A stretch of 64,000 nucleotides of DNA. Origin: Bacillus sp. DTU_2020_1000418_1_SI_GHA_SEK_038 (GTDB lineage Bacteria > Bacillota > Bacilli > Bacillales > Cytobacillaceae). Both the position numbers and the translations under genes were made by a program. Shown here one piece after another: positions 1 to 64,000 of the stretch (position 1 is its first letter; each line of letters opens with the position of its first letter). Under the pieces are notes generated by a model. It saw only the letters and a program-made list of their open reading frames with translations, searched no databases and was not told the DNA's origin. The stretch is taken from assembly GCF_032341175.1 (NCBI RefSeq), contig NZ_CP135435.1:2294001-2358000 (forward strand). The letters run 5' to 3'.

Positions 1-726
1 AGACCATTGGTGCATATTACATGCAGAGATCGCAATATCATTGGTCTGCAGTCCCATTTAATGGGACTGCATACACTCGGTTTACATGATGTATTAGCTG
101 TAACAGGAGATCCAGCAAGAGTTGGAGACTTTCCTGGTGCGTCCTCCGTTTATGATTTATCATCATTTGAATTAATCCAGATGATTAAGCAGTTGAATGA
201 AGGTCTTTCCATTTTAGGAAAAGATTTAGGTGAGAAAGCTGCCTTTTCAATTGGCGGAGCCTTTAACCCTAATGTCAGATCAGTCGATAAGGCGGTTCAG
301 CGGCTAGAGAAGAAAATTGAATATGGGGCAGATTATTTTATTAGCCAGCCCGTATTCTCTGAGGAAAAATTAATCGAGGTCCATCAAGCCGTTAAGCATT
401 TAAATAATCCGATTTATATTGGACTGATGCCATTAATCAGCTATAAAAATGCGGAATTCCTGCATAATGAAGTTCCAGGGATCAAAATATCCGACTCCAT
501 AAGGAAAATTATGGCTGACTGTAAGGATGATCCAGTCCATGCAGCACGAGAAGGCATTGCCATAACTAAGTCTCTAATTGATGCTGCCGCAGAATTATTT
601 AACGGTATCTATTTAATTACCCCGTTTATGCGCTATGAATTAACGGTTGAATTATCAGCATATGCCCAAAAAGCAAGTTCCAAAATTGCAAGGAGGAAAC
701 AACATGCAGAAGTCATTATTAATTGA
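1..726 (+). CDS. Methylenetetrahydrofolate reductase, C-terminal part (5' end outside window)
   Basis: The reading frame is open from base 1, so the gene starts before the window and about 241 C-terminal residues are visible. These match the methylenetetrahydrofolate reductase (MTHFR) barrel: HITCRDRN, the [16 protein letters not shown] flavin/folate loop and [10 protein letters not shown] are typical. MTHFR reduces methylene-THF to methyl-THF, the methyl donor for the MetH encoded next; the last 23 bases overlap the metH start, implying translational coupling. In Bacillus the homologue YitJ is a bifunctional protein with an N-terminal homocysteine methyltransferase domain; whether that domain is present cannot be seen here. 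A SAM riboswitch would be expected upstream but lies outside the window. Confidence 0.9.
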
Positions 727-3700
727 ACAGCTTAAGAAAAAAATACTCATTATGGATGGCGCAATGGGAACGATGCTTCAAAACGCCAATTTAACTGCTG
801 AAGATTTCGGCGGTGAGGAATTTGATGGCTGTAATGAAAATTTAAATATTACCTCCCCTGCAGTGATTGAAAAAATCCATATTGAATATTTACAAGCAGG
901 AGCAGATATAATTGAAACGAACACGTTCGGTGCAACAAGTATTGTACTTGATGAATATGATATAGGTCATAAAGCCTATGAGATTAATAAAAAAGCCGCA
1001 CTCATTGCCCGAAAAGCAGCCGATGAGCTTTCAACCTCTGAATGGCCGCGCTTTGTTGCAGGTGCTATGGGCCCTACAACAAAGACACTAAGTGTCACTG
1101 GCGGAACAACCTTTGAAGCACTGAAGCAATCGTATGAAGAACAAGCAATTGGGTTAATTGACGGGCAAGTGGACCTTCTCCTCCTTGAAACAAGTCAGGA
1201 TATGCTGAATGTAAAAGCGGGTTTTATTGGAATTCAGCATGCATTCGAAAAAACAGGCAAGAAGTTGCCCCTTATTGTTTCAGGAACGATTGAACCAATG
1301 GGGACTACACTAGCAGGTCAGTCGATTGAAGCTTTTTATATTTCTTTGGAACATATGAAGCCATTGGCTGTTGGACTTAACTGTGCAACCGGCCCAGAGT
1401 TCATGCAGGATCATATCCGTTCCCTTTCAGGTCTCGCCTCATCCGCTGTAAGCTGTTACCCAAATGCCGGGCTGCCTGATGAAGAAGGACAATACCATGA
1501 AACACCAGAATCACTTGCCCTTAAATTAGGCGGGTTCGCATCACAAGGCTGGCTGAATATTGTGGGGGGCTGCTGCGGAACAACCCCTCCTCATATTAAA
1601 GCGATTGCAGAGGAAATGGCGAAATATCAGCCTCGAAGCTATGAAAAAAGCACAACCCATAAAGTATCCGGAATCGAACCTTTTATCTATGATGATCCTA
1701 CCCTCCGCCCTATCATGGTTGGAGAAAGAACAAATGTCATTGGATCACGAAAGTTTAAGAGATTAATTAAGGAAGGAAAATTTGAAGAGGCTTCTGAAGT
1801 TGCGAGGGCACAAATTAAAGGCGGAGCCCATGTTATTGACGTTTGTCTTGCAGACCCAGACCGAGAAGAAATTGAAGATATGGAAAACTTCATGAAGGAG
1901 CTTGTGAAGAAAGTTAAAGCCCCTCTCGTTATTGATTCAACAGATGACTTGGTCATTGAAAAGGCACTGACTTATTCACAAGGGAAAGCGATTATTAATT
2001 CCATCAACCTTGAGGATGGCGAAGAAAGATTTGCCGCTATATCTCCTCTCATTCATAAATATGGGTCAGCCGTTGTCGTTGGGACGATAGATGAAAAAGG
2101 AATGGGCGTTACAGCTGAGAAAAAGCTCGAAATTGCCAAGCGATCCTATGATTTGCTCGTAGGCAAATATGGAATTCAGCCAGAGGATATTATTTTTGAC
2201 CCGCTTGTTTTCCCTGTTGGTACCGGGGATGAACAATACATTGGAAGTGCGAAAGCAACAGTCGAGGGAATCCGCTTAATTAAAAAAGCAATGCCTGAAG
2301 TCCAAACAATTCTAGGAATTAGTAACGTTTCTTTCGGCCTCCCTCCTGTCGGCAGAGAAATATTGAACTCTGTATTTCTTTATCATTGCACACAGGCTGG
2401 ACTCGACTATGCAATCGTGAATACAGAAAAGCTTGAGAGATTTGCTTCCATCCCTAAAGAAGAAGTGCAGTTAGCAGAAAAATTATTATTCGAAACAACG
2501 GATGAAACCCTTGCCGCCTTTACGGAGTTCTACCGCGATAAGAAAAAAGAACAAAAAAGCATCTTGCCGGATATGACTCTAGAAGAACGTCTCGCCTATT
2601 ATATCGTAGAGGGCACGAAAGAAGGCCTTATTCCTGATCTGGAAGAAGCTCTTCGTAATTACCCTGCCCCATTGGATATTATTAATGGCCCATTAATGGA
2701 TGGGATGAAAGAAGTTGGCCGGCTATTTAATGATAATCAGCTAATTGTTGCTGAAGTACTTCAAAGTGCGGAAGTCATGAAGGCATCGGTATCTTTCCTA
2801 GAGCCTTATATGGAAAAAGACGATACTAGTGCGAATAAAGGAAAAATTGTTTTAGCAACGGTCAAGGGAGATGTCCATGATATCGGAAAGAATTTAGTGG
2901 AGATCATCTTAAGTAATAATGGATTTGAAGTTGTGGATCTTGGGATAAAGGTCCCTCCTTCTGAGCTTGTTGAAACAATCAAGAAAGAGAAACCTGATAT
3001 GGTTGGTTTATCAGGTTTGCTAGTGAAATCTGCACAGCAGATGGTCCTCACTGCTCATGATTTAAAGCAGGCTGGCATTGATATTCCGATTCTTGTTGGC
3101 GGGGCAGCCCTTTCCCGTAAGTTTACAGATACAAAAATCGCCAAGGAGTATGATGGCCTTGTTTTATATGCGAAGGATGCGATGAATGGCCTCTCTATCG
3201 CCAATCAGCTGCAAGATCCAGCTGAATTTGAAAAATTAAAAACCGAACAAATTGAAAAGCAGGAAGCTGCTCAAAATGCTGTTCCGTTTGATAGAAGTTC
3301 AATTGCTGTCGCTACTGCTGTCAAAGTAAGACCAGCATTGAATACCAATGTACCAGTTTTTACACCAAAGGATTTAAAAAGAAAAATATTAAATTCCATT
3401 ACCCTATCACATATCGAGCCTTATATTAATAAGCAAATGCTTATCGGGCATCACCTTGGTTTAAAAGGAAAGCTTGAAAAGCTTCTAGCTGAAGGCGATG
3501 AAAAGGCTGTTAAAATAAATGAAATGGTGAACGGGCTGATTGAGGATTCGAAGGCAAATGGCTGGATAACCCCTGCTGCTGTTTATCAATTCTTCCATGC
3601 ACAATCAGACGGAGATAAGGTTCTCATTTACAATGAGGAGCAAACTGAAATTATTGAAACCTTTCAATTTCCAAGACAAGAGGTTGAACCTTATTTATGC

Positions 3701-4156
3701 TTGGCCGACTTTTTAAAACCAAAAGAGAGCGGCCAGATGGACTATGTTGCCTTCTTTACGGTTACTGCGGGCAGAGGAATCAGACAAATGGCCGATCAAT
3801 TAAAGGAGCAAGGCCGATTCCTTGAATGTCACGCCCTGCAATCACTTGCTTTGGAATCAGCTGAAGGGTTTGCAGAATTTGTTCATAGACAAATACGAGA
3901 TCGCTGGGGCTTCCCTGACCCGGTTGATATGTCAATGAAGGATCGCTTTGCTGCTAAATACCAAGGGCAAAGATTCTCATTTGGATACCCTGCTTGTCCG
4001 AACTTAGAGGATCAGCAAAAGCTGTTTAAGCTAATTAGTCCAGAGGACATTGGCGTGAATCTGACTGAAGGCTGTATGATGGAGCCTGAAGCATCTGTTT
4101 CAGCCATTGTTTTTGCTCATCCTGAGGCTAGATACTTTAATGTATCAAAGGCATAA
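704..4156 (+). CDS. metH: Cobalamin-dependent methionine synthase MetH
   Basis: Transfers the methyl group of methyl-THF through cobalamin to homocysteine to make methionine. The ATG at 704 follows AGGAGG and gives 1,150 residues, normal for a full-length enzyme. Domains in order: homocysteine methyltransferase (about 1-320, zinc ligands C227 and the GGCCGT pair C290/C291), pterin-binding domain (about 330-610), B12 cap and B12-binding domain (about 620-870, with GDVHDIGKN giving the cobalt-ligand His725), and the SAM-binding reactivation domain (about 900-1145). All modules look intact. It overlaps the upstream MTHFR gene by 23 bases, so the two form one operon that makes and uses methyl-THF. 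No cobalamin riboswitch is possible between them. Confidence 0.97.
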
Positions 4157-4174
4157 CCTATTTTCGTTTACAGA

Positions 4175-4219
4175 AAAAAAGCCAAAAACGTTGATACTTT
4201 TAACGTTTTTGGCTTTTTT
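4175..4219. terminator. Bidirectional terminator between metH and the DUF3889 gene
   Basis: An 18-bp near-perfect stem (AAAAAAGCCAAAAACGTT and its complement) with a 9-base loop. It has T-runs on both strands, so it can end both metH and the convergent minus-strand gene. Confidence 0.9.
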
Positions 4220-4234
4220 GTTACCTACTCTCTT

Positions 4235-4558
4235 TTATGTTGCTGATTTCTTAACATTAATTTGAATAACCTTTTCGCTTTTTGGATCAAATTCAATATT
4301 AATAAACAAACCGAATTCTTTTCCGTCTTCGCGCAGCCAAAGCTTGAATTTTTCAATGGAAGAATGATCCTTATCCTCCCTGCCGATATGTAAATAATCG
4401 ACAATGTCTGCTTTTGGATGTTTTTCCTTTGCCGTTTTTACGGCTAATTGTCCCCACTTTGCATACGATGGGGCATCTGGCCGGGCATAGGTAATGTGGC
4501 TAGAAAATAGAAAAAGAATCGTAACTATGGCAAAGATCCTACTCAAATATATATTCAT
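4235..4558 (-). CDS. Secreted DUF3889 family protein (YqzG-like)
   Basis: A 107-residue protein with an N-terminal signal sequence (hydrophobic residues about 7-22, cleavage likely after ITYA). The mature part, PSYAKWGQLAVKTAKEKHPKADIVDYLHIGRE followed by strands ending in IQINVKK, has the pattern of the DUF3889 family of small exported Bacillus proteins of unknown function. Its ATG overlaps the stop of the upstream 48-residue gene by ATGA, so the two are probably translated together. I recognise the family with moderate confidence; no enzymatic motif is visible. Confidence 0.75.
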   Translation of the reverse strand: MNIYLSRIFAIVTILFLFSSHITYARPDAPSYAKWGQLAVKTAKEKHPKADIVDYLHIGREDKDHSSIEKFKLWLREDGKEFGLFINIEFDPKSEKVIQINVKKSAT

Positions 4559-4701
4559 ATAAATTCTTTTCCTTTACGTTCAATTTCCTCTCGTAGCCGT
4601 TCTTCCTCCTCTTGAACGGAAATATAGGCACTTTGCACTGCGAAATAGTGATGCAATAGATCTTTTTCATCCTTGCATTCCATACGTTCATCGTTTTTCA
4701 T
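4555..4701 (-). CDS. Small hypothetical protein, 48 residues, coupled to the DUF3889 gene
   Basis: A short frame beginning MKNDERMECKDEKD and ending ERKGKEFI. A strong ribosome site (GAGGAGGGAAG) lies 5 bases before the ATG, and the stop overlaps the ATG of the DUF3889 gene (ATGA). The product is soluble, very charged and probably helical (VQEEEERLREEIERKGKEF). I do not recognise the family. The ribosome site and the coupled overlap are the reasons for calling it real. Confidence 0.6.
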   Translation of the reverse strand: MKNDERMECKDEKDLLHHYFAVQSAYISVQEEEERLREEIERKGKEFI

Positions 4702-4836
4702 TTTGCTTCCCTCCTCTTTCTAAAGCTTTTCTATAGAGTTTGACAATTGGTGGCTGCTTATTCAAGTCACATATAAACAAGAAATAATTGCATATTTTTT
4801 TCTTTAAATTGCATGCTAATTTTAGGAGGTGCAGAG

Positions 4837-5004
4837 ATGGAACAAGAAAATAGGGTCCCAGATTTTTCGCAAATGGACCACACGGTGAATAGTGCATATA
4901 CGACTGAATCTATTGTTACAAATTCAAATCTAGATTTAAATATTTCAACTGAAGAACAAAATACGGTTGAAATTAAAAACACAAAAAACTTTTTCGCTGA
5001 TTAA
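4837..5004 (+). CDS. Small hypothetical protein, 55 residues
   Basis: The ATG at 4837 follows TTAGGAGGTGCAGAG, a strong ribosome site; an earlier in-frame start at 4813 lies before that site and is rejected. The product (MEQENRVPDFSQMDHTVNSA to NTKNFFAD) is polar, acidic and rich in Asn, Thr and Ser, with no membrane segment. A strong terminator follows the stop within two bases. The family is not recognised; small polar proteins of this kind in Bacilli are often sporulation-related, but nothing here proves that. Confidence 0.6.
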   Translation: MEQENRVPDFSQMDHTVNSAYTTESIVTNSNLDLNISTEEQNTVEIKNTKNFFAD

Positions 5005-5005
5005 G

Positions 5006-5036
5006 AAAGCATTGCCGTTATCTGGCAATGCTTTTG
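5006..5036 (+). terminator. Terminator of the 55-residue gene
   Basis: AAGCATTGCC and GGCAATGCTT form a 10-bp stem with a 7-base loop followed by TTTT. Confidence 0.85.
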
Positions 5037-5104
5037 CGTTGTACCGATCAAATCTATTAATGGTTTTTGTTTATTAATTAATAGGATTTAATATAACGAA
5101 GTTT

Positions 5105-5147
5105 CGTGATTTAAATCACGATTCACTTTTTGTTTTATGTTTATAAT
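5105..5147 (+). promoter_or_regulatory. Fnr-type operator and promoter of the truncated haemoglobin gene
   Basis: The dyad CGTGA-TTTAAA-TCACG at 5105-5120 matches the Bacillus Fnr consensus TGTGA-N6-TCACA at 8 of 10 positions and is a perfect palindrome. A TATAAT -10 box lies at 5142-5147, predicting a start at A5154. The dyad centre (5112.5) is then 41.5 bases upstream, the standard position for Fnr/CRP class II activation. There is no good -35 box, as expected for an activator-dependent promoter. Confidence 0.75.
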
Positions 5148-5184
5148 TTACATAATAAAGGAATAATTGAAAAAGGTGATAAAT

Positions 5185-5577
5185 ATGGATTACAAATTTA
5201 AAACCCTATTTACTGAAATTGGCGGAGAAGAAACAATTGATAGACTCGTACAAGCTTTTTATCCACGTGTATATGCAGACCCGGATTTAAGACCTTTATT
5301 TGAAGGGGACATGGAGGAGATTATGAGAAAGCAGCGAATGTTTCTTTCTCAATTTACCGGAGGACCAGCCCTTTATAGTCAAGAGTTTGGACCGCCTGCC
5401 ATGCAGCAGCGCCACCTGCCTTTCGAAATCACACCATTGCGTGCTAAATGCTGGCTCCGTTGCATGAAGGAAGCGTTTCATGAAATTGGACTGGATGAAA
5501 GTCCTGCAGGAGCGGCTTTTTACGATCGATTAACACAGGTAGCAGGAATTATGGTTAACACTACAGATTATGAGTAA
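5185..5577 (+). CDS. Group II truncated haemoglobin (YjbI-like)
   Basis: A 130-residue globin: the ATG at 5185 has AAAAGGTGAT at good distance, so the earlier TTG at 5167 is not used. The sequence has the 2-over-2 globin pattern (LFTEIGGEETIDRLVQAFYPRVYADPDLRPLF, then the proximal-helix His in QQRHLPFEITPLRAKCWL, which is typical of group II). Such proteins bind O2 and NO and can act in NO detoxification or redox protection. In B. subtilis the homologue yjbI lies beside yjbH; here the gene stands alone behind its own Fnr-type promoter, which suggests induction at low oxygen together with the nitrate and nitrite reductases. It ends one base before the convergent plsY-like gene. Confidence 0.9.
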   Translation: MDYKFKTLFTEIGGEETIDRLVQAFYPRVYADPDLRPLFEGDMEEIMRKQRMFLSQFTGGPALYSQEFGPPAMQQRHLPFEITPLRAKCWLRCMKEAFHEIGLDESPAGAAFYDRLTQVAGIMVNTTDYE

Positions 5578-5578
5578 T

Positions 5579-6145
5579 TTATGTTTGCTTAAATTTTCTT
5601 AATAAATTTTCCGAATGCGCTAGAATAAGAATGACAATGATTACAGCTAGTATCCATATAAGCTCGATAGACTGGTAAAAATATGAAACAGAAAATGGAA
5701 TTAGACAGATGGCGGCAAGTCCTGCAATTGTAAAGCTTTTCGTAAAAGGATAAAATAGTAAAAAGCCAATGATAATGACGAGTGCCAGCAATGGCTCGAA
5801 TGTAATAATCCCCCCGATAAAGGTTGAAATGCCTTTACCGCCTTTGAATTGAAATAGGATCGGCTTAATATGTCCAATAACAGCGAGCGTAAGACCAACA
5901 AGTGTCTCAATTTCTGTAATCTGGAGATATTTTCCAACAACGATAACAAGACTCCCTTTAAGCGCATCACCGAGAAAGGTAATGATAAATGCCTTTTTTC
6001 CATATAATCGTCCAATATTTCTAGCACCAGGGTTCCCTGAACCTTGGTTATGGACATTGCCTTTTCCGAGAAGCTTTAAATAAATATTAGCAGTGAGGAT
6101 ATTACCAATTAGATAAGAGCCAATAAAATATAGTATTTGATTCAT
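5579..6145 (-). CDS. plsY: PlsY-family acyl-phosphate:glycerol-3-phosphate acyltransferase (paralogue)
   Basis: A 188-residue integral membrane protein with about five membrane segments. PlsY makes lysophosphatidic acid from acyl-phosphate and glycerol-3-phosphate. The three PlsY motifs are present: GSGNPGARNIGR (usually GSGNxGATNxxR), FKGGKGIST, and HSENLLR near the end (usually HRxNIxRL). The Thr-to-Arg change in motif 1 and the Ser in motif 3 suggest a divergent paralogue rather than the main housekeeping enzyme; activity is therefore less certain than family membership. It converges on the haemoglobin gene with no terminator visible between them. Confidence 0.85.
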   Translation of the reverse strand: MNQILYFIGSYLIGNILTANIYLKLLGKGNVHNQGSGNPGARNIGRLYGKKAFIITFLGDALKGSLVIVVGKYLQITEIETLVGLTLAVIGHIKPILFQFKGGKGISTFIGGIITFEPLLALVIIIGFLLFYPFTKSFTIAGLAAICLIPFSVSYFYQSIELIWILAVIIVILILAHSENLLRKFKQT

Positions 6146-6246
6146 ATCGTTCTCCAGCTTTTTTGATAGTTGAAACTAGGAAACTAGGTATCTAATTCTA
6201 TAATGAGATATATTCTATATTATGGACAAGTTTTATTAATTATTCA

Positions 6247-6284
6247 ATAAAATAACACCCAATAAATGGGTGTTATTTTATTTT
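6247..6284. terminator. Terminator of the beta-propeller gene
   Basis: AAAATAACACCCA and its complement form a 13-bp stem with a 5-base loop, flanked by A/T runs that work on both strands. Confidence 0.85.
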
Positions 6285-6290
6285 GCTGTT

Positions 6291-8462
6291 TTATTTTTTC
6301 AAACTTAATTCCCCCTGCTGTTTATACGAATTCAAGTCATATGATGATATTTTCGTTGAGGATAAGGCATATAGGGAATTTCCTATATAAATAATCCGAT
6401 TAATTTGATTCTCCCATTCCTCATATGGAGCTTGTGGGTCCTGATGAGTTAATTTTGTTTGTAAATGAAAACCCGTTTTTAAATCAATGTTATAAACGAA
6501 TGCCCCTTGGAACTCAAATGTGGATTCATATGCACTATTTTGCTTGTTTTGATAAACGGTAATAGGGAAAGCAAAGATGTTTTTCTTTTTATGAAATAAC
6601 AATGCTTTATGATCATGATTTAAAGGTGAATAGGTTCCTCTTCCTCCAATAATCTCGGTAAATTTCACTTTCGGATTTGACATATCACTCACGTCAAATA
6701 ATGAAATTTTCACTCCATCTGTTAAAATAATTGGCTGATTTCCGGAGCCTTTCCCACTTTGAACTTTTGTATCATAACCAAATCCAATAAGATGATTTTC
6801 ATCAAATGGGTGCAAATAGTTACTAAAACCAGGGATTTTTAATTCCCCCAATACCTTTGGATTATTCGGGTCCTTGCCATCGATGACAAATAATGGATCA
6901 GTCTCTCTAAAAGTCACGATGTAAATGCGGTCATTCATAAAGCGTGCCGAATAAATTCGTTCTCCCCTTGCCAGATCCTCTAGCTCACCCACCTGTTTCA
7001 AATTTTCATCGAGAATATATAAGTTGTTTGAGGAAGGGCGATTATTATCCCAAGCCTGCCCTATTGTCGTGGCAATGCGAAAATAGCCTTTGTATTCGTC
7101 CATGGAAAACTGGTTTAAAACCGTACCAGGAACTTCACTTGAGCTATGAAACTCTACTTTCATGTCTTCGATAGAAAATTTATATACAGTTGTATCAGGC
7201 TGTTGAGATTTATCGGCATTCATAGGAAACCAATAATAGTTGCTGACGGCTAAATAGAGATTATTTTTTGACATATAAAGATTATTGCCGCTGCCTAAAT
7301 AGGTGGAGACGGATATTTTTTCAGATGGTTTGTCAAGATCGATTACAGCAATATTTGTAAAATTTGATTCATTTGAATCAGGAAAATACTGAATATGGTC
7401 GTAATCAACTGGCTTCATGCCTGATTTCTCTAATGAGTCGGAATATTTAGGGCGAATATCAATTTCCGGATTGTCTTTCAAAATCCAAAGCTGTGGATAT
7501 TTATTGGCAACGAGATAGACTTTTCCATTCATAAGCCTTGATGAAAGCATCGAGCCTTCCATTTCAAATTCTCTAATTTTTTTTGGTGTCTGTTTATTAT
7601 TGATATTGTATATTATTGCTTTTGTTGTTTCATGTATCGGTGCAATTCCAATTTCGGTCATTTCCTTTTGACTCGGCTGCGCCATTTTTCCATAGCTATG
7701 CCCTATAATAATTAACTGATCCTTGTAAATAAAAACCTGATAGGGAGAAAAGCTATGATCAAAAGTTATTACAGACTCCAAAGACATCGTATTAGCTGGA
7801 GCAGCTTTGATGATTTGGACCTTTCCGTCTACAACCTGATAAATATGCGAACCATCTGTTTTCACCATATCTGCTTCATCAATACCTTGAACCTGAACAT
7901 TCGTTTCAGAATAATTTGATCCGCTCGTATCAGCTGCGGCACTCTCTTGTGAAGCTTCCTTTGTACTAAAAGAAATACCTGTTTTATGTTGCTTCTCTTC
8001 TTCTTTTAAACGTTTTAATAATAATTCATTTAAGGCGGATTTCGAATTAACTGTAGGAAGTGTGGCTTTTACCTCAAAGGTCTGATTTTTTCCGGATAGC
8101 AATTTCCTTCCGAACGAAGATTTAATAGCTGAATTAACATGTAAAGTATAATATTTCGCATCTAAAGAATATCCCCCAGCAGGAGGATCTACAATAATTG
8201 CATTCCCCTCTTTACTTACATTCACAGTTACATTTTGCAGTTCACCCTTGTCATCTGTCACATAAACTGATTTTTCATTAACACTTTTTGAATCCAATTT
8301 TTCGGAAAAATTGATTTTCCAAATCTTATTCTGCAAGACAATGGTCTTATCATTTCTAGTGTCCATTCCACTTACAACCTTTAATTGAGTTATGAGGAAA
8401 AATGAAAGTATAACCGCCGTGACAGTAATGACTCCTCCAATTGCTAGCCATTTTTTCTTCAT
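6291..8462 (-). CDS. Membrane-anchored beta-propeller domain protein
   Basis: 723 residues from an ATG preceded by AAAGGGGGT; the upstream in-frame codons have no ribosome site. An N-terminal membrane segment (WLAIGGVITVTAVILSFFLI) anchors it outside the cell. An Ig-like segment follows (about 40-140), then a linker with a basic helix and a long C-terminal domain. The junction NYSETNVQVQGIDEADMVKTDG is the hallmark of the secreted beta-propeller family (PF09826). The substrate of this family is not known. The gene stands alone between terminators; nothing nearby indicates its role. Confidence 0.85.
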   Translation of the reverse strand: MKKKWLAIGGVITVTAVILSFFLITQLKVVSGMDTRNDKTIVLQNKIWKINFSEKLDSKSVNEKSVYVTDDKGELQNVTVNVSKEGNAIIVDPPAGGYSLDAKYYTLHVNSAIKSSFGRKLLSGKNQTFEVKATLPTVNSKSALNELLLKRLKEEEKQHKTGISFSTKEASQESAAADTSGSNYSETNVQVQGIDEADMVKTDGSHIYQVVDGKVQIIKAAPANTMSLESVITFDHSFSPYQVFIYKDQLIIIGHSYGKMAQPSQKEMTEIGIAPIHETTKAIIYNINNKQTPKKIREFEMEGSMLSSRLMNGKVYLVANKYPQLWILKDNPEIDIRPKYSDSLEKSGMKPVDYDHIQYFPDSNESNFTNIAVIDLDKPSEKISVSTYLGSGNNLYMSKNNLYLAVSNYYWFPMNADKSQQPDTTVYKFSIEDMKVEFHSSSEVPGTVLNQFSMDEYKGYFRIATTIGQAWDNNRPSSNNLYILDENLKQVGELEDLARGERIYSARFMNDRIYIVTFRETDPLFVIDGKDPNNPKVLGELKIPGFSNYLHPFDENHLIGFGYDTKVQSGKGSGNQPIILTDGVKISLFDVSDMSNPKVKFTEIIGGRGTYSPLNHDHKALLFHKKKNIFAFPITVYQNKQNSAYESTFEFQGAFVYNIDLKTGFHLQTKLTHQDPQAPYEEWENQINRIIYIGNSLYALSSTKISSYDLNSYKQQGELSLKK

Positions 8463-8614
8463 CGATAAACCCCCTTTATTGCTATTGACGGAATATGACT
8501 GCCTTTCGTTACAAACGCTTTCCATTACACCCATAGATTTACACACAAAATAATAATTTCCAATAATAAAAAATACCCACTCGATTAGAGCGGATATTTG
8601 ATGTTCATCATTAT

Positions 8615-8746
8615 TTACCAGTCTTGTGTTTTTTCAAGCAATTTATCAATTTCAACTCGTCTGATTATATATCGGAAATCATCTTCATCTGCCATTTCTT
8701 GGGTAGCATCTAACAGTTTATCAATATCGGCAATAGTTAAAGTCAT
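8615..8746 (-). CDS. Small hypothetical protein, 43 residues
   Basis: A short frame (MTLTIADIDKLLDATQEMAD to LLEKTQDW) with a textbook ribosome site TAGGAGGTCTGATT before the ATG. The product is acidic and helical and repeats a pattern: DIDKLLDATQ near the start and EIDKLLEKTQ near the end. The family is not recognised. The gene is called on the ribosome site and the protein-like composition only. Confidence 0.55.
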   Translation of the reverse strand: MTLTIADIDKLLDATQEMADEDDFRYIIRRVEIDKLLEKTQDW

Positions 8747-9021
8747 AATCAGACCTCCTATGATGATTATTTAATAGAAACAATGATGTTTATTTCTATA
8801 AGATCATTCGGGTCACATGAAGGATATTATGGGGGTCTAATAGAAAAAAGATTTAGTTTTTCTATATATTTACCCGAAAAAGAATTGGAATAAACCTATT
8901 TTTTCCTTATTTTATAAATATAGTCCTTATACAAGTAACAAATAAAAATAATAATGTATATACTGTAAAGTAAATTTACTGCTTAGTTTTTCATCAAATG
9001 ATTATTAGAAGGTGTTAACAT

Positions 9022-9162
9022 ATGAGACCGAAAGTAAATTCGTATGAGTTTGCAAAGGTTTTACAGTCCGCCCTAAAAAAAGGACAGAATGAAAATCAAT
9101 TAACCGTTCATGAATTACTAAGGGAAATCGCAAGCCAGCTAGAACCCCTTATAAAAAAATAA
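9022..9162 (+). CDS. Small hypothetical protein, 46 residues
   Basis: A short frame (MRPKVNSYEFAKVLQSALKK to EIASQLEPLIKK) with AGAAGGTG upstream of the ATG and a strong terminator downstream. The product looks helical and amphipathic (VHELLREIASQLEPLIKK). A 275-base gap before it has no other gene that I can support. The family is not recognised. Confidence 0.55.
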   Translation: MRPKVNSYEFAKVLQSALKKGQNENQLTVHELLREIASQLEPLIKK

Positions 9163-9186
9163 AAAGAAGGACCAAAAATATAAATA

Positions 9187-9231
9187 AAAGACAAAAGAAA
9201 TCGGGCTAAGTTTCCGATTTCTTTTGTCTTT
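9187..9231. terminator. Bidirectional terminator
   Basis: AAAGACAAAAGAAATCGG and its perfect complement form an 18-bp stem with a 9-base loop; T-rich ends on both strands serve the two converging genes. Confidence 0.9.
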
Positions 9232-9232
9232 A

Positions 9233-9676
9233 CTAGTTACCATTTTTCCGGGTTAAATAATATAAAAACCAGACGGCATGATTTTGTTCATCTGCGGCAG
9301 CTCGTTTGAATATATTTTTAATGTGAACATCTGAAACCTCGTCAGACACATCTAAATAGAAATCTACAGTTTCTTGTTCATCTAAGAAGGCAAACTCTAA
9401 CCCCTTCCTGTAGTTGTTCGGGCATGCTTCCTGAATTTGGGGCTGCGGCTGCCTGCCGGATAAATTGACATATATTTGTGTGAATTGCTGTAAATGTCTT
9501 ATTTCATCCGTTCTAATTTCTAATATTTGCTTCCTTTCTTTCTCGGACGGTGCCATGCCTGCTATTTTTTGATAACACTGGACTGCACTATATTCTCCAT
9601 TAATAGCTTTCATTAAATCGTTTAGTAACTTGTCTGTTTGCCTGTACATTTCTTTATATTCGTAATAAGGATACAA
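9233..9676 (-). CDS. Ferritin-like di-iron protein (YhjR-like)
   Basis: 147 residues with the four-helix ferritin-like pattern. Candidate iron ligands are in EYSAVQCY, the ExxH-type EIRTDEIRHL, DEQETVDFY and ADEQNHAVWF. There is no rubredoxin domain, so it is a short rubrerythrin-like protein rather than rubrerythrin proper. B. subtilis YhjR is similar in length and is linked to spores. Possible roles are iron handling or peroxide protection. The ATG is preceded by AGGAGGT. A lone TGTGATTAG half-site upstream is not a convincing Fnr operator. Confidence 0.75.
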   Translation of the reverse strand: MYPYYEYKEMYRQTDKLLNDLMKAINGEYSAVQCYQKIAGMAPSEKERKQILEIRTDEIRHLQQFTQIYVNLSGRQPQPQIQEACPNNYRKGLEFAFLDEQETVDFYLDVSDEVSDVHIKNIFKRAAADEQNHAVWFLYYLTRKNGN

Positions 9677-9857
9677 ATGAATACCTCCTATCTTTTTTCC
9701 CTATATCATACGGGAATCCCTATTGGATGTGATTAGAACTGAAACAGATGTCATATGAAGATGCTCATATTTCAAAATTTCTGGAAATAAAGTAAAATCA
9801 ATATAAATATGGTAAAATGTTTATTCGAATGATTGTATAATCGGAGGTAAATAAAAG

Positions 9858-10604
9858 TTGTATAAAATTTTACATAATAAAATAATAGTAGTGGTCTGTT
9901 TCTTATTTTTCATTATGCTTTCAACATCTTATGCTCATTATGAAGGTGATGATAAATTAGCTAGCGGAGGAATTCGACTCGGTGAAAAATACGATGCGGA
10001 GTTTGTGAAATGCGTTGATGGGAATACTGCACATTTTAAAATAAACGGACAAGTATTTAAAACAAGATTCCTTTATATCGATACTCCTGAAAATTCAAAT
10101 GAGATTGAACCATATGGAAAAGAAGCTAGTGTATTCACTTGCAATTTTTTAAAAACTGGTAAAATCACGATTGAAACAGATGGAGAATCCGTTTATGACC
10201 AATATGGCCGTTTGTTGGCTTGGGTTTGGGTAGGAGATCAGCTTCTTCAAGAAGAAATGACAAAAGCAGGATTTGTAGAAGATTTCTATGATTACGGAGA
10301 TTATTTATATGAGGATCGAATCATATCCGCTATGGAAGATGCTAGAAAATTGTCAAAAGGAATATATTCCTCCGATGAATCAACTTTCAATAAAGAGAAT
10401 GGTGCAAAATCAGGCCCAGCCTCTCCATCTTCTGAAGAAAAAGTGAGTGCCTCAACAGATTTAGCAAAAGAGATTAGTCAAATAGAAAAAGAAGTCTCAG
10501 AAAATACAAAATCCAAAGGCTCATCAGGACATATTATTTCGTGGCTTATTGCCCTTGGATTTTTCGTATTCTTTTATAAAAAGAGAATTAAATACCGTAA
10601 ATAG
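9858..10604 (+). CDS. Membrane-tethered staphylococcal-nuclease-type thermonuclease
   Basis: 248 residues starting at a TTG preceded by CGGAGGT. A signal sequence (VVVCFLFFIMLSTSYA) leads to a staphylococcal nuclease fold: VDGNTAHF, the catalytic pair region TRFLYIDTPE with Arg and Asp, YGKEA (catalytic Glu) and YGRLLAWVWV (second catalytic Arg). After a Ser/Lys-rich linker a C-terminal membrane segment (IISWLIALGFFVFFY) and a KKRIKYRK tail would hold it on the membrane. It probably degrades extracellular DNA or RNA. The tail anchor without an LPxTG motif distinguishes it from the freely secreted forms. Confidence 0.85.
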   Translation: MYKILHNKIIVVVCFLFFIMLSTSYAHYEGDDKLASGGIRLGEKYDAEFVKCVDGNTAHFKINGQVFKTRFLYIDTPENSNEIEPYGKEASVFTCNFLKTGKITIETDGESVYDQYGRLLAWVWVGDQLLQEEMTKAGFVEDFYDYGDYLYEDRIISAMEDARKLSKGIYSSDESTFNKENGAKSGPASPSSEEKVSASTDLAKEISQIEKEVSENTKSKGSSGHIISWLIALGFFVFFYKKRIKYRK

Positions 10605-10619
10605 CGTTTGTTACTGAGA

Positions 10620-10652
10620 AAGGCACTTTCAATATAAAGAAGGTGCCTCTTC
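10620..10652 (+). terminator. Possible terminator after the nuclease gene
   Basis: AGGCACTTT and AAGGTGCCT pair across a short loop, with one G-T wobble; the tail CTTCT is only weakly T-rich. Confidence 0.5.
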
Positions 10653-10713
10653 TATGGGTAACTATCTTAGTAATTATACTTCTTCCAGATTTGTGCTCCG
10701 TCAACAAATACTT

Positions 10714-12198
10714 TTATGCATCCAAATTTACTGGCGGCACCTTATTATCATCGGCCTCATGATTTATTTGTGTATTCCCGAAAATGTAATAATCAAGCTT
10801 GTCTTTTGGGATTCGGTGATATTCTTTTCTTTTGAACAGGTAGAACACAATTCCCAATCCAACCCAAACCGCTAGGGCAACTAATGAAGGAGTTCCTAAT
10901 GCAGAAGGTGAAGCTGGAATTAGAAGCAGTCCAAGAAATGTAATGCCGCTTAATGCGCCAATTAAAGCGAAAAATTTCTTTACAGGAGCAATCTCCCCAT
11001 TCACTGGACCACTCGTTTCATTCCATTTAAATAATTTATAAGCTGTGAAGCATGTATAAAAATAAGCAATAGTGACACCCGTGGCGGACATATCAACGAT
11101 CCATAGTAAAACAGGACGTCCAAACCAAGGTGCAATTAAACAAAAGGCGCATGTAAATATAATCCCAATATATGGTGTCCCGTATTTAGGATGCAGTTTA
11201 GAAAAAACAGTTGGAATGACTTTTGCTCGGCCCATAGCAAACATGAGCCTGCTAGTAGATACGTAGAATCCGTTTAATCCTGTGAAAATCCCCATTAAAA
11301 GGGAAACAGCCAGCAAAATTATTCCAATGCCTCCAAGTGTATCAGATACGACATCGCCTGTTCCCCAAATTGGTTTTCCTTCAACAAGCTGCTGCCATGG
11401 AACGGCTACGGCTGTTGCTATGATCATAAACGAGTATAAAGCAGCCGCGACAATCAATGAATAAATGATGAGTTTAAAAGCTTTCTTGGGAGGGAAATTA
11501 AATTCTTCAGCTGCCTGGGGAATGTTATCAAATCCTACAAAAGCCCATGGTGCAATCGCAATAATTGCAATAATTCCGGTGAGTGTTGGAACGCTAGGAT
11601 TGAAAAGCGGCTGAAGATTGCTCAAATCCGTTGCTGGACTTAAGATCATACTAATTGTTAATAGGCAAACTCCGGCCACAAGGATAATACAGAAAATATA
11701 TTATAGACTGCCCGAGAGAGAGGCCCCTTTAATATTGAGGAAAGCAAAAATGATGAGTGCTAGAGTTGCAATAATTACTTCCCCAAGATAAACTTGCCAG
11801 CCGTTGATTTCGTATAAGAAAACAGTATTGGTGATGGATGGCAGCAGGAATTTTCCAGCTAGGGCTAATGCGGAGGCATTTAAAGCAACAATGCAAATAT
11901 AGCCTAAAGTTAAGAACCATCCACATATAAAAGCATGATCCCTTCCAAATCCTAAATAAGCATAAGCGAATTCCCCGCCGGATACTGGATGTTTTTCGAT
12001 TAATACCCCATAACTAATTGCAATAATCATCATTAAAAGAGCACCAATCATTAATCCAATAATAGCTCCAATTGGACCTGCCATACCCATCCATTCAGTA
12101 GGAAGAATAAAACAACCCCATCCAATTGCTGAACCTAAGGCAATTGCCCAAATCCATTGTGGTTTAAAGGTCTTCTCTAACTGTACCCTATTATCCAT
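10714..12198 (-). pseudogene. APC-family amino-acid permease gene with an in-frame stop (candidate taurine permease)
   Basis: Two frames in the same phase, bases 11701-12198 and 10714-11700, together encode one permease of about 494 codons with about 12 membrane segments. Codon 166 is TAA inside GASLSGSL-stop-YIFCIIL, where CAA (Gln) would differ by one base. The N-terminal half has the APC signature SAIGWGCFILPTEWMGMAGP and the middle has PWAFVGFDNIPQAAEEF. Its position downstream of xsc and tpa suggests it imported taurine or a related compound; this is inference from context. Either the gene is inactivated in this strain or the base is a sequencing error. A separate GTG-started C-terminal product would be unlikely to work alone. 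Confidence 0.85.
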
Positions 12199-12310
12199 TA
12201 TTCTCCTCCATCTTCTAATAGATTTCCGAAAATTCAGAAAAATTCAGTGACTATTTTCCTATGATCTGGATTAACACTAATTTGGTATTAGGAATGCTTA
12301 TTGTTTCGAA

Positions 12311-12446
12311 AACCTTAAAAGGGAGCTGCTGTCCTTTAAGGTGCCTGGCATTATACCAACATCTAGAGCAAACTTCAATAATTGGACAATAGATATTGAA
12401 TAGCGGTGCCAGGCACCTTCGCCTTTAGGACAGCCCCTCCCCATTT
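12311..12446. repeat. Long imperfect inverted repeat between the permease gene and xsc
   Basis: Arms at 12321-12350 and about 12405-12440 share GGGAG-CTG-TGTCC, CTTTAAGG/CCTTCGCC and the palindromic core GGTGCCTGGCA, separated by about 54 bases. The arms are far longer than a normal terminator stem. It resembles mobile palindromic units (REP or MITE-like) seen in Bacilli, but no second copy is in this window. It may also end xsc transcription. Confidence 0.6.
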
Positions 12447-12450
12447 TTTC

Positions 12451-14220
12451 TTACCAGTTCTTATGATCTAGATGAGCATATTTCGGCAAAAGTCTTGTTG
12501 GCATTTGGAGTGCGTCTTTTCTAAAAGGCGGAGCAAGCTGTGTTCCATCTACTTGAATATCAATGACAGTAGGTTTATTGGATTCGATGGCCTTTTGTAT
12601 AGCGGGTCCCAGATCCTCAGGTCTGTTAACATTCATTCCTACTGCCCCCATAGATCTTGCAACCTCTGCAAAATCAGGATTTTGAATATCTGCACCTACA
12701 AATCGATTATTATAGAAATCTACTTGATTTTTCTTCTCCGCACACCATGCATTATTATTAAATACACATGCAATAACAGGAATATTTTCCTCAACTGCCG
12801 TACTTACCTCATGCAAACTCATACCCCATGCTCCATCTCCTACAATTGCAATGACAGGGCTGGTTGGATTCGCTAGTTTAGCTCCTAATGCTGAAGGATA
12901 GGCAAAGCCGGTGTTGCCAAATGTTAGAGCAGCAATATGTTGACGCGGATGATTAAATTTTAAGTAAGCATTTGCAGTTGATGATACATTCCCAATATCT
13001 GTTGTCACAATCGCATTTTCAGGTAATACCTTTGTTAATTCTAGCAGAGCACGCCTTGGATTAATAGGATTTCCTTCTACCATTGCTAGATCGATAAGCT
13101 CTTTTTCCCACTTATCTTTATCTTGTGAAACTTGGAGCAGCTTTTCTTGATTAGGCTCCTGATTTGGAAGCCTTTCCTTCAAGCGTTTTCCAATCTCAAT
13201 GGCTGCTGCTTTGGCATCTCCGATAATTCCAATTTCAACAGGATGGGTACGGGCGATGTTCCTTGGATTAATATCAATTTGGATAATCTTTGCATTTTTT
13301 GGGAAGTAATCGATATCATAGCAAGGAAGTGTTCCAAAAACGGATAAACGTGTACCAATCGCCAACAATACGTCTGCATCCTTAAGCGTATTCATAGCTG
13401 CCTTTGATCCCATATAGCCAATGGGGCCAACTGCTAATGGATGATTGGCAGGAAAAGCATCATTATGCATATAGGAAACTGCTGTAGGAATTGTTAAATA
13501 CTCTGCAATTTCCTTTACAGCCTCTATTCCATCAGAATCAACTACCCCGCGTCCGGAGATGATGACAGGATTTTTAGCTCGTGCTAACAATTCTACGGCA
13601 CGATCGAGTGATTCTGGAGATCCGCATCCTCGATTATCAACACGATATTGATGTGGCTCTAGAATATAATCTTCCACCTCTCCATAGAAATAGTCTCTAG
13701 GAATATCAAAAAGGACAGGTCCTCTTTCAGCATAGGCTATTCTAAATGCAGTTCTTAAGCAATCAGCTACACGTTTTGGATGAGTGACCCGAACTGTTTC
13801 CTTCGTAATCGCTTTAAAGACAGAAACTTGATCACATTCCTGGAACCCATCCCATCCGACTGTTGGAGTACCTGCAGATGGGGAAATGACAACCATTGGT
13901 GTATGGGCTTGATTTGCAGCTGCAACAGATGTGACCATATTCGTAATGCCGGGCCCATTTTGACCGATAACCACCCCTGCTACTCCGCTGACTCTTGTAT
14001 AGGCATCCTCCATATGGGCTGCACTTTGTTCATGGCGAACCCCAATGAATCGGATTCCCGCTGTTGGCAGAAGATCGAGCAAATCCATAAATGCGGATCC
14101 TAGAATTCCGGAAATATGAGTAACTCCTTCTGCAACCAGTGTTTCTACAATTGCCTCACTCGGTGTCATTTTTAATTTCTTTGTTTTGATTGATTCTAAT
14201 TCTTTTTCAATTTTTGCCAT
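12451..14220 (-). CDS. xsc: Sulfoacetaldehyde acetyltransferase Xsc
   Basis: A 589-residue thiamine diphosphate enzyme that converts sulfoacetaldehyde and phosphate to acetyl phosphate and sulfite. It has the acetolactate-synthase fold: N-terminal pyrimidine-binding domain with catalytic Glu in [14 protein letters not shown] (E64), central domain, and C-terminal pyrophosphate domain with [11 protein letters not shown] and NNNAW. The start region [21 protein letters not shown] and the segment [18 protein letters not shown] are characteristic of Xsc rather than acetolactate synthase. It lies 44 bases after the taurine aminotransferase gene in the same direction, which makes sulfoacetaldehyde, so the assignment is mutually supported. 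No phosphate acetyltransferase gene is adjacent. Confidence 0.93.
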
Positions 14221-14264
14221 TTAATAGCACTTCCTTCCTTAAAAGTTTAATAATCATTTAGATT

Positions 14265-15629
14265 TCATTTAATGTTTTGCAAAACATTTGTTACTGTTTC
14301 AACTACAAAATGTAAATCATCCTCAGTGGAAACTAGAGGAGGTGCAATGATGAGTACGTTGTTAAATCCTGGAACCGTGTCACCATTTCTGCCGATAATA
14401 AGTCCCTTTTCTTTACAGCGGGAAATGATGTTAGCCATAAACTCGTCTGATGCTGGCTGTTTTGATCCTTTATCTTCAACCATTTCAATTCCATATAAGA
14501 ATCCTACATGACGGACCTCTCCAACGTTTTGATGGGAGATCAGGTCTTTTAATCTACCTAGTATTCGATTTCCGAGTGAGGCTACCCTTGCAACTATATT
14601 CTCATTTTCAATTATTTCTATGTTTTTAAGTGCAACTGCACAGCTTGCAGGATGACCGCCATATGTTGAAACATGTCGTAAATGATTTGATGTGCCTTCC
14701 TCCTTAAATTTTTCATAAATTCTAGAATGAACGGCTGTTGCTCCAAGCGGCAAATACCCGCTTGTTAAACCTTTTGCCATTGTAATAATGTCAGGCTGGA
14801 CCCCATCTGAATGCATGAATCCAAACATTTTTCCGGTCCTTCCAAATCCTGAAACCACTTCATCCATAATCAGGAGAACATCGTGTTTTTTACAGATTTC
14901 AGAAACTCTCTGGAGATAGGACGGAGATGGTACAATAACCCCTCCTCCTGAAATGAATGGTTCCATGATGACTGCTGCTACAGTTTCTGATCCCTCCCAT
15001 GCAATGATTTGATCGATAAAATCGGCAGCCACCTTATCACAGTCCGTCACTTCATCACCGAATGGGCATCGATAGCTGTATGGCAGAGGAACATGCATGA
15101 AACCTGGCATACTTGGACCATATTTATATCTTCTATTTGCCTGCGCAGTTGCACTAAGGGCACCTAAGGTTGTTCCATGATAGGCACGGTAGCGGGAAAT
15201 GATTTTATGTTTTTCTGGATTTCCATTTTGAAAATGGTATTGTCTAGCAATTTTGAATGCGGTTTCATTTGCTTCCGAACCGCTGTTTGAGAAAAAGGTT
15301 CTGTATGAATCACCAAGAAGGTTACTAATTTTTGCGGATAATTGGATGGCTGGAATGTGACTTAACGTAAGAGGAAAATAAGAAAGCTTCATCATTTGTT
15401 CGGCTGCTGCATCAACAATTTCTTTCCGTCCGTGGCCTAAATTTAAGCACCATAATCCGGATACTCCATCTAAATAACGATTTCCGTCAATGTCAGTAAA
15501 CCAGGCTCCTTCACCTGACTCTGCAACCATTGTTTTTCCGCCTTCAACAAAGCGGCTCATAGCATGCCATAAATGATCTTGGTCTTGTTTTACTAATTGA
15601 TCGTTTACGTTTATTTGAAGATTCGTCAT
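14265..15629 (-). CDS. tpa: Taurine:pyruvate aminotransferase
   Basis: A 454-residue class III PLP aminotransferase. Visible motifs: FFSNSGSEANETAFKIARQY (phosphate-binding), YRAYHGTTLGALSATA, LLIMDEVVSGFGRTG (PLP-stacking Asp) and ITMAKGLTSGYLPLGA (Schiff-base Lys). The sequence LWHAMSRFVEG and the adjacent xsc point to taurine as amino donor, giving sulfoacetaldehyde and alanine. Class III enzymes are hard to tell apart by motif, so the substrate rests mostly on context. The ATG is preceded by AAAGGAGGC. It is the first structural gene of the taurine cluster and is probably controlled by the GntR gene upstream. Confidence 0.9.
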   Translation of the reverse strand: MTNLQINVNDQLVKQDQDHLWHAMSRFVEGGKTMVAESGEGAWFTDIDGNRYLDGVSGLWCLNLGHGRKEIVDAAAEQMMKLSYFPLTLSHIPAIQLSAKISNLLGDSYRTFFSNSGSEANETAFKIARQYHFQNGNPEKHKIISRYRAYHGTTLGALSATAQANRRYKYGPSMPGFMHVPLPYSYRCPFGDEVTDCDKVAADFIDQIIAWEGSETVAAVIMEPFISGGGVIVPSPSYLQRVSEICKKHDVLLIMDEVVSGFGRTGKMFGFMHSDGVQPDIITMAKGLTSGYLPLGATAVHSRIYEKFKEEGTSNHLRHVSTYGGHPASCAVALKNIEIIENENIVARVASLGNRILGRLKDLISHQNVGEVRHVGFLYGIEMVEDKGSKQPASDEFMANIISRCKEKGLIIGRNGDTVPGFNNVLIIAPPLVSTEDDLHFVVETVTNVLQNIK

Positions 15630-15791
15630 GTATTACGTGCCTCCTTTAATTATATTTGTCTCTTGTCATCATAACATCATGTCGTCCGTACCAGTTGAGA
15701 AATGATGATCTCATGACTTATTAAAACACAATCATTTTAAATTTTCAATATATTCTAAATAAAATAATAATATTTTTTGACAAAAAATTAA

Positions 15792-15809
15792 TCTACAAAC
15801 TTTAGTAGA
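15792..15809. promoter_or_regulatory. Candidate GntR-type operator dyad
   Basis: TCTACaAA-CT-TTaGTAGA is an 18-base dyad with 7 of 8 symmetric positions, sitting between the GntR gene and tpa. Its size and A/T-rich centre fit HutC/GntR operators. No experimental consensus is known to me for this regulator, so this is inference. Confidence 0.4.
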
Positions 15810-15868
15810 CTATAATTTTATGTTGTATGATACTATTAGGTCTCTTGGATTAAGCACTCACTGCCCTT

Positions 15869-16591
15869 TTATGTGTGTTTTTTGGACAGGTTAATTCGAA
15901 ATGAATACATATCAGCTCGAAATGAAGCAATATAATATTCAATTAATTGATCATCGACATCCATCAATAGTCTTTCTGTATTTAATACATTTGTATTTTC
16001 AGGCAAGCCTAATAATTCGGCATCTCCCTTTGAAAGGAAACTGCTCGTAATAATTTGTTTTGCCTCCGATAATTTAATGTGTAAATTTTGTTCTAAAATA
16101 TCAAAAAGTGTGCCTTTATCAATATCATATTTTGCCAGTTGCTCTCCAATTTCTACAGGATAATATTGAATTTCAATGGCTAACGGCTGATCATCCGCAT
16201 ACCGAATTCTTTTAATATAATACGCCTCTTGAAACCCTGTCGTATCAATAATTTCTTGTGGAGGAATAACCCGTCCATGCTCAATTAATTTGGCATCGGG
16301 CTTCATACCCATTTTACGTATGGTGTCTGTCGTACTTGTTAAATTGCCAAGCCATTCTTCAATCGGTTTGGTTGAAATAAAAGTTCCTTTTCCGTGAACC
16401 TTTTCAAGCACCCCTTCACGAACTAGATGAGAAACAGCTTCCCTTACAGTACTTCTGCTTACCTTATACCTATCCATTAGTTCTCTTTCACTGGGAATCT
16501 TTTCTTTATAAAATCCTTCATTTATTAATTCTTGAATTCCGTCCTTTAATTGGATATGGAGGGGGATTGGACTTTTTGGATCTAATTCCAT
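15869..16591 (-). CDS. GntR/HutC-family regulator of the taurine cluster
   Basis: A 240-residue two-domain repressor. Residues about 8-70 are the winged helix (IPSERELMDRYKVSRSTVREAVSHLVREGVLEKVHGKGTFIS), and about 95-235 are the UTRA ligand-binding domain (YYIKRIRYADDQPLAIEIQYYP). The ATG is preceded by AAGGAGGTAAG. It is encoded just upstream of tpa and xsc in the same direction, 239 bases away, so it probably senses taurine or a metabolite. It is not the MocR-type TauR used by Proteobacteria, which carries an aminotransferase domain. Confidence 0.88.
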   Translation of the reverse strand: MELDPKSPIPLHIQLKDGIQELINEGFYKEKIPSERELMDRYKVSRSTVREAVSHLVREGVLEKVHGKGTFISTKPIEEWLGNLTSTTDTIRKMGMKPDAKLIEHGRVIPPQEIIDTTGFQEAYYIKRIRYADDQPLAIEIQYYPVEIGEQLAKYDIDKGTLFDILEQNLHIKLSEAKQIITSSFLSKGDAELLGLPENTNVLNTERLLMDVDDQLIEYYIASFRADMYSFRINLSKKHT

Positions 16592-16793
16592 ATTATCTTC
16601 TTACCTCCTTATTATAAGTTGAACATATTATCTATCATCATTATTAATAATCATAGAATATTATGAGTGTGTTTTAAAGTAAAATAGATACACTTTTTAC
16701 ATTATTTATTCTTTTTAGAAAAAACATCTTTTTATAGGTATAAAAATACGCTTCTAATAATCAGAAACGTATCTTTATGAGAAGAGCAGTGTA

Positions 16794-17393
16794 TTAAGAT
16801 GCTTTGTTATGTGTGATTAACAATGTATCGTCTTTTCTAATGATTAATCGAGGTGCTGTTGAAACTAATAGAACAACAACGATTGAGCACAATACCCATG
16901 CTCCAAGCATTGTAACTCCGTTTGCTGCGAATGAGAATAAAGCTGGCGACATACCTTCAGGTGCATATTCGCCAAAGAAAATAACGCCTGCAAGGAAATG
17001 CCAGAAATAACGAGCAAGGCTTCCTGCAAATACGGCAGCAACCATCCAGCCTAATGCCTTCTTCTTAGAGCCGAATCTGATCTCTTTTTGAATTAAGTTA
17101 TAGAATAGTCCAGCAAATCCAATACAGGCAAAGGCAATAAAATATTCAATAAATGCTTGTGTTGGAGTGGCAATCCAGGCGTCCCCCATTGCAATTTGCA
17201 AGACTCCCCAAAGCAACCCAGATAGCAAGCTAACCTTAAAACCCCAGCGAAAGGCAAGAATGAAAATTGGGACCATCGCAATTGAAATGGAAACTGATGG
17301 CATTGGTTTAATCGAAGGCAATAAGTCTAAGACAATGGCAAATGCTGCGAAAAAAGACGCCTCAATTAATGCAAGCAAACCTAATTTTTTCAT
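16794..17393 (-). CDS. thiT: Thiamine-specific ECF transporter S component ThiT
   Basis: 199 residues with about six membrane segments. ThiT binds thiamine and pairs with the shared EcfAA'T module, whose genes are elsewhere. The pattern LPSIKPMPSVSISIAMVPIFILAFRWG and the segment GDAWIATPTQAFIEYFIAF followed by GSLARYFWHFLAGVIFFGEYAP match the YuaJ/ThiT family, including the Trp/Tyr/His residues lining the thiamine pocket. It lies directly behind a TPP riboswitch, which confirms thiamine as substrate. Its ribosome site is part of the riboswitch expression platform. Confidence 0.95.
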   Translation of the reverse strand: MKKLGLLALIEASFFAAFAIVLDLLPSIKPMPSVSISIAMVPIFILAFRWGFKVSLLSGLLWGVLQIAMGDAWIATPTQAFIEYFIAFACIGFAGLFYNLIQKEIRFGSKKKALGWMVAAVFAGSLARYFWHFLAGVIFFGEYAPEGMSPALFSFAANGVTMLGAWVLCSIVVVLLVSTAPRLIIRKDDTLLITHNKAS

Positions 17394-17436
17394 AAAAAAA
17401 TCTCCCCTTTTGTGTATTCCGTTACCTCAAGGGGAG
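17394..17436 (-). terminator. Expression-platform hairpin of the TPP riboswitch
   Basis: On the minus strand CTCCCCTT (17436-17429) pairs with AAGGGGAG (17409-17402) across a 19-base loop, followed by ATTTTTTT. The same AAGGGGAG is the ribosome site of thiT, so the hairpin can stop transcription and mask the ribosome site. Confidence 0.8.
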
Positions 17437-17472
17437 AATAGAAAAACATCAGAAATAAACGTTCTATTCATG

Positions 17473-17558
17473 CCACATTCCTGCGCTAGAATTATCTAAC
17501 AGGTTCGAAGGGTCAGAACAGTTATCTGTTCACTCTCAGCATAAAGCTCCCCTTGTGG
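17473..17558 (-). ncRNA. TPP (THI-box) riboswitch aptamer
   Basis: Read on the minus strand the conserved pieces occur in order: CCACA (P1), GGGGAGC, TGCTGAGAGTGAA, TGACCCTTCGAACCTG, TTAGATAATTCTAGCG, AGGAA and TGTGG closing P1. These are the CUGAGA and ACCU/GAACCUG core of the THI element. TPP binding would favour the terminator hairpin downstream and shut off thiT. The aptamer carries a third copy of AAGGGGAG (17554-17547), which can pair with CTCCCCTT as an antiterminator. Confidence 0.95.
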
Positions 17559-17801
17559 TTACGTATATGTAATTTTGATCCAACATCAGTATAGTATAGT
17601 TTCCAACATTTGTGAAGGAGAATCTCTATTATCCTTTTGCTCTTCAAAATATGGCCATTCCCCTCACGAATTACATGAAAGTGTCCGTCACATCATCTGT
17701 AAATTTTTTTCCAGTTATTTCACCATTTTACATGAATATTGACCTATCCCTGTCTTTAAATATTACTTATACTAGTTAGGTACAGTAAGGAGGGAAAATA
17801 G

Positions 17802-19535
17802 TTGAAATTACAATTTAGAAAAGCTTCAACGATTGTACCAATTATTGTTGGATTCTTGGTGATTTTGGCTTCGGTTATATGGGCTGTTCAGGAAGGAAAT
17901 AAAGAAATAGCCATTCCCTTTTCTTCTGTTGAGAAGTTATTAGCCTCACAAAATGGAGAAATGGTTGCCATTAATGAGCATAAAAACGGTAAACTGACAA
18001 TTGTTACGAGCGAGGGTGAATTTGAGTCTCATGTGCCTCCGAACAGTCAGATAATTGATAAATTAGTAGAAAACTATAATGTTCAATATACATTTTCTTC
18101 AAGCAGCCCATATACACCATGGATACTTGGCGGGCTAGTTGTTTTACTAATAGTAATTGGTGTTTATTTATATAAATCAGGAAAAGGCGGACTTGGTGCT
18201 GCAAACACTATGAAGGAAAGTGTATCAAAAGCAAGACCACTCCCTTCTATTTCCCTTGCAGATGTTGGCGGGATTCAAGGTGAGATGAAGGAAGAAATTA
18301 TGCAAACACTTTCAACTCTTAAAGATCCAGAACGTTCATTGAAAATGGGGGTAAATCCGCCAAAAGGAATATTATTATATGGACCTCCAGGCACAGGTAA
18401 AACCTTGCTGGCACAAGCCATTGCGAAGGAGCTTGGGGCGACCTTCTTTTCTACAAGCGGTTCAGCCTTTAATGAAATGTTTGTTGGAGTTGGCGCATCT
18501 CGTGTCCGTACTTTATTTCAAAATGCTAGAAAACAGAAGCCTGCTGTCATTTTTGTCGATGAAGTGGATGCACTTGCCGGCAAAAGAAAGCAGCACGGCG
18601 GCGAAGAAAGCGAAAAAACATTGACCGAGCTTCTTGTTCAATTAGATGGCGGTCATTCGAATGATGGAATTCTTTTCATCGCAGCAACAAACCGTAAGGA
18701 TATGCTCGATGATGCATTCCTCCGACCTGGACGAATTGATTTCTCATTTAATGTACCACTTCCAGACACAAAAGGAAGGAAAGAGATTATTGACATTCAT
18801 ACGAAAAATCGTGTGTTAGCGGCTGATGTCATGAGTTCACTTGATGAGCTGGCAGAGAGCACATCAGGATTTTCAGGAGCCGACCTCCATTCTCTTTTTG
18901 AAACTGCAAGCAGAAGAGCGGTGAGAAATGGACAAAATGTTATAGCTAAAGAGGATTTAGATTTTGCACTAGACCGAACCATTCTAGGAAGCTCAACAAG
19001 ATCACTTCAAGATCAAAATACAAAAAATCGTGTGGCTATTCATGAAGCAGGACATGCCCTTGTTGCTGCTATTACGAAGCCGGGTTCTGTTCGTAAAGCA
19101 ACGATTATTCCTCGCGGACAAGCGCTTGGATATGTGGCCCCAATTCCGAAAGAGATGCATCTATCAACGACAAGCGACATGCTTGACCAAGTTGCTATGA
19201 TTCTCGCTGGTGGTGTTGCTGAGCGCATTTACTTAGGAGAACATAGCATTGGTGTAAGTGGCGATGTGCAGCAAGCGAAGCAAATCATTGAACAGATGGT
19301 TGACACTGGCTTGCTTGAAGATGGATTTACTCTTACTTTTAATAAGGTAGAAAAAGAAGCGAAAATGCAGGAGTTATTCCAAAAAGCATTAGAAAAATCT
19401 GAAGGGCTCATTAACAATTATAGTGTCCAATTTGAAATATTAGTTCGCACCCTTATGAAAAAGGAAACTTTAGAAGGAATTGAAGTACAGGAAATTGTAA
19501 ATAGTGAGCCTGAAAGTGATAAGGCTATTGTCTAA
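17802..19535 (+). CDS. FtsH-type AAA+ membrane zinc protease (second paralogue)
   Basis: 577 residues from a TTG after AAGGAGGG. Two membrane segments (about 12-28 and 107-124) flank a short extracellular domain. The AAA module follows: Walker A GPPGTGKT, Walker B AVIFVDEVDAL, sensor AATNR and RPGR. The M41 protease domain has HEAGH and the third metal-ligand region GVSGDVQQA. It is shorter than the usual ~640-residue FtsH and more divergent, and it is not in the tilS-hpt-ftsH context where the main Bacillus ftsH lies, so it is probably an extra paralogue with a specialised role in membrane protein turnover. All catalytic motifs look intact. Confidence 0.88.
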   Translation: MKLQFRKASTIVPIIVGFLVILASVIWAVQEGNKEIAIPFSSVEKLLASQNGEMVAINEHKNGKLTIVTSEGEFESHVPPNSQIIDKLVENYNVQYTFSSSSPYTPWILGGLVVLLIVIGVYLYKSGKGGLGAANTMKESVSKARPLPSISLADVGGIQGEMKEEIMQTLSTLKDPERSLKMGVNPPKGILLYGPPGTGKTLLAQAIAKELGATFFSTSGSAFNEMFVGVGASRVRTLFQNARKQKPAVIFVDEVDALAGKRKQHGGEESEKTLTELLVQLDGGHSNDGILFIAATNRKDMLDDAFLRPGRIDFSFNVPLPDTKGRKEIIDIHTKNRVLAADVMSSLDELAESTSGFSGADLHSLFETASRRAVRNGQNVIAKEDLDFALDRTILGSSTRSLQDQNTKNRVAIHEAGHALVAAITKPGSVRKATIIPRGQALGYVAPIPKEMHLSTTSDMLDQVAMILAGGVAERIYLGEHSIGVSGDVQQAKQIIEQMVDTGLLEDGFTLTFNKVEKEAKMQELFQKALEKSEGLINNYSVQFEILVRTLMKKETLEGIEVQEIVNSEPESDKAIV

Positions 19536-19539
19536 TTTC

Positions 19540-19566
19540 GCCGACTCTATTGAGCCGGCTTTTTTA
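19540..19566 (+). terminator. Terminator of the FtsH-like gene
   Basis: GCCGACTC and GAGCCGGC form a stem with one mismatch and a short loop, followed by TTTTTTA. Confidence 0.8.
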
Positions 19567-19733
19567 TTTTTACAGATTTTCACTGAAAATGATGAAAATA
19601 AAGCACTTTTGTCGAATCATGATGTTTTATGATGAAAAATTGTTAAGGTAAAATATTTGATAATTAAAGGATTCACTCTGCCATTCGTTTAATTTAAAGA
19701 TAAACACAAAATAAGACTAGAGGAATGGTTCTT

Positions 19734-20972
19734 TTGAAGGAATTTATTGCAGAACTGCTTTTTCATTTTTTTATTATGATGATTATCCCACTTGTGAATA
19801 TCATTTTATCTCGTCAAAGCAGAAATAATAAAATTAATTTTACCTTTTTTCTCACTATTTGCCTTTCACTTTTAATATCATCGCTTTTTCCGGTTCGAAT
19901 TACTGATGGACTAGAATTCGATTTAAAATTCATCCCTATTTTTATAGCCTTTTATTATATTGGTCCAAGATGGGGGTTAATGGCCATTGGCATCCTGCTT
20001 GGAATAACCCTATTTGTTGATATAACTAAATTAATTCCTAACATAATCAATTATTTCTTTATGACGATCTTATTTTTTATTGTTTATAAACATTACATAA
20101 GGAAAAGATTATTATTCAAGCTTTTAGCAGGAGTCATTTTTTATTTATTCATTTTTACAACACGGACGATATATCTAATGCAAACCGGAGCTATGGGAGA
20201 TTTTCCTCACCTCGTTTGGTTTTCTATCGTTTCCATAATTACATTATCTACAACCATTTATTTAATCGAAATGAATAAGCTCCAGCTATTAATGATGGAG
20301 CAGCTGAAAAAGGCAGATAAATTAAATGCTATTAGCCAGCTTGCGGCATCCATTGCACATGAAATTAGAAATCCGATGACAACTATTCGCGGCTTCTTAC
20401 AACTAATGAAAAACGAAAAAAATATTACTGCAAGTCAAGGGATGTTTATATCCCTATCTTTAGAAGAATTGGATAGGACTAATCAAATTATCAATGATTT
20501 TCTTTCTCTTGCACGTCCTATAAGTGAATTTACGGAAACGATTCCTTTATCGAATATCATGTTAGATATTTCCGATTTTATGAAACCATATGCTGTCATG
20601 TCCAACGTAAAAATGAACATTCATTTGGAGGATAATTTATATATTGCAGGAAATGTGAATGAATGCAAGCAATTATTCATTAATCTCATTAAAAACGGAA
20701 TTGAGGCTATGCCTGATGGAGGGAATTTAGAAATAAACGGTTATCAGCGAAATGACATGGCAATCATTGAAATTAAGGATAATGGTGTCGGTTTTTCTGC
20801 TATTCAATTAAATCAGCTCGGACAACCTTATTATTCTACTAAAACAAAGGGAACCGGGCTTGGATTAATGATATCCTTTGATATCATCAAGCGATTGAAA
20901 GGCGATTATAATATAGAAAGTATTGAAAATAAAGGCACCATTTTTACAATCACTTTTCCTGTGAAAATGTAG
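19734..20972 (+). CDS. KinB-like sensor histidine kinase
   Basis: About 412 residues. The TTG at 19734 sits 8 bases after AGAGGA, so it is preferred to the ATG at 19725, which overlaps that site. The first ~190 residues form about six membrane segments of the 5TM-LYT type. A dimerisation domain follows with the phosphorylated His in IAHEIRNPMTTIRGFLQLM, then the ATPase domain: N box LINLIKNGIEAM, G1 IKDNGVGF, and G2 TKGTGLGL. This is the architecture of B. subtilis KinB, which feeds the sporulation phosphorelay, and no response regulator gene is adjacent, as is usual for phosphorelay kinases. That role is inference. Confidence 0.85.
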   Translation: MKEFIAELLFHFFIMMIIPLVNIILSRQSRNNKINFTFFLTICLSLLISSLFPVRITDGLEFDLKFIPIFIAFYYIGPRWGLMAIGILLGITLFVDITKLIPNIINYFFMTILFFIVYKHYIRKRLLFKLLAGVIFYLFIFTTRTIYLMQTGAMGDFPHLVWFSIVSIITLSTTIYLIEMNKLQLLMMEQLKKADKLNAISQLAASIAHEIRNPMTTIRGFLQLMKNEKNITASQGMFISLSLEELDRTNQIINDFLSLARPISEFTETIPLSNIMLDISDFMKPYAVMSNVKMNIHLEDNLYIAGNVNECKQLFINLIKNGIEAMPDGGNLEINGYQRNDMAIIEIKDNGVGFSAIQLNQLGQPYYSTKTKGTGLGLMISFDIIKRLKGDYNIESIENKGTIFTITFPVKM

Positions 20973-21110
20973 GAGAAAAAGTTGGAAATCACGACAACTT
21001 TCGCTATCATCGGCAAATTGTGCTATTTTCTGACGGCACAACTCAGGAAATGTCTGAATTTGCGCTTTCCCAAGAAATATTTATTGAATATTTCGTCATC
21101 ATTTACTGGT

Positions 21111-21152
21111 TAAAAAAGGAGGAAAGGTTACGACCCTTTTCCTCCTTTTTTT
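21111..21152 (+). terminator. Terminator downstream of the kinase gene
   Basis: AAAAAAGGAGGAAAGG and CCCTTTTCCTCCTTTTTTT form a stem of about 15 bp with a 6-base loop and a long T-run. It lies 139 bases after the kinase stop; the bases between hold no gene I can support. Confidence 0.88.
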
Positions 21153-21201
21153 ATTATTGAGAAATGTGACTTTGATTTGCATCTTATTTTTATTTAACTC
21201 A

Positions 21202-21285
21202 TATACTATTGTCAAGGCCGTCCACCTCTTCTTATTCGCTTCGTTGCGGGACTAACCAGATCGGAATGTGGGCGGTCTTTTTATT
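21202..21285 (+). ncRNA. Candidate short structured RNA ending in an intrinsic terminator
   Basis: The ends GGCCGTCCAC (21216-21225) and GTGGGCGGTC (21268-21277) pair over all 10 positions (two wobbles), with two A-T pairs outside, and TTTTTATT follows. A TATACT box at 21202-21207 would start transcription at about 21214, exactly at the base of the stem. No clear -35 box is present. It could equally be the relic of a terminator, so this is a weak call. Confidence 0.3.
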
Positions 21286-21480
21286 GGCGGACTCTGGTTC
21301 CGTTATTATTGAAAATAATCCGATATTGAGCATTTATCGGACACTCGTTCCTTTATTTAACGAAAAACCGTCAATATCCTCTTGTTTTTTTCAAATAAAA
21401 GATTGTGTGCCCTTTAACCCCAAAAATACTCATGTATTTATGCAAATAAGGGATTCTGTGTCCTCTAAAAAGTCCACATC
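21286..21480. repeat. Cluster of four degenerate ~22-bp repeats
   Basis: Two units read GGACnCTnGTTCCnTTATT (near 21290 and 21340) and two read the opposite way as AAATAAnnGATTnTGTGyCC (near 21397 and 21443). They share the consensus AATAAnGGAnnnnGTGTCC with a cluster at 42.6 kb. The 538-base gap 20973-21510 otherwise holds only the terminator and candidate RNA listed; an open frame across it is not supported. Confidence 0.5.
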
Positions 21481-21510
21481 ACTCAAACCATTTGACAATC
21501 AGTTATCTTT

Positions 21511-22584
21511 TTATTTCCTATGCATTTTAAATTCTAAGAAAAGATCATTGTAGTAGGCCAGCATTCTTTTTCCAAGGTTTTCGTAAACCTCAAGCTTCGC
21601 TGTCATTTCTTCATCCGGGTAAAAGCGCTCGTCACTAATGACTTCTTCATCCATAAATTCGAGTGCCCCTTTATTAGGCGTAGAATACCCAACATATTCT
21701 GTATTTTGCGCAGCAACTTCAGGATCAAGAATAAAATTAATAAATTTATGTGCTGCTTCTGGATTTTTTGAAGTCTTTGGAATGATCATATTGTCAAACC
21801 AGAGATTGGAGCCTTCCTCTGGCACAACATACTCAACATCTTCATTTTCCCACATAATTTCTTGCGCTACTCCGGACCAGACAAGGCCAATACCTGCTTC
21901 GCCATTTTCTAACAACATCCGAATTTCGTCCCCTACGATCGCTTTAATATTCGGTGTTAACAAATCAAGCTTTTCTTTCGCTTCAATAAGGTGTTTTTCA
22001 TCTGTATCATTTAAAGAATAGCCTAAGCTATTTAAGCCCATTCCCATCACTTCACGGGCACCATCAATAATTAATATTTGATTTTTGAACTTTGGATCCC
22101 ATAAATCATCCCAGCTAGTTATATCTATATCACCTAGCATCTTTTTATTATACGCGATTCCAACTGTTCCCCAAAAGTAAGGGATGGAATATTTATTTCC
22201 TGGATCGAATGGTAAATCCATAAATCGAGAATCGATATATTGAAGGTTCGGCACTTTTGAATGATCAATCGGGATAAGCAAATTTTCCTGCCTCATTTTA
22301 TCAATTGCATACTCAGACGGAACAGCAATATCGTAAGAGGTTCCCCCCTGTTCAATTTTTGTCAACATGGCTTCATTCGAATCAAACGTTTCATAGATGA
22401 CCTTTATCCCGGTTTCTTCTTCAAATCGTTTAATGAGATCCTGGTCGATATAATCTCCCCAGTTAAATATCGTCAAAGTATTTCCACTTGAATACCCTTG
22501 AGCAGAATTCAGTTTATTGACAAGCAGAATTAAACCGATTGAAACGATGATTACAGCAGCTAAGGCACGGACAAGCTGTTTCAT
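21511..22584 (-). CDS. potD: Spermidine/putrescine ABC transporter substrate-binding protein PotD
   Basis: 357 residues of the PotD/PotF family, which captures polyamines outside the membrane. The mature part begins LTIFNWGDYIDQDLIKRFEEETGIKVIYETFDSNEAMLTKI, and GTVGIAYNKK, LNSLGYSLN and WSGVAQEIMWEN are typical pocket segments. The N-terminus has one hydrophobic stretch (LAAVIIVSIGLILLV) but no lipobox cysteine, so unlike most Gram-positive binding proteins it is probably held by an uncleaved signal anchor. Last gene of potABCD; its ATG overlaps the potC stop by ATGA. Confidence 0.93.
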   Translation of the reverse strand: MKQLVRALAAVIIVSIGLILLVNKLNSAQGYSSGNTLTIFNWGDYIDQDLIKRFEEETGIKVIYETFDSNEAMLTKIEQGGTSYDIAVPSEYAIDKMRQENLLIPIDHSKVPNLQYIDSRFMDLPFDPGNKYSIPYFWGTVGIAYNKKMLGDIDITSWDDLWDPKFKNQILIIDGAREVMGMGLNSLGYSLNDTDEKHLIEAKEKLDLLTPNIKAIVGDEIRMLLENGEAGIGLVWSGVAQEIMWENEDVEYVVPEEGSNLWFDNMIIPKTSKNPEAAHKFINFILDPEVAAQNTEYVGYSTPNKGALEFMDEEVISDERFYPDEEMTAKLEVYENLGKRMLAYYNDLFLEFKMHRK

Positions 22585-23381
22585 TTCTTAACCCCCATTC
22601 CAGCTGGACGATTGCGCTTCGTGATAAAGTAATAACCAATTACGAGCAGCATCGTGAAAATAAACAGTAAAGTAGATAGGGCATTAATATTTAATGAAAC
22701 TCCACGTCTTGCAAGTGAATAGATTTCAACAGACAATGTTGTAAAACCATTTCCTGTTACAAAAAACGTAACGGCAAAATCATCTAGAGAATACGTTAAA
22801 GCCATGAAAAATCCTGCAAAAATACCAGGTGTGATAAAAGGCAGAATCACCTTTGTCAGTACATCCCATCTGCTTGCACCTAAGTCAAGAGCTGCATAAA
22901 TCATCGATGTACTCATCTCTTCAATTTTTGGCAGCACCATGATTACTACTATCGGTACACTAAAGGCAATATGGGCAAATAGTACAGAAACAAACCCTAA
23001 TTTGATGCCAATAATAGTAAACAATATTAAAAATGACGCTCCGATAATTACATCTGGGCTGACAATAAGAACATTATTGAGAGAAAGAAGTGTGTTTTTT
23101 ACTCTTCTTCTTCTGGCATAATAAATGGCAAGTGCACCGGCAACTCCTAGAATCGTAGAGATCGCAGCTGATAAAAGGGCAATAATCACTGTATTTAACA
23201 CGATAATTAGAAGCCTAGTATCCCCGAATAGCTCGCGATACCAATCAAGGGTGAATCCTTCAAACTGATACATATTTCCGCCACTATTAAATGAATAAAA
23301 CATTAAGTAAAAAATTGGAGCATACAGAATTAGAAATACAATGGCCAAATAGATTGATGAAAGCTTTGTTTTTTTCCTCAT
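22581..23381 (-). CDS. potC: Spermidine/putrescine ABC transporter permease PotC
   Basis: 266 residues, about six membrane segments. The EAA loop that contacts PotA is visible as AALDLGASRWDVLTKVILPFITPGI. FNSGGNMYQFEGFTLDWY after the first segment and SLDDFAVTFFVTG are typical of PotC. It overlaps potB upstream and potD downstream by four bases each (ATGA), showing tight coupling in the operon. Confidence 0.93.
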   Translation of the reverse strand: MRKKTKLSSIYLAIVFLILYAPIFYLMFYSFNSGGNMYQFEGFTLDWYRELFGDTRLLIIVLNTVIIALLSAAISTILGVAGALAIYYARRRRVKNTLLSLNNVLIVSPDVIIGASFLILFTIIGIKLGFVSVLFAHIAFSVPIVVIMVLPKIEEMSTSMIYAALDLGASRWDVLTKVILPFITPGIFAGFFMALTYSLDDFAVTFFVTGNGFTTLSVEIYSLARRGVSLNINALSTLLFIFTMLLVIGYYFITKRNRPAGMGVKK

Positions 23382-24181
23382 AGGATCCCCCTCTTTCTTC
23401 TACCGGTAAGTACCATAATGAGTACCATGGCAATAATTAGGAAGACAGCTATCGTTGAGCCCATTCCCCAGTCTTGAGTGACGAGGAAATGCTGTTCGAT
23501 GGCTGTTCCGAGGGTGATAACACGGTTACCAGCAATTAGTCTAGTAAGCATAAACAATGAAAGTGCAGGAATGAACACGACTTGGCATCCTGACTTTACT
23601 CCATCCAGTGTTAAAGGGAAAATAACACGGGTAAAAGTTGTCCATGGTGAAGCGCCCAAATCATTCGATGCATCGACTAGAGATGGGTTTAATTCATCTA
23701 GCGCATTAAAGATCGGCAAGATCATAAATGGCAGAAAGATATAAACAGAAACAAAGATAAAGCTGAAATCCGTAAATAGAAGCTGCTTGCTGCCAACCCC
23801 CATTACTTCAAGGAAACTATTAGCCGCACCATATGTACCAAAGATACCGATAAACGCATAAGCTTTTAACAATAAATTAATCCACGAAGGAAGAATAATT
23901 AATAATAGCCATAGCTGCTTATGCCTAGTTTTTGTTAGCAAATAGGCTGTTGGATAAGCAATAATAAAGGCGAAAAATGTAATTAAAAACGCATACCAAA
24001 AGGAACTAAATGTCATTTTCAGATAGACAGGCGTAAAGAACTTTTTGTAATTATCAAAAGTAAATTGCCCTTCAATATCAAAAAACGAATAGTATACGAC
24101 GAGAAGAATGGGTGTGACGACAAATAGTAGAATCCAAATAACATAAGGGATTAAATATAGATTACGAGAGTTAGTTTTCAT
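23378..24181 (-). CDS. potB: Spermidine/putrescine ABC transporter permease PotB
   Basis: About 267 residues from the ATG at 24181, chosen because AAGAGGGAAGCT precedes it; an ATG five codons earlier has a weaker site. Six membrane segments with the EAA loop [26 protein letters not shown]. The partner of PotC in the polyamine channel. It overlaps the end of potA by 11 bases. Confidence 0.93.
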
Positions 24182-25277
24182 AGCTTCCCTCTTCATATGC
24201 TTCTAAACGTTTGTCGAATTCTTCTTCGGTTTCTCCATGTCTCATGACGTGAATGGCCTCAGGATCAAAGTACAGCCCTATTTCTTCTCCTACCATTGCC
24301 TTTTTCGTTGAATGAACAAGCCATTCATTTCCATCCTGGTCATAGCAGCTAATCTCATAATGAACACCGCGGAAAAGCTGAGTGTCTACCTTCACTCTTA
24401 GTTTTCCTGAATCCAGCTTAGTTATTTCTAAATCTTCAGGACGGATAACAATATCAACGGCTTCATTCGGATTTAGTCCACCATCCACACAATCAAAGAT
24501 CTTCCCGGCAAACTGGACAGAAAAGTCTTTAATCATCGTCCCTGGTACAATATTCGATTCACCAATGAAATCAGCAACAAATCGGTTAATCGGTTCATCA
24601 TATATATCAGTTGGCGTTCCACTCTGTTCGATTTTTCCGTTATTCAAAACAAAAATCTCGTCAGACATCGCCAGAGCTTCTTCCTGGTCATGGGTAACAA
24701 AGATAAACGTAATGCCTAATCGGCGCTGCAGCTCACGAAGCTCGTACTGCATTTCTGTACGAAGTTTTAAATCTAGAGCTGATAAAGGCTCGTCAAGCAG
24801 AATCACTTCCGGTTCATTGACAATGGCTCTTGCGATGGCAACACGCTGGCGCTGCCCGCCCGACATCTCTCTAATTTCACGATTTTCATAGCCTTCAAGA
24901 TTTACAAAGCGCAGTGCTTCCTTTACTTTACGGTCTACTTCATTATTTTTCATTTTTTTGATTCTCAAGCCAAATGCTACATTCTCAAAAACATTTAAAT
25001 GCGGAAATAACGCATAGTCCTGAAATACAGTGTTAACTTGGCGTTTATTTGCAGGCACTTCGTTGACTAATTTTTCATTAATAAATACTTTCCCTGATGA
25101 AGGCTCAATAAAACCGGCAATCAGCCGTAATATAGTTGTTTTTCCACAGCCTGATGGGCCGAGAAGAGTATAGAATTTGCCTCTCTCAATCTCAAAGCTT
25201 ACCTCTTTCAAAACAGGAGGATCATCATCATATTGTTTTGTTACATTCTCAAAGCGGATAATAGTGTTGTTCGTCAT
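24171..25277 (-). CDS. potA: Spermidine/putrescine ABC transporter ATPase PotA
   Basis: 368 residues; the ATG at 25277 follows AGAAGGAGAT, while the longer upstream frame has no ribosome site. Walker A is GPSGCGKTT, the signature is [14 protein letters not shown], Walker B is [12 protein letters not shown], and the switch His is in [10 protein letters not shown]. The C-terminal ~110 residues form the TOBE regulatory domain seen in PotA/MalK types. First gene of potABCD. A PuuR-like regulator, often found first in Bacillus pot operons, is not present here. Confidence 0.93.
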
Positions 25278-25447
25278 TTTATCTCCTTCTAATAAAAAAA
25301 TTTCAATAAACATTTGCGCGGTTTTTATCGAAAAAAATCGAATAATTAGATATAGACATCAAACGTTATAATACCATATTCCTACCATTGGTGGAGATGT
25401 TTTTAGAAAATATTGTATGCTGAATAACAGTTGTCAAAGAAAGTCTT

Positions 25448-25474
25448 CCTGCACATAGATTATCTATGTGCAGG
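25448..25474 (-). terminator. Hairpin after the metallophosphatase gene
   Basis: CCTGCACATAGAT and ATCTATGTGCAGG form a perfect stem. The T-run behind it on the minus strand is weak (interrupted), so its terminator function is probable but not certain. Confidence 0.6.
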
Positions 25475-25485
25475 CGATGAGCATT

Positions 25486-26613
25486 CTATTTACTAGTTTC
25501 AAAAAACTTTTGGATTTCAAGATGTATATACTCCAATACCTTCACAATCTTGTCATCCTCATTTACTAGTGGAAGGCTCTTTCCTTTTATAGTCTGGAAC
25601 ACTGGTTTTACCATTGATTGACTGCTATTAACTAACCAATTTCCATTCATCTTCGTTAATTCTAGGTCAATAATACCAAGATGATTTCCCCAATAGCCAG
25701 CTTGTACAGCCGGGACCCCATTAATGGTTCCAGTTTCATCTTTTACACTGTAGAGGTTCTTCCAAGGGAAAATTAGATGGGTATGACCGTATAAAATAGC
25801 ATCGATCCCTTCTACTTCACTTAAAAAATATACAGAATTCCCCTCTTTCTCCTTTAAACCTTTGTCAGGATTTAATCCAACATGTGCAAGTGCGATTATG
25901 ATGTCTGCACCCATCTTTTTCATGATAGGTACAAAATGCTCAGCCGTATCCTGGATATTTTTTATCTTTAATTTACCTTGAAAATACTTCTTGTCCCATT
26001 CGGCTGCAATTGGGGTAAGAAAGCCGATAACACCAACTTTTAATTTTTGTTTATTTCCGTTAGTATCAATAAAGTTTCTATCTAAGATCAAAAACGGATT
26101 GAAATAATTAAGATCATCGCCATCGTATTGATTTTGATCATCTATATAAATATTGGCATTTACGTATGGGAACTTGGCTCCTTGCAAGCTTTTATGCAAA
26201 AAGTCTAATCCATGATTGAATTCATGATTTCCTACTGTTGCCGCATCATAATTAAGTCCATTCATCGCTTTGAATACAGGATGAAAATAATGATCGTCCA
26301 TATAGTTGGTTTTATCCACATATTCGTCTAGAGCACTTCCTACAAGTACATCACCTACATCAAAAAGCAGTGAATTAATTTCCTCTTCACGCGCTTGCTT
26401 GATAAGTGATGCAGTTTTGGCTAATCCGAATTCTAGATTCGGTTTATTTTTCTTATAATTAAAACCTAACATATGTGAATGCAAATCCGTTGTTTCTAAA
26501 ATTCGAAGCCGCAAGCTAGATTCCATGATCTCTTTGGCGTCTGTCCGATTTAAGACAATGAGCAAAAGGCTGATGATCAGTATGACTGGAATGATCACTT
26601 TTATTCTTTTCAT
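25486..26613 (-). CDS. CpdB/5'-nucleotidase-type metallophosphatase lacking the C-terminal domain
   Basis: 375 residues from the ATG at 26613 (AGTAAGGGGTG upstream). A single N-terminal membrane segment is followed by a calcineurin-like metallophosphatase domain: ILETTDLHSHMLGFNY, FDVGDVLVGS, GNHEFNHG, ALAHVGLNPD and GHTH. The order and the start LRILETTDLHSHM are those of 2',3'-cyclic-nucleotide phosphodiesterase/5'-nucleotidase (CpdB, YfkN). Family members normally continue with a C-terminal substrate-recognition domain, bringing them above 600 residues; here the frame ends at FFETSK and a hairpin follows, so this is a single-domain form. Substrate is not predictable. Confidence 0.82.
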   Translation of the reverse strand: MKRIKVIIPVILIISLLLIVLNRTDAKEIMESSLRLRILETTDLHSHMLGFNYKKNKPNLEFGLAKTASLIKQAREEEINSLLFDVGDVLVGSALDEYVDKTNYMDDHYFHPVFKAMNGLNYDAATVGNHEFNHGLDFLHKSLQGAKFPYVNANIYIDDQNQYDGDDLNYFNPFLILDRNFIDTNGNKQKLKVGVIGFLTPIAAEWDKKYFQGKLKIKNIQDTAEHFVPIMKKMGADIIIALAHVGLNPDKGLKEKEGNSVYFLSEVEGIDAILYGHTHLIFPWKNLYSVKDETGTINGVPAVQAGYWGNHLGIIDLELTKMNGNWLVNSSQSMVKPVFQTIKGKSLPLVNEDDKIVKVLEYIHLEIQKFFETSK

Positions 26614-26747
26614 CCAAACACCCCTTACTATATGTTTTCTTATTTTCTCTAATTTAGGTGATAATAATCGGATTTTAGCGAAATAGTTTATGCTTCCGTA
26701 ATTATGAATAATTGGGCACATGACTTAAGGTTCATATTATTGCACGT

Positions 26748-26782
26748 ATAAAAAAAGATGATAGAATACGCTCTATCATCTT
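26748..26782 (-). terminator. Terminator of the SDR gene
   Basis: AAGATGATAGA and TCTATCATCTT form an 11-bp perfect stem; on the minus strand it is followed by TTTTTTTATA. Confidence 0.88.
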
Positions 26783-26789
26783 GATACGG

Positions 26790-27632
26790 TTACTTATTTA
26801 AGATTTTAATAAAAGCCTTTTCCCAAAATGTCCATTTGAACATATTCCTCATAAGTAAGCTCTGCTTAACACCTTTGCCAATTGGGTATCTTAGCTCAGG
26901 CTGATGATTCTCAGCTATCTTAGTTATCTTCCTAGCTACCTCTCTTGGATCACCGAACGAATCTGATCCATTTTCAATATACTGCTGAATTTGACGCATA
27001 TAATGATAGTAGGGAGATTCTTCATGAAGTGATCTTTCAGTTATATGCTTCCCGCTTGACCAAATATTTGTCTTATATGATCCTGCTTCGATCAGAACAA
27101 CTTTGACGCCAAAAGGCTTCATTTCAAGCCTGAGGCATTCACTCCACCCTTCTAGAGCGTGTTTGGAAGAGACATAGGGAGACATCCCGGGGAATCCCAT
27201 TCTCCCGCTGATGCTGCTCATATTAATGATTGTACCTTTTCCTTGGCTGCGCATTAGGGGCAAAAAGCTTTGAGTAACGGCAATAGCGCCAAAGAAATTT
27301 GTCTCAAATTGCTTTCTGTACTCATCAATAGGAATCTCTTCAACAAAGCCTGCACTTGCATATCCGGCATTATTGAATAGTAAATCAATCCGGCCAATTT
27401 TTTCCACATATTGTTTCAAATTTTCAATGGATGGCTGAGATGTAACATCGAGCTGGGAAACGGTAATATTTCCTTTAACTCTATTTAATCTTGCCTCTGA
27501 TAAAAGCGTTTCACTTTTATTCGTATCCCTCATGGTCGCTATAACATCGTAATTTTTCTTAGCGAGCTCGATAGCTGTCAGAAGCCCAAAGCCGCTTGAT
27601 GCTCCTGTAATAACGGCGATTTTTCTATTCAA
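26790..27632 (-). CDS. Short-chain dehydrogenase/reductase
   Basis: 280 residues from the TTG at 27632, preceded by AAAGGAG; the longer frame upstream runs into the M50B gene and lacks a start site. Classical SDR motifs: TGASSGFG (NAD(P) binding), NNAG, catalytic Ser in MSSISGRMG and YVSSKHALEGW (Tyr and Lys). The C-terminal part is long, as in SDRs acting on retinol- or steroid-like and lipid substrates, but the substrate is unknown. It follows the M50B gene by 38 bases and may be co-transcribed. Confidence 0.88.
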   Translation of the reverse strand: MNRKIAVITGASSGFGLLTAIELAKKNYDVIATMRDTNKSETLLSEARLNRVKGNITVSQLDVTSQPSIENLKQYVEKIGRIDLLFNNAGYASAGFVEEIPIDEYRKQFETNFFGAIAVTQSFLPLMRSQGKGTIINMSSISGRMGFPGMSPYVSSKHALEGWSECLRLEMKPFGVKVVLIEAGSYKTNIWSSGKHITERSLHEESPYYHYMRQIQQYIENGSDSFGDPREVARKITKIAENHQPELRYPIGKGVKQSLLMRNMFKWTFWEKAFIKILNK

Positions 27633-27670
27633 ATGTTGACTCCTTTCCAGAAGATATGGTTGATTTGTAT

Positions 27671-28354
27671 TTATTTGTCGATGCGGTAAATACCCTTCTT
27701 TAACCCTGCAACCAAGAAGGATATCGATTGAGCAAAAAAGAATAATCCCCATAATTGAGCAGGAATAAACATAGTTGTATTTGCTAAACCTGTAGCGTCC
27801 CCTGCTGCATTCGGCTGAATAAAGCTAAGCATGAGGATCGTAAAGGAAGATGTTAGTGATTCTACTAAAAGGATACTAGCTATAATCAATAAACAATTTT
27901 GTACAAATGATACGGAACCTTTATATAATAACAGAATAAATAATGCGCCAAAGGAAATAAGCCAAAATACACCATAAACATTTCTAACCCAAAGCACCAG
28001 GTTTAAGCCAACAAATAGTAGCAAAATAATAATAAGTGGTTTATATTGTTTTCTGCTAATGAACCAAAAGGATAAATATGCGATAAATGATGAAAAAACA
28101 TATCCGGCTATCCCGGTAAAAAAACTTCCAAACCAGTTCGTATGACTTGTATAAGTTACCCCTTCTGTATTCATAAATAACGAGATTGTATGAACCTTGC
28201 CGCCTAATAGGGCTATAATTGCGTGGCCAGATTCATGGATTAATGTATTAATCATACGTATATAGCTGCCAACGAACGGGATATTTGTTAGAATAATAGC
28301 TATTACAATAAACAAACTGAATTTCCAAGTGATATTTTGCTTTAGTAAACTCAA
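27671..28354 (-). CDS. M50B-like membrane metalloprotease family protein
   Basis: 227 residues with about seven membrane segments. INTLIHESGHAIIALLGGKVHTISLF carries the zinc motif HExxH typical of the M50B-like family (PF13398). Members are site-2-protease relatives found singly in Firmicutes; no anti-sigma factor gene lies nearby to suggest a substrate. Upstream lies a 166-base gap shared with the divergent AI-2E transporter gene. Confidence 0.78.
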   Translation of the reverse strand: MSLLKQNITWKFSLFIVIAIILTNIPFVGSYIRMINTLIHESGHAIIALLGGKVHTISLFMNTEGVTYTSHTNWFGSFFTGIAGYVFSSFIAYLSFWFISRKQYKPLIIILLLFVGLNLVLWVRNVYGVFWLISFGALFILLLYKGSVSFVQNCLLIIASILLVESLTSSFTILMLSFIQPNAAGDATGLANTTMFIPAQLWGLFFFAQSISFLVAGLKKGIYRIDK

Positions 28355-28562
28355 TACTGATTCTCCTCTTTTTAGACATAAAAATGACCAAGTATCATTT
28401 TATTATATGATGCTTCCACTAAAGGTTTCAATTTCTGCCAATCAGGGAATTAATAATTTTAAATAAAATCATTATGAATATATATAAAAATATTATAAAA
28501 TAAAAATAGTAAGTAATCATATGGGTTTTTACATCCATGGCACGGGAGGAATTATTCGTATA

Positions 28563-29573
28563 ATGGAAACGATCCGTTCGTTTATTAATAATCATTCATT
28601 TAAAAGGCTGCTTATTTTTTCAATCTTAGTGTTTCTTCTTTATATGCTAAGAAGTATGATCAACCTGATCCTAATCACCTTTATTTTCTCCTTTTTATTG
28701 GATCGGCTTGTGAATATTGTATCAAATAAATTCAATTTACACCGCAAGCTAACCGTCCTAATCTCCTATTTATTAATTATTGGGCTTTTATCGATCGGTG
28801 TTATTAAATACTTGCCAATTATTATTGTAGAGATTTCACAGTTAGTCACACAATTGCAGCTGTTTTTAACACAGCCCCATGATCATGTTCTTGTTAATTA
28901 TGTTTTAGGCATGATTGAAACAAAACAAATTTCAAATTATTTGGAACAGGGTTTTACTTTTCTACTTAAATACTTTAGCGGTATGAGTAAAGTCGGGATT
29001 CAAATCATGATGTCCCTTGTGTTAAGTTTATTTTTTCTTTTGGAAAAGCCAAAGCTTATTGAATTTACTTCAAAATTTAAACATAGTAAAATCGCACCGT
29101 TCTATAATGAAATTGAATTTTTCGCAAAAAAGTTTGTTTTAACATTTGGTAAAGTACTTGAGGCTCAATTTATTATTGCGTTAGTCAACTGTGGGCTAAC
29201 AACTCTAGCGTTATGGATCATGGGCTTCCCGCAGCTAATGGGGCTTTCCATCCTTATCTTTTTCCTTGGCCTCATCCCAGTTGCTGGTGTCATTATCTCG
29301 CTAATTCCTTTATGTGCTATTGCCTATACAATTGGCGGCATCATGCAGGTTATCTACATTCTAATTGTGATCACGATCATTCATGCAGTCGAAGCCTATA
29401 TCTTAAATCCAAAACTTATGTCTTCAAAAACAGACTTGCCTGTATTCTATACCTTTATCGTGTTGATTTTTTCCGAGCATTTCTTCGGTGTTTGGGGTCT
29501 AATTGTTGGGATACCAGTATTCGTTTTCTTTTTGGATGTGTTGGATGTGAGGAATAAGAAACAAATAAACTAA
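28563..29573 (+). CDS. AI-2E family (UPF0118) membrane transporter
   Basis: About 336 residues from the ATG at 28563; GGGAGG lies about 13 bases before it, a long spacing, and an alternative ATG at 28521 has no ribosome site. Seven to eight membrane segments in the AI-2E pattern, including LGLIPVAGVIISLIPLCAIAY and HAVEAYILNPKLMSSKTDLPVFYTFIVLIFSEHFFGVWGLIVGIPVFVF (given here only as landmarks, about residues 255-330). Family members include sodium/lithium-proton antiporters and the AI-2 exporter TqsA; the function here is open. Confidence 0.82.
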   Translation: METIRSFINNHSFKRLLIFSILVFLLYMLRSMINLILITFIFSFLLDRLVNIVSNKFNLHRKLTVLISYLLIIGLLSIGVIKYLPIIIVEISQLVTQLQLFLTQPHDHVLVNYVLGMIETKQISNYLEQGFTFLLKYFSGMSKVGIQIMMSLVLSLFFLLEKPKLIEFTSKFKHSKIAPFYNEIEFFAKKFVLTFGKVLEAQFIIALVNCGLTTLALWIMGFPQLMGLSILIFFLGLIPVAGVIISLIPLCAIAYTIGGIMQVIYILIVITIIHAVEAYILNPKLMSSKTDLPVFYTFIVLIFSEHFFGVWGLIVGIPVFVFFLDVLDVRNKKQIN

Positions 29574-29580
29574 CTAATTG

Positions 29581-29621
29581 AAAAAGCAGAGAGGTTAATG
29601 TGAACTCTCTGCTTTTTCTTT
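29581..29621 (+). terminator. Terminator of the AI-2E transporter gene
   Basis: AAAAAGCAGAGAG and CTCTCTGCTTTTT form a 13-bp stem with an 11-base loop and a T-rich tail. Confidence 0.88.
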
Positions 29622-29730
29622 TGGTTCTGACTTATTCAGCCATTTTCCTCTATCGGTTCTTTTAGAATGTGAATGCCAGTATATACGCCTTTCAAACATG
29701 ACCAGTGATTTTGCTGATTTGTTCAGAATT

Positions 29731-30792
29731 TTATTTATTCATTAATTGACCAATGTAATTTAGTTTTTCAGCTTCAATAGAATCAACTGCACCATCTAAT
29801 ATTTTTCTAATATCATTTAGAGTGTCATTTAAATCAACTGCTTCTCCCTGTTTTCCCGTGAAGGCTTCAGCAACATAAAATGGTTGTGTTAAATAAGCTT
29901 CCAGTTTTTCACCGCGTGCAAAGGTTTGAGTTTCGGCAGCTGGGAGCCGCTCTATCCCACCAACATTTACTAATAACCGGAGTTCACGATAGCGACGAAG
30001 AAGTTTTTGGGCTCGCTGCTGGATATTGAGGTGATTTTGGTCAAGATGCGCTCCTTCAAGTACTGAAGAAGTTGAATAGATTGGATTAACGGCAGGGAAT
30101 TTATGTCTTGCTGATAAATCTGCGTCAAATTGCCAAACGGTTTCCAACGGTCCATATGGTAAATCTTCATCAACTGCTTCCCCTTTTAAATCAACGAGAA
30201 ATGTTGTAACTGAATTGATATCAATAGCTTGCAATTTTTCTTGGAGCTCATAAATATCCCCTGTTAAAACATGGCTCCTGTCAGCTGCAAAAGCAATCTC
30301 ATTTGCTTTTCCTTTTTCAGCTATTGCTTCATATGCTTCTTCAATTGAATGGACGATAATATCTGTATTAATTTTTACATCGTTTAATTCTGGATAGTTC
30401 CCTTCTGGCATGAGCAGAACTGTAACATACTGATCTTTCTTCAGTCTGAAAAATACTTCAGATAGTAAGACAAGCTGCCCCATCCCATGACGTGCAACTA
30501 ATCCAATCGTGCCGCCCTTGGCAAGCGGAGCAAATAAATCAAGCGTTTTTATCTTAGTCTCGATCATTTCAATTTTCTCCCCTCTAATGATTAATTCATC
30601 CAAACTACATTCCGCAAGCTCAGCAAGAGCCGCTAAAGTTCGAACTTCACATCTGCCAACTGGAATTTTTCCGGTACACAAATTTGAAACAGTGGCCGGC
30701 CGTAAACCTACAGATTTAGCTGCAGTCGTCAAATTAGGTACCTTTTTTCGTAAAAGTGCCACATTCAATTTTAAATTTTCCAGTTTTCCCAC
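29731..30792 (-). CDS. XRE-type HTH protein fused to a degenerate F1-ATPase beta-like domain
   Basis: About 350 residues. Residues 3-70 form a Cro/C1-type helix-turn-helix (LTTAAKSVGLRPATVSNLCTG). From about 77 onward the sequence follows the ATP synthase beta subunit: IETKIKTLDLFAPLAKGGTIGL (AtpD: [22 protein letters not shown]), KFPAVNPIYSTSSVL (IYPAVDPLASTSRAL), LLRRYRELRLLVNVGGIERL and YLTQPFYVAEAFTGKQG (FLSQNFHVAEQFTGQ). The P-loop GGAGVGKT is replaced by ARHGMGQL, so catalytic Lys is gone, and the region holding the catalytic Arg and Walker B is shortened. It looks like a DNA-binding regulator built on a dead nucleotide-binding fold. Start is uncertain: GTG at 30792 overlaps its ribosome site; CTG or TTG a few codons later are possible. 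Confidence 0.8.
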   Translation of the reverse strand: MGKLENLKLNVALLRKKVPNLTTAAKSVGLRPATVSNLCTGKIPVGRCEVRTLAALAELAECSLDELIIRGEKIEMIETKIKTLDLFAPLAKGGTIGLVARHGMGQLVLLSEVFFRLKKDQYVTVLLMPEGNYPELNDVKINTDIIVHSIEEAYEAIAEKGKANEIAFAADRSHVLTGDIYELQEKLQAIDINSVTTFLVDLKGEAVDEDLPYGPLETVWQFDADLSARHKFPAVNPIYSTSSVLEGAHLDQNHLNIQQRAQKLLRRYRELRLLVNVGGIERLPAAETQTFARGEKLEAYLTQPFYVAEAFTGKQGEAVDLNDTLNDIRKILDGAVDSIEAEKLNYIGQLMNK

Positions 30793-30795
30793 CCC

Positions 30796-30862
30796 TTTAC
30801 TTTATAAGGTAATATATTTTACTTTTAAACGCAATATTATTTTACTTTTCAGAGTAATTAAT
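30796..30862. promoter_or_regulatory. Three operator-like direct repeats upstream of the HTH/F1-beta-like gene
   Basis: Copies of TTTACTTTn(n)Annn(n)AATAt begin at 30796, 30818 and 30841, a spacing of 22-23 bases, or two helical turns. They cover the promoter region right up to the ribosome site. Protein bound at all three would lie on one face of the DNA, so autoregulation by the encoded HTH protein is plausible (inference). Confidence 0.5.
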
Positions 30863-30876
30863 TTTTCTTTAAAATA

Positions 30877-30914
30877 AAAAATGGAGAACAAGAAATGAAT
30901 CCGTCCTCCATTTT
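30877..30914 (-). terminator. Terminator between the small membrane protein gene and the HTH/F1-beta-like gene
   Basis: AAAATGGAG and CTCCATTTT pair around a 19-base loop, and on the minus strand TTTTTTATTTT follows. It separates the two genes into different transcripts. Confidence 0.78.
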
Positions 30915-30922
30915 GCTAAAAA

Positions 30923-31150
30923 TCATAATATTTTTGGTTTGTTTTTGTATTCTTCAAGCTGCATTTGCTCAAGTTCCAGTCGCATCTTTTGTGTCTCAAT
31001 TAAATAATTCTCTTGTTTTAACTTTTCAAGCTCAATTTGGTCTTGTATCATTTTGTGCTGAATCTTAGTTTGTTTTTGAAAATGAGTTGTAACAATTGCG
31101 ATGATTGGAATTGAAAATACCATTACGACTGCGATTGTTCCTGTCAACAT
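30923..31150 (-). CDS. Small membrane protein with coiled coil
   Basis: 75 residues; GAGGTGG is better spaced to the second of two adjacent ATGs (31150). One N-terminal membrane segment (IAVVMVFSIPIIAIVTTHF) is followed by a highly charged helical tail (QIELEKLKQENYLIETQKMRLELEQMQLEEY, residues about 38-68) with heptad spacing of Leu/Ile. It resembles PspB-like or septum-associated small proteins in build only. Family not recognised. Confidence 0.65.
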   Translation of the reverse strand: MLTGTIAVVMVFSIPIIAIVTTHFQKQTKIQHKMIQDQIELEKLKQENYLIETQKMRLELEQMQLEEYKNKPKIL

Positions 31151-31275
31151 CATTCCACCTCGTACTCACAAACGAGAAATGCCGTTTGTATTTATTTTCC
31201 TTAATCATAACATAAATAATGGAAAAGTATTCTAGATTTTTCGACACCATATTTTATCTTATTTGCAAATAACAG

Positions 31276-31302
31276 CAAAAAGAGCTGCCGAAGCAACTCT
31301 TT
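31276..31302 (-). terminator. Terminator of htpG
   Basis: On the minus strand AAAGAGTTGC-TTCG-GCAGCTCTTT is a stem with one wobble closed by a TTCG tetraloop, followed by a T-run. Confidence 0.85.
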
Positions 31303-31305
31303 AGT

Positions 31306-33186
31306 TTAAACCATTACTTTACAAATATCATTTGTAAACTCGACCGGATCTTGGAGTGGAAGCCCCTCGATTAACAGCGCTTGATTATAAAGGAGGTTTG
31401 TATATAACGTCAATTTTTCTTTATCCTTTTCAAACGCATTCTTTAATGATTGGAAAACCTCATGATTTACATTAATTTCTAAAACCTTATCAGCTTTAAC
31501 ATTTTGATTATCTGGCATTGAATTAAGGATTTTTTCCATTTCAATTGTTACTTCCCCATCGGAAGATAAACAAACAGGGTGGGTTCTTAACCTTTTTGAT
31601 ACCCTTACATCCTTTACTTTTCCTGATAAAATTTCTTTCATACTGTCAAACAGCTCTTTATTCCCATTTACTTCCTTGTCCGTATCTTGGTTATTTTCAT
31701 TCTCGTCAATACCTAAATCAGCGCTTGAAACAGACTTAAACTCCTTCTCTTTATAGGTCATTAACATTTTAATGGCAAACTCATCAATATCATCAGTGAA
31801 GTATAGGATTTCATAGCCCTTTTCTGCCACTAACTCTGCTTGTGGCAGCTTGGCAATTCTCTCGTTCGATTCTCCAGAAGCGTAATAGATGTATTTTTGA
31901 TCTTCAGGCATTCGAGATACATATTCATCTAAAGTAACTAGCTTCTTTTCTTTTGAAGAATAGAACATTAATAAATCTTGTAAAACCTCTTTATGCATAC
32001 CAAAATCATTATATACGCCAAACTTTAACTGTCTGCCAAAAGATTGATAAAACGATTCGTATTTCTCTCTATCATTTTTCAGCAAACTTTGCAGTTCACT
32101 TTTAATTTTTTTGTTAATATTTTTGGCAATGAGCTTTAATTGGCGATCGTGCTGTAAGATCTCTCTAGAAATATTAAGAGATAAATCCTCAGAATCAACC
32201 ATTCCTTTTACAAAGCTAAAATAGTCTGGAAGCAAATCAGCGCATTTATTCATGATTAAAACACCATTTGAATACAACTCTAATCCCTTTTCAAACTCTT
32301 TTGAATAATAATCAAATGGAATTTTCTCAGGAATATATAAAATGGCATTGTACCGGATCGTTCCATCTGCACTAATATGAATATGCTTTAAAGGCTTATC
32401 AAAGCCGTAATGCTTTTCATTATAAAATGCTGTATAATCTTCTTCCGTGAGTTCATTCTTGTTCTTTCTCCAAATCGGAACCATACTATTAATAATTTGT
32501 TCCTCTGTATAGTCCTCTAATTCATTTTCGCTGCCTTCTTTAGGCCTTTTACCGCTAATATCCATTTTAATCGGATAGCGGATAAAGTCTGAGTATTTTT
32601 TTATGATCGCTTTTAATCGATATTCGTCCAGATACTCATCATACGTATCTTCTTCATGATTTTCTTTTATTTTTAAAATAATTTCAGTGCCTACTAGCTC
32701 TTTATCGCATGGTGTGATTGTGTATCCATCCGCACCCTCGGATTCCCACTTGTAGGCTTGATCACTGCCTAAAGCTTTACTAATAACAGTTACAACATCT
32801 GCAACCATAAACGCTGCATAAAATCCAACTCCGAATTGACCAATAATATCATGTCCATCTTTTAGTTCATTTTCTTTTTTAAATGCTAAAGAACCGCTTT
32901 TGGCAATGATCCCGAGATTGGTTACTAATTCTTCCTTCGTCATTCCGATTCCAGTATCGATTATCGATAAAGTACGATTCTCTTTATTAGGAACAACCTT
33001 TATGTAGTAGTCTTCTTTGTTAAAACTTAAATTTTCATCTGTTAATGCTTTGTAATAAATTTTGTCAATCGCATCACTAGCATTCGAAATCAACTCTCGC
33101 AGGAAAACCTCTTTTTGAGAATAGATCGAGTTGATCATCATTTCTAAGAGCCTTTTAGATTCAGCTTGAAATTGTATTTTTTCCAT
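31306..33186 (-). CDS. htpG: Molecular chaperone HtpG (Hsp90)
   Basis: 626 residues, standard for bacterial Hsp90. The N-terminal ATPase domain shows [26 protein letters not shown] and [16 protein letters not shown]; the middle domain has [18 protein letters not shown] with the catalytic Arg; the C-terminal dimerisation domain is present. HtpG refolds or holds client proteins under stress. It is monocistronic and has a perfect CIRCE operator downstream of a TTGACA promoter. In B. subtilis htpG is heat-induced independently of HrcA, so this arrangement differs. Confidence 0.97.
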
Positions 33187-33235
33187 TGTGTCCTCTCCTT
33201 CCTAGACTTTACATCCATTAGAATGAATAGCCATG

Positions 33236-33262
33236 TTAGCACTCTTCCCGTTAGAGTGCTAA
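33236..33262. promoter_or_regulatory. CIRCE element (HrcA operator) of htpG
   Basis: TTAGCACTC-N9-GAGTGCTAA is a perfect match to the CIRCE consensus. It lies between the promoter and the htpG start, the usual position for HrcA repression. Confidence 0.95.
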
Positions 33263-33274
33263 ACCACTAACAAT

Positions 33275-33303
33275 TAAATACCATATCCTTTTTTTCTTGT
33301 CAA
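33275..33303 (-). promoter_or_regulatory. Probable sigma-A promoter of htpG
   Basis: On the minus strand TTGACA (33303-33298) is followed after 17 bases by TATTTA, a weak -10 box. The start would fall just before the CIRCE element. Confidence 0.6.
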
Positions 33304-33393
33304 TTGAAGTATCATCAATTAATGATAAAATGAATAACAGAATGGTATTTAGAAGATTTTGCTATATTTTATACAAAGGAGAGTTTGCTAAAG

Positions 33394-33843
33394 ATGAAAC
33401 AATGGACACATGAGGTGGAAATAGATGCCCCTATCGAAAAAATATGGAATCTCCTTAATGGCTCATTAGAGAATATGCAGAAAATAATGCCAAATGTAGT
33501 TGAAAACACACCAATAAAGATTACAGATGAAGGGGTCGGAAGTGTATACCGTCAAAAGTATAAAGAAGGTAATCGAGTCGAAGAGTATGAAGTTGAAACA
33601 ATAGAATATCTGGATTCATCCACGTATAAAAAGTTAAAAGTTGGGTTTACATTGGCAAACATGTTCGACATAACAGCTTTTTATGAATTAATTCATATTA
33701 ATGATGAAAAGACTTTATTTAAATACACAGTTACCAATCGACCATTAAAATGGTTTGTTAAATTTCTCTTGCTATTATCAAACAAGAAGGTTGTTGTAGA
33801 ATTTTCGGACAGGGTCAAGCAAATCGCTGAATCTGAAGCTTAA
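33394..33843 (+). CDS. SRPBCC (START/Bet v1-like) family protein
   Basis: 149 residues from the ATG at 33394, or 152 from a TTG at 33385; both share AAAGGAGAG. The opening WTHEVEIDAPIEKIWNLLNGSLENMQKIMPNV is the SRPBCC polyketide-cyclase/START-type pattern that builds a hydrophobic pocket for small lipophilic ligands. No catalytic residue is diagnostic. It is followed by the sirtuin gene after 24 bases in the same direction, so the two may be one transcript. Confidence 0.72.
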   Translation: MKQWTHEVEIDAPIEKIWNLLNGSLENMQKIMPNVVENTPIKITDEGVGSVYRQKYKEGNRVEEYEVETIEYLDSSTYKKLKVGFTLANMFDITAFYELIHINDEKTLFKYTVTNRPLKWFVKFLLLLSNKKVVVEFSDRVKQIAESEA

Positions 33844-33867
33844 TAGTTAAAGGAGGCAGTGTAAAAA

Positions 33868-34572
33868 TTGATTAATAGATGGTTAAAGGAATCGAAATAT
33901 ACAGTAGTGTTTACTGGTGCAGGGATGTCAACCGAAAGCGGATTGCCAGACTTCCGCTCTTCGAAACAAGGTTTATGGAATAAAAAGGATCCAAGTAAGA
34001 TTGCCAGCGTAAAATCACTTAATGAAAATGTGGACGAATTCATTGAATTTTATCGTGAGCGAGTCTTAGGGGTAAAGGAGTATCAGCCGCATAAAGGACA
34101 CTATATTTTAGCAGCTTGGGAAAAACGCGGGGTTATTCAATCAATAATTACTCAGAATGTCGATGGTTTTCACCAACTCGCAGGAAACAAGAGAGTTGCA
34201 GAGCTCCACGGGACATTACAACAATTACATTGCCAGTCTTGCGGGAAAAAATACAGCAGCGAAGAATATATCAATCAAGAGTATAATTGTCAGTGCGGGG
34301 GATTATTGCGCCCATCCATTGTGTTATTCGGCGAATCATTACCTGAAGCAGCTTTTCAATTTGCATTGAATGAGGCGGAGCAGGCTGAATTGTTCATTGT
34401 TTTAGGCTCTTCCCTTACTGTTACGCCAGCCAACCAATTTCCATTGATTGCAAAAAAGAACGGAGCTAAGTTAGTGATCGTGAATATGGAGCCAACAGAT
34501 TTTGATACCTATGCTGATGAAGTCATCAACGGTAAGGAGATAGGTAATTGGCTGATTCAACTAAATAACTAA
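33868..34572 (+). CDS. NAD-dependent protein deacylase (sirtuin)
   Basis: 234 residues from a TTG preceded by AAAGGAGGC. Sirtuin signatures: FTGAGMSTESGLPDFRS, TQNVDGFHQLAG, catalytic His in ELHGTL, and a zinc site from CQSC (CxxC) and CQC. GSSLTVTPANQFP binds NAD ribose. Sirtuins remove acyl groups from lysines using NAD; the B. subtilis homologue SrtN acts on acetyl-CoA synthetase. Full length and intact. Confidence 0.93.
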   Translation: MINRWLKESKYTVVFTGAGMSTESGLPDFRSSKQGLWNKKDPSKIASVKSLNENVDEFIEFYRERVLGVKEYQPHKGHYILAAWEKRGVIQSIITQNVDGFHQLAGNKRVAELHGTLQQLHCQSCGKKYSSEEYINQEYNCQCGGLLRPSIVLFGESLPEAAFQFALNEAEQAELFIVLGSSLTVTPANQFPLIAKKNGAKLVIVNMEPTDFDTYADEVINGKEIGNWLIQLNN

Positions 34573-34622
34573 ATTTCGATATAGCCATATATAAACAAAT
34601 ACCTTATATATATAAAATATAA

Positions 34623-34662
34623 TAAGGGCTATCCATAATGAATATGGAACAGCCCCTTAACA
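34623..34662. terminator. Hairpin between sirtuin and corA genes
   Basis: AATAAGGGCTATCC and GGAACAGCCCCTT pair imperfectly between two convergent genes; stem quality is moderate. Confidence 0.5.
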
Positions 34663-34674
34663 TATTTTACCTAT

Positions 34675-35616
34675 CTACTTAAACCAGCCCATTCGCCATA
34701 GAACGAATAACAAGGTAGACCCGACTAAAAGCATAACGCCAAGTACCCCAAAATAGCCCCATTTCCATGTAAGTTCCGGCATGTATTCGAAGTTCATCCC
34801 ATATATGCTGGCAATGAAGGTTAAAGGAATAAAAATGGAAGACATTACAGTCAGGGTTTTCATGATATTATTCATTCGATCCGAATTTATTGAGAGATAG
34901 CTGTCTCGAATATCTTTTGTCATTTCACGATTGGACTCAATCATTTCCGAAAGCTTAAGTAAATGATCATATATATCCATGAAATACATTCTTTCATCCT
35001 TTGGGATAATAACCCTCTCAGAATTTAAAATCCGATATAATAATTCACGCATTGGGAAAATCGTTCTCCGCAGTTTCAACAATTGGCTTCGTAATTCGAA
35101 TACATTATTCATTAAATCTTTCTTGGCATCTTTTAGTTCAATCTCATTTAACTTATCCTCAATTTTATAAACAGCAGGAAAGTACTCATCCACTATTTTA
35201 TCCATCAATTGATAAAACAAATGTAAAGCTCCTTTTTTATAATGGAAATCATCAGCTAATAACTTTTGTCTTACGATGGTAATTTCCGATGAAGGAGTTA
35301 AATGAAAGGTGACGATGAAATTTTTCCCTACAAACACATCCACTTCTTCTGGTAAAAGTGTATGCTGATTTAATGTATGGATGACATAAAAGTCATAGCC
35401 TTCATAGTAATCAAGCTTCGGCCGCTGCAGTAAATGCAGACAATCGTCAATTGCTAATGGATGGAAGTTAAAATGGGTTTTAAGAAGATTCGTTTCTTCT
35501 TCAGTTGGAGATTCAAAGTCTATCCAAAACCATTTTATATCGTCTTGAAATAATTGTTCAATTGGCAGATTCTCTGCAAGCTGATAGTCACTTGTTATCG
35601 AAAAAGAACGGATCAT
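34675..35616 (-). CDS. corA: CorA-family magnesium/divalent cation channel
   Basis: 313 residues. A long soluble N-terminal domain ends in two membrane segments; the loop between them carries the family motif YGMNFEYMPEL. It forms a pentameric channel for Mg2+ (or Co2+). LKLRRTIFPMRELLYRIL is a typical stalk-helix segment. Single gene ending close to a hairpin. Confidence 0.93.
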   Translation of the reverse strand: MIRSFSITSDYQLAENLPIEQLFQDDIKWFWIDFESPTEEETNLLKTHFNFHPLAIDDCLHLLQRPKLDYYEGYDFYVIHTLNQHTLLPEEVDVFVGKNFIVTFHLTPSSEITIVRQKLLADDFHYKKGALHLFYQLMDKIVDEYFPAVYKIEDKLNEIELKDAKKDLMNNVFELRSQLLKLRRTIFPMRELLYRILNSERVIIPKDERMYFMDIYDHLLKLSEMIESNREMTKDIRDSYLSINSDRMNNIMKTLTVMSSIFIPLTFIASIYGMNFEYMPELTWKWGYFGVLGVMLLVGSTLLFVLWRMGWFK

Positions 35617-35678
35617 TTGGATAAAATCCTCCTATAACGAATAGTTTGCATTAGATGTGAAGGAAACTAATTCAAAAA

Positions 35679-35716
35679 GAAAAAAAGAATAGGAAAAATT
35701 CCTAATTCTTTTTTTC
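35679..35716 (-). terminator. Terminator of nrnB
   Basis: GAAAAAAAGAATAGGAA and TTCCTAATTCTTTTTTTC form a long A/T-rich stem directly after the stop codon, ending in T-runs. Confidence 0.8.
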
Positions 35717-36901
35717 TTATATGTCTTTCCTTTTCACTTCTTTCATCAAATATTCAACAAATACATCATCTCTTACAAGCCAAGCTGCATAATTTCTTTT
35801 TAAGTAACTTTCGGCTTCTTCAAAACTTGAATAGTTATGATTCATTTTTGTATTATTTTGTTCAATGCTCCATGTTCCATCATCGTTTGAATATAAAAGA
35901 AATAAATCATCCGTTCGATTTGTATATAGAGTTCCAAAAGGCGACTGTTTCAAATTATAGCGATTTTGCTTTGAATCCTCTCTTAATGGTTCTAAATGAA
36001 ATGTTTCTGCAGCAAACTGTCGATAGGCTTTTTCAGTTAATGAACAGCCTGATGCTTTCGCATGGCCGCCACCGCCATATTGTCCCGCCACTTCAGAAAC
36101 ATCTATATGATCATGGATGGTTCGGAATCCAAGCCGTTTTCCGCCAATATTTATTATGGCGATATAATCAAGATGGGGATATTCTTTTCCTAATTCATTC
36201 CCAAGCTCGGAATGGTAAGATTCTGCATAAACAATTCCAGCAAAATATTTACCAATTTTCGTTTGGACCAACTCTCGCCTTTTCCGGCGTATGTAGCGTT
36301 CAATTTTATCTTCTTCCATATCCAGAATCTTTTGTTCAAACTCATCAAAGCGAAAATGATCACTCGTTTTGAGCCGGCTAATCATTTTTTCTTCAAATTC
36401 CTCAATTGAAACTAGAAAAAAGAGTGCATTCAGCCGCTGAGCCTGCTGGTTGTTATTCTTTTCCCATTCCCACGTGTCATATTGCCTGACAAGCTCAACA
36501 AATTCTGTGATTGCTTCTGATGGATTTAGCAGCTGATTGGAAACAAGATATTCATAAAGTAAGGACGTAGCAGAAGTTAATTTACCTTCATCGTCTTCAA
36601 CAATAACATGCCCCCAATTATAATCGTTGTAATGCAGAGACGTTTTATGATGATCCAGGAGCTGTAACTTCCCGCCCGAGTGGTAAAACTCTTCAAGTCT
36701 GGCTTCATTTTCTTTACTAACGGATAAATCTGTAATAAATAGAAATGTTTCCTTGCTATCGTTTTCTAAAAACCATTCCACTTCACGGTCGAGACCCGAC
36801 ACGGAATTGTAGCGTACCTTTACTTGCTTATCAAATGCAAGCTTGGCCAATATTCCACAGCCTACACCGTCCAAGTCATTATGTGATAATAGTTTGTACA
36901 T
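35717..36901 (-). CDS. nrnB: Oligoribonuclease NrnB (DHH family)
   Basis: 394 residues from the ATG at 36901, six bases after AGGGGTG. DHH phosphoesterase motifs: SHNDLDGVGCG, FITDLSVS, LLDHHKT and the DHHA1 glycine motif GGGGHAKASG. The opening and overall length match B. subtilis NrnB (YngD), which degrades short RNA (nano-RNA) to nucleotides and can act in cyclic-dinucleotide turnover via pGpG-type substrates. Single gene between terminators. Confidence 0.9.
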   Translation of the reverse strand: MYKLLSHNDLDGVGCGILAKLAFDKQVKVRYNSVSGLDREVEWFLENDSKETFLFITDLSVSKENEARLEEFYHSGGKLQLLDHHKTSLHYNDYNWGHVIVEDDEGKLTSATSLLYEYLVSNQLLNPSEAITEFVELVRQYDTWEWEKNNNQQAQRLNALFFLVSIEEFEEKMISRLKTSDHFRFDEFEQKILDMEEDKIERYIRRKRRELVQTKIGKYFAGIVYAESYHSELGNELGKEYPHLDYIAIINIGGKRLGFRTIHDHIDVSEVAGQYGGGGHAKASGCSLTEKAYRQFAAETFHLEPLREDSKQNRYNLKQSPFGTLYTNRTDDLFLLYSNDDGTWSIEQNNTKMNHNYSSFEEAESYLKRNYAAWLVRDDVFVEYLMKEVKRKDI

Positions 36902-36943
36902 GAACTTCACCCCTGAACGTAGTATGGTTCGAATTTTGAAAAA

Positions 36944-37576
36944 TTATAAATAATTGTTAATTTCTTTAGTGATGAAATCTATTATATCCTCATAATATGA
37001 TTGTTCATGCGGAACAAAATCTTTTCTCCTTACTTGCTTCCGAACGGTTATTTTTTTTCCAAACTGATTAATTTCGAATCCTTCTACCATAATTTCATCA
37101 CAATCTCGTAGCATTAGTCTTGAAAAGTCTTGAAATTCAGCTTTAACAATTCCCGCTACTTCTTCTTTTTGCAAAATGTACTCATTAATAGAAAATTGAC
37201 TCTTATATAAAAAAACATGTGAAATTTCATTATCAATAAATTCATTCCTAGTATGGCTGTACTCAATAATACCTAAAGGAACCAACTCATTAAATGTGAC
37301 ATCGATCCCTAATTCCTCTTTTATTTCCCGAACACCATCTTGAATGGTTTCCTGTGCTAAAATATGCCCAGCTGCTGTAATATCTAATAAATCGGGATAA
37401 TCTTTCTTTAAAGCACTTCTTTTTTGCAGATAAATATAATGTACCCCATCTTCTTCACTTATGAACCAACAATGAAATGTTTCATGCCAATATCCTGCTC
37501 TATGTACTTCCTCCCTTGAGGCAACTCCTCTAGGATTTCTTTGTCGATCAAATATGTTTAGAAATTCTTGTTCCAT
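36944..37576 (-). CDS. NUDIX hydrolase
   Basis: 210 residues; AAAGGAG is spaced correctly to the ATG at 37576 rather than the GTG just before it. The NUDIX box GHILAQETIQDGVREIKEELGI fits Gx5Ex7REUxEExGU. The opening FLNIFDRQRNPRG and WHETFHCWFI resemble the isopentenyl-diphosphate-isomerase-like NUDIX subgroup. Substrate unknown. It lies 42 bases upstream of nrnB in the same direction and may be co-transcribed. Confidence 0.85.
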   Translation of the reverse strand: MEQEFLNIFDRQRNPRGVASREEVHRAGYWHETFHCWFISEEDGVHYIYLQKRSALKKDYPDLLDITAAGHILAQETIQDGVREIKEELGIDVTFNELVPLGIIEYSHTRNEFIDNEISHVFLYKSQFSINEYILQKEEVAGIVKAEFQDFSRLMLRDCDEIMVEGFEINQFGKKITVRKQVRRKDFVPHEQSYYEDIIDFITKEINNYL

Positions 37577-37756
37577 CACTTTCTCCTTTGCTTAGGTTTT
37601 TTACCTGAATTTTCCTACTAAAATGATTATATCTATTAATTTAGAAACATCACATTAATTTCCCTTAGAAATAAATAAATTAAACACTAATTTTCCCTAA
37701 CTATGATAATATTGGAAAAAATACATTTTGAAAAATAATAAGAAAGGTGGATTAAC

Positions 37757-38248
37757 ATGAAGTATTCTATCCGGATTATGACGCTCGATGATATTCCACA
37801 GGTACAAAATGTGGCAAAATCAAGCTGGAATCATACATATGAAGGAATCATCCCAAGAGACATCCAAGATAATTTCTTAAAATCGGCTTATAACTATGAA
37901 ATGATGAAAAGAAGATTGGAGCATTCCTATTTATATGTTTCAGAAATAGATGGAAAAATTGTAGGTTTTGCTAATTTTTCTCCTGTTAAAGAACATGGAG
38001 AGATTGAACTTGGCGCCATTTATCTTTTGCCGGAATATCAAGGGAAAGGGATTGGAACAGCATTGCTCCGTGAAGGGCTTCATCTTATTGAAGGAATTAA
38101 CGAGGTTTATATAAATGTAGAAAGAGATAATCATATAGGGAAAAATTTTTACGATGCCAAAGGTTTTACAGTAGTATCTGAATTTGACGACAACTTTGAC
38201 GGACATATTTTGAAAACCGTTCGAATGGTTCTAAAAAAAATAGATTGA
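37757..38248 (+). CDS. GNAT family N-acetyltransferase
   Basis: 163 residues. IRIMTLDDIPQVQNVAKSSW is the usual GNAT opening and LLPEYQGKGIGTALL the acetyl-CoA pyrophosphate loop (Q/RxxGxG/A). NVERDNHIGKNFYDAKGF matches motif B. Substrate cannot be predicted; the build recalls PaiA-type polyamine acetyltransferases, but that is only a resemblance. ATG preceded by GAAAGGTGG. Confidence 0.85.
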   Translation: MKYSIRIMTLDDIPQVQNVAKSSWNHTYEGIIPRDIQDNFLKSAYNYEMMKRRLEHSYLYVSEIDGKIVGFANFSPVKEHGEIELGAIYLLPEYQGKGIGTALLREGLHLIEGINEVYINVERDNHIGKNFYDAKGFTVVSEFDDNFDGHILKTVRMVLKKID

Positions 38249-38263
38249 GATAAGATTTTTTTA

Positions 38264-38293
38264 AAAAAGCTCGCCTTTATAGCGAGCTTTTTC
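38264..38293. terminator. Bidirectional terminator
   Basis: AAAAAAGCTCGC and GCGAGCTTTTT with a 7-base loop, between the convergent GNAT and gdnD genes. Confidence 0.9.
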
Positions 38294-38606
38294 ACGATAC
38301 TAATTTCAACCCAATAGCAGCCCCTAGCACCATACTTATAAACAAGAGCCTTTTCCAATCCTTTTGCTCACCATACAAAATAATACCTAAAATAGCTCCA
38401 CCAGAAGCTCCAATTCCTGTCCAGATGGCGTAGGCTGTTCCCATTGGCAATTCTTCCATCGCAAGGGCTAGAAAAAGAAAGCTTGCTCCGAATCCAACAA
38501 TGAGCATGATAAAAGACTGCCAATTTCGGTTTTTGTGTAGACTGTTGATCATCAGAACTCCAATCATCTCACATATCCCTGCTAAAATGAGATAAACCCA
38601 ACTCAT
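38292..38606 (-). CDS. gdnD: SMR-type guanidinium exporter subunit (YkkD/GdnD)
   Basis: 104 residues, four membrane segments, small multidrug resistance family with the conserved [32 protein letters not shown] region (about residues 47-78). Forms a heterodimer with the product of the gene upstream, which it overlaps by ATGA. The guanidine-I riboswitch in front of the pair identifies the substrate as guanidinium rather than quaternary amines. Confidence 0.9.
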
Positions 38607-38947
38607 GATGCAGCCTCTCCTTTCGATACAGCTTCTTCTTCATTCGTAACTAGCTTAAGCCCAATAACTCCTGCTAATAAAATTAGAACGAGAATAAGCT
38701 TGGATATTTTCAAAGGCTCGTCAAAGAAAATAATTTCTGACAATACGGTTCCTGCCGTACCCAAACCAACAAATACGGCATATACCGTACCGACCGGCAG
38801 CTTCTTTCCCGCCATGATTAATACATAAAAGCTGACAATTATAGAAATGACTGTCCCAGTCCATGTCCAAAAATCATAAGCATGCTTTAACCCTATCACC
38901 CAAAACACCTCAAAAAACGCGGCAATAAACACCTTTAACCAATTCAT
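38603..38947 (-). CDS. gdnC: SMR-type guanidinium exporter subunit (YkkC/GdnC)
   Basis: 114 residues; the ATG at 38947 follows TTGGAGGGAAC, and the longer frame upstream runs through the riboswitch terminator and is not real. Four membrane segments; the Glu of the SMR transport site is in [14 protein letters not shown] near the start, and [18 protein letters not shown] follows. Exports guanidinium in exchange for protons together with the second subunit. Confidence 0.92.
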
Positions 38948-38978
38948 GCTGTTCCCTCCAATGCAAATTTTCCAAAAA

Positions 38979-39030
38979 CAAAAAGCCAAGGAGATTACTG
39001 TTAAATATACAGTCATCTCCCAGGCTTTTA
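38979..39030 (-). terminator. Terminator of the guanidine riboswitch
   Basis: On the minus strand AAGCCTGGGAGATGACTGT pairs with ACAGTAATCTCCTTGGCTT (two mismatches), followed by TTTTGTTTTT. Its 5' half overlaps the conserved 3' end of the aptamer, the normal switching arrangement. Confidence 0.9.
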
Positions 39031-39100
39031 TCCTTCCGTGGCACAGAATTATCTGTGATTTTTCTCTCGGACCAGACCAGCAAGCTGCGGAACCCTAGAA
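39018..39100 (-). ncRNA. Guanidine-I (ykkC) riboswitch aptamer
   Basis: Read on the minus strand the conserved segments occur in order: CTAGGGTTCCGC, GCTTGCTGGTCTGGTCCGAGAG, ACAGA, TCTGTGCCACGGAAGGATAAAAGCCTGGGAGA (about 90 bases in all). This is the ykkC class I element in its classic location, upstream of the SMR exporter pair. Guanidine binding prevents terminator formation and turns the exporter on. Confidence 0.93.
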
Positions 39101-39259
39101 ATCATTTTTATGAATTTCCTTTTATTATATAAAAAACGAAACCATGTGCAAGAGGAGCTATCAGCGAATATAAGCATCAATATCCGGTCAAATTACTTCT
39201 ATCTCCAATATTCTCTGCTTTTCTTATGTTTTTAATTTCTTTTGTAGGGTCAAGAAACA

Positions 39260-39901
39260 TCAATAATAAAGGTTCCACCTCCAAGCTAGGAATCCCATCA
39301 AAATGAAACCTCCTATACCTAGTCCAATGGAAAAAAGAATCTGTTTCCAATAAACCACTTCTTCTCTTTCTACCCGATATTTTTCAATAATATTTGTTTT
39401 GATATCTTCATATTCGTATAAACGCCACCATTTTTTAAAGCTTAAGTGATACGTCTTAAATTCCTTTTCTCCTCCCCAAGGATTGCTCACCTTTATGACT
39501 GTTTGGTCCTCTAGGTTAAATTGGTGCAAATCTGAAAGATCAAACCCCTCCTCTGTAAAAGAAATGGATAAGCGATTTAATTCTGAGCGCACACGTTCAA
39601 CTATTATGTTTTTAGATGTATGTTTAACCACAATGACTTGCCCCGTCACAAAAAACCTATATAAAATAATGGCAAAAACGATGAATAAGCTGAAAATAAG
39701 GGGATATAAAAAATTTTCGTCAAAGATGTATTGGCTGGAGAGAACCATTTGAACGATAAAAAATGAAAAGGAGTATAGAGCCTCCACCTTTGATTTAGCT
39801 GAGATTCCTCGATATTTATACACTCTGTAAGCCTCATAAAAGTACAATAGTGAGGCAAATAGTCCAGAAATAATAAGAAAAATCTGCATATAATTATTCA
39901 T
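39260..39901 (-). CDS. Hypothetical membrane protein
   Basis: 213 residues. Three N-terminal membrane segments (about 6-24, 42-58, 64-85), a soluble middle domain of about 90 residues, and one C-terminal segment (about 188-206). Nothing in the soluble part (VIKVSNPWGGEKEFKTYHLSF) matches a motif I know. Its ATG at 39901 has only a weak ribosome site (GGGAGTCT). The family is not recognised. Confidence 0.65.
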   Translation of the reverse strand: MNNYMQIFLIISGLFASLLYFYEAYRVYKYRGISAKSKVEALYSFSFFIVQMVLSSQYIFDENFLYPLIFSLFIVFAIILYRFFVTGQVIVVKHTSKNIIVERVRSELNRLSISFTEEGFDLSDLHQFNLEDQTVIKVSNPWGGEKEFKTYHLSFKKWWRLYEYEDIKTNIIEKYRVEREEVVYWKQILFSIGLGIGGFILMGFLAWRWNLYY

Positions 39902-40101
39902 AATTAGACTCCCGAAAATTTTATAAAACTATCATTCGTTGATTCCTAATCATACCAATTTTACCATACATTTATATTTAATCACTTCTATTACCATATT
40001 TAGGAGAAAAACATTTCTTTCAATCTAAAATTATGCGAAAATAGATTTTAGTCAGTTTGCATATAGTATAGAAAGAGCTTGAACGAAGAGAGGTTTTCAA
40101 T

Positions 40102-41673
40102 ATGTATTGGTGTAAAATAGCTCGCACAGAAAGAGAATTTTCCGAAATAGCAAAATTAAATTACGAAACCTTTGTTGAAGAGATCCCCCAGCATGAACCA
40201 GATGAAAATGGCGTTCGAGTGGATCCTTTTCATAATGAAAATAAATATATTATTGTTTTAAAAGATCAAGAGCTTGCTGGTATGATTGCGATCCGTGATC
40301 AGCGGCCTTTCTCCTTGGACAAGAAAGTCGGTCCTGTAGAAAATCTGCTGTCGGAAGATGCTTTGTCAGGAAAGCTTTGCGAAATTAGGCTTCTCGCAGT
40401 ACGAAAAGAGCATCGAAATGGAAGGGTATTTTTCATGCTTGTCAGTGCATTATCAGAGTATGCTTATAAACAGGGGTATAGTGCTGCAGTTATTTCTGGA
40501 ACAATTCGTGAGCAAAAGCTTTATAAGCAGATGGGCTTTGAAGCTTTTGCCGATACGGTTGGAACAGAAGATGCACAGTTTCTTCCTATGGTGTTAACTA
40601 GAAAGCAATTTGAGAAGTCAGTTGCTGCTAGATTAAAGCAAAAAAGATACTCTTTTTATCCCGGTCCAGTCGTATTAAAAGAAGATATTCGAACTGCCCT
40701 GACAGAAGAACCAGTCTCCCATCGCTCATACGATTTTTCGATAACACTTGAAAAAGTTAAGCAAATGCTTTTATCCATGAGTAAGGCAGCATATGTTCAT
40801 TTATTAAATGGCAGCGGAACTCTTGCAAATGAAGCGATGATTGCTCAAGTGAAAAGGCTTCCCGGAAAAGGTCTAATTTTAACTAATGGAGCATTTGGGG
40901 ACCGTTTAGTGAATCAGGCAAACAGATGGGGATTAACATTTGATTGTTTAAGCTATGAATGGGGTAAACCCTTCGATGAACTTCAAATTTCTAGAAAACT
41001 AGAACAATTGAATTATGAATGGGTACTTATGGTGCATGGAGAAACATCTACTGGTATGCTCAATCATATAGAAAAGATCCAAGAGCTATGTAAAATACAT
41101 GAAATAAAGCTTTGTCTTGATTGTGTCAGCTCCTTTGGTTCCCTCCCATTCTCGCTTGCAGAAATATACTTAGCTACTGGGGTCAGCGGGAAAGCGATTG
41201 GAACAATGAGCGGGCTCTCGTTTGTTTTCTCAAACCATAAAATCGAAGAAGATTCAACTCTTCCTTCTTATCTAGATTTGGGTTTGTATGCGAATGGGAA
41301 TATCCCGTTTACCTATTCTTCACAAGTGTTAAAAAGCTTAGAAAGAGCATTACGATATTATATGGACGAAGACCGATATACTGTATTGAAAAATCGCTAT
41401 GAACAAATCCTTACTGCAGAGAAAAATGAGGAAATGGCCTTTTTAACCCCTTATGGCTATCCGATGATCGTAACATTAAAAGGTGAAGACAGCTGTACAA
41501 ATATGGCAGAGGATGCCTCCCTTTCAGGCTTTGATCTGCATTTTAAGAGTGCTTATTTATCGAAAAGAGCTTGGGTCCAACTTTCAATTATTCAGCCGGA
41601 TTTTGATGAGGCATGGGAAAAGTTTCGGAAGTGGCATTTGAATTATAAGGAATATCAGAGGAGACAAGGGTAA
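40102..41673 (+). CDS. Fusion of an acyltransferase-like GNAT domain and a class V aminotransferase
   Basis: 523 residues. Residues 1-170 form a GNAT fold of the N-acyl-amino-acid synthase/autoinducer-synthase type: NYETFVEEIPQHEPD, ENKYIIVLKDQELAGMIAIRD and CEIRLLAVRKEHRNGRVF. Residues about 180-515 are a class V PLP enzyme like alanine:glyoxylate or 2-aminoethylphosphonate transaminases: SFYPGPVVL, LLNGSGTLANEAM, HGETSTGML, LCLDCVSSFGS and the Lys364 in GVSGKAIGTMSGLSFVF. Both domains look intact and the frame is continuous, so it is a genuine fusion. It may make and then acylate (or acylate and then transaminate) an amino compound; the product is unknown. Start has GAAGAGAGG upstream. Confidence 0.82.
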   Translation: MYWCKIARTEREFSEIAKLNYETFVEEIPQHEPDENGVRVDPFHNENKYIIVLKDQELAGMIAIRDQRPFSLDKKVGPVENLLSEDALSGKLCEIRLLAVRKEHRNGRVFFMLVSALSEYAYKQGYSAAVISGTIREQKLYKQMGFEAFADTVGTEDAQFLPMVLTRKQFEKSVAARLKQKRYSFYPGPVVLKEDIRTALTEEPVSHRSYDFSITLEKVKQMLLSMSKAAYVHLLNGSGTLANEAMIAQVKRLPGKGLILTNGAFGDRLVNQANRWGLTFDCLSYEWGKPFDELQISRKLEQLNYEWVLMVHGETSTGMLNHIEKIQELCKIHEIKLCLDCVSSFGSLPFSLAEIYLATGVSGKAIGTMSGLSFVFSNHKIEEDSTLPSYLDLGLYANGNIPFTYSSQVLKSLERALRYYMDEDRYTVLKNRYEQILTAEKNEEMAFLTPYGYPMIVTLKGEDSCTNMAEDASLSGFDLHFKSAYLSKRAWVQLSIIQPDFDEAWEKFRKWHLNYKEYQRRQG

Positions 41674-41696
41674 TTTGAAATAACTTTTACAACTAT

Positions 41697-41739
41697 AAAG
41701 CCGACTTCCTATTAATGTAACAGCAAGAAGTCGGCTTTA
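41697..41739. terminator. Bidirectional terminator
   Basis: AAAGCCGACTTC and GAAGTCGGCTTT with a 17-base loop, between the fusion gene and exoA, which converge. Confidence 0.85.
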
Positions 41740-41745
41740 ATTTAT

Positions 41746-42501
41746 TTATAATTCCATCTCCAGCATAACAGGACAATGGTCACTTCCCATAATGTCACAA
41801 TGAATTTCTGCAGCTTTTATTGCATTTTTCATTCTTTCAGAAACGATAAAATAATCGATCCGCCAGCCAATATTCCGTTCTCTTACTTTAGCCATATATG
41901 ACCACCATGTATAGGCGCCTTCTGCATCTGGATAGACGTATCTAAAGGAATCAACGAAGCCCGATTGGAGCAAGCGAGTCATTTTATTCCTCTCCTCTTT
42001 TGTAAAGCCAGAGTTGCCATCATTCGATTTTGGATTTTTTAAATCGATCTCATTATGTGCGACATTTAGGTCTCCACAGTAAATAACCGGTTTTATTTGA
42101 TCTAGCTCAAGAAGATATTGAAGCAGTTCTTTTTCCCACTCTAATCGATAAGATAATCGAGCCAAATCTCTTTGTGAATTTGGCGTATATACATTGACCA
42201 AGTAAAAAGATTCAAACTCTAACGTAATGATTCTTCCCTCTGGCTCCGTTTCATTCTCTCCTACACCATATTTAACGGAAAGCGGCTTCTTTTTTGTAAA
42301 AACTGCCGTACCTGAATAACCTTTTTTTAGCGCATAATTCCAAAATTGGTGATAGCCTTCAAGCTCAAGGTCGATCTGCCCTTCTTGCAGCTTTGACTCT
42401 TGAATGCAGAATATATCCGCATCCACCTCATGAAAATAATCTAAAAAGCCTTTTTTTACACAGGCTCGAATTCCATTCACATTCCATGATACAAATTTCA
42501 T
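41746..42501 (-). CDS. exoA: Exodeoxyribonuclease III / AP endonuclease ExoA
   Basis: 251 residues of the Xth family. MKFVSWNVNGIRA, CIQESKLQ (metal-binding Glu), YTPNSQRDLARL, GDLNVAHNEIDLKNPKSN (Asp/Asn pair), and GSDHCPV at the end (catalytic His) are all present. It cuts DNA at abasic sites for base excision repair; the B. subtilis ExoA also protects spores. ATG preceded by AAAGGAGTC. Confidence 0.95.
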   Translation of the reverse strand: MKFVSWNVNGIRACVKKGFLDYFHEVDADIFCIQESKLQEGQIDLELEGYHQFWNYALKKGYSGTAVFTKKKPLSVKYGVGENETEPEGRIITLEFESFYLVNVYTPNSQRDLARLSYRLEWEKELLQYLLELDQIKPVIYCGDLNVAHNEIDLKNPKSNDGNSGFTKEERNKMTRLLQSGFVDSFRYVYPDAEGAYTWWSYMAKVRERNIGWRIDYFIVSERMKNAIKAAEIHCDIMGSDHCPVMLEMEL

Positions 42502-42609
42502 TTGGTATGACTCCTTTATAAAAAAACTCTAGATTAATAGAATATCATGGAACTAGTTTGCATGCTAATTAATAGCAGACAGAGAATCCCCTTATTACCT
42601 AAAAATTCG

Positions 42610-42760
42610 CATATTCGGCGAATGAATAGGACACAGAATTCGTTATTATGAGAAAGTATCCTTCTTTTCATGCAATAACGGAATGAGGGTCCGCAAACCT
42701 GGTGAAAAATAGTCTTTTCGGATAATTAATGGAACTACGGTCCTCTAAGTCCCTTTTTAT
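42610..42760. repeat. Cluster of three degenerate ~22-bp repeats
   Basis: AATAACGGAATGAGGGTCCGC (near 42683), TTAATGGAACTACGGTCCTC (near 42726) and, in reverse, AGGACACAGAATTCGTTATT (near 42628) share the consensus with the 21.3-kb cluster. They fill most of the 334-base gap 42502-42835, in which I see no gene. Confidence 0.5.
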
Positions 42761-42835
42761 ACCTAAATTACAACTTTTCATCAAACTATCGTAAAATATA
42801 TTCAAAAAGTAAGTTTCCTAGGAGGTTTTTTTACA

Positions 42836-43282
42836 ATGGCTCAACACCATTTTCATTTAACAGCACATTGGCCGGGGCTTCGAAACGATGTGGGAGATAT
42901 CGAAGTTGGTCAGTTGAAGACAAAAATTTCCATCCCGCCAGAAATGGATGGCCCTGGGATTGGGACAAATCCGGATGAAATGCTTCTTGGGGCGGCTGCT
43001 ACTTGTTATATCATTACTTTGGCAGCGATGATGGAACACAGTAAGCTAGAAAAAAATAATTTATCGGTGAATTCCACAGGAATTGTTGATGTAACAAAGG
43101 GTGTGATTACATACAAAAAAATCATTCACCGCCCAGTCATCGTTTTAAAATCCGAAGCAACAGAAAAAGATAAAGCTTTAGCTCTAAAATTAGCCCAAAA
43201 AGCAGAAACGTCCTGCATGATCTCAAGAGCATTAAAAGGCAATGTAGAAATTGAACTGGAGGCAACGATCATTAAACAATAG
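42836..43282 (+). CDS. OsmC/Ohr-family protein
   Basis: 148 residues; the two redox cysteines of the family are in LLGAAATCYIITLAAMM and AETSCMISRAL. OsmC/Ohr proteins reduce organic hydroperoxides using these cysteines. The N-terminal LTAHWPGLRNDVG and IPPEMDGPGIGTNPDEML place it in an OsmC subgroup distinct from OhrA. ATG preceded by CTAGGAGGT. Single gene with a terminator behind it. Confidence 0.87.
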   Translation: MAQHHFHLTAHWPGLRNDVGDIEVGQLKTKISIPPEMDGPGIGTNPDEMLLGAAATCYIITLAAMMEHSKLEKNNLSVNSTGIVDVTKGVITYKKIIHRPVIVLKSEATEKDKALALKLAQKAETSCMISRALKGNVEIELEATIIKQ

Positions 43283-43362
43283 GGGCACACGCTATAAGTT
43301 TATTGTTTTCATCAGCTGACAGCTAAAGAATGTGAAAATGTTTATTCGACCTTTTAATCAAG

Positions 43363-43408
43363 AGCTGAATTTGTCCGTAAGATGAGGACAAATTCAGCAT
43401 TTTTTTTC
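43363..43408 (+). terminator. Terminator after the OsmC gene
   Basis: GCTGAATTTGTCC and GGACAAATTCAGC form a perfect 13-bp stem with a 10-base loop followed by eight T. Confidence 0.92.
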
Positions 43409-43536
43409 AATTTATAGCAGATTGACGAGCTGTAAAACCGCCACTTATTGAAGTTTCACTTTATAGGATAAACATAAATAGTTAATACTATTAAGGAAAC
43501 AAAATAGCTTTGATAATACATAGAAAGGAGAACATC

Positions 43537-45030
43537 ATGCAAAGCAAAGGTTTTCAGTTAACATTACAAACAGGAAGCTTAGTTGCAGGCTTTTTGGTGT
43601 GGGTTATCCTCTCTTCCTTAATGCCTTTTATTAAAGCTGATATTCCGCTTTCAGAAAATGAAATTGCTTGGGTTGCGGCAGCACCTGTCATACTTGGTTC
43701 CTTGCTTCGCATTCCGATTGGCTTTTGGACAAACCGATACGGGGCAAGAGTTATCTTTACAATAAGTTTTCTCCTTCTAGTTTTACCAGTTTTCATTATT
43801 AGTACAGCCAATTCCTTCTTCACCTTAATTCTTGGCGGATTAATGCTAGGTATCGGCGGTGCGGTTTTCTCCGTTGGGGTTACTTCACTTCCAAAGTATT
43901 ATCCTAAGGAGAAGCATGGATTTGTCAACGGAATTTACGGAGCAGGGAATATCGGCACAGCTGTAACATCCTTCCTAGCACCTGTTTTGGCAAACTCATT
44001 TGGATGGAGATTAACCATTCAATTTTATATTATCTTAATGGTCATAGTAGCTGTACTAAATTTATTACTTGGCGACCGAAAAGAAAAAAAGGTCAATGCT
44101 ATTTTCTCCCAGCAATTCAAAAGTGTGTACAAAAATCCAAAACTCTGGCTTCTGAGCTTATTTTATTTTATTACTTTTGGCTCCTTTGTTGCTTTCACTA
44201 TTTATTTGCCTAATTTTCTTGTCAATCATTTTGAGCTTGAAAAGGTCGATGCAGGATTTAGAACTGCCGGTTTCATTGCATTAGCTACCTTTTTGAGACC
44301 TGTTGGGGGATGGCTTGGTGATAAATTCAATTCATTCCTCATATTAGTTGTCGTGTTTTCCGGTCTCACTTTTGCCGGCTTCCTCCTTTCATTTACACCT
44401 TCCCTGCCTATTTATACTGTTGGTTGTTTAGCAGTTGCGATCTGTGCCGGAATTGGAAATGGAACGATTTTTAAGCTTGTGCCGATGTATTTCTCGAAGC
44501 AAGCTGGAATTGTAAACGGGATTGTTTCAGCAATGGGTGGACTTGGCGGGTTCTTCCCTCCTCTAATATTAACGATTTTGTTTAATTGGACTGGTCATTA
44601 TGCGATCGGATTTATGGCTCTTTCTGAATTTGCATTAGCAAGCACCATTTTGGTTGTATGGCTGTATTACCAGGATAAACTTTCTCTTTCCAGCCAGATT
44701 ATTGAAAGTACAAGTGAAGGAATAATGGTTACCGATTTAGACGGAAAGATTATCAATATCAATCCATCCTTTACAAGAGTTACTGGATATACCCAGCAAG
44801 AGGTTATAGGAAAGACTCCAAGTATTTTGCAATCTGGCAAACATGATGCAGGGTTCTACGAAAACATGTGGAAGAAAATTGATGATGTCGGGTATTGGCA
44901 GGGCGAGATTTGGAATAAACGGAAAAATGGCGAGGTTTACAAGGAATGGCTAACGATTAGCGTTTTGAAGGATGAAAATGGAGATCTTAAAAAATATATC
45001 GGCATGTTTAGTGATATATCTAATAAATAA
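43537..45030 (+). CDS. NarK-like nitrate/nitrite transporter with a C-terminal PAS domain
   Basis: 497 residues from the ATG at 43537 (AAAGGAGAACATC upstream). Residues about 10-380 are a 12-segment MFS protein of the nitrate/nitrite porter family: RIPIGFWTNRYGARV, the GVTSLPKYYPKEKHGFVNGIYGAGNIG stretch and CAGIGNGTIFKLVPMYF, the signature region. Residues about 384-497 are a PAS domain with PAC tail (IIESTSEGIMVTDLDGKIININPSFTRVTGYTQQEVIG, about 387-426; YIGMFSDISNK). The order is continuous in one frame. It lies next to narGHJI, on the opposite strand and convergent. PAS may sense redox or ligand and gate transport (inference). The gene lacks a recognisable Fnr site. Confidence 0.88.
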   Translation: MQSKGFQLTLQTGSLVAGFLVWVILSSLMPFIKADIPLSENEIAWVAAAPVILGSLLRIPIGFWTNRYGARVIFTISFLLLVLPVFIISTANSFFTLILGGLMLGIGGAVFSVGVTSLPKYYPKEKHGFVNGIYGAGNIGTAVTSFLAPVLANSFGWRLTIQFYIILMVIVAVLNLLLGDRKEKKVNAIFSQQFKSVYKNPKLWLLSLFYFITFGSFVAFTIYLPNFLVNHFELEKVDAGFRTAGFIALATFLRPVGGWLGDKFNSFLILVVVFSGLTFAGFLLSFTPSLPIYTVGCLAVAICAGIGNGTIFKLVPMYFSKQAGIVNGIVSAMGGLGGFFPPLILTILFNWTGHYAIGFMALSEFALASTILVVWLYYQDKLSLSSQIIESTSEGIMVTDLDGKIININPSFTRVTGYTQQEVIGKTPSILQSGKHDAGFYENMWKKIDDVGYWQGEIWNKRKNGEVYKEWLTISVLKDENGDLKKYIGMFSDISNK

Positions 45031-45040
45031 TAACGAAACA

Positions 45041-45077
45041 CAAAAATCACTTTCGATTCAGAAAGTGATTTTTTGTA
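45041..45077. terminator. Bidirectional terminator between narK-like gene and narI
   Basis: AAAAATCACTTTC and GAAAGTGATTTTTT with a 6-base loop, at the junction of two convergent units. Confidence 0.92.
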
Positions 45078-45087
45078 TGTGAGTATC

Positions 45088-45783
45088 TCATTGTCTGCTG
45101 TTTTTGTATTCATCACGAGCCCGATACTGCTGTGGGGCTCTTGCAGGATAGCGTCCTGGAAAACTAAACATATGAATTAATTGTGTAAACGGAATGGCCG
45201 CAAATAATATGAATGATGTAATTACATGAATTTGGAAAAGGAGTGGCACTCCAGTCATAAGCTGGTAATCAGGCTGAAAGGTAAATAAACTCCGAAACCA
45301 AGGTCCAATCGTCACACGATATTCATATGCCACAACAGTTGTATTGTATACAATCGTCATATATGTGCCAATTCCTGCCACAATCAAAAGCCAAATCACT
45401 GTAAAATAATCTGCAAACGATGCATGGGCGCTGACCCTTGGGTTCGTAAACTTTCGTATCAGTAAAATAATTAAACCAGCCACAACCATTAGCCCTGCTA
45501 GTCCCCCGCCAGCTATTGCAAAGAAATGGTATAAATGGTCAGTCACCCCCAAGGCCAAATAGAAGCTCCTTGGAATCAATACTCCCATCAAATGACCAAT
45601 AAAGGCGAATAGGATCCCCCAATGAAATAGCAATGAACCGGCTCGCAGCCATTTTTTCTCAAATATTTCAGTTGAAGGAGCATGCCAGCTTTTGCCGCGA
45701 AATACAAACCGATAAATTGAAGCAACAACTAAAATCGTCCCAACGATATAAGGAAAGATTCCCCACCAGAATAATCCATTCAT
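45088..45783 (-). CDS. narI: Respiratory nitrate reductase gamma subunit NarI
   Basis: 231 residues, five membrane segments. NarI is the dihaem cytochrome b that takes electrons from menaquinol for NarGH. Candidate haem-ligand His residues occur in FHWGILFAFIGHLMG near residue 55-65 and in LFQIHVITSFIL and FTQLIHMFSFPGRYPARAPQQYR near the end. ATG after AAAGGAGGGC. Last gene of the nar operon; a 159-base gap with an inverted repeat separates it from narJ. Confidence 0.95.
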   Translation of the reverse strand: MNGLFWWGIFPYIVGTILVVASIYRFVFRGKSWHAPSTEIFEKKWLRAGSLLFHWGILFAFIGHLMGVLIPRSFYLALGVTDHLYHFFAIAGGGLAGLMVVAGLIILLIRKFTNPRVSAHASFADYFTVIWLLIVAGIGTYMTIVYNTTVVAYEYRVTIGPWFRSLFTFQPDYQLMTGVPLLFQIHVITSFILFAAIPFTQLIHMFSFPGRYPARAPQQYRARDEYKNSRQ

Positions 45784-45839
45784 GTCTGCCCTCCTTTAAT
45801 AATTTTCAAAAATTACAAAGATCTATTTAAAGCAAATTT

Positions 45840-45880
45840 AAAGGACATAGTTCCTGCTATTTCTCAATTTCATGTCCTTT
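45840..45880. repeat. Inverted repeat between narJ and narI
   Basis: AAAGGACAT and ATGTCCTTT pair perfectly over a 23-base spacer. It lacks a T-run, so a processing or stability element in the nar mRNA is more likely than a terminator. Confidence 0.5.
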
Positions 45881-45942
45881 AGACCCAGTATGAAGAACAC
45901 ATTTTAGAAATAACTCTCAAAATAAGCGCACATCACTACAGC

Positions 45943-46545
45943 TTACCCGTACAGCATTGGATATGGGAGCTCATCCAGATCTGCATCCTCTCGTTCATTT
46001 TCTAGCCGGGCAATTTCCTCTTGGTTTGGTGCTTTAAAAATATAGGTCATTAACATATCAAAAACCAGATAATAAGGATTGCTGTTAGGCAAATGTGTAA
46101 AGATCCGGTGGATTGCATAAGCTAGCCTTCGCTCCAGCTGTTTGATTTCCTCTGTTTCTGGAGCAACGGCAATAAGCTCTAACAGCATCGGTATATAGTC
46201 GGCCAGTTCTTTCCCAGCAGGCTCATATCCAGTTTCTTCGATTAATTTTTGTAATTGAATAAGAGCACTGCCTCGCCTGCGGCTATCCCCAAGTTCTTGT
46301 GAGGTTAAATATAAGCCCGTTTTCTCCTTATAGTCGAAGGTTTCTACATAAAGCTCTTGAAGTTCGATGAGAGTCCGATCCAAAAGGATTTTTAAACGGC
46401 TGGAAAACTCCTTTTGTAATTTCTCAGATGAGATGTTCTGATTCACATAATTATCGACCTTTACACATTCTTCATAGAAATCCTGTTCTGGATAATCCAG
46501 AAAACGCGACACAAACAAAAGCGTAAAGGCACGGTCATTCTTCAT
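45943..46545 (-). CDS. narJ: Nitrate reductase molybdenum cofactor assembly chaperone NarJ
   Basis: 200 residues of the NarJ/TorD helical chaperone family. Features: FTLLFVSRFLDYPEQDFYEE, LQELYVETFDYKEKTGLYLT and LADYIPMLLELIAVAPETEE. It binds apo-NarG and assists cofactor insertion before membrane docking. Overlaps narH by four bases (ATGA). Confidence 0.94.
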   Translation of the reverse strand: MKNDRAFTLLFVSRFLDYPEQDFYEECVKVDNYVNQNISSEKLQKEFSSRLKILLDRTLIELQELYVETFDYKEKTGLYLTSQELGDSRRRGSALIQLQKLIEETGYEPAGKELADYIPMLLELIAVAPETEEIKQLERRLAYAIHRIFTHLPNSNPYYLVFDMLMTYIFKAPNQEEIARLENEREDADLDELPYPMLYG

Positions 46546-48044
46546 GCATTCTCACTTCTTTCATACGGGTACGTCACCATTCCCTCAGGTGGTGCGATGT
46601 CCTCAATACTGCAAGAACCTTGGCGATAATGTAAATTATTATCCATTTCCCGTCTGCCGGTTGGAATGACAAACCGTTCATTATACTTGGCCACTCCAAG
46701 CAGTCGTGCCATCTCTTCTAATTCTTCTACAGTCGTATTGGCTTCCTGAAGCAATTTGCTTTTTTCCATGTCATCAATGCCCCCGACTGTTTTGGCACGC
46801 ATATGAACACGCATCGCAGCCATTTTCAAAAGCACTCTCCGAATGACGTTCGTATCATCGGCAGATAGTAATGATGCCAAATATTCCATCGGTATCCTCA
46901 TGTCGTCAACTGCTGGAATCCAGCCATCCATGCTCAGCTCATGTTCATTTGTAATATGGTTCATGATCGGGCTAAGAGGTGGGACATACCACACCATTGG
47001 CAATGTCCGATATTCAGGGTGAAGCGGAAGAGCAATTTTCCATTTCATCGCCATTTTATAAATCGGTGATTCTTGTGCACTCATTATCCAGCTATCATTG
47101 ATGCCAGCTTCACGAGCTTTTTCAATCACTTCGGGATCATTTGGATCTAAGAAAACAGATAGCTGTGCTTCATATAAATCTTTCGGGTCCTCAACAGAAG
47201 CTGCCGCTTTTACTCGGTCGGCATCATATAAAACAACGCCAATGTAACGAATCCGCCCTACACATGTTTCCGAGCATACGGTCGGCAGCCCTGCTTCTGT
47301 CCTCGGATAACAGAAATTACATTTCTCTGCTTTATGAGTGTTCCAATTGTAATACACCTTGTGATAAGGACACCCGTTCATACAAAAGCGCCAGCCGCGG
47401 CACGCATCTTGATCAACAAGAACAATACCGTCTTCATCCCTCTTATACAAAGCACCTGATGGACAAGATGCCACACAGGATGGGTTTAGGCAATGTTCAC
47501 AGATTCTTGGCAAATACATCATGAAAGTTTTTTCATACTCCATCTTAATATGCTCCTGGAGCTTTTGGACGTTAGGATCCATCGGAACAATTTCACTGCC
47601 GCCTGCAAGATCATCATCCCAGTTAGAGCCCCATTCAGGCTTATCGATAAATTTCCCGGTAATCATTGATTTAGGGCGGGCAACTGGTAAACTTTCTTTC
47701 TTCGGCGCCTTCTGAAGATGCTCAAAATCATAGGTCCATGGTTCATAGAAATCATCAAGCGTTGCCATATTTGGGTTGTAAAAAATATTCGCGAGCTTTG
47801 AAATCGGACCTCCAGCTCTTAAATGAAGCCTTCCATTTCTTAATGTCCATCCGCCTTTATATCGGTTTGTATTTTCCCATTCCTTCGGATAACCCGGACC
47901 TGGCCGGGTTTCTACGTTGTTATACCAGACATATTCCATGCCTGGTCTATTGGTCCATACATTCTTGCACGTTACTGAACAGGTATGGCAGCCAATACAT
48001 TTATCAAGATGCATTACCATTGCCACTTGAGCCTTAATTCTCAA
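46542..48044 (-). CDS. narH: Respiratory nitrate reductase beta subunit NarH
   Basis: 500 residues, starting at TTG (AAGGAGGTCGATTGGC upstream) and overlapping narG by 11 bases. Four iron-sulfur clusters: KCIGCHTCSVTCKNVW, ICEHCLNPSCVASCPSGALY, ACRGWRFCMNGCPY with the Trp that marks the [3Fe-4S] site, and KCNFCYPRTEAGLPTVCSETC. Passes electrons from NarI haem to NarG. Confidence 0.96.
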   Translation of the reverse strand: MRIKAQVAMVMHLDKCIGCHTCSVTCKNVWTNRPGMEYVWYNNVETRPGPGYPKEWENTNRYKGGWTLRNGRLHLRAGGPISKLANIFYNPNMATLDDFYEPWTYDFEHLQKAPKKESLPVARPKSMITGKFIDKPEWGSNWDDDLAGGSEIVPMDPNVQKLQEHIKMEYEKTFMMYLPRICEHCLNPSCVASCPSGALYKRDEDGIVLVDQDACRGWRFCMNGCPYHKVYYNWNTHKAEKCNFCYPRTEAGLPTVCSETCVGRIRYIGVVLYDADRVKAAASVEDPKDLYEAQLSVFLDPNDPEVIEKAREAGINDSWIMSAQESPIYKMAMKWKIALPLHPEYRTLPMVWYVPPLSPIMNHITNEHELSMDGWIPAVDDMRIPMEYLASLLSADDTNVIRRVLLKMAAMRVHMRAKTVGGIDDMEKSKLLQEANTTVEELEEMARLLGVAKYNERFVIPTGRREMDNNLHYRQGSCSIEDIAPPEGMVTYPYERSENA

Positions 48045-51000
48045 GCCAATCGACCTCCTTCAACGGGCGAATAACGGCCATCGTATCCCTGTTGCTGCCG
48101 GTAGGACCATAATAATTAAAGCCATAACTAAGCTGCGAATACCCGCCAACCATATGTGTCGCTTTTGGATTAATTCTTGTCACACTGTTATGTGTCCCGC
48201 CGCGTTTTTTATTAATTGTGTTTCCTGGAACACCCATTGTCCGGTCCTGCGCATGGTACATATAGGCCACTCCTCTTGGCAGCCGGTATGTGAGAATCGC
48301 TCTAGCTGCAACAACTCCATTACGGTTATAAACTTCAATCCAATCATTGTCCTTAATGCCAGCTGAAGCCGCATCCTTTTCGTTCAGCCACACAACCTGC
48401 CAGCCTCTAAACAGCTGTGACATTTGGTTCGTGTCCGTGAACATCGTATGGATTCCCCACTTCTGATGCGGGGTCATATAACGAAGCGTAAGCGACTTTC
48501 CAGAGTTTTCAACCTCTTTCTCCCCTTTTAAAAACGGTCCCACATTAACAGGCGGAAGATAGAGTGGAAGCCCTTCACCAAAATCAAGCATGACCTCGTG
48601 ATCTAAATAAAAGCTTTGCCGGCCTGTTAGCGTATGCCAAGGAATGTTATATTCCTTGTTAACGGTGAAAGGAGAATAACGTCGGTTATCATTTTCCAAT
48701 CCGCTCCAAACAGGTGTGGAAATGGTTTGGCGTGGCTGAACAGTTAGAGCATCCAGCGTGTAATCTTCCTCTTCACGGCCTTCGGAGATATGACCTAGTT
48801 TCTTACCAGTCTTTGCCTCCATTGATTTCCAGCCTTCAACTGCACGCTTTCCATTCGTTGCACCTGACATGAGAAGAATCGCATTGATAGCCTGTTTATC
48901 AGAATAAAGCTCTGGATGGCCTTTGCCGATACCCTCACGATTTGAAACACCCAATCTATTCAACAACTCTTGATACGTCTTTTCCCCATTTACCTTAACA
49001 CCTTTTGTTCCGTAGCCATTGCGAATATTTTCACCGACAGTGGTCCACATGTTATATACATTCGGATAATCCCTTTTGACGATCGTTAAATTGGACATTG
49101 TTTTGCCTGGGATTGCTTCGGCATCTCCTTTACGCCAGTCTTTAACCTTGCCGTATTCTTGAGCAATTTCATTGATTGTATCGTGTGCAAGAGGTGACAT
49201 GATTATATCCTCTTGTGCTGGGAGATGTTTTTCTGCTAGTTCTGAGAATACTTTCGAAATTTCTCTAAAGGCATCCCAATCACTTTTCGTTTCCCAAGGT
49301 GGTGAAATCGCCGCATTAAAAGGATGGACAAAGGGATGTAAATCAGTGCTGCTTATATCAAATTTCTCGTACCATGTTGCGGCAGGAAGGATAATGTCTG
49401 AAAATAACCCGGAGCTCGTCATCCGAAAGTCCATCGCCACAAAAAGATCGGTTTTTCCTTCCGGCGGCTTCTTGTCTATGTTGACGTCCACTGGCTGCCA
49501 TGAATTTTCTGTATCGGTCAGAACGGAATCATCAGCTCCGATTAAGTGCTTAACGAAATATTCATGACCTTTCCCGCTGTCCCCTAATAAATTGGAGCGC
49601 CAGTTAAAGAATATACGCGGGAAATTTCGCGGATCATTCGGATTCTCAATTGCATAATTAATTTTTCCTTCAGCAATCTGCTTGGCAACATCCTTAATGA
49701 TCGCCTGATCATCCTCTTTGAATCGTTCGCGAGCCTCTTTCATTACATCAAGGGAATTTTCTGACCACTGCGGAAAGCTAGGCAGCCAGCCTAAGCGAGC
49801 AGATAATGCATTAAAATCAGCAGGATGAACATGACTGTATTTACTGCCCCACTCTGTCACCTTTTCTTCTGCCTGATACTCGTAGCGGAATTGCTCCGTT
49901 GCAAAATAGAAAAAGGACGTTCCATTCATGAATCGAGGAGATTTTACCCAATCGTTGGCAAAGGCAATTTGTGAGAATCCCTCAATCGGACGGACCTTTT
50001 CTTGTCCGACATAATGAGCCCATCCCCCGCCATTTACACCTTGAGAGCCTGTTAAAAGAATTAGATTTAGGATGGAGCGGTAGATTTGATCACTATGGAA
50101 CCAATGGTTTGTCCCACCACCCATAGCAATCATGGATTTGCCATTTGTTCTTGCTGCATTATCCGCAAATTCTCTAGCTACTTGAATGACATGTTCTTTT
50201 TTGACCCCTGTAATACTTTCCTGCCAGGCAGGTGTATATGGCTTGTTTGGGTCATTGTAATCAGCAGGGTAATCCCCTTGAAGCCCACGATTAATCCCAG
50301 TATGTGCCATCATTAAATCATAAACCGTTGTTACGACAAGCTCATTACCCGCTTGATCCTTGATTTTTTTTATAGGAACACCTCGTGATACAATTCCCCC
50401 TTCCTTTTCAGCAAAATAAGGAAATTCAACCATTGCTACTTCATCAGAATCCTGTATAAAACTGAGTTTAGGATTGATATTTTGTCCATCTTCACTTTGC
50501 AAATCAAGATTCCACTTATTCCCGCTATCCCAACGGAATCCTTGGCTGCCGATAGGAATGACTATTTTATTCGAAAGTTCATCCCAAACAACGGTTTTCC
50601 ATTCGCCTAGCTCATGTCCACTTTGCATATCAGATGCTCTAAGGAAACGATCTGATCGATAACGTCCATTTTTATCGTTTAATATAATTAAAAATGGGAG
50701 ATCCGTGTATTGTTTTGCATAATCTGTAAAGTAAGGTGTTTCTCGATCTACATAAAATTCCTTCAAAATGACATGTGTCATGGCCATGGCTAGAGCCCCA
50801 TCAGTCCCAGGTTTAGCAGGCAGCCAAATATCAGCAAACTTATCATATTCGGCATAATCCGGACTGACCCCAACGACTTTCGTGCCATTATAGCGTGATT
50901 CCACCATAAAGTGCGCATCTGGTGTTCGGGTTTGCGGAATATTCGTTCCCCAAATAATGAAGTATTTAGAGTTATACCAATCTCCGCTTTCCGGAACATC

Positions 51001-51717
51001 CGTTTGATCTCCCCATACTTGTGGAGAAGCAGGCGGCAAATCGGCATACCAATCATAGAAGCTGAGTATTGTTCCGCCAATTAAAGATAGAAATCTACTT
51101 CCGCCGGCATAACTGATCATCGACATGGCCGGAATTGGACTAAAACCAACAATGCGGTCAGGTCCATACTTTTTAATCGTGTAAATGATCGAAGCAGCAA
51201 TTAATTGGCAGAGCTCCTTCCAACTACCGCGTACAAAACCTCCTTTTCCGCGGGCTTTCACATACTTCGCCCGCTTTTCTGGATTAGTCACAATATTTTC
51301 CCAAGCTTGAACTGGATTATCTGCTGTTTTCAGCTCACTTTTCCATAATTCATATAAATCACTACGCACATATGGATGTTTCACCCGTGTTGGACTGTAT
51401 GTATACCAGGAAAAGCTAGCCCCGCGAGGACATCCGCGAGGTTCATAGTCTGGAAAGTTTTCCCCTGTTGACGGGTAATCAGTTTGCTGTGTTTCATAGA
51501 CAATAATCCCGTCCTTCACATGGATTTTCCAACTGCATGAACCTGTACAATTCACTCCATGAGTGGAGCGGACGATTTTATCGTACTGCCAGCGTCTGCG
51601 GTAAACATCTTCAGAATTACGCGGCCGCGGACTTTCTTCAGTCCAGCTATCATTAATCCGATTTCCTCTTTTTAAATGCTTCAATGCGTGAGAAAGCTTA
51701 TTCTGCTTTTGCTCCAT
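48034..51717 (-). CDS. narG: Respiratory nitrate reductase alpha subunit NarG
   Basis: 1,227 residues, the usual length. The catalytic molybdopterin subunit facing the cytoplasm; reduces nitrate to nitrite. HGVNCTGSCSWKIHVKDGIIV holds the His and Cys ligands of the FS0 [4Fe-4S] cluster; YDWYADLPPASPQVWGDQTD contains the Mo-ligand Asp; GGGTNHWFHSDQIYR and ILPAATWYEK are molybdopterin-contact regions. No twin-arginine signal is present apart from the vestigial RGNRINDSW-type tail motif. Its start overlaps the preceding small gene by 20 bases. Confidence 0.97.
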   Translation of the reverse strand: MEQKQNKLSHALKHLKRGNRINDSWTEESPRPRNSEDVYRRRWQYDKIVRSTHGVNCTGSCSWKIHVKDGIIVYETQQTDYPSTGENFPDYEPRGCPRGASFSWYTYSPTRVKHPYVRSDLYELWKSELKTADNPVQAWENIVTNPEKRAKYVKARGKGGFVRGSWKELCQLIAASIIYTIKKYGPDRIVGFSPIPAMSMISYAGGSRFLSLIGGTILSFYDWYADLPPASPQVWGDQTDVPESGDWYNSKYFIIWGTNIPQTRTPDAHFMVESRYNGTKVVGVSPDYAEYDKFADIWLPAKPGTDGALAMAMTHVILKEFYVDRETPYFTDYAKQYTDLPFLIILNDKNGRYRSDRFLRASDMQSGHELGEWKTVVWDELSNKIVIPIGSQGFRWDSGNKWNLDLQSEDGQNINPKLSFIQDSDEVAMVEFPYFAEKEGGIVSRGVPIKKIKDQAGNELVVTTVYDLMMAHTGINRGLQGDYPADYNDPNKPYTPAWQESITGVKKEHVIQVAREFADNAARTNGKSMIAMGGGTNHWFHSDQIYRSILNLILLTGSQGVNGGGWAHYVGQEKVRPIEGFSQIAFANDWVKSPRFMNGTSFFYFATEQFRYEYQAEEKVTEWGSKYSHVHPADFNALSARLGWLPSFPQWSENSLDVMKEARERFKEDDQAIIKDVAKQIAEGKINYAIENPNDPRNFPRIFFNWRSNLLGDSGKGHEYFVKHLIGADDSVLTDTENSWQPVDVNIDKKPPEGKTDLFVAMDFRMTSSGLFSDIILPAATWYEKFDISSTDLHPFVHPFNAAISPPWETKSDWDAFREISKVFSELAEKHLPAQEDIIMSPLAHDTINEIAQEYGKVKDWRKGDAEAIPGKTMSNLTIVKRDYPNVYNMWTTVGENIRNGYGTKGVKVNGEKTYQELLNRLGVSNREGIGKGHPELYSDKQAINAILLMSGATNGKRAVEGWKSMEAKTGKKLGHISEGREEEDYTLDALTVQPRQTISTPVWSGLENDNRRYSPFTVNKEYNIPWHTLTGRQSFYLDHEVMLDFGEGLPLYLPPVNVGPFLKGEKEVENSGKSLTLRYMTPHQKWGIHTMFTDTNQMSQLFRGWQVVWLNEKDAASAGIKDNDWIEVYNRNGVVAARAILTYRLPRGVAYMYHAQDRTMGVPGNTINKKRGGTHNSVTRINPKATHMVGGYSQLSYGFNYYGPTGSNRDTMAVIRPLKEVDWLEN

Positions 51718-51994
51718 AGTGGTCGTCCCTCCCTAGTAGGTAGCTTCCAATTGGGTTGAAATCCTCTCCCAAAATCCGGACAGCCTCTTCTCCAGCTTCT
51801 AATTCCCGCAAAAAAACCTCCCAGCTGGCTGAATTCGCTGCTGCTAATATTAATCTTTGAAGAGAACTCATCTCATTTATTTCATAGATTTTCTCTATTA
51901 CTTCGCCAGGGATAAAGCCAAACCTCATTTGCAAGACAGCAATTAAATCCTCTCTATCCTCCACGAGCAATGCATCACTTTCAAAAGAAAACAT
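51698..51994 (-). CDS. Uncharacterised nar-operon protein, 98 residues
   Basis: Soluble acidic protein with AAAGGGGTGATAG before its ATG. DREDLIAVLQMRFGFIPGEVIEKIYEINEMSSLQRLILAAANSASWEVFLREL (about 12-64) reads as a helical bundle resembling small regulatory-type domains found with hydrolases, but I do not recognise the family. It overlaps the narG start by 20 bases, so it is almost certainly translated with narG. Not part of the four-gene nar core; it may assist or regulate the enzyme. Confidence 0.7.
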   Translation of the reverse strand: MFSFESDALLVEDREDLIAVLQMRFGFIPGEVIEKIYEINEMSSLQRLILAAANSASWEVFLRELEAGEEAVRILGEDFNPIGSYLLGRDDHYGAKAE

Positions 51995-52010
51995 GTATCT
52001 ATCACCCCTT

Positions 52011-52322
52011 TTAAAGCTTAATCATTTTGTAATAGTCCGATATAAGCAAGCTTTTGCATTTTTCAGCGGCCTCTTGGAATAAATTTTCGGTTTCTGTATC
52101 AGGCACCAATGCCTGTTCTTTACTAATTGTTATCGTTGCTATTTCAGAAAAATGATTAGCTGACTTGATTGTTATGTCATATCCATTTTTAGCAGGCTTA
52201 ATCGTTCCTATCGCATCATATGGATGAATATTAAACTTTTTAAAAGAATCCACCATTGTTTGATAGACATGCGGTGCTGCAAATCGCAGTGACTGTTCTC
52301 TTTCCAGCTGAAATTCTCCCAT
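52011..52322 (-). CDS. Uncharacterised nar-operon protein, 103 residues
   Basis: The ATG at 52322 follows AAGGAGGGTGAAT; an upstream GTG falls inside the ribosome site. Predicted alpha/beta protein (SLRFAAPHVYQTMVDSFKKFNIHPYDAIGTIKPAKNGYDITIKSANHFSEIATITISKEQ, residues about 12-72). No cofactor motif. It sits 16 bases before the 98-residue gene, in the same direction. Family not recognised. Confidence 0.68.
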   Translation of the reverse strand: MGEFQLEREQSLRFAAPHVYQTMVDSFKKFNIHPYDAIGTIKPAKNGYDITIKSANHFSEIATITISKEQALVPDTETENLFQEAAEKCKSLLISDYYKMIKL

Positions 52323-52371
52323 ATTCACCCTCCTTACTCATTTCCTGAATTTCCCTGCGTTAGTATTTGTG

Positions 52372-52785
52372 TTATGCCAGAAGTTTATTCATCTCATCAT
52401 CATTATGAATTTGGTCGACAATGATGAGCCCATCCATCAAACGAATAAAATGCTCATCAGGTTCAAGTTTTTTCAGCTTTTCTTTCATATTTTCCACCAT
52501 TCTTCTCATGAGATCATGATCCCTGGTAAGCTGAAGGACTAATTCCTGCAGTTGTGGATTTTCGTTAGCCATTTCCTGATACAAGCCATTTTCCTCTGAC
52601 TCAGCATGTGCGAGTGTTCTTGATTCCCAATGTTCAATGGTTATTTCGGCCACATGTAGAGCTTTTTGTTTGTCCCCCTCCTTTAAACAGCGGCTGTATA
52701 GCTCCCTTAATTCCATCGCTTCATTTAAAGCTGCTTCATGGATCGAAGAATGAGCATCCTGTTTCTTTAAGCTTGGTCCTGACAT
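52372..52785 (-). CDS. Haemerythrin-like (HHE) domain protein
   Basis: 137 residues from the ATG at 52785 (AGAAAGGAAGTGG upstream; the longer frame has no site). Candidate di-iron ligands follow the HHE pattern: SSIHEAALNE, ITIEHWESRTLAHAESEENGLY, TRDHDLMRRM and QIHNDDEMNKLL. Such proteins bind O2, sense NO or help repair iron-sulfur clusters. As first gene of the nar transcript it may protect NarG/NarH clusters or sense O2; that is inference. Confidence 0.8.
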   Translation of the reverse strand: MSGPSLKKQDAHSSIHEAALNEAMELRELYSRCLKEGDKQKALHVAEITIEHWESRTLAHAESEENGLYQEMANENPQLQELVLQLTRDHDLMRRMVENMKEKLKKLEPDEHFIRLMDGLIIVDQIHNDDEMNKLLA

Positions 52786-52945
52786 CAAAGTCCACTTCCT
52801 TTCTGTTTTCAGCGTGTTTCCACATTTACCCATAAGCATGTCCATATTGTTAGTTATAAAAACTTTAATAAATCAAAACTTTAGGTCAAATCTGTGAGTG
52901 TTTTCGTTAATAGGCTAGTTTTTGGGAAGTATCATTCTCCTTTAT

Positions 52946-52988
52946 TGTGATTGAAATCACCTGCTGTCTTTATGCAGAATATTAAAAT
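52946..52988 (+). promoter_or_regulatory. Fnr-type operator and promoter of the 53.0-kb gene pair
   Basis: TGTGA-TTGAAA-TCACC at 52946-52961 matches the Fnr consensus at 9 of 10 positions. A TAAAAT box at 52983-52988 predicts a start at A52995, which places the dyad centre (52953.5) at -41.5. On the minus strand no -10 box is found at the mirror position, so activation of the nar side is not supported by this geometry. Confidence 0.72.
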
Positions 52989-53007
52989 ATAAGTATGAGG
53001 TGAGAAA

Positions 53008-53277
53008 ATGAGAAGAAACTGGTCAATTTCTCTAGAGCATGGAGAATATGAGGAGGATATAGAGTTACTTGTCAAGGATGCCATTAATGCGGTCGAGCAA
53101 ACGAAAAAGGGCTACTATGTGAATGTTGTGACACCTGCTGTATTTGACCATCCTGGTCACTATTTGACAGAGGCTTTAGTTCTATATTTTGGCAGCAGCA
53201 TTCACATCAATTATATTGATCAATGCGGCTGTGGGGGGCATGTGCTAAGAGTATGGAAAAAAGAATCGAGCAATTAG
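53008..53277 (+). CDS. Uncharacterised protein with a CGCGGH motif, Fnr-type promoter
   Basis: 89 residues; ATG after GAGGTGAG. The sequence ends in NYIDQCGCGGHVLRVWKK, with two cysteines and a histidine that could bind metal or a cluster. The front part (EDIELLVKDAINAVEQTKKGYYVNVVTPAVF) is alpha/beta. It is the first gene after an Fnr-type promoter and is divergent from nar, so low-oxygen expression is likely. I do not recognise the family. Confidence 0.68.
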   Translation: MRRNWSISLEHGEYEEDIELLVKDAINAVEQTKKGYYVNVVTPAVFDHPGHYLTEALVLYFGSSIHINYIDQCGCGGHVLRVWKKESSN

Positions 53278-53534
53278 GGGTATTAGCGGAGTTCCAACAT
53301 TGTCAAGTCATCCTCAATTTTTACGATGAAGACGATTTCCTTTGGAAAAGAGAGGGCTTCCATTTCGATACGATCGATGTGACTGATGATCATCTTATTT
53401 TTAGCCGGAAAAACGACATTAACTATACCATTTATTTACAGGAATATCCAAATTATTTTATTAATCGTGCTTTTCAGCATTACTATACTCTGAGAAATCA
53501 ATCTTGCAAATTGGATATTTATTTTCCCCATTAA
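53253..53534 (+). CDS. Uncharacterised protein, 93 residues, overlapping the CGCGGH gene
   Basis: The ATG at 53253 lies inside the end of the preceding gene (25-base overlap, different frame), with only a weak ribosome site (CTAAGAG), so translation is probably coupled. Predicted mixed strand/helix (FQHCQVILNFYDEDDFLWKREGFHFDTIDVTDDHLIF, about 14-50). A strong terminator follows. Family not recognised. Confidence 0.6.
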   Translation: MEKRIEQLGVLAEFQHCQVILNFYDEDDFLWKREGFHFDTIDVTDDHLIFSRKNDINYTIYLQEYPNYFINRAFQHYYTLRNQSCKLDIYFPH

Positions 53535-53540
53535 TTAGAG

Positions 53541-53573
53541 GAGAGCGAACAGCAACTGTTTACTCTCTTTTTT
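53541..53573 (+). terminator. Terminator of the 53.0-kb gene pair
   Basis: GAGAGCGAACAG and CTGTTTACTCTC pair around CAA with two small mismatches, followed by TTTTTTT. Confidence 0.85.
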
Positions 53574-53761
53574 TCGCTAAATATGATCCACGCTGTCGAA
53601 ATCCCCTATTTCTGCTGAAATCCGTCTTCTTTTGATAGCTTTTGTCATGTTGCAGGAAAAAGGGATAGGCTTTGCTGAATAACACTTACATAGAAAAATT
53701 AACTCGGAATTACCTTCCGAAACATTCATAACGACTATAGACAGAAAGGGATGAAGAATTT

Positions 53762-54688
53762 ATGCCAAATCAATTCGTTAAAGCCTATACGATTAAGGAA
53801 GTCTCAAAAATGATAAATATTCCTCCTGGAACACTGCGGCAATGGGAAAAGGATTTAGATGGGTTGTTAGTGATCCCCCGATCTAAGCAAGGGGCACGAT
53901 TCTATACCAACGAGGAAATCAAATTACTTGAAACCATAAAGCAGATGCGTAATAAAAACCTGAGTAAGGAAATGATTAAGGAATTGCTTCACCAGCATAT
54001 GGTTTCGGAATCAACTTCCGAATCAATCGAAACCTCACTAGCTCCCATATCAGAAGAAGAAATTAGCAGCAGGGAGGAAATTCCTGATATATCAATGGTT
54101 TATGCAGCAATGGAAACATTCAGGAATCAGTTAATTGATGATGTCAGAGCCGAAATTCGGACAAGCATTCGTAAAGAAGTACTAGAAGAAGTAAAGAAAG
54201 AAATATCGAAGGGATCAGTACACATAGTGAAAAGTCTATCTGACTCCATTTATAAATCGAATGAAAAAACAAAGCTTGAAATTCATGAGCTTTCAAACCA
54301 TATACATAATGCTTCGGAACACGCCTCCGAAACGCTCGAAGCTCTATCGAAAAGGGTTGCGAAAGCTTCGAAAGGCACTTCCGAACAGCTGCGCTCTTTG
54401 GTTCATCGTGTTACAGAATCGTCTGAAGCTGCTTCCGAGGAATTCAAAACGATGATCCATTATATTTCAAGCTCAGCCGAGGTTACCCATACTGAAATTA
54501 GTGCACTTATTGAAACATTAAATACGGATAGAGAAATTTATCTTGAGACCATTACACGCGAACGGGAGCAATATTGGGAAGATGTTAATCATCGGGAAAT
54601 GATGTTTCAGGATTTAATCGTCAGCTTCCGTAAAGCCGCAGCGGCTGAGGAGAAGGTTGAAAAACCATGGTGGAAGTTCTGGAGTTAA
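53762..54688 (+). CDS. MerR-type HTH protein with tandem 18-residue coiled-coil repeats and a Trp-rich tail
   Basis: 308 residues. Residues 8-80 are a MerR/RacA-like winged helix (YTIKEVSKMINIPPGTLRQWEKD; RFYTNEEIKLLETIK). Six adjacent 18-residue units follow at 159-176, 177-194, 195-212, 213-230, 231-248 and 249-266, for example LSNHIHNASEHASETLEA and LSKRVAKASKGTSEQLRS, giving an 11/7-type coiled coil. The C-terminus ends EKPWWKFWS, an aromatic-basic tail like those that bind membranes or partner proteins. The build recalls RacA, which anchors the chromosome at the cell pole, and DUF3967 proteins, but it is longer than RacA. Function inferred only. ATG after GAAAGGGATG. Confidence 0.75.
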   Translation: MPNQFVKAYTIKEVSKMINIPPGTLRQWEKDLDGLLVIPRSKQGARFYTNEEIKLLETIKQMRNKNLSKEMIKELLHQHMVSESTSESIETSLAPISEEEISSREEIPDISMVYAAMETFRNQLIDDVRAEIRTSIRKEVLEEVKKEISKGSVHIVKSLSDSIYKSNEKTKLEIHELSNHIHNASEHASETLEALSKRVAKASKGTSEQLRSLVHRVTESSEAASEEFKTMIHYISSSAEVTHTEISALIETLNTDREIYLETITREREQYWEDVNHREMMFQDLIVSFRKAAAAEEKVEKPWWKFWS

Positions 54689-54748
54689 CATAAATCCTGC
54701 ATCTTTTTGATGAATTTCTCTATTTCTGGTCAAATCAATGATGTATTT

Positions 54749-54782
54749 GGACAGGTTTTGGGTAAAACACTGAAACCTGTCC
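54749..54782. repeat. Perfect inverted repeat between the MerR-like gene and speD
   Basis: GGACAGGTTT and AAACCTGTCC pair around a 14-base loop. No T-run directly follows, though T8 appears 30 bases later, so terminator function is uncertain. Confidence 0.5.
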
Positions 54783-54845
54783 AGTAAACCAGTATTTGAG
54801 GATTTTTTTTATTCCATTTCTCCCAATTCTTGTCCAAAATAAGGT

Positions 54846-55652
54846 TTAATTTATATTCGTCCCGTAAAAAATCTCGTCCATTTCAGTTTTGAGTTTCTCG
54901 GTGATTTCGTCCACTTCCTCTTGGCTAAGAGTGTCCTTTGTGTATCCAAAGAGATAATTATTCAAATCAAAATCCCGAATCCGGCATTTTGTATGGAAAA
55001 TATGCGACTGATAAATATTCACATCAATCATATCAAATTCATTTTTGATTTCTTCTGGAATGTAGTTTTGGATCGAGCTTATATCATGATCGATAAAGAG
55101 CTTTTGGCCATCTTTATCTCTTGTAAATCCGCGGACACGGAAATCGATCGTCATAATGTCAGTATCAAAGGAATGAATTAAGAAATTTAAAGCCTTCAAG
55201 GGAGAAATTTCTCCACAGGTCGACACGTCAATATCTGCACGAAAAGTACTTATTCCTTCCGAAGGGTGATATTCAGGATAGGTATGTACAGTGATATGGC
55301 TTTTATCAAGCTGCATGACTACAGATTCAGGAAGGGGCCCTGGTGATTCTGAAAAGGATTCGCTCGGAACCTCGACAACAGGGCCTTCTGACACAAGCAT
55401 AGTCACACTCGCACCTTGTGGAACATAGTCTTGCTGGGCAATATTCAGCACATGAGCTCCAATGATGTCAGATACATTCTGAAGGATTTTGGTAAGCCTT
55501 TCGGCGCTATATTCCTCATCAATGTACTCTATGTAAGCCTCCCGCTCTTCCTTCGTTCTTGTATAACAAATATCATACATATTGAAACTTAACGATTTTG
55601 TTAGATTATTGAACCCATGCAGTTCAATTCTTTGTTCTGGAGTTAAGCTCAC
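54846..55652 (-). CDS. speD: S-adenosylmethionine decarboxylase proenzyme (E. coli-type SpeD)
   Basis: 268 residues from the GTG at 55652, eight bases after AGAGGGGG; a longer ATG frame to 55766 has 38 extra residues unlike the family and no ribosome site. The protein follows E. coli SpeD closely: [37 protein letters not shown] with the self-cleavage Lys117-Ser118 that yields the pyruvoyl group, [14 protein letters not shown] (catalytic Cys146) and IFHTK near the end. It supplies decarboxylated SAM for spermidine. This is the large (~265-residue) type rather than the ~125-residue type usual in B. subtilis. Confidence 0.93.
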
Positions 55653-55879
55653 AATCCATTCCCCCTCTTTAATGACTGTTAATAAATCTCCGTAAATATT
55701 GTTATATTGCCCAAAATCGCTTCCAATAATTAGTTTTTTAATTAACAAAAAATCATGCAATGTCATTTACCAAAAATACCTAAGTGTATTTTATTTTATT
55801 AATAATTGTTTTTTAAAATTTATAATGAATGGGTAATAATTGTGATAGTCAATAGAGGATAAAGACGGATGGTGAAACG

Positions 55880-57010
55880 TTGAGGAAATTTTTTCGAACA
55901 TTATTGTTACTTTTTATTTTGTATATATCATGGCCCTTCATTGAAAAACAGTTGGAACAAACTGATTTTTATCCGGTGTTAGATAGGTTTAAGGATGAAG
56001 TTCAAGCCATATCGGATAATCCTCAGGTTTCTGAAACGATCGAGACGATTTATTCCGCCATTAATCAGTTAGCTGGGAAAATGAATGAAAAAGTTGAGCT
56101 TCTTCCAAATAAAGATCCAAACCCAATAGATAAACCGAAATTATCCATTCCTTCCAACCAAACCTTTTCGATTCATAATATTGTTCTTGGGGAAAGTAAG
56201 GAGAATGTTGAAAAGCTGGCAGGCACTCCCAAAAGGACCACTTATAATGAATATGGAACTAAATGGTATACCTATCATGAAAATTATCACAACTTCTTCA
56301 TGGTCACATACGATACGAATCAACAGGTTTCAGGTCTATACACAAATCAAGACTTAATTTCTTCAGCAAAAGGGATAAAGCTAGGCAGTACAAAAGAAGA
56401 TGTTCTTCAACAACTTGGTAAGCCTTTAAATCAAATTCGCAAAGGCTTAGTTTTTTATCAGTTTGAAAAAGAACGAGATTATGATGTTTTTTCTATGGAC
56501 CAGAGCTATGTAACGGTTTTTTACGATAAGCACGTCAATAATACCGTGACAGCCATTCAAATGATTGACGATGATTTAGAACAGGCTAAAAATTACTTTT
56601 ATGCAAATGAGTCACAACAGCTGAAGGAAGGATTTGAATACCAATTATTTGATTTGACGAATGCTGACCGTGTAAAACATGGCAAGTCCGTATTGAAATG
56701 GGATGATCATGTAAAGGAAACAGCTCGGAGCCATAGCCTTGATATGGCTGAAAAAAATTACTTTTCCCATACAAATTTAGAAGGACAATCACCTTTTGAC
56801 CGTATGAGTGAGGATCAGGTATCGTTCACTGCAGCTGGAGAGAATCTCGCAATGGGACAATTTAGCAGTATTTTTGCCCACGAAGGTTTGATGAATTCAC
56901 TCGGTCACCGTGAAAACATCCTTAGGCCAGAATATCAATATTTAGGTGTGGGTGTGGCATTTAATTCGAAGTCCCAACCCTACTATACTGAAAAATTTTT
57001 CAGAAAATAA
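55880..57010 (+). CDS. Secreted CAP/SCP-domain protein (YlbC-like)
   Basis: 376 residues from a TTG after GGATGGTGAAACG. N-terminal signal or anchor (LLLLFILYISWPFI), then a CAP-associated N domain with two similar halves (LGESKENVEKLAGTPKRTTYNEYGTKWYTY and LGSTKEDVLQQLGKPLNQIR, about residues 107-136 and 173-193), then the CAP domain (about 250-376): LFDLTNADRVKHG, HSLDMAEKNYFSH, AGENLAMG and HRENILRPEYQYLGVGVAF. Matches YlbC of B. subtilis in order and length. Exact function unknown. Confidence 0.88.
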   Translation: MRKFFRTLLLLFILYISWPFIEKQLEQTDFYPVLDRFKDEVQAISDNPQVSETIETIYSAINQLAGKMNEKVELLPNKDPNPIDKPKLSIPSNQTFSIHNIVLGESKENVEKLAGTPKRTTYNEYGTKWYTYHENYHNFFMVTYDTNQQVSGLYTNQDLISSAKGIKLGSTKEDVLQQLGKPLNQIRKGLVFYQFEKERDYDVFSMDQSYVTVFYDKHVNNTVTAIQMIDDDLEQAKNYFYANESQQLKEGFEYQLFDLTNADRVKHGKSVLKWDDHVKETARSHSLDMAEKNYFSHTNLEGQSPFDRMSEDQVSFTAAGENLAMGQFSSIFAHEGLMNSLGHRENILRPEYQYLGVGVAFNSKSQPYYTEKFFRK

Positions 57011-57012
57011 TG

Positions 57013-57043
57013 AACGGGCTGAGCATTTAACTCGGCCCGTTTT
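57013..57043. terminator. Bidirectional terminator between the CAP gene and nosF
   Basis: AACGGGCTGAG and CTCGGCCCGTT with a 7-base loop (one mismatch); TTTTC follows on the plus strand. Confidence 0.85.
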
Positions 57044-57044
57044 C

Positions 57045-57761
57045 TTATATCATTCTAGCATTCAACTGCTCCTGGTTTTCATTTTCATGGATGCTTAAGA
57101 ATACTTCCTCAAGCGATTCACTGTTATGCTCATGATAAATTTCCTCTAAAGTCCCAAAAGACCGGACCTTTCCATTAAATAAAATCATGACTTTGTCGGC
57201 GATTTCGATGGCATCTCGCATGATATGACTGCTGACAATCACGGTTTTATGTTCATTTTTCAGCTTTTGTAAAATTCTTTTAAACTGAATGACCCAGTAA
57301 GGATCCAAGCCATTCGTAGGTTCGTCTAATATATATATGTCTGTATCTGCAAGCAAACATTGAGCAAGGTTAAGGCGCTGGTTCATGCCTTTAGAGAAGC
57401 CGCCAACCTTTAGATTCCGTTCCTCCCACAAGCCCACTTCCTGCAAAACCTGTTGAATTTTTTCCTTGTCCGCTTTTAAAAACTTTCCATAGTAATGTAA
57501 GATTTCAATGGGTGTCAAATCTGGCGGGAAATTCATTTGGTCTGGCATATAGGCAAATGGCTTTTTCTTTTTATAATGAAAAACCACCTTTCCAGAGGAT
57601 GCTTGATCAATCCCCGTTATCATTTTGATCATCGTACTCTTACCTGCACCATTTCCTCCACATAATACGACACATTCTCCCAGAATAATTCCGGCATCTA
57701 CCGGATATAAAGCCGTTTTATGTTTATATTTTTTGGAGAGATTTCTTAGTTCAAGTATCAT
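57045..57761 (-). CDS. nosF: ABC transporter ATPase NosF
   Basis: 238 residues: Walker A CGGNGAGKSTM, Q-loop, signature GGFSKGMNQRLNLAQCLL, Walker B IYILDEPTNGLDP and switch VSSHI. The ATPase of the NosDFY complex, which in denitrifiers powers maturation of the copper-sulfide centre of nitrous oxide reductase. It begins one base after nosY. Identification as NosF rests on the neighbouring nosY, nosL and nosD. Confidence 0.88.
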   Translation of the reverse strand: MILELRNLSKKYKHKTALYPVDAGIILGECVVLCGGNGAGKSTMIKMITGIDQASSGKVVFHYKKKKPFAYMPDQMNFPPDLTPIEILHYYGKFLKADKEKIQQVLQEVGLWEERNLKVGGFSKGMNQRLNLAQCLLADTDIYILDEPTNGLDPYWVIQFKRILQKLKNEHKTVIVSSHIMRDAIEIADKVMILFNGKVRSFGTLEEIYHEHNSESLEEVFLSIHENENQEQLNARMI

Positions 57762-57762
57762 G

Positions 57763-58710
57763 CTAGACTCCCCTTTTCTTCAACATTTTAGTTGAGATGA
57801 CCATGGCGATCCACATTAGAAGCACGATTGAGATCATTAATGAAATGGAAAGCATGCCACTCTCACTCCATTGTTCAATTATTAAAAACTCTGGACCAAA
57901 TACGTATTCTGCATTAAGCTTAGAAATCGACCATACTCGAATAGATTCAATTGGGTTTAGCAAAATAAAGAAAAATAAACTATTGAGTTTAAAAGCGTAT
58001 GGAATCCAATTGATAACAGTCATAATAACAAACTCATAAATGAAAACTGTAATACACCAGAAGAACAGTGCATATGACAATCCCTGCATTCTTGTTTTGC
58101 TAATCGCTCCTACGAATAATGAAGCGGCAGAAAATACAATAATGAGAAGCATATTCACACTTAGGAAAACCTGAAAGATAGAAGCTTGAAAAGATTTCCC
58201 GATGATAGAAAAAATAAGACCGAATAATCCATAAGATACGCCCATGACGACAAACATGGAAACCACTAATGATAAAAATTTGCTGAGCATATATTTCCAA
58301 TAAGAAATTTGATACGTTTTATATAATCCTAGTCTGCCGCTCTCTTTGTCTCCAATAATGGAATTTGCCCCCAGAATTAAACAAATAATCGGCAAGAGCC
58401 ATAGGGATAAATTAATGAGCAATGCAATAGAACGATTATATGCCGTTTGATTTATATTTTCCGAATCTGCTGGCTGCTGTTTAATCTCCTTTAAACCGTA
58501 ATACTCTGGATTCACGCCCATTGTTTCGATATTGCTATTAACTCCTTCTAAACCATAAGTTACTTTGACGGGATCTAGTTTAACGGAGTTCAACCCATAG
58601 AAATAAAGCAATCCAGATAGAAAAATAAAGAGAATCATAAAATTCAATAACCACTTACTTCTAAGCAGCAATCGCAGCTCATGTCTAACCATTGAATACA
58701 AAATATCCAT
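57763..58710 (-). CDS. nosY: ABC transporter permease NosY
   Basis: About 315 residues from the ATG at 58710 (GGGAGGGG upstream). Six membrane segments with a large loop after the first. LGANSIIGDKESGRLGLYKTYQISYWKYMLSKFL is the ABC-2/NosY landmark, and FFILLNPIESIRVWSI near residue 245 is the conserved NosY segment. Forms the membrane channel partner of NosF for NosD-dependent copper-centre assembly. Confidence 0.88.
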   Translation of the reverse strand: MDILYSMVRHELRLLLRSKWLLNFMILFIFLSGLLYFYGLNSVKLDPVKVTYGLEGVNSNIETMGVNPEYYGLKEIKQQPADSENINQTAYNRSIALLINLSLWLLPIICLILGANSIIGDKESGRLGLYKTYQISYWKYMLSKFLSLVVSMFVVMGVSYGLFGLIFSIIGKSFQASIFQVFLSVNMLLIIVFSAASLFVGAISKTRMQGLSYALFFWCITVFIYEFVIMTVINWIPYAFKLNSLFFFILLNPIESIRVWSISKLNAEYVFGPEFLIIEQWSESGMLSISLMISIVLLMWIAMVISTKMLKKRGV

Positions 58711-58754
58711 CATTTCCCCTCCCATCTATGGATTTCCGCCAAAATCTCCTAAAC

Positions 58755-59213
58755 TTAATGCCCGTGCTTTGTACCCTTCAAATCCTTTTCTAATAACTCT
58801 TTTGCAGTATATATCTCCCCTCCTTGTTCCTTTTGCATGGCAGCTGCTTGTTTCTCTGTTTCATATGCTGCAATTCCATAATTCATAGGACTATGAATAT
58901 CCTGACTTTGGATGAAAGTACTATTATCGAACGATATCCATTCCTTTGAGTCGTAGTCGTGAACGAAGGCAGCTTCATACTTTGTCTGATGTTCTTTCAT
59001 ATAGACCACCATACAGCCAATATCATCGAATAACATCGGTTTGCCATCCTCCAAAATGATCTGTGCGGCCGAATGTAAATCTTCTATGCCCATGTGACAA
59101 GTATCACAATCTTCCTCATTTGCTTTTATTTCGATTGGAGCAGCTGTTTTATCAGAGCAGGCAGTTAAGAATACCACAACAGCCAATAACAGGATCCACC
59201 ATCTACACTTCAT
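58755..59213 (-). CDS. nosL: Copper chaperone lipoprotein NosL
   Basis: 152 residues from the ATG at 59213 (GGGAGGGAG upstream), overlapping the end of nosD by 11 bases. Lipobox VVFLTAC anchors it outside the membrane. The NosL pattern EEDCDTCHMGIEDL (Cys/His/Met Cu(I) site) and the C-terminal STFIQSQDIHSPMNYGIAAY with the Met region are present. NosL delivers Cu(I) in nitrous oxide reductase maturation. Confidence 0.9.
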   Translation of the reverse strand: MKCRWWILLLAVVVFLTACSDKTAAPIEIKANEEDCDTCHMGIEDLHSAAQIILEDGKPMLFDDIGCMVVYMKEHQTKYEAAFVHDYDSKEWISFDNSTFIQSQDIHSPMNYGIAAYETEKQAAAMQKEQGGEIYTAKELLEKDLKGTKHGH

Positions 59214-60561
59214 GTTTCTCCCTCCCAAACTTAAATAAGATATAGGAACATACCGATAAAATGAGTAAAAAAGAGAGGATCTGAGAAAAGTTCCTATCTC
59301 TTTTCTCTTTATATGACAGCTCACTTTGACTCTTTTCCCAATTAACGGGCGCTGGGTTCATGAGCGGATATTCATCAATCACAAATGTATCAGATGGAAT
59401 CGGGGTGAACTTTTCAATCATATTCCATAACTCCACTGCTGGACTTCGATGGAAAATTTGTAAATACGGCTCTTTGTTTGTCATATTGTAAAAAACATCC
59501 CCGCTTTTATAGGCAAAATCAACAATTTTATCTTTATTTAGGCTTAAGGATTGATGATCATCGAAATAATTTCCATATTGATCCTTGCTAAACTTATTCA
59601 CATTCTTACTATCAGAAATTATCTGTTTTGTATTTTGATAAAAATTGTTTAAATAAACATAATTCTGGTCAGAGTTCTTTCTTAATTCCAATCCTGTATC
59701 GTTTTCTAGAAATGTATTAAACTCAATCCGATTTCGTTTCGCATTTTCCATAAGGATTCCCTTATAGTTACTCATGACCACATTGGAGGCAATTTTTGAA
59801 TCGAAAGTGTCATAGATAAACATCCCTGCACCGTCAACTTTTGTATTTAAATAAAAGATATTTTCTAGAATAAAAACTTCATAGCTTTGCATAATCATCA
59901 GTCCATTTACACTTTCACGTACTTGATTTTGCGAGATTAGGACGTTTCTGGAATCCATTGTATGAACACCATACCTTGTCCGAATCATTTGATTTCCTTT
60001 TAACTCACAGAATTCAGAATAGGATACATAAACCCCATCCTGTGTTTCAAAAATGAGGTTGCTATTGGCAGAAGTATTTGGTGCCTTCACTAAATAAATC
60101 CCATAGCCTTTATATTTAGACTTTTCTTCAAAACTAGTAATAGTATTTTGTTCAAAACGATGGCCATAGCTTTCATGAGCATAAATCCCATGAAATACAT
60201 TTCTAATTAAATTATGATGAATATGAGAACGATTGCCTTTAATATAAATCCCAGCATTTTGAGAACCGCTTCCTTCTATCTGCAGACCTTCAACCGTCAC
60301 GTCATCTGCATCAATGGTAAGAACGTTCCCTTCATATGGACCGATGATCTTAGCTCCTTTTTCACCGATAAGTTGGACGGAATGAGTTATGGTTAATGGG
60401 CCTATATATTCTCCCGTTTTGAGGTTTATCACAGAAGAAGTTGGATTTAATAATGCCCCTTGAAGCTCCTTTGTATTGGATACAGTTACTTCCGCTCCGT
60501 GAACTTTACCAGCAAAAAAGAACCAGGCACATACAATAAATAGGAGAACTTTTTTATTCAA
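59203..60561 (-). CDS. nosD: Copper-binding periplasmic-type protein NosD
   Basis: 452 residues: signal sequence (VLLFIVCAWFFFAGKVHG), a parallel beta-helix built of PbH1 repeats (GIYIKGNRSHIHHN, GIYAHESYGHRFEQN, GVYVSYSEFCELKGN, GVHTMDSRNVLISQN, about residues 50-300), and a C-terminal membrane anchor (ILSFLLILSVCSYILFKF). NosD works with NosFY. Gene order D-L-Y-F on the minus strand, with nirK upstream; the usual nosZ is missing from this position. Confidence 0.9.
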   Translation of the reverse strand: MNKKVLLFIVCAWFFFAGKVHGAEVTVSNTKELQGALLNPTSSVINLKTGEYIGPLTITHSVQLIGEKGAKIIGPYEGNVLTIDADDVTVEGLQIEGSGSQNAGIYIKGNRSHIHHNLIRNVFHGIYAHESYGHRFEQNTITSFEEKSKYKGYGIYLVKAPNTSANSNLIFETQDGVYVSYSEFCELKGNQMIRTRYGVHTMDSRNVLISQNQVRESVNGLMIMQSYEVFILENIFYLNTKVDGAGMFIYDTFDSKIASNVVMSNYKGILMENAKRNRIEFNTFLENDTGLELRKNSDQNYVYLNNFYQNTKQIISDSKNVNKFSKDQYGNYFDDHQSLSLNKDKIVDFAYKSGDVFYNMTNKEPYLQIFHRSPAVELWNMIEKFTPIPSDTFVIDEYPLMNPAPVNWEKSQSELSYKEKRDRNFSQILSFLLILSVCSYILFKFGREKHEV

Positions 60562-60621
60562 ATGGGATACACCTCCCCAATCACTGTTACCATAATAAAC
60601 GATTTTTTGATGATACAGCTA

Positions 60622-60690
60622 AAAGGGCAGTGTTCCTAGGTTGCATGTTTCACATCTGTCCATAAATCGTTTAGGAATATCTGCCCTCTT
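60622..60690. repeat. Long inverted repeat between nirK and nosD
   Basis: AGGGCAG-TG-TTCCTA and TAGGAATATCTGCCCT pair with one bulge around a loop of about 35 bases. It may end nirK transcription on the minus strand, where CCCTTTT follows, or regulate read-through to nosD. Confidence 0.55.
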
Positions 60691-60764
60691 TATTTGAAAC
60701 TTAAGGTTCACATTATTAATTTTTTCTTGTATACTTTTAGTTGTGTGATTTATTTATCTATTTA

Positions 60765-61823
60765 TTAATGGCTCATTGTAGCCTTACCGTCGTCTTCACC
60801 AGTTTCGGTTACTTTAAGAATGGCGACGGCTCCTTTTTGTGCATGGTTGAATTGGTGTGTGACAATTGGGTAGCTTCCTACTCTTGTTACAGTAAATTCA
60901 ACTACAGCACCGCCGCTGGCTGGAAGCATAACTGTTTGTAATCCTTTGTAATGGTTATATGGGTTACCGTCAATATATACATCATCAAATATTGTACCAA
61001 CAACATGGAATGAGCTAACTTCATTTGGTCCTACATTGTTAATATAGATTCTTACTCTGTCTCCAACTTTTGCTAACAGTGGCTGCTCTTTTAGTGTGAA
61101 CGTATCACCATTTGTATTTAGGTCACCTTCTTGAAGAGCTTTTGCTGAAAATACGACATGACTCGGTACACCATTTGTGAAATCGTCTAAATCGTTATAT
61201 TTATACCATTCGTTTTGTATCATTACGAATTCTTTATTAATTCCTTCATCTGTTGGATAGCCATTTTTCGGCTTAACAATGATCGTACCATGCATTCCGT
61301 TTGCAATATGTGAAAGTACTGGTGCTGTTCCACAATGGTACATAAATACACCTGGCTTATTTGCTGGATAGCTGAATGTTCCTGATTCATTAGGCATTAC
61401 ATTGATAAAGTCCTTAGATGGTGCTGCATGAACAGCATGAAAATCCATGCTATGCGGAATGGCCGGATCCATATTCTTTAATGTAAAGTTAATTGTGTCT
61501 CCTTCATTTACTACTACAACCGGTCCTGGGGCTTCCCCGTTAAATGTCCAAGCTTTGTAAATATTTCCTTTGTCTATTTCAATGTCTGTAATCTGTGATG
61601 TCATTTCCACGTTTACTTCTGTAGGACCCACCCTTTCGATTTTCAACGGTACTGGTTCCTGGTTGACCCCTTTATGTGGGGCTATGACCTCATTAGTACT
61701 TTTCTCTGCTGCTAATACCTTTTGCTCTGGCTGTGGTTTTTCTTGTAAAGATTGTTGGTTACATGCGGTTAGTAAGCTTAGTCCAATTGCGGATGTTAGA
61801 AGATATTTCAAACCCTTTTTCAT
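60765..61823 (-). CDS. nirK: Copper-containing nitrite reductase NirK (lipoprotein)
   Basis: 352 residues with lipobox LSLLTAC and two cupredoxin domains. Ligand pattern is complete: HSMDFHAVH (type 1 and type 2 His and the catalytic Asp), MYHCGTAPVLSHIANGMHG (type 1 Cys, His and Met, type 2 His), SFHVVG (catalytic His) and THQFNHA (third type 2 His). Reduces nitrite to NO outside the membrane, as in Geobacillus. ATG preceded by AAAGGAGGAGTT. Its promoter has an Fnr-type dyad at -41.5. Confidence 0.95.
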   Translation of the reverse strand: MKKGLKYLLTSAIGLSLLTACNQQSLQEKPQPEQKVLAAEKSTNEVIAPHKGVNQEPVPLKIERVGPTEVNVEMTSQITDIEIDKGNIYKAWTFNGEAPGPVVVVNEGDTINFTLKNMDPAIPHSMDFHAVHAAPSKDFINVMPNESGTFSYPANKPGVFMYHCGTAPVLSHIANGMHGTIIVKPKNGYPTDEGINKEFVMIQNEWYKYNDLDDFTNGVPSHVVFSAKALQEGDLNTNGDTFTLKEQPLLAKVGDRVRIYINNVGPNEVSSFHVVGTIFDDVYIDGNPYNHYKGLQTVMLPASGGAVVEFTVTRVGSYPIVTHQFNHAQKGAVAILKVTETGEDDGKATMSH

Positions 61824-61861
61824 GTTAACTCCTCCTTTAATATCCTTTCCTTCACATCTTA

Positions 61862-61904
61862 ATCATACTGTTTCCAATTCTCTGAATAGGTGATATTACT
61901 CACA
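61862..61904 (-). promoter_or_regulatory. Fnr-type operator and promoter of nirK
   Basis: GGTGA-TATTAC-TCACA at 61889-61904 matches TGTGA-N6-TCACA at 9 of 10 positions. On the minus strand TATGAT (61867-61862) is the -10 box, predicting a start at 61855 and placing the dyad centre (61896.5) at -41.5. Further upstream TGTGAA-type boxes near 61918 and 61928 might be ResD sites (speculative). Confidence 0.75.
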
Positions 61905-62214
61905 AAAGATCCCGAGTCTGTGAAAAGTTTGTGAAGTATGTTCTTAAGAATCTTTCCGTACATAATTGCAGACTTTCGTATAAAATTGGAACTTTGAAAT
62001 CGCTGTCATTCCAAACATCCGATAATTCCATGGAAATCTCACTTTTATTTGTGCTATACTTTAACAGCCCATGCATTTTGTCCGTTTTATAAAATACTTT
62101 TAATCTATAAGTGTAAGGTTTTGAACTGCATATTCGTCTATTATAATGAGAGCAAAAGAAGCAATTGAATAGACTTAATATCCCTACATACAAAAAGGAG
62201 AATTTCAGAAAAAA

Positions 62215-63051
62215 ATGATAGTTGATTTTATGATGATTTTAAAAGCAATCATACTTGGATTAGTTGAAGGTTTAACAGAATTTGCTCCAGTTTCATCTAC
62301 GGGGCATATGATCATTGTGGATGATATGTGGCTTCATTCAAAGGATTTTTTATCGAAGTCGACAGCGAATACATTTAAGGTTGTTATCCAGTTAGGATCC
62401 ATTCTTGCAGTTGTCATCATCTTTAAAGATAGATTTATTGACATGCTCGGTCTTGGGAAACAGAAAAGGGATGCTGCGATTCCAGAAAGCCGTTTGAAGC
62501 TGACTCAGGTCATTGTCGGTCTGATTCCGGCTGGTATTCTTGGTGTTTTATTTGAAGATTATATCGATGAATACTTATTTTCCATTGAAACAGTTTTAAT
62601 TGGCTTAGTTATTGGGGCTATCTTTATGATCTTTGCAGATATTTTTGGAGGGAAACGGCCAAAAGTGGACACTGTTGACCAAATTACTTATAAACAGGCA
62701 TTTTCTATTGGATTGATACAATGCTTTTCACTCTGGCCCGGTTTTTCACGCTCAGGTTCAACGATTTCCGGTGGAGTATTGCTCGGGTTGAGCCACCGTG
62801 CAGCAGCTGATTTCACCTTTATCATGGCTGTACCGATTATGGCTGGTGCGAGCTTCATCTCACTATTAAAAAACTGGCAATATTTCACGATCGATGCCCT
62901 GCCGTTTTTCATCGCTGGCTTTATTAGCGCCTTTGTTTTTGCCCTTTTGTCTATACGTTTCTTTTTAAAACTGATTAATAAAATCAAACTTGTGCCATTC
63001 GCCATTTACCGAATTGTTTTGGCATTAGTCATCTATATTGTATTTTTCTAA
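62215..63051 (+). CDS. uppP: Undecaprenyl-diphosphatase UppP (BacA)
   Basis: 278 residues, eight membrane segments. EGLTEFAPVSSTGHMIIV and WPGFSRSGSTISGG are the two catalytic motifs (Glu-rich and PGxSRSxxT). It recycles undecaprenyl pyrophosphate to the carrier lipid for wall synthesis and gives bacitracin resistance. The ATG at 62215 lies 14 bases after AAAAGGAG, an unusually long spacing, yet no better in-frame start exists. Confidence 0.95.
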   Translation: MIVDFMMILKAIILGLVEGLTEFAPVSSTGHMIIVDDMWLHSKDFLSKSTANTFKVVIQLGSILAVVIIFKDRFIDMLGLGKQKRDAAIPESRLKLTQVIVGLIPAGILGVLFEDYIDEYLFSIETVLIGLVIGAIFMIFADIFGGKRPKVDTVDQITYKQAFSIGLIQCFSLWPGFSRSGSTISGGVLLGLSHRAAADFTFIMAVPIMAGASFISLLKNWQYFTIDALPFFIAGFISAFVFALLSIRFFLKLINKIKLVPFAIYRIVLALVIYIVFF

Positions 63052-63081
63052 AAAAGCGGACTAGCCTTAGTCCGTTTTTTT
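63049..63081 (+). terminator. Terminator of uppP
   Basis: AAAAAGCGGACTA and TAGTCCGTTTTTTTT with a 4-base loop. Confidence 0.92.
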
Positions 63082-63178
63082 TGTAAGCATTTCATTATCC
63101 TGATTTCTTATTAATTGATAAAATTGCTTTTAAAGGTAAATCCTTTAAGAGAATATTGTATGAAGGTAGATGAAGAAT

Positions 63179-64000
63179 ATGGAAGTACAGTCTGAAAATA
63201 AACCACTTCACGAAATTCACTATTCTGTTTTAGACCTGTCCCCTATCATAGTTGGCGGTACAGCATCTGAAGCGTTTCGAAATACGCTAGATCTTGCTCA
63301 GCAAGCTGAAAAATGGGGTTATCACCGTTACTGGCTTGCCGAGCATCATAATATGCAAGGGATAGCTAGTTCAGCGACTTCAATCGTTATTAGTCATGTG
63401 GCAGCTGGAACTAAGAAAATTCGAGTTGGTTCAGGAGGAATTATGCTTCCCAATCATGCCCCTCTCATTATTGCAGAACAGTTTGGTACATTAGAATCGC
63501 TATTTCCTGGCCGCATTGATCTTGGCCTGGGACGTGCTCCCGGAACAGACCAAATAACTGCAAGAGCATTGAGACGTGACCGAAGATCAGATGGACAGGA
63601 TTTTCCTGAACAGTTGGAAGAATTGCGTACATACTTTGATCCATCAAGAGCTTCAGGTCAAATGCCAGTTAGAGCTGTCCCAGGTGAAGGGTTAGACATT
63701 CCAATTTGGCTGCTTGGTTCGAGTGGTTTCAGTGCACAGCTTGCAGGACTTCTTGGCCTCCCATTTGCATTCGCAAGTCATTTCTCGCCAGAGAACACTT
63801 TGCCAGCCCTTGATTTATATCGAAAAAGCTTCCAGCCCTCCTCTGTTTTGGATAAACCCCATTCTATGGTAGGAACGAATGTGATAGCTGCTGATTCTGA
63901 TGAAAAAGCAGAGTGGCTCGCAACATCTATGCAGCAGCAATTTCTAAACTTAGTCAGGAATACGCCAGGTCAGCTAAACCCTCCTGTCAATAATATGGAT
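63179..64000 (+). CDS. Luciferase-like (LLM class) flavin-dependent oxidoreductase, 5' part
   Basis: 274 codons from an ATG at 63179, still open at the window end. The opening [81 protein letters not shown] (about 89-129) and [20 protein letters not shown] are typical of the luciferase-like monooxygenase family (MsnO8/YceB-like group). Uses reduced flavin supplied by a partner; substrate unknown. Ribosome site is weak (AAGGTAGATGAAG). Full family length is about 335 residues, so about 60 codons lie outside. Confidence 0.9.

Follow-up and report, generated by a model that had tools for sequence, protein, structure and literature searches.

An XRE-type HTH domain on an F1-ATPase beta fold: a candidate ligand-sensing regulator from Bacillus and its predicted operator array

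This regulator, a predicted DNA-binding protein with a C-terminal part derived from the F1-ATPase beta subunit (AtpD), is encoded on the minus strand of the window, the 64,000-nucleotide stretch of a Bacillus sp. genome that was analysed (Table 1). The initial annotation of this open reading frame (ORF) described an HTH running into an AtpD-like part, and profile searches bear this out, with a Pfam HTH_26 match followed by matches to ATP-synt_ab, ATP-synt_VA_C and AtpD. Two start codons can be considered, a GTG and a candidate CTG (30781-30783). The CTG seems somewhat the more likely of the two, because the GTG sits within the Shine-Dalgarno-like AGGGGTG and because the codon matching the CTG is ATG, TTG or GTG in 55 of 78 loci. 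A start three codons earlier, as with the GTG of the window, is found in three of the 78 (L003, L018 and L081). The database record, P0002, likewise has 350 amino acids. About 3 kb past the 3' end of the regulator gene, and outside its operon, lies an ORF (25486-26721) that by eye resembles a 5'-nucleotidase/metallophosphatase.

Table 1. Features of the regulator locus, with the array-linked M3 genes of other genomes. Positions are those of the window unless a contig label (L) is given.
Feature	Position	Strand	Basis or remark
HTH/F1-beta-like regulator gene	29731..30792, including stop	minus	ORF read from sequence
Alternative starts	GTG at 30792; CTG at 30783		353 aa from GTG; 350 aa from CTG
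Shine-Dalgarno-like AGGGGTG	30790..30796	minus	read from sequence; 6 bases before CTG
XRE/Cro-type HTH domain	30577..30774	minus	about residues 4-69 of 350-aa form; PF13443 E 1.6e-4, AlphaFold helices
F1-beta-derived domain without N-terminal beta-barrel	29734..30579	minus	residues 69-350 of 350-aa form; profile and fold matches
Former P-loop ARHGMGQL (GGAGVGKT in AtpD)	30472..30495	minus	Gln at Walker lysine in 75/75 distinct relatives
Promoter-like TTGCGT-17 bp-TACCTT	30806..30834	minus	inside operator sites 2 and 3; read from sequence
Operator site 3, TTACCTTATAAAGTAA	30797..30812	minus-strand reading	over -10 region; predicted
Operator site 2, TTGCGTTTAAAAGTAA	30819..30834	minus-strand reading	over -35 region; predicted
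Operator site 1, TTACTCTGAAAAGTAA	30842..30857	minus-strand reading	predicted
Array-linked M3 gene	L120:5016-6719
Array-linked M3 gene	L121:11081-12772
Array-linked M3 gene	L123:5101-6774
Array-linked M3 gene	L124:3306-4991

The HTH match is marginal, residues 8-69 scoring 22.3 bits with HTH_26 against a cut-off of 22. In the AlphaFold model this part forms five helices (8-14, 18-24, 29-37, 47-56 and 61-64), and its stretch GLRPATVSNLxTGK is almost invariant across the relatives. Searched alone with phmmer, the HTH gave a weak Cro match (E 0.96); two plant receptor matches with a better E (0.026) were taken as chance. On the remaining chain, ATP-synt_ab stayed under its cut-off (27.5 against 29.5 bits) and ATP-synt_VA_C exceeded its own. 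The top NCBIfam family was AtpD (TIGR01039, E 2.1e-35), at 122.4 bits far under the cut-off of 462.85, followed by three F1-beta-like families at 104-109 bits and then by FliI and V-type A at 39 and 37 bits. Against the PDB, phmmer found F1 beta at E 1e-30. A structure search also gave F1 beta as the best fold match for residues 69-350; its rows covered these residues and thus carry no information on the HTH part. The kinship to F1 beta, for which a search with the C-terminal part had been proposed as a check, therefore holds by profile, by PDB sequence and by fold.

HTH and effector-type domain lie within a single chain, and the crown of F1 beta is absent: residue 69 of the model aligns with about residue 130 of F1 beta, and the residues before it match HTH_26. 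The C-terminal helical domain had been described as well kept. This is so in outline, two of the four acidic DELSEED positions tested being acidic in most relatives (66/75 and 74/75); the other two acids are lost, and the tail is shortened. As far as can be judged from sequence, these features support a DNA-binding-type protein on an F1 beta fold without the phosphate-binding loop. With neither Walker A nor crown, it is not a working F1 beta. A PADLOC-DB search of the regulator for anti-phage defence families returned none at E 0.01.

Full-length relatives are numerous. The best 120 of 805 (E 0.001, 8,000 candidates scored) each span 98% or more of the query, and the fusion is present on 32 public contigs; an assembly artefact joining separate genes, or a chance fusion, is thereby ruled out. 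When a distant relative served as the query, the best 120 of 911 matches all covered at least 95% of it, and these included sequences from Paenibacillus, Alicyclobacillus and Symbiobacteriaceae, as judged by source names. The regulator is otherwise found in Bacillaceae and Caryophanaceae. Whole-genome searches at E 1e-60 detected the gene in 40 of the 199 order-sample genomes, counting the one studied here; at E 1e-40 it was present in 7 of 250 genomes sampled from the class and in 2 of 299 sampled from the phylum. Its occurrence is patchy even inside genera. Database names for the relatives are often those of an ATP synthase subunit, others being HTH protein or hypothetical. A 516-amino-acid relative from Paenibacillus tarimensis (P0230), named DnaJ family domain-containing, carries an extra PF09350, possibly a further fusion. 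Among 33 regulator loci, no neighbour gene is conserved across genera. A mobile-element origin was rejected, as 1 of 72,556 plasmid records matched at E 1e-40 (an 897-kb Paenibacillus replicon). Among 50,697 phage records 17 matched as well, but no match extended over 80% of the query; the best 10 of the 17 have 79% coverage and 23-26% identity, and three of them are annotated as ATP synthase beta and seven unannotated. This bacterial family is widespread and apparently unstudied.

The former nucleotide site was compared in 75 distinct proteins from the 78 loci. The initial annotation had GGAGVGKT replaced by ARHGMGQL, and the replacement is confirmed throughout the family: the Walker A lysine is Gln in 75/75, the next Thr is retained in 1/75, and the preceding glycine is retained in 75/75. 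The equivalents of bovine Glu188, Arg189 and Arg260 are kept in 9, 1 and 0 of the 75, and are mostly replaced or deleted. Glu192, which like Asn257 and Ala421 we take to be a nucleotide-site contact in F1, is kept in 41/75, and the Walker B Asp in 73/75. Both the stretch following Walker B and the loop found in place of the F1 VPADDLTDPAP segment are deleted or rewritten. Within the phosphate sub-site the F1 residue is the majority residue at 2 of 10 positions, with the alignment unsure in the deleted stretch; within the adenine sub-site it is so at 8 of 8. For background, the majority residue of the family is the same as that of AtpD in 77 of 279 aligned columns. Adenine and ribose contacts are kept at Val164 (73/75), Pro346 (75/75), Gln416 (75/75), Phe418 (74/75), Ala421 (73/75) and Thr425 (66/75). 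Tyr345 is found in 51/75, the remaining 24 having Phe, and Phe424 in 54/75, with Tyr or Trp in 18 more. The other nucleotide contacts are those named in PMC5608556, PMC6597759 and PMC9615146, where yeast and bovine numbering are off by one in places. The aurovertin site was rejected as a conserved ligand site, being remodelled and not kept when compared at the aurovertin contacts given in PMC9615146. The cleft has conserved charges of its own, Arg229 (73/75), Arg266 (75/75), Arg272 (72/75) and Glu298 (75/75) in the 353-residue numbering.

One would not expect an inactive enzyme with a purely scaffolding role to retain such a pocket, and for this reason the adenine pocket may be read as a ligand site. 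It could also be structural inheritance. One candidate ligand is a physiological adenine metabolite (adenosine, adenine or a related nucleoside or nucleotide), whose binding would tune scavenging and the use of peptide or amide nitrogen. The pattern of kept adenine/ribose contacts and mostly lost phosphate contacts suits such a sensor, as do the peptidases and amidases described below, which would serve nutrient scavenging. It fits poorly with the efflux genes and with partners that resemble an aminoglycoside adenylyltransferase, and the partners differ by lineage, which is closer to a xenobiotic response than to core metabolism. Sensing of an adenine metabolite is therefore rather unlikely in our estimate.

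The predicted promoter of the regulator gene is spanned by 16-bp palindromes, TTACTTTATAAAGTAA, in tandem. Three of them (six half-sites) are present, spaced 22 and 23 bp apart. An array precedes the gene in relatives as low as about 50% identity; these arrays have at least three palindromes 21-25 bp apart, and 23 plus 22 is the commonest spacing pair (31 of 67 promoters with a score over 18). A PWM was trained on 31 promoters (L001-L032 minus the truncated L011) and applied to 46 held-out promoters, three of them identical to a training promoter; 44 of the 46 scored above all 920 control windows of the same loci. For the two failures, the array was found about 340 bp upstream of the regulator (G190), or before an amidase gene 10 bp upstream of it (G145; E 0.0034, weaker than the best control match). 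A -35/-10 pattern is predicted within the array in 54 of 77 promoters; the controls show it in about 2-4% of cases, with 29 of 1560 for 61-mers taken at random and 50 of 1340 for arrays after shuffling.

Whole genomes give a similar picture. R1, a sequence-only array profile from 44 sequences, gave a best match under 1e-3 in 43 of the 46 gene-bearing genomes, many of which had contributed to its training set, and in 0 of 46 gene-lacking genomes, where the best was 0.00166. A two-site pattern occurs in the genome studied here at the regulator promoter and nowhere else (reversed control 0), and a looser form of it in 20 of 46 gene-bearing genomes (reversed control 7/46). The strict single-site pattern gave 6 strand hits at 4 places in this genome, two of the places at the regulator promoter, which is not above the reversed control (11). 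The two matches elsewhere, inside ORFs read by eye as secY and GtrA-like, were taken as chance, and no second array was found in the genome. In Sutcliffiella horikoshii (L022), a lone strong operator-like site, TTACTTTAAAGAGTAA, lies outside the array, 1384 bp before the regulator match. The sequence evidence for the array as a putative operator over the regulator's own promoter is strong. With the predicted -35 and -10 both under palindromes, repression is the effect most readily expected, and the regulator presumably represses its own gene.

Arrays are also found before other genes. At least eight such non-self arrays, spread over 6 of the 46 genomes that carry the regulator, have E values below every control match among the matches listed; the counts are lower bounds, a stricter filter having been used in the R1 scan of more than 40 genomes. 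None came from the training set, each is located at the 5' end of an ORF, and seven outscore the controls by bit score as well. The array of G034 is marginal (20.5 versus 21.1 bits for the best control), and three sites are readable there. The genes that follow are M3 oligoendopeptidases (G003, G193, G078 and G167), an FmdA/AmdA-type amidase (G167), an alpha/beta hydrolase and an ABC exporter (both G195), and in G034 an F1-beta-like paralog of 269 amino acids (L088:4122-4931) that lacks both HTH and P-loop and stands behind its own operator-like sites. The ABC exporter ORF, taken at its greatest length, extends into the array; with a start 45 bases inside that reading, it would begin just behind the array. 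Eight weak R1 matches (L127-L131 and L133-L135) were not counted: seven are inside ORFs, three of these being the same gene in one genus, and one is intergenic (L133, E 0.011).

The four array-linked M3 proteins all exceed the cut-off of TIGR02289 and keep HExxH, and Pfam Peptidase_M3 matches one of them. Among the 62 TIGR02289 matches of these genomes, these four have the lowest scores. When a tree was built from them and 30 of the remaining 58, a branch (98/99, flagged for possible long-branch effects) had all four on one side, and no array was present upstream of any of the 30. They thus appear to form a divergent subgroup of M3 oligoendopeptidases tied to the operator. The FmdA-type proteins score 46-79 bits against an NCBI formamidase cut-off of 500. 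With Peptidase_M3 matching just one in four and the FmdA-type proteins far under that cut-off, substrates are not readable from family names.

Further partners adjoin the regulator gene itself. An FmdA-type gene does so in four loci (downstream in L020, L063 and L084, upstream in G145), and an alpha/beta hydrolase gene in another four (L052, L055, L057 and L061); the gaps are -67 to 30 bp, and the loci are scattered on the regulator tree. In six Sporosarcina loci (L008, L009, L011, L013, L014 and L015) the next co-directional genes, 57-126 bp downstream, are similar to one another, and the two of the six that were scanned (L008 and L014) both match the aminoglycoside-2''-adenylyltransferase family. 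An EmrB-like efflux gene is next in G038, 188 bp downstream. Neither the Sporosarcina partners nor the EmrB-like one has a separate array, and their co-transcription with the regulator across gaps of 57-188 bp is assumed. A co-directional ORF is present within 250 bp downstream in 39 of 78 loci, and the rest of these are mixed and mostly unrelated. On the regulator tree, 13 partner-labelled rows are as scattered as shuffled labels, or more so, which suggests that one sensor has probably been paired repeatedly with different genes.

The initial annotation had the protein report ATP synthase assembly or adenylate state. To do so it might dock on F1 alpha or gamma, or enter mixed rings, and the F1 beta fold with its many kept core residues, C-terminal domain included, would suit that role, as would the two DELSEED positions that remain acidic. 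Other observations do not support it. The ordinary atp operon of the same genome, with intact AtpD, has no operator at a 5-bit cut-off in the 16 kb scanned, and none of the eight non-self arrays is at atp genes. The phosphate site is destroyed, with central segments deleted or rewritten. The genes found behind arrays or adjoining the regulator encode mainly hydrolases, efflux systems and modifying enzymes, and those linked to arrays are unrelated to energy conservation, except for the HTH-less copy of the regulator. A role in reporting ATP synthase assembly or adenylate state is accordingly very unlikely.

In 40 of the 46 carrier genomes, the genome studied here included, no non-self array was found below the best control E among the matches listed. 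Self-regulation alone could therefore be the rule, with a wider regulon directly visible in a minority of genomes. Such a distribution would suit a decoy, a protein that soaks up an F1-binding toxin and controls nothing beyond its own amount, and the HTH-less copy that stands behind such an array in G034 could be read in the same way. Enzymes and an exporter under the array in other genomes exceed what sequestration calls for, and we give the decoy scant credence. The HTH-less paralog was also rejected as a general partner of the regulator, since it was detected in just one of the 40 order-sample carrier genomes (G034, E 1e-24). It could be a modulator of mixed rings if the F1-like part were an oligomerisation platform and nothing else, forming three dimers or a ring that binds the array cooperatively with no ligand. 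Arrays of at least three palindromes at 21-25 bp would accommodate a platform of this kind, although the six half-sites of the window are as compatible with the absence of a hexamer as with its presence. A full adenine pocket would not be needed for it, and the hydrolase partners point to an inducer, so that this explanation seems quite improbable.

On balance, a ligand-sensing repressor with a detoxification role is somewhat favoured by the features of the locus and its relatives. HTH dimers would sit on each 16-bp palindrome of the tandem array, and their occupancy over -35 and -10 would repress the regulator's own promoter cooperatively. The sensor would be the former F1 beta, in which the alignment places an HTH where the crown barrel was, with the phosphate machinery gone and the adenine pocket kept. 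A small molecule in or near this formerly catalytic pocket would release the operators, and derepression would lead to more regulator being made. In some lineages, peptidases, amidases, alpha/beta hydrolases and efflux pumps under or next to the array would remove the inducer, which would be nucleoside-like or an F1-binding xenobiotic. Nutrition is a further role of M3 peptidases and of amidases, and this counts against a detoxification role.

A more specific possibility, tentative and on present evidence unlikely, is target mimicry, in which the dead F1 catalytic subunit is a receptor for natural products that act at the F1 beta nucleotide site or for a nucleoside-like toxin. An HTH would have been coupled to this receptor, and unrelated removal enzymes and pumps attached to it in different lineages. 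If target mimicry were true, a single sensor shaped like the target would respond to inhibitors of diverse chemistry, and this would explain why partner genes differ so much.

Several known systems resemble the regulator in part. Residues 69-350 are most like AtpD by profile and fold and share its adenine/ribose contacts, whereas the crown barrel, the Walker A Lys and Thr and most of the residues at the bovine Glu188, Arg189 and Arg260 positions are missing, an HTH has been added, and the gene lies outside the atp operon. With XRE/Cro-CI regulators it shares the HTH type (HTH_26) and palindromic operator-like sites over its own promoter; unlike theirs, its effector domain is F1-derived. We know of no other XRE protein with such an effector domain, and no report of one was found in openly licensed PMC papers. 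Rho and other RecA/F1-fold hexamers have N-terminal nucleic-acid-binding domains, and Rho is an active RNA-dependent ATPase. As in Rho, a nucleic-acid-binding-type N-terminus is joined to an F1-related core, but in the regulator the ATPase machinery has been lost and the N-terminus is an HTH. The sensor domain of BlaR1 resembles an enzyme. In the BlaR1/BlaI system (PMC9834060), a membrane receptor that is acylated by the drug detects the antibiotic, and resistance genes under a separate repressor are derepressed. The likeness is one of logic only, as sensor and repressor are predicted to share one chain in the regulator. The regulator would fit among the one-component HTH repressors, for which its effector domain would be new.

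Few enzymes are as conserved as the F1 catalytic subunit, and one branch of it appears to have been turned into a transcription factor. Through the ATP synthase subunit names given to relatives of the regulator, a genome can be annotated with a second AtpD that is not genuine. For the family itself, the array-linked genes provide a handle on the inducer, and possibly on new substrates of peptidases, amidases, hydrolases and efflux systems.
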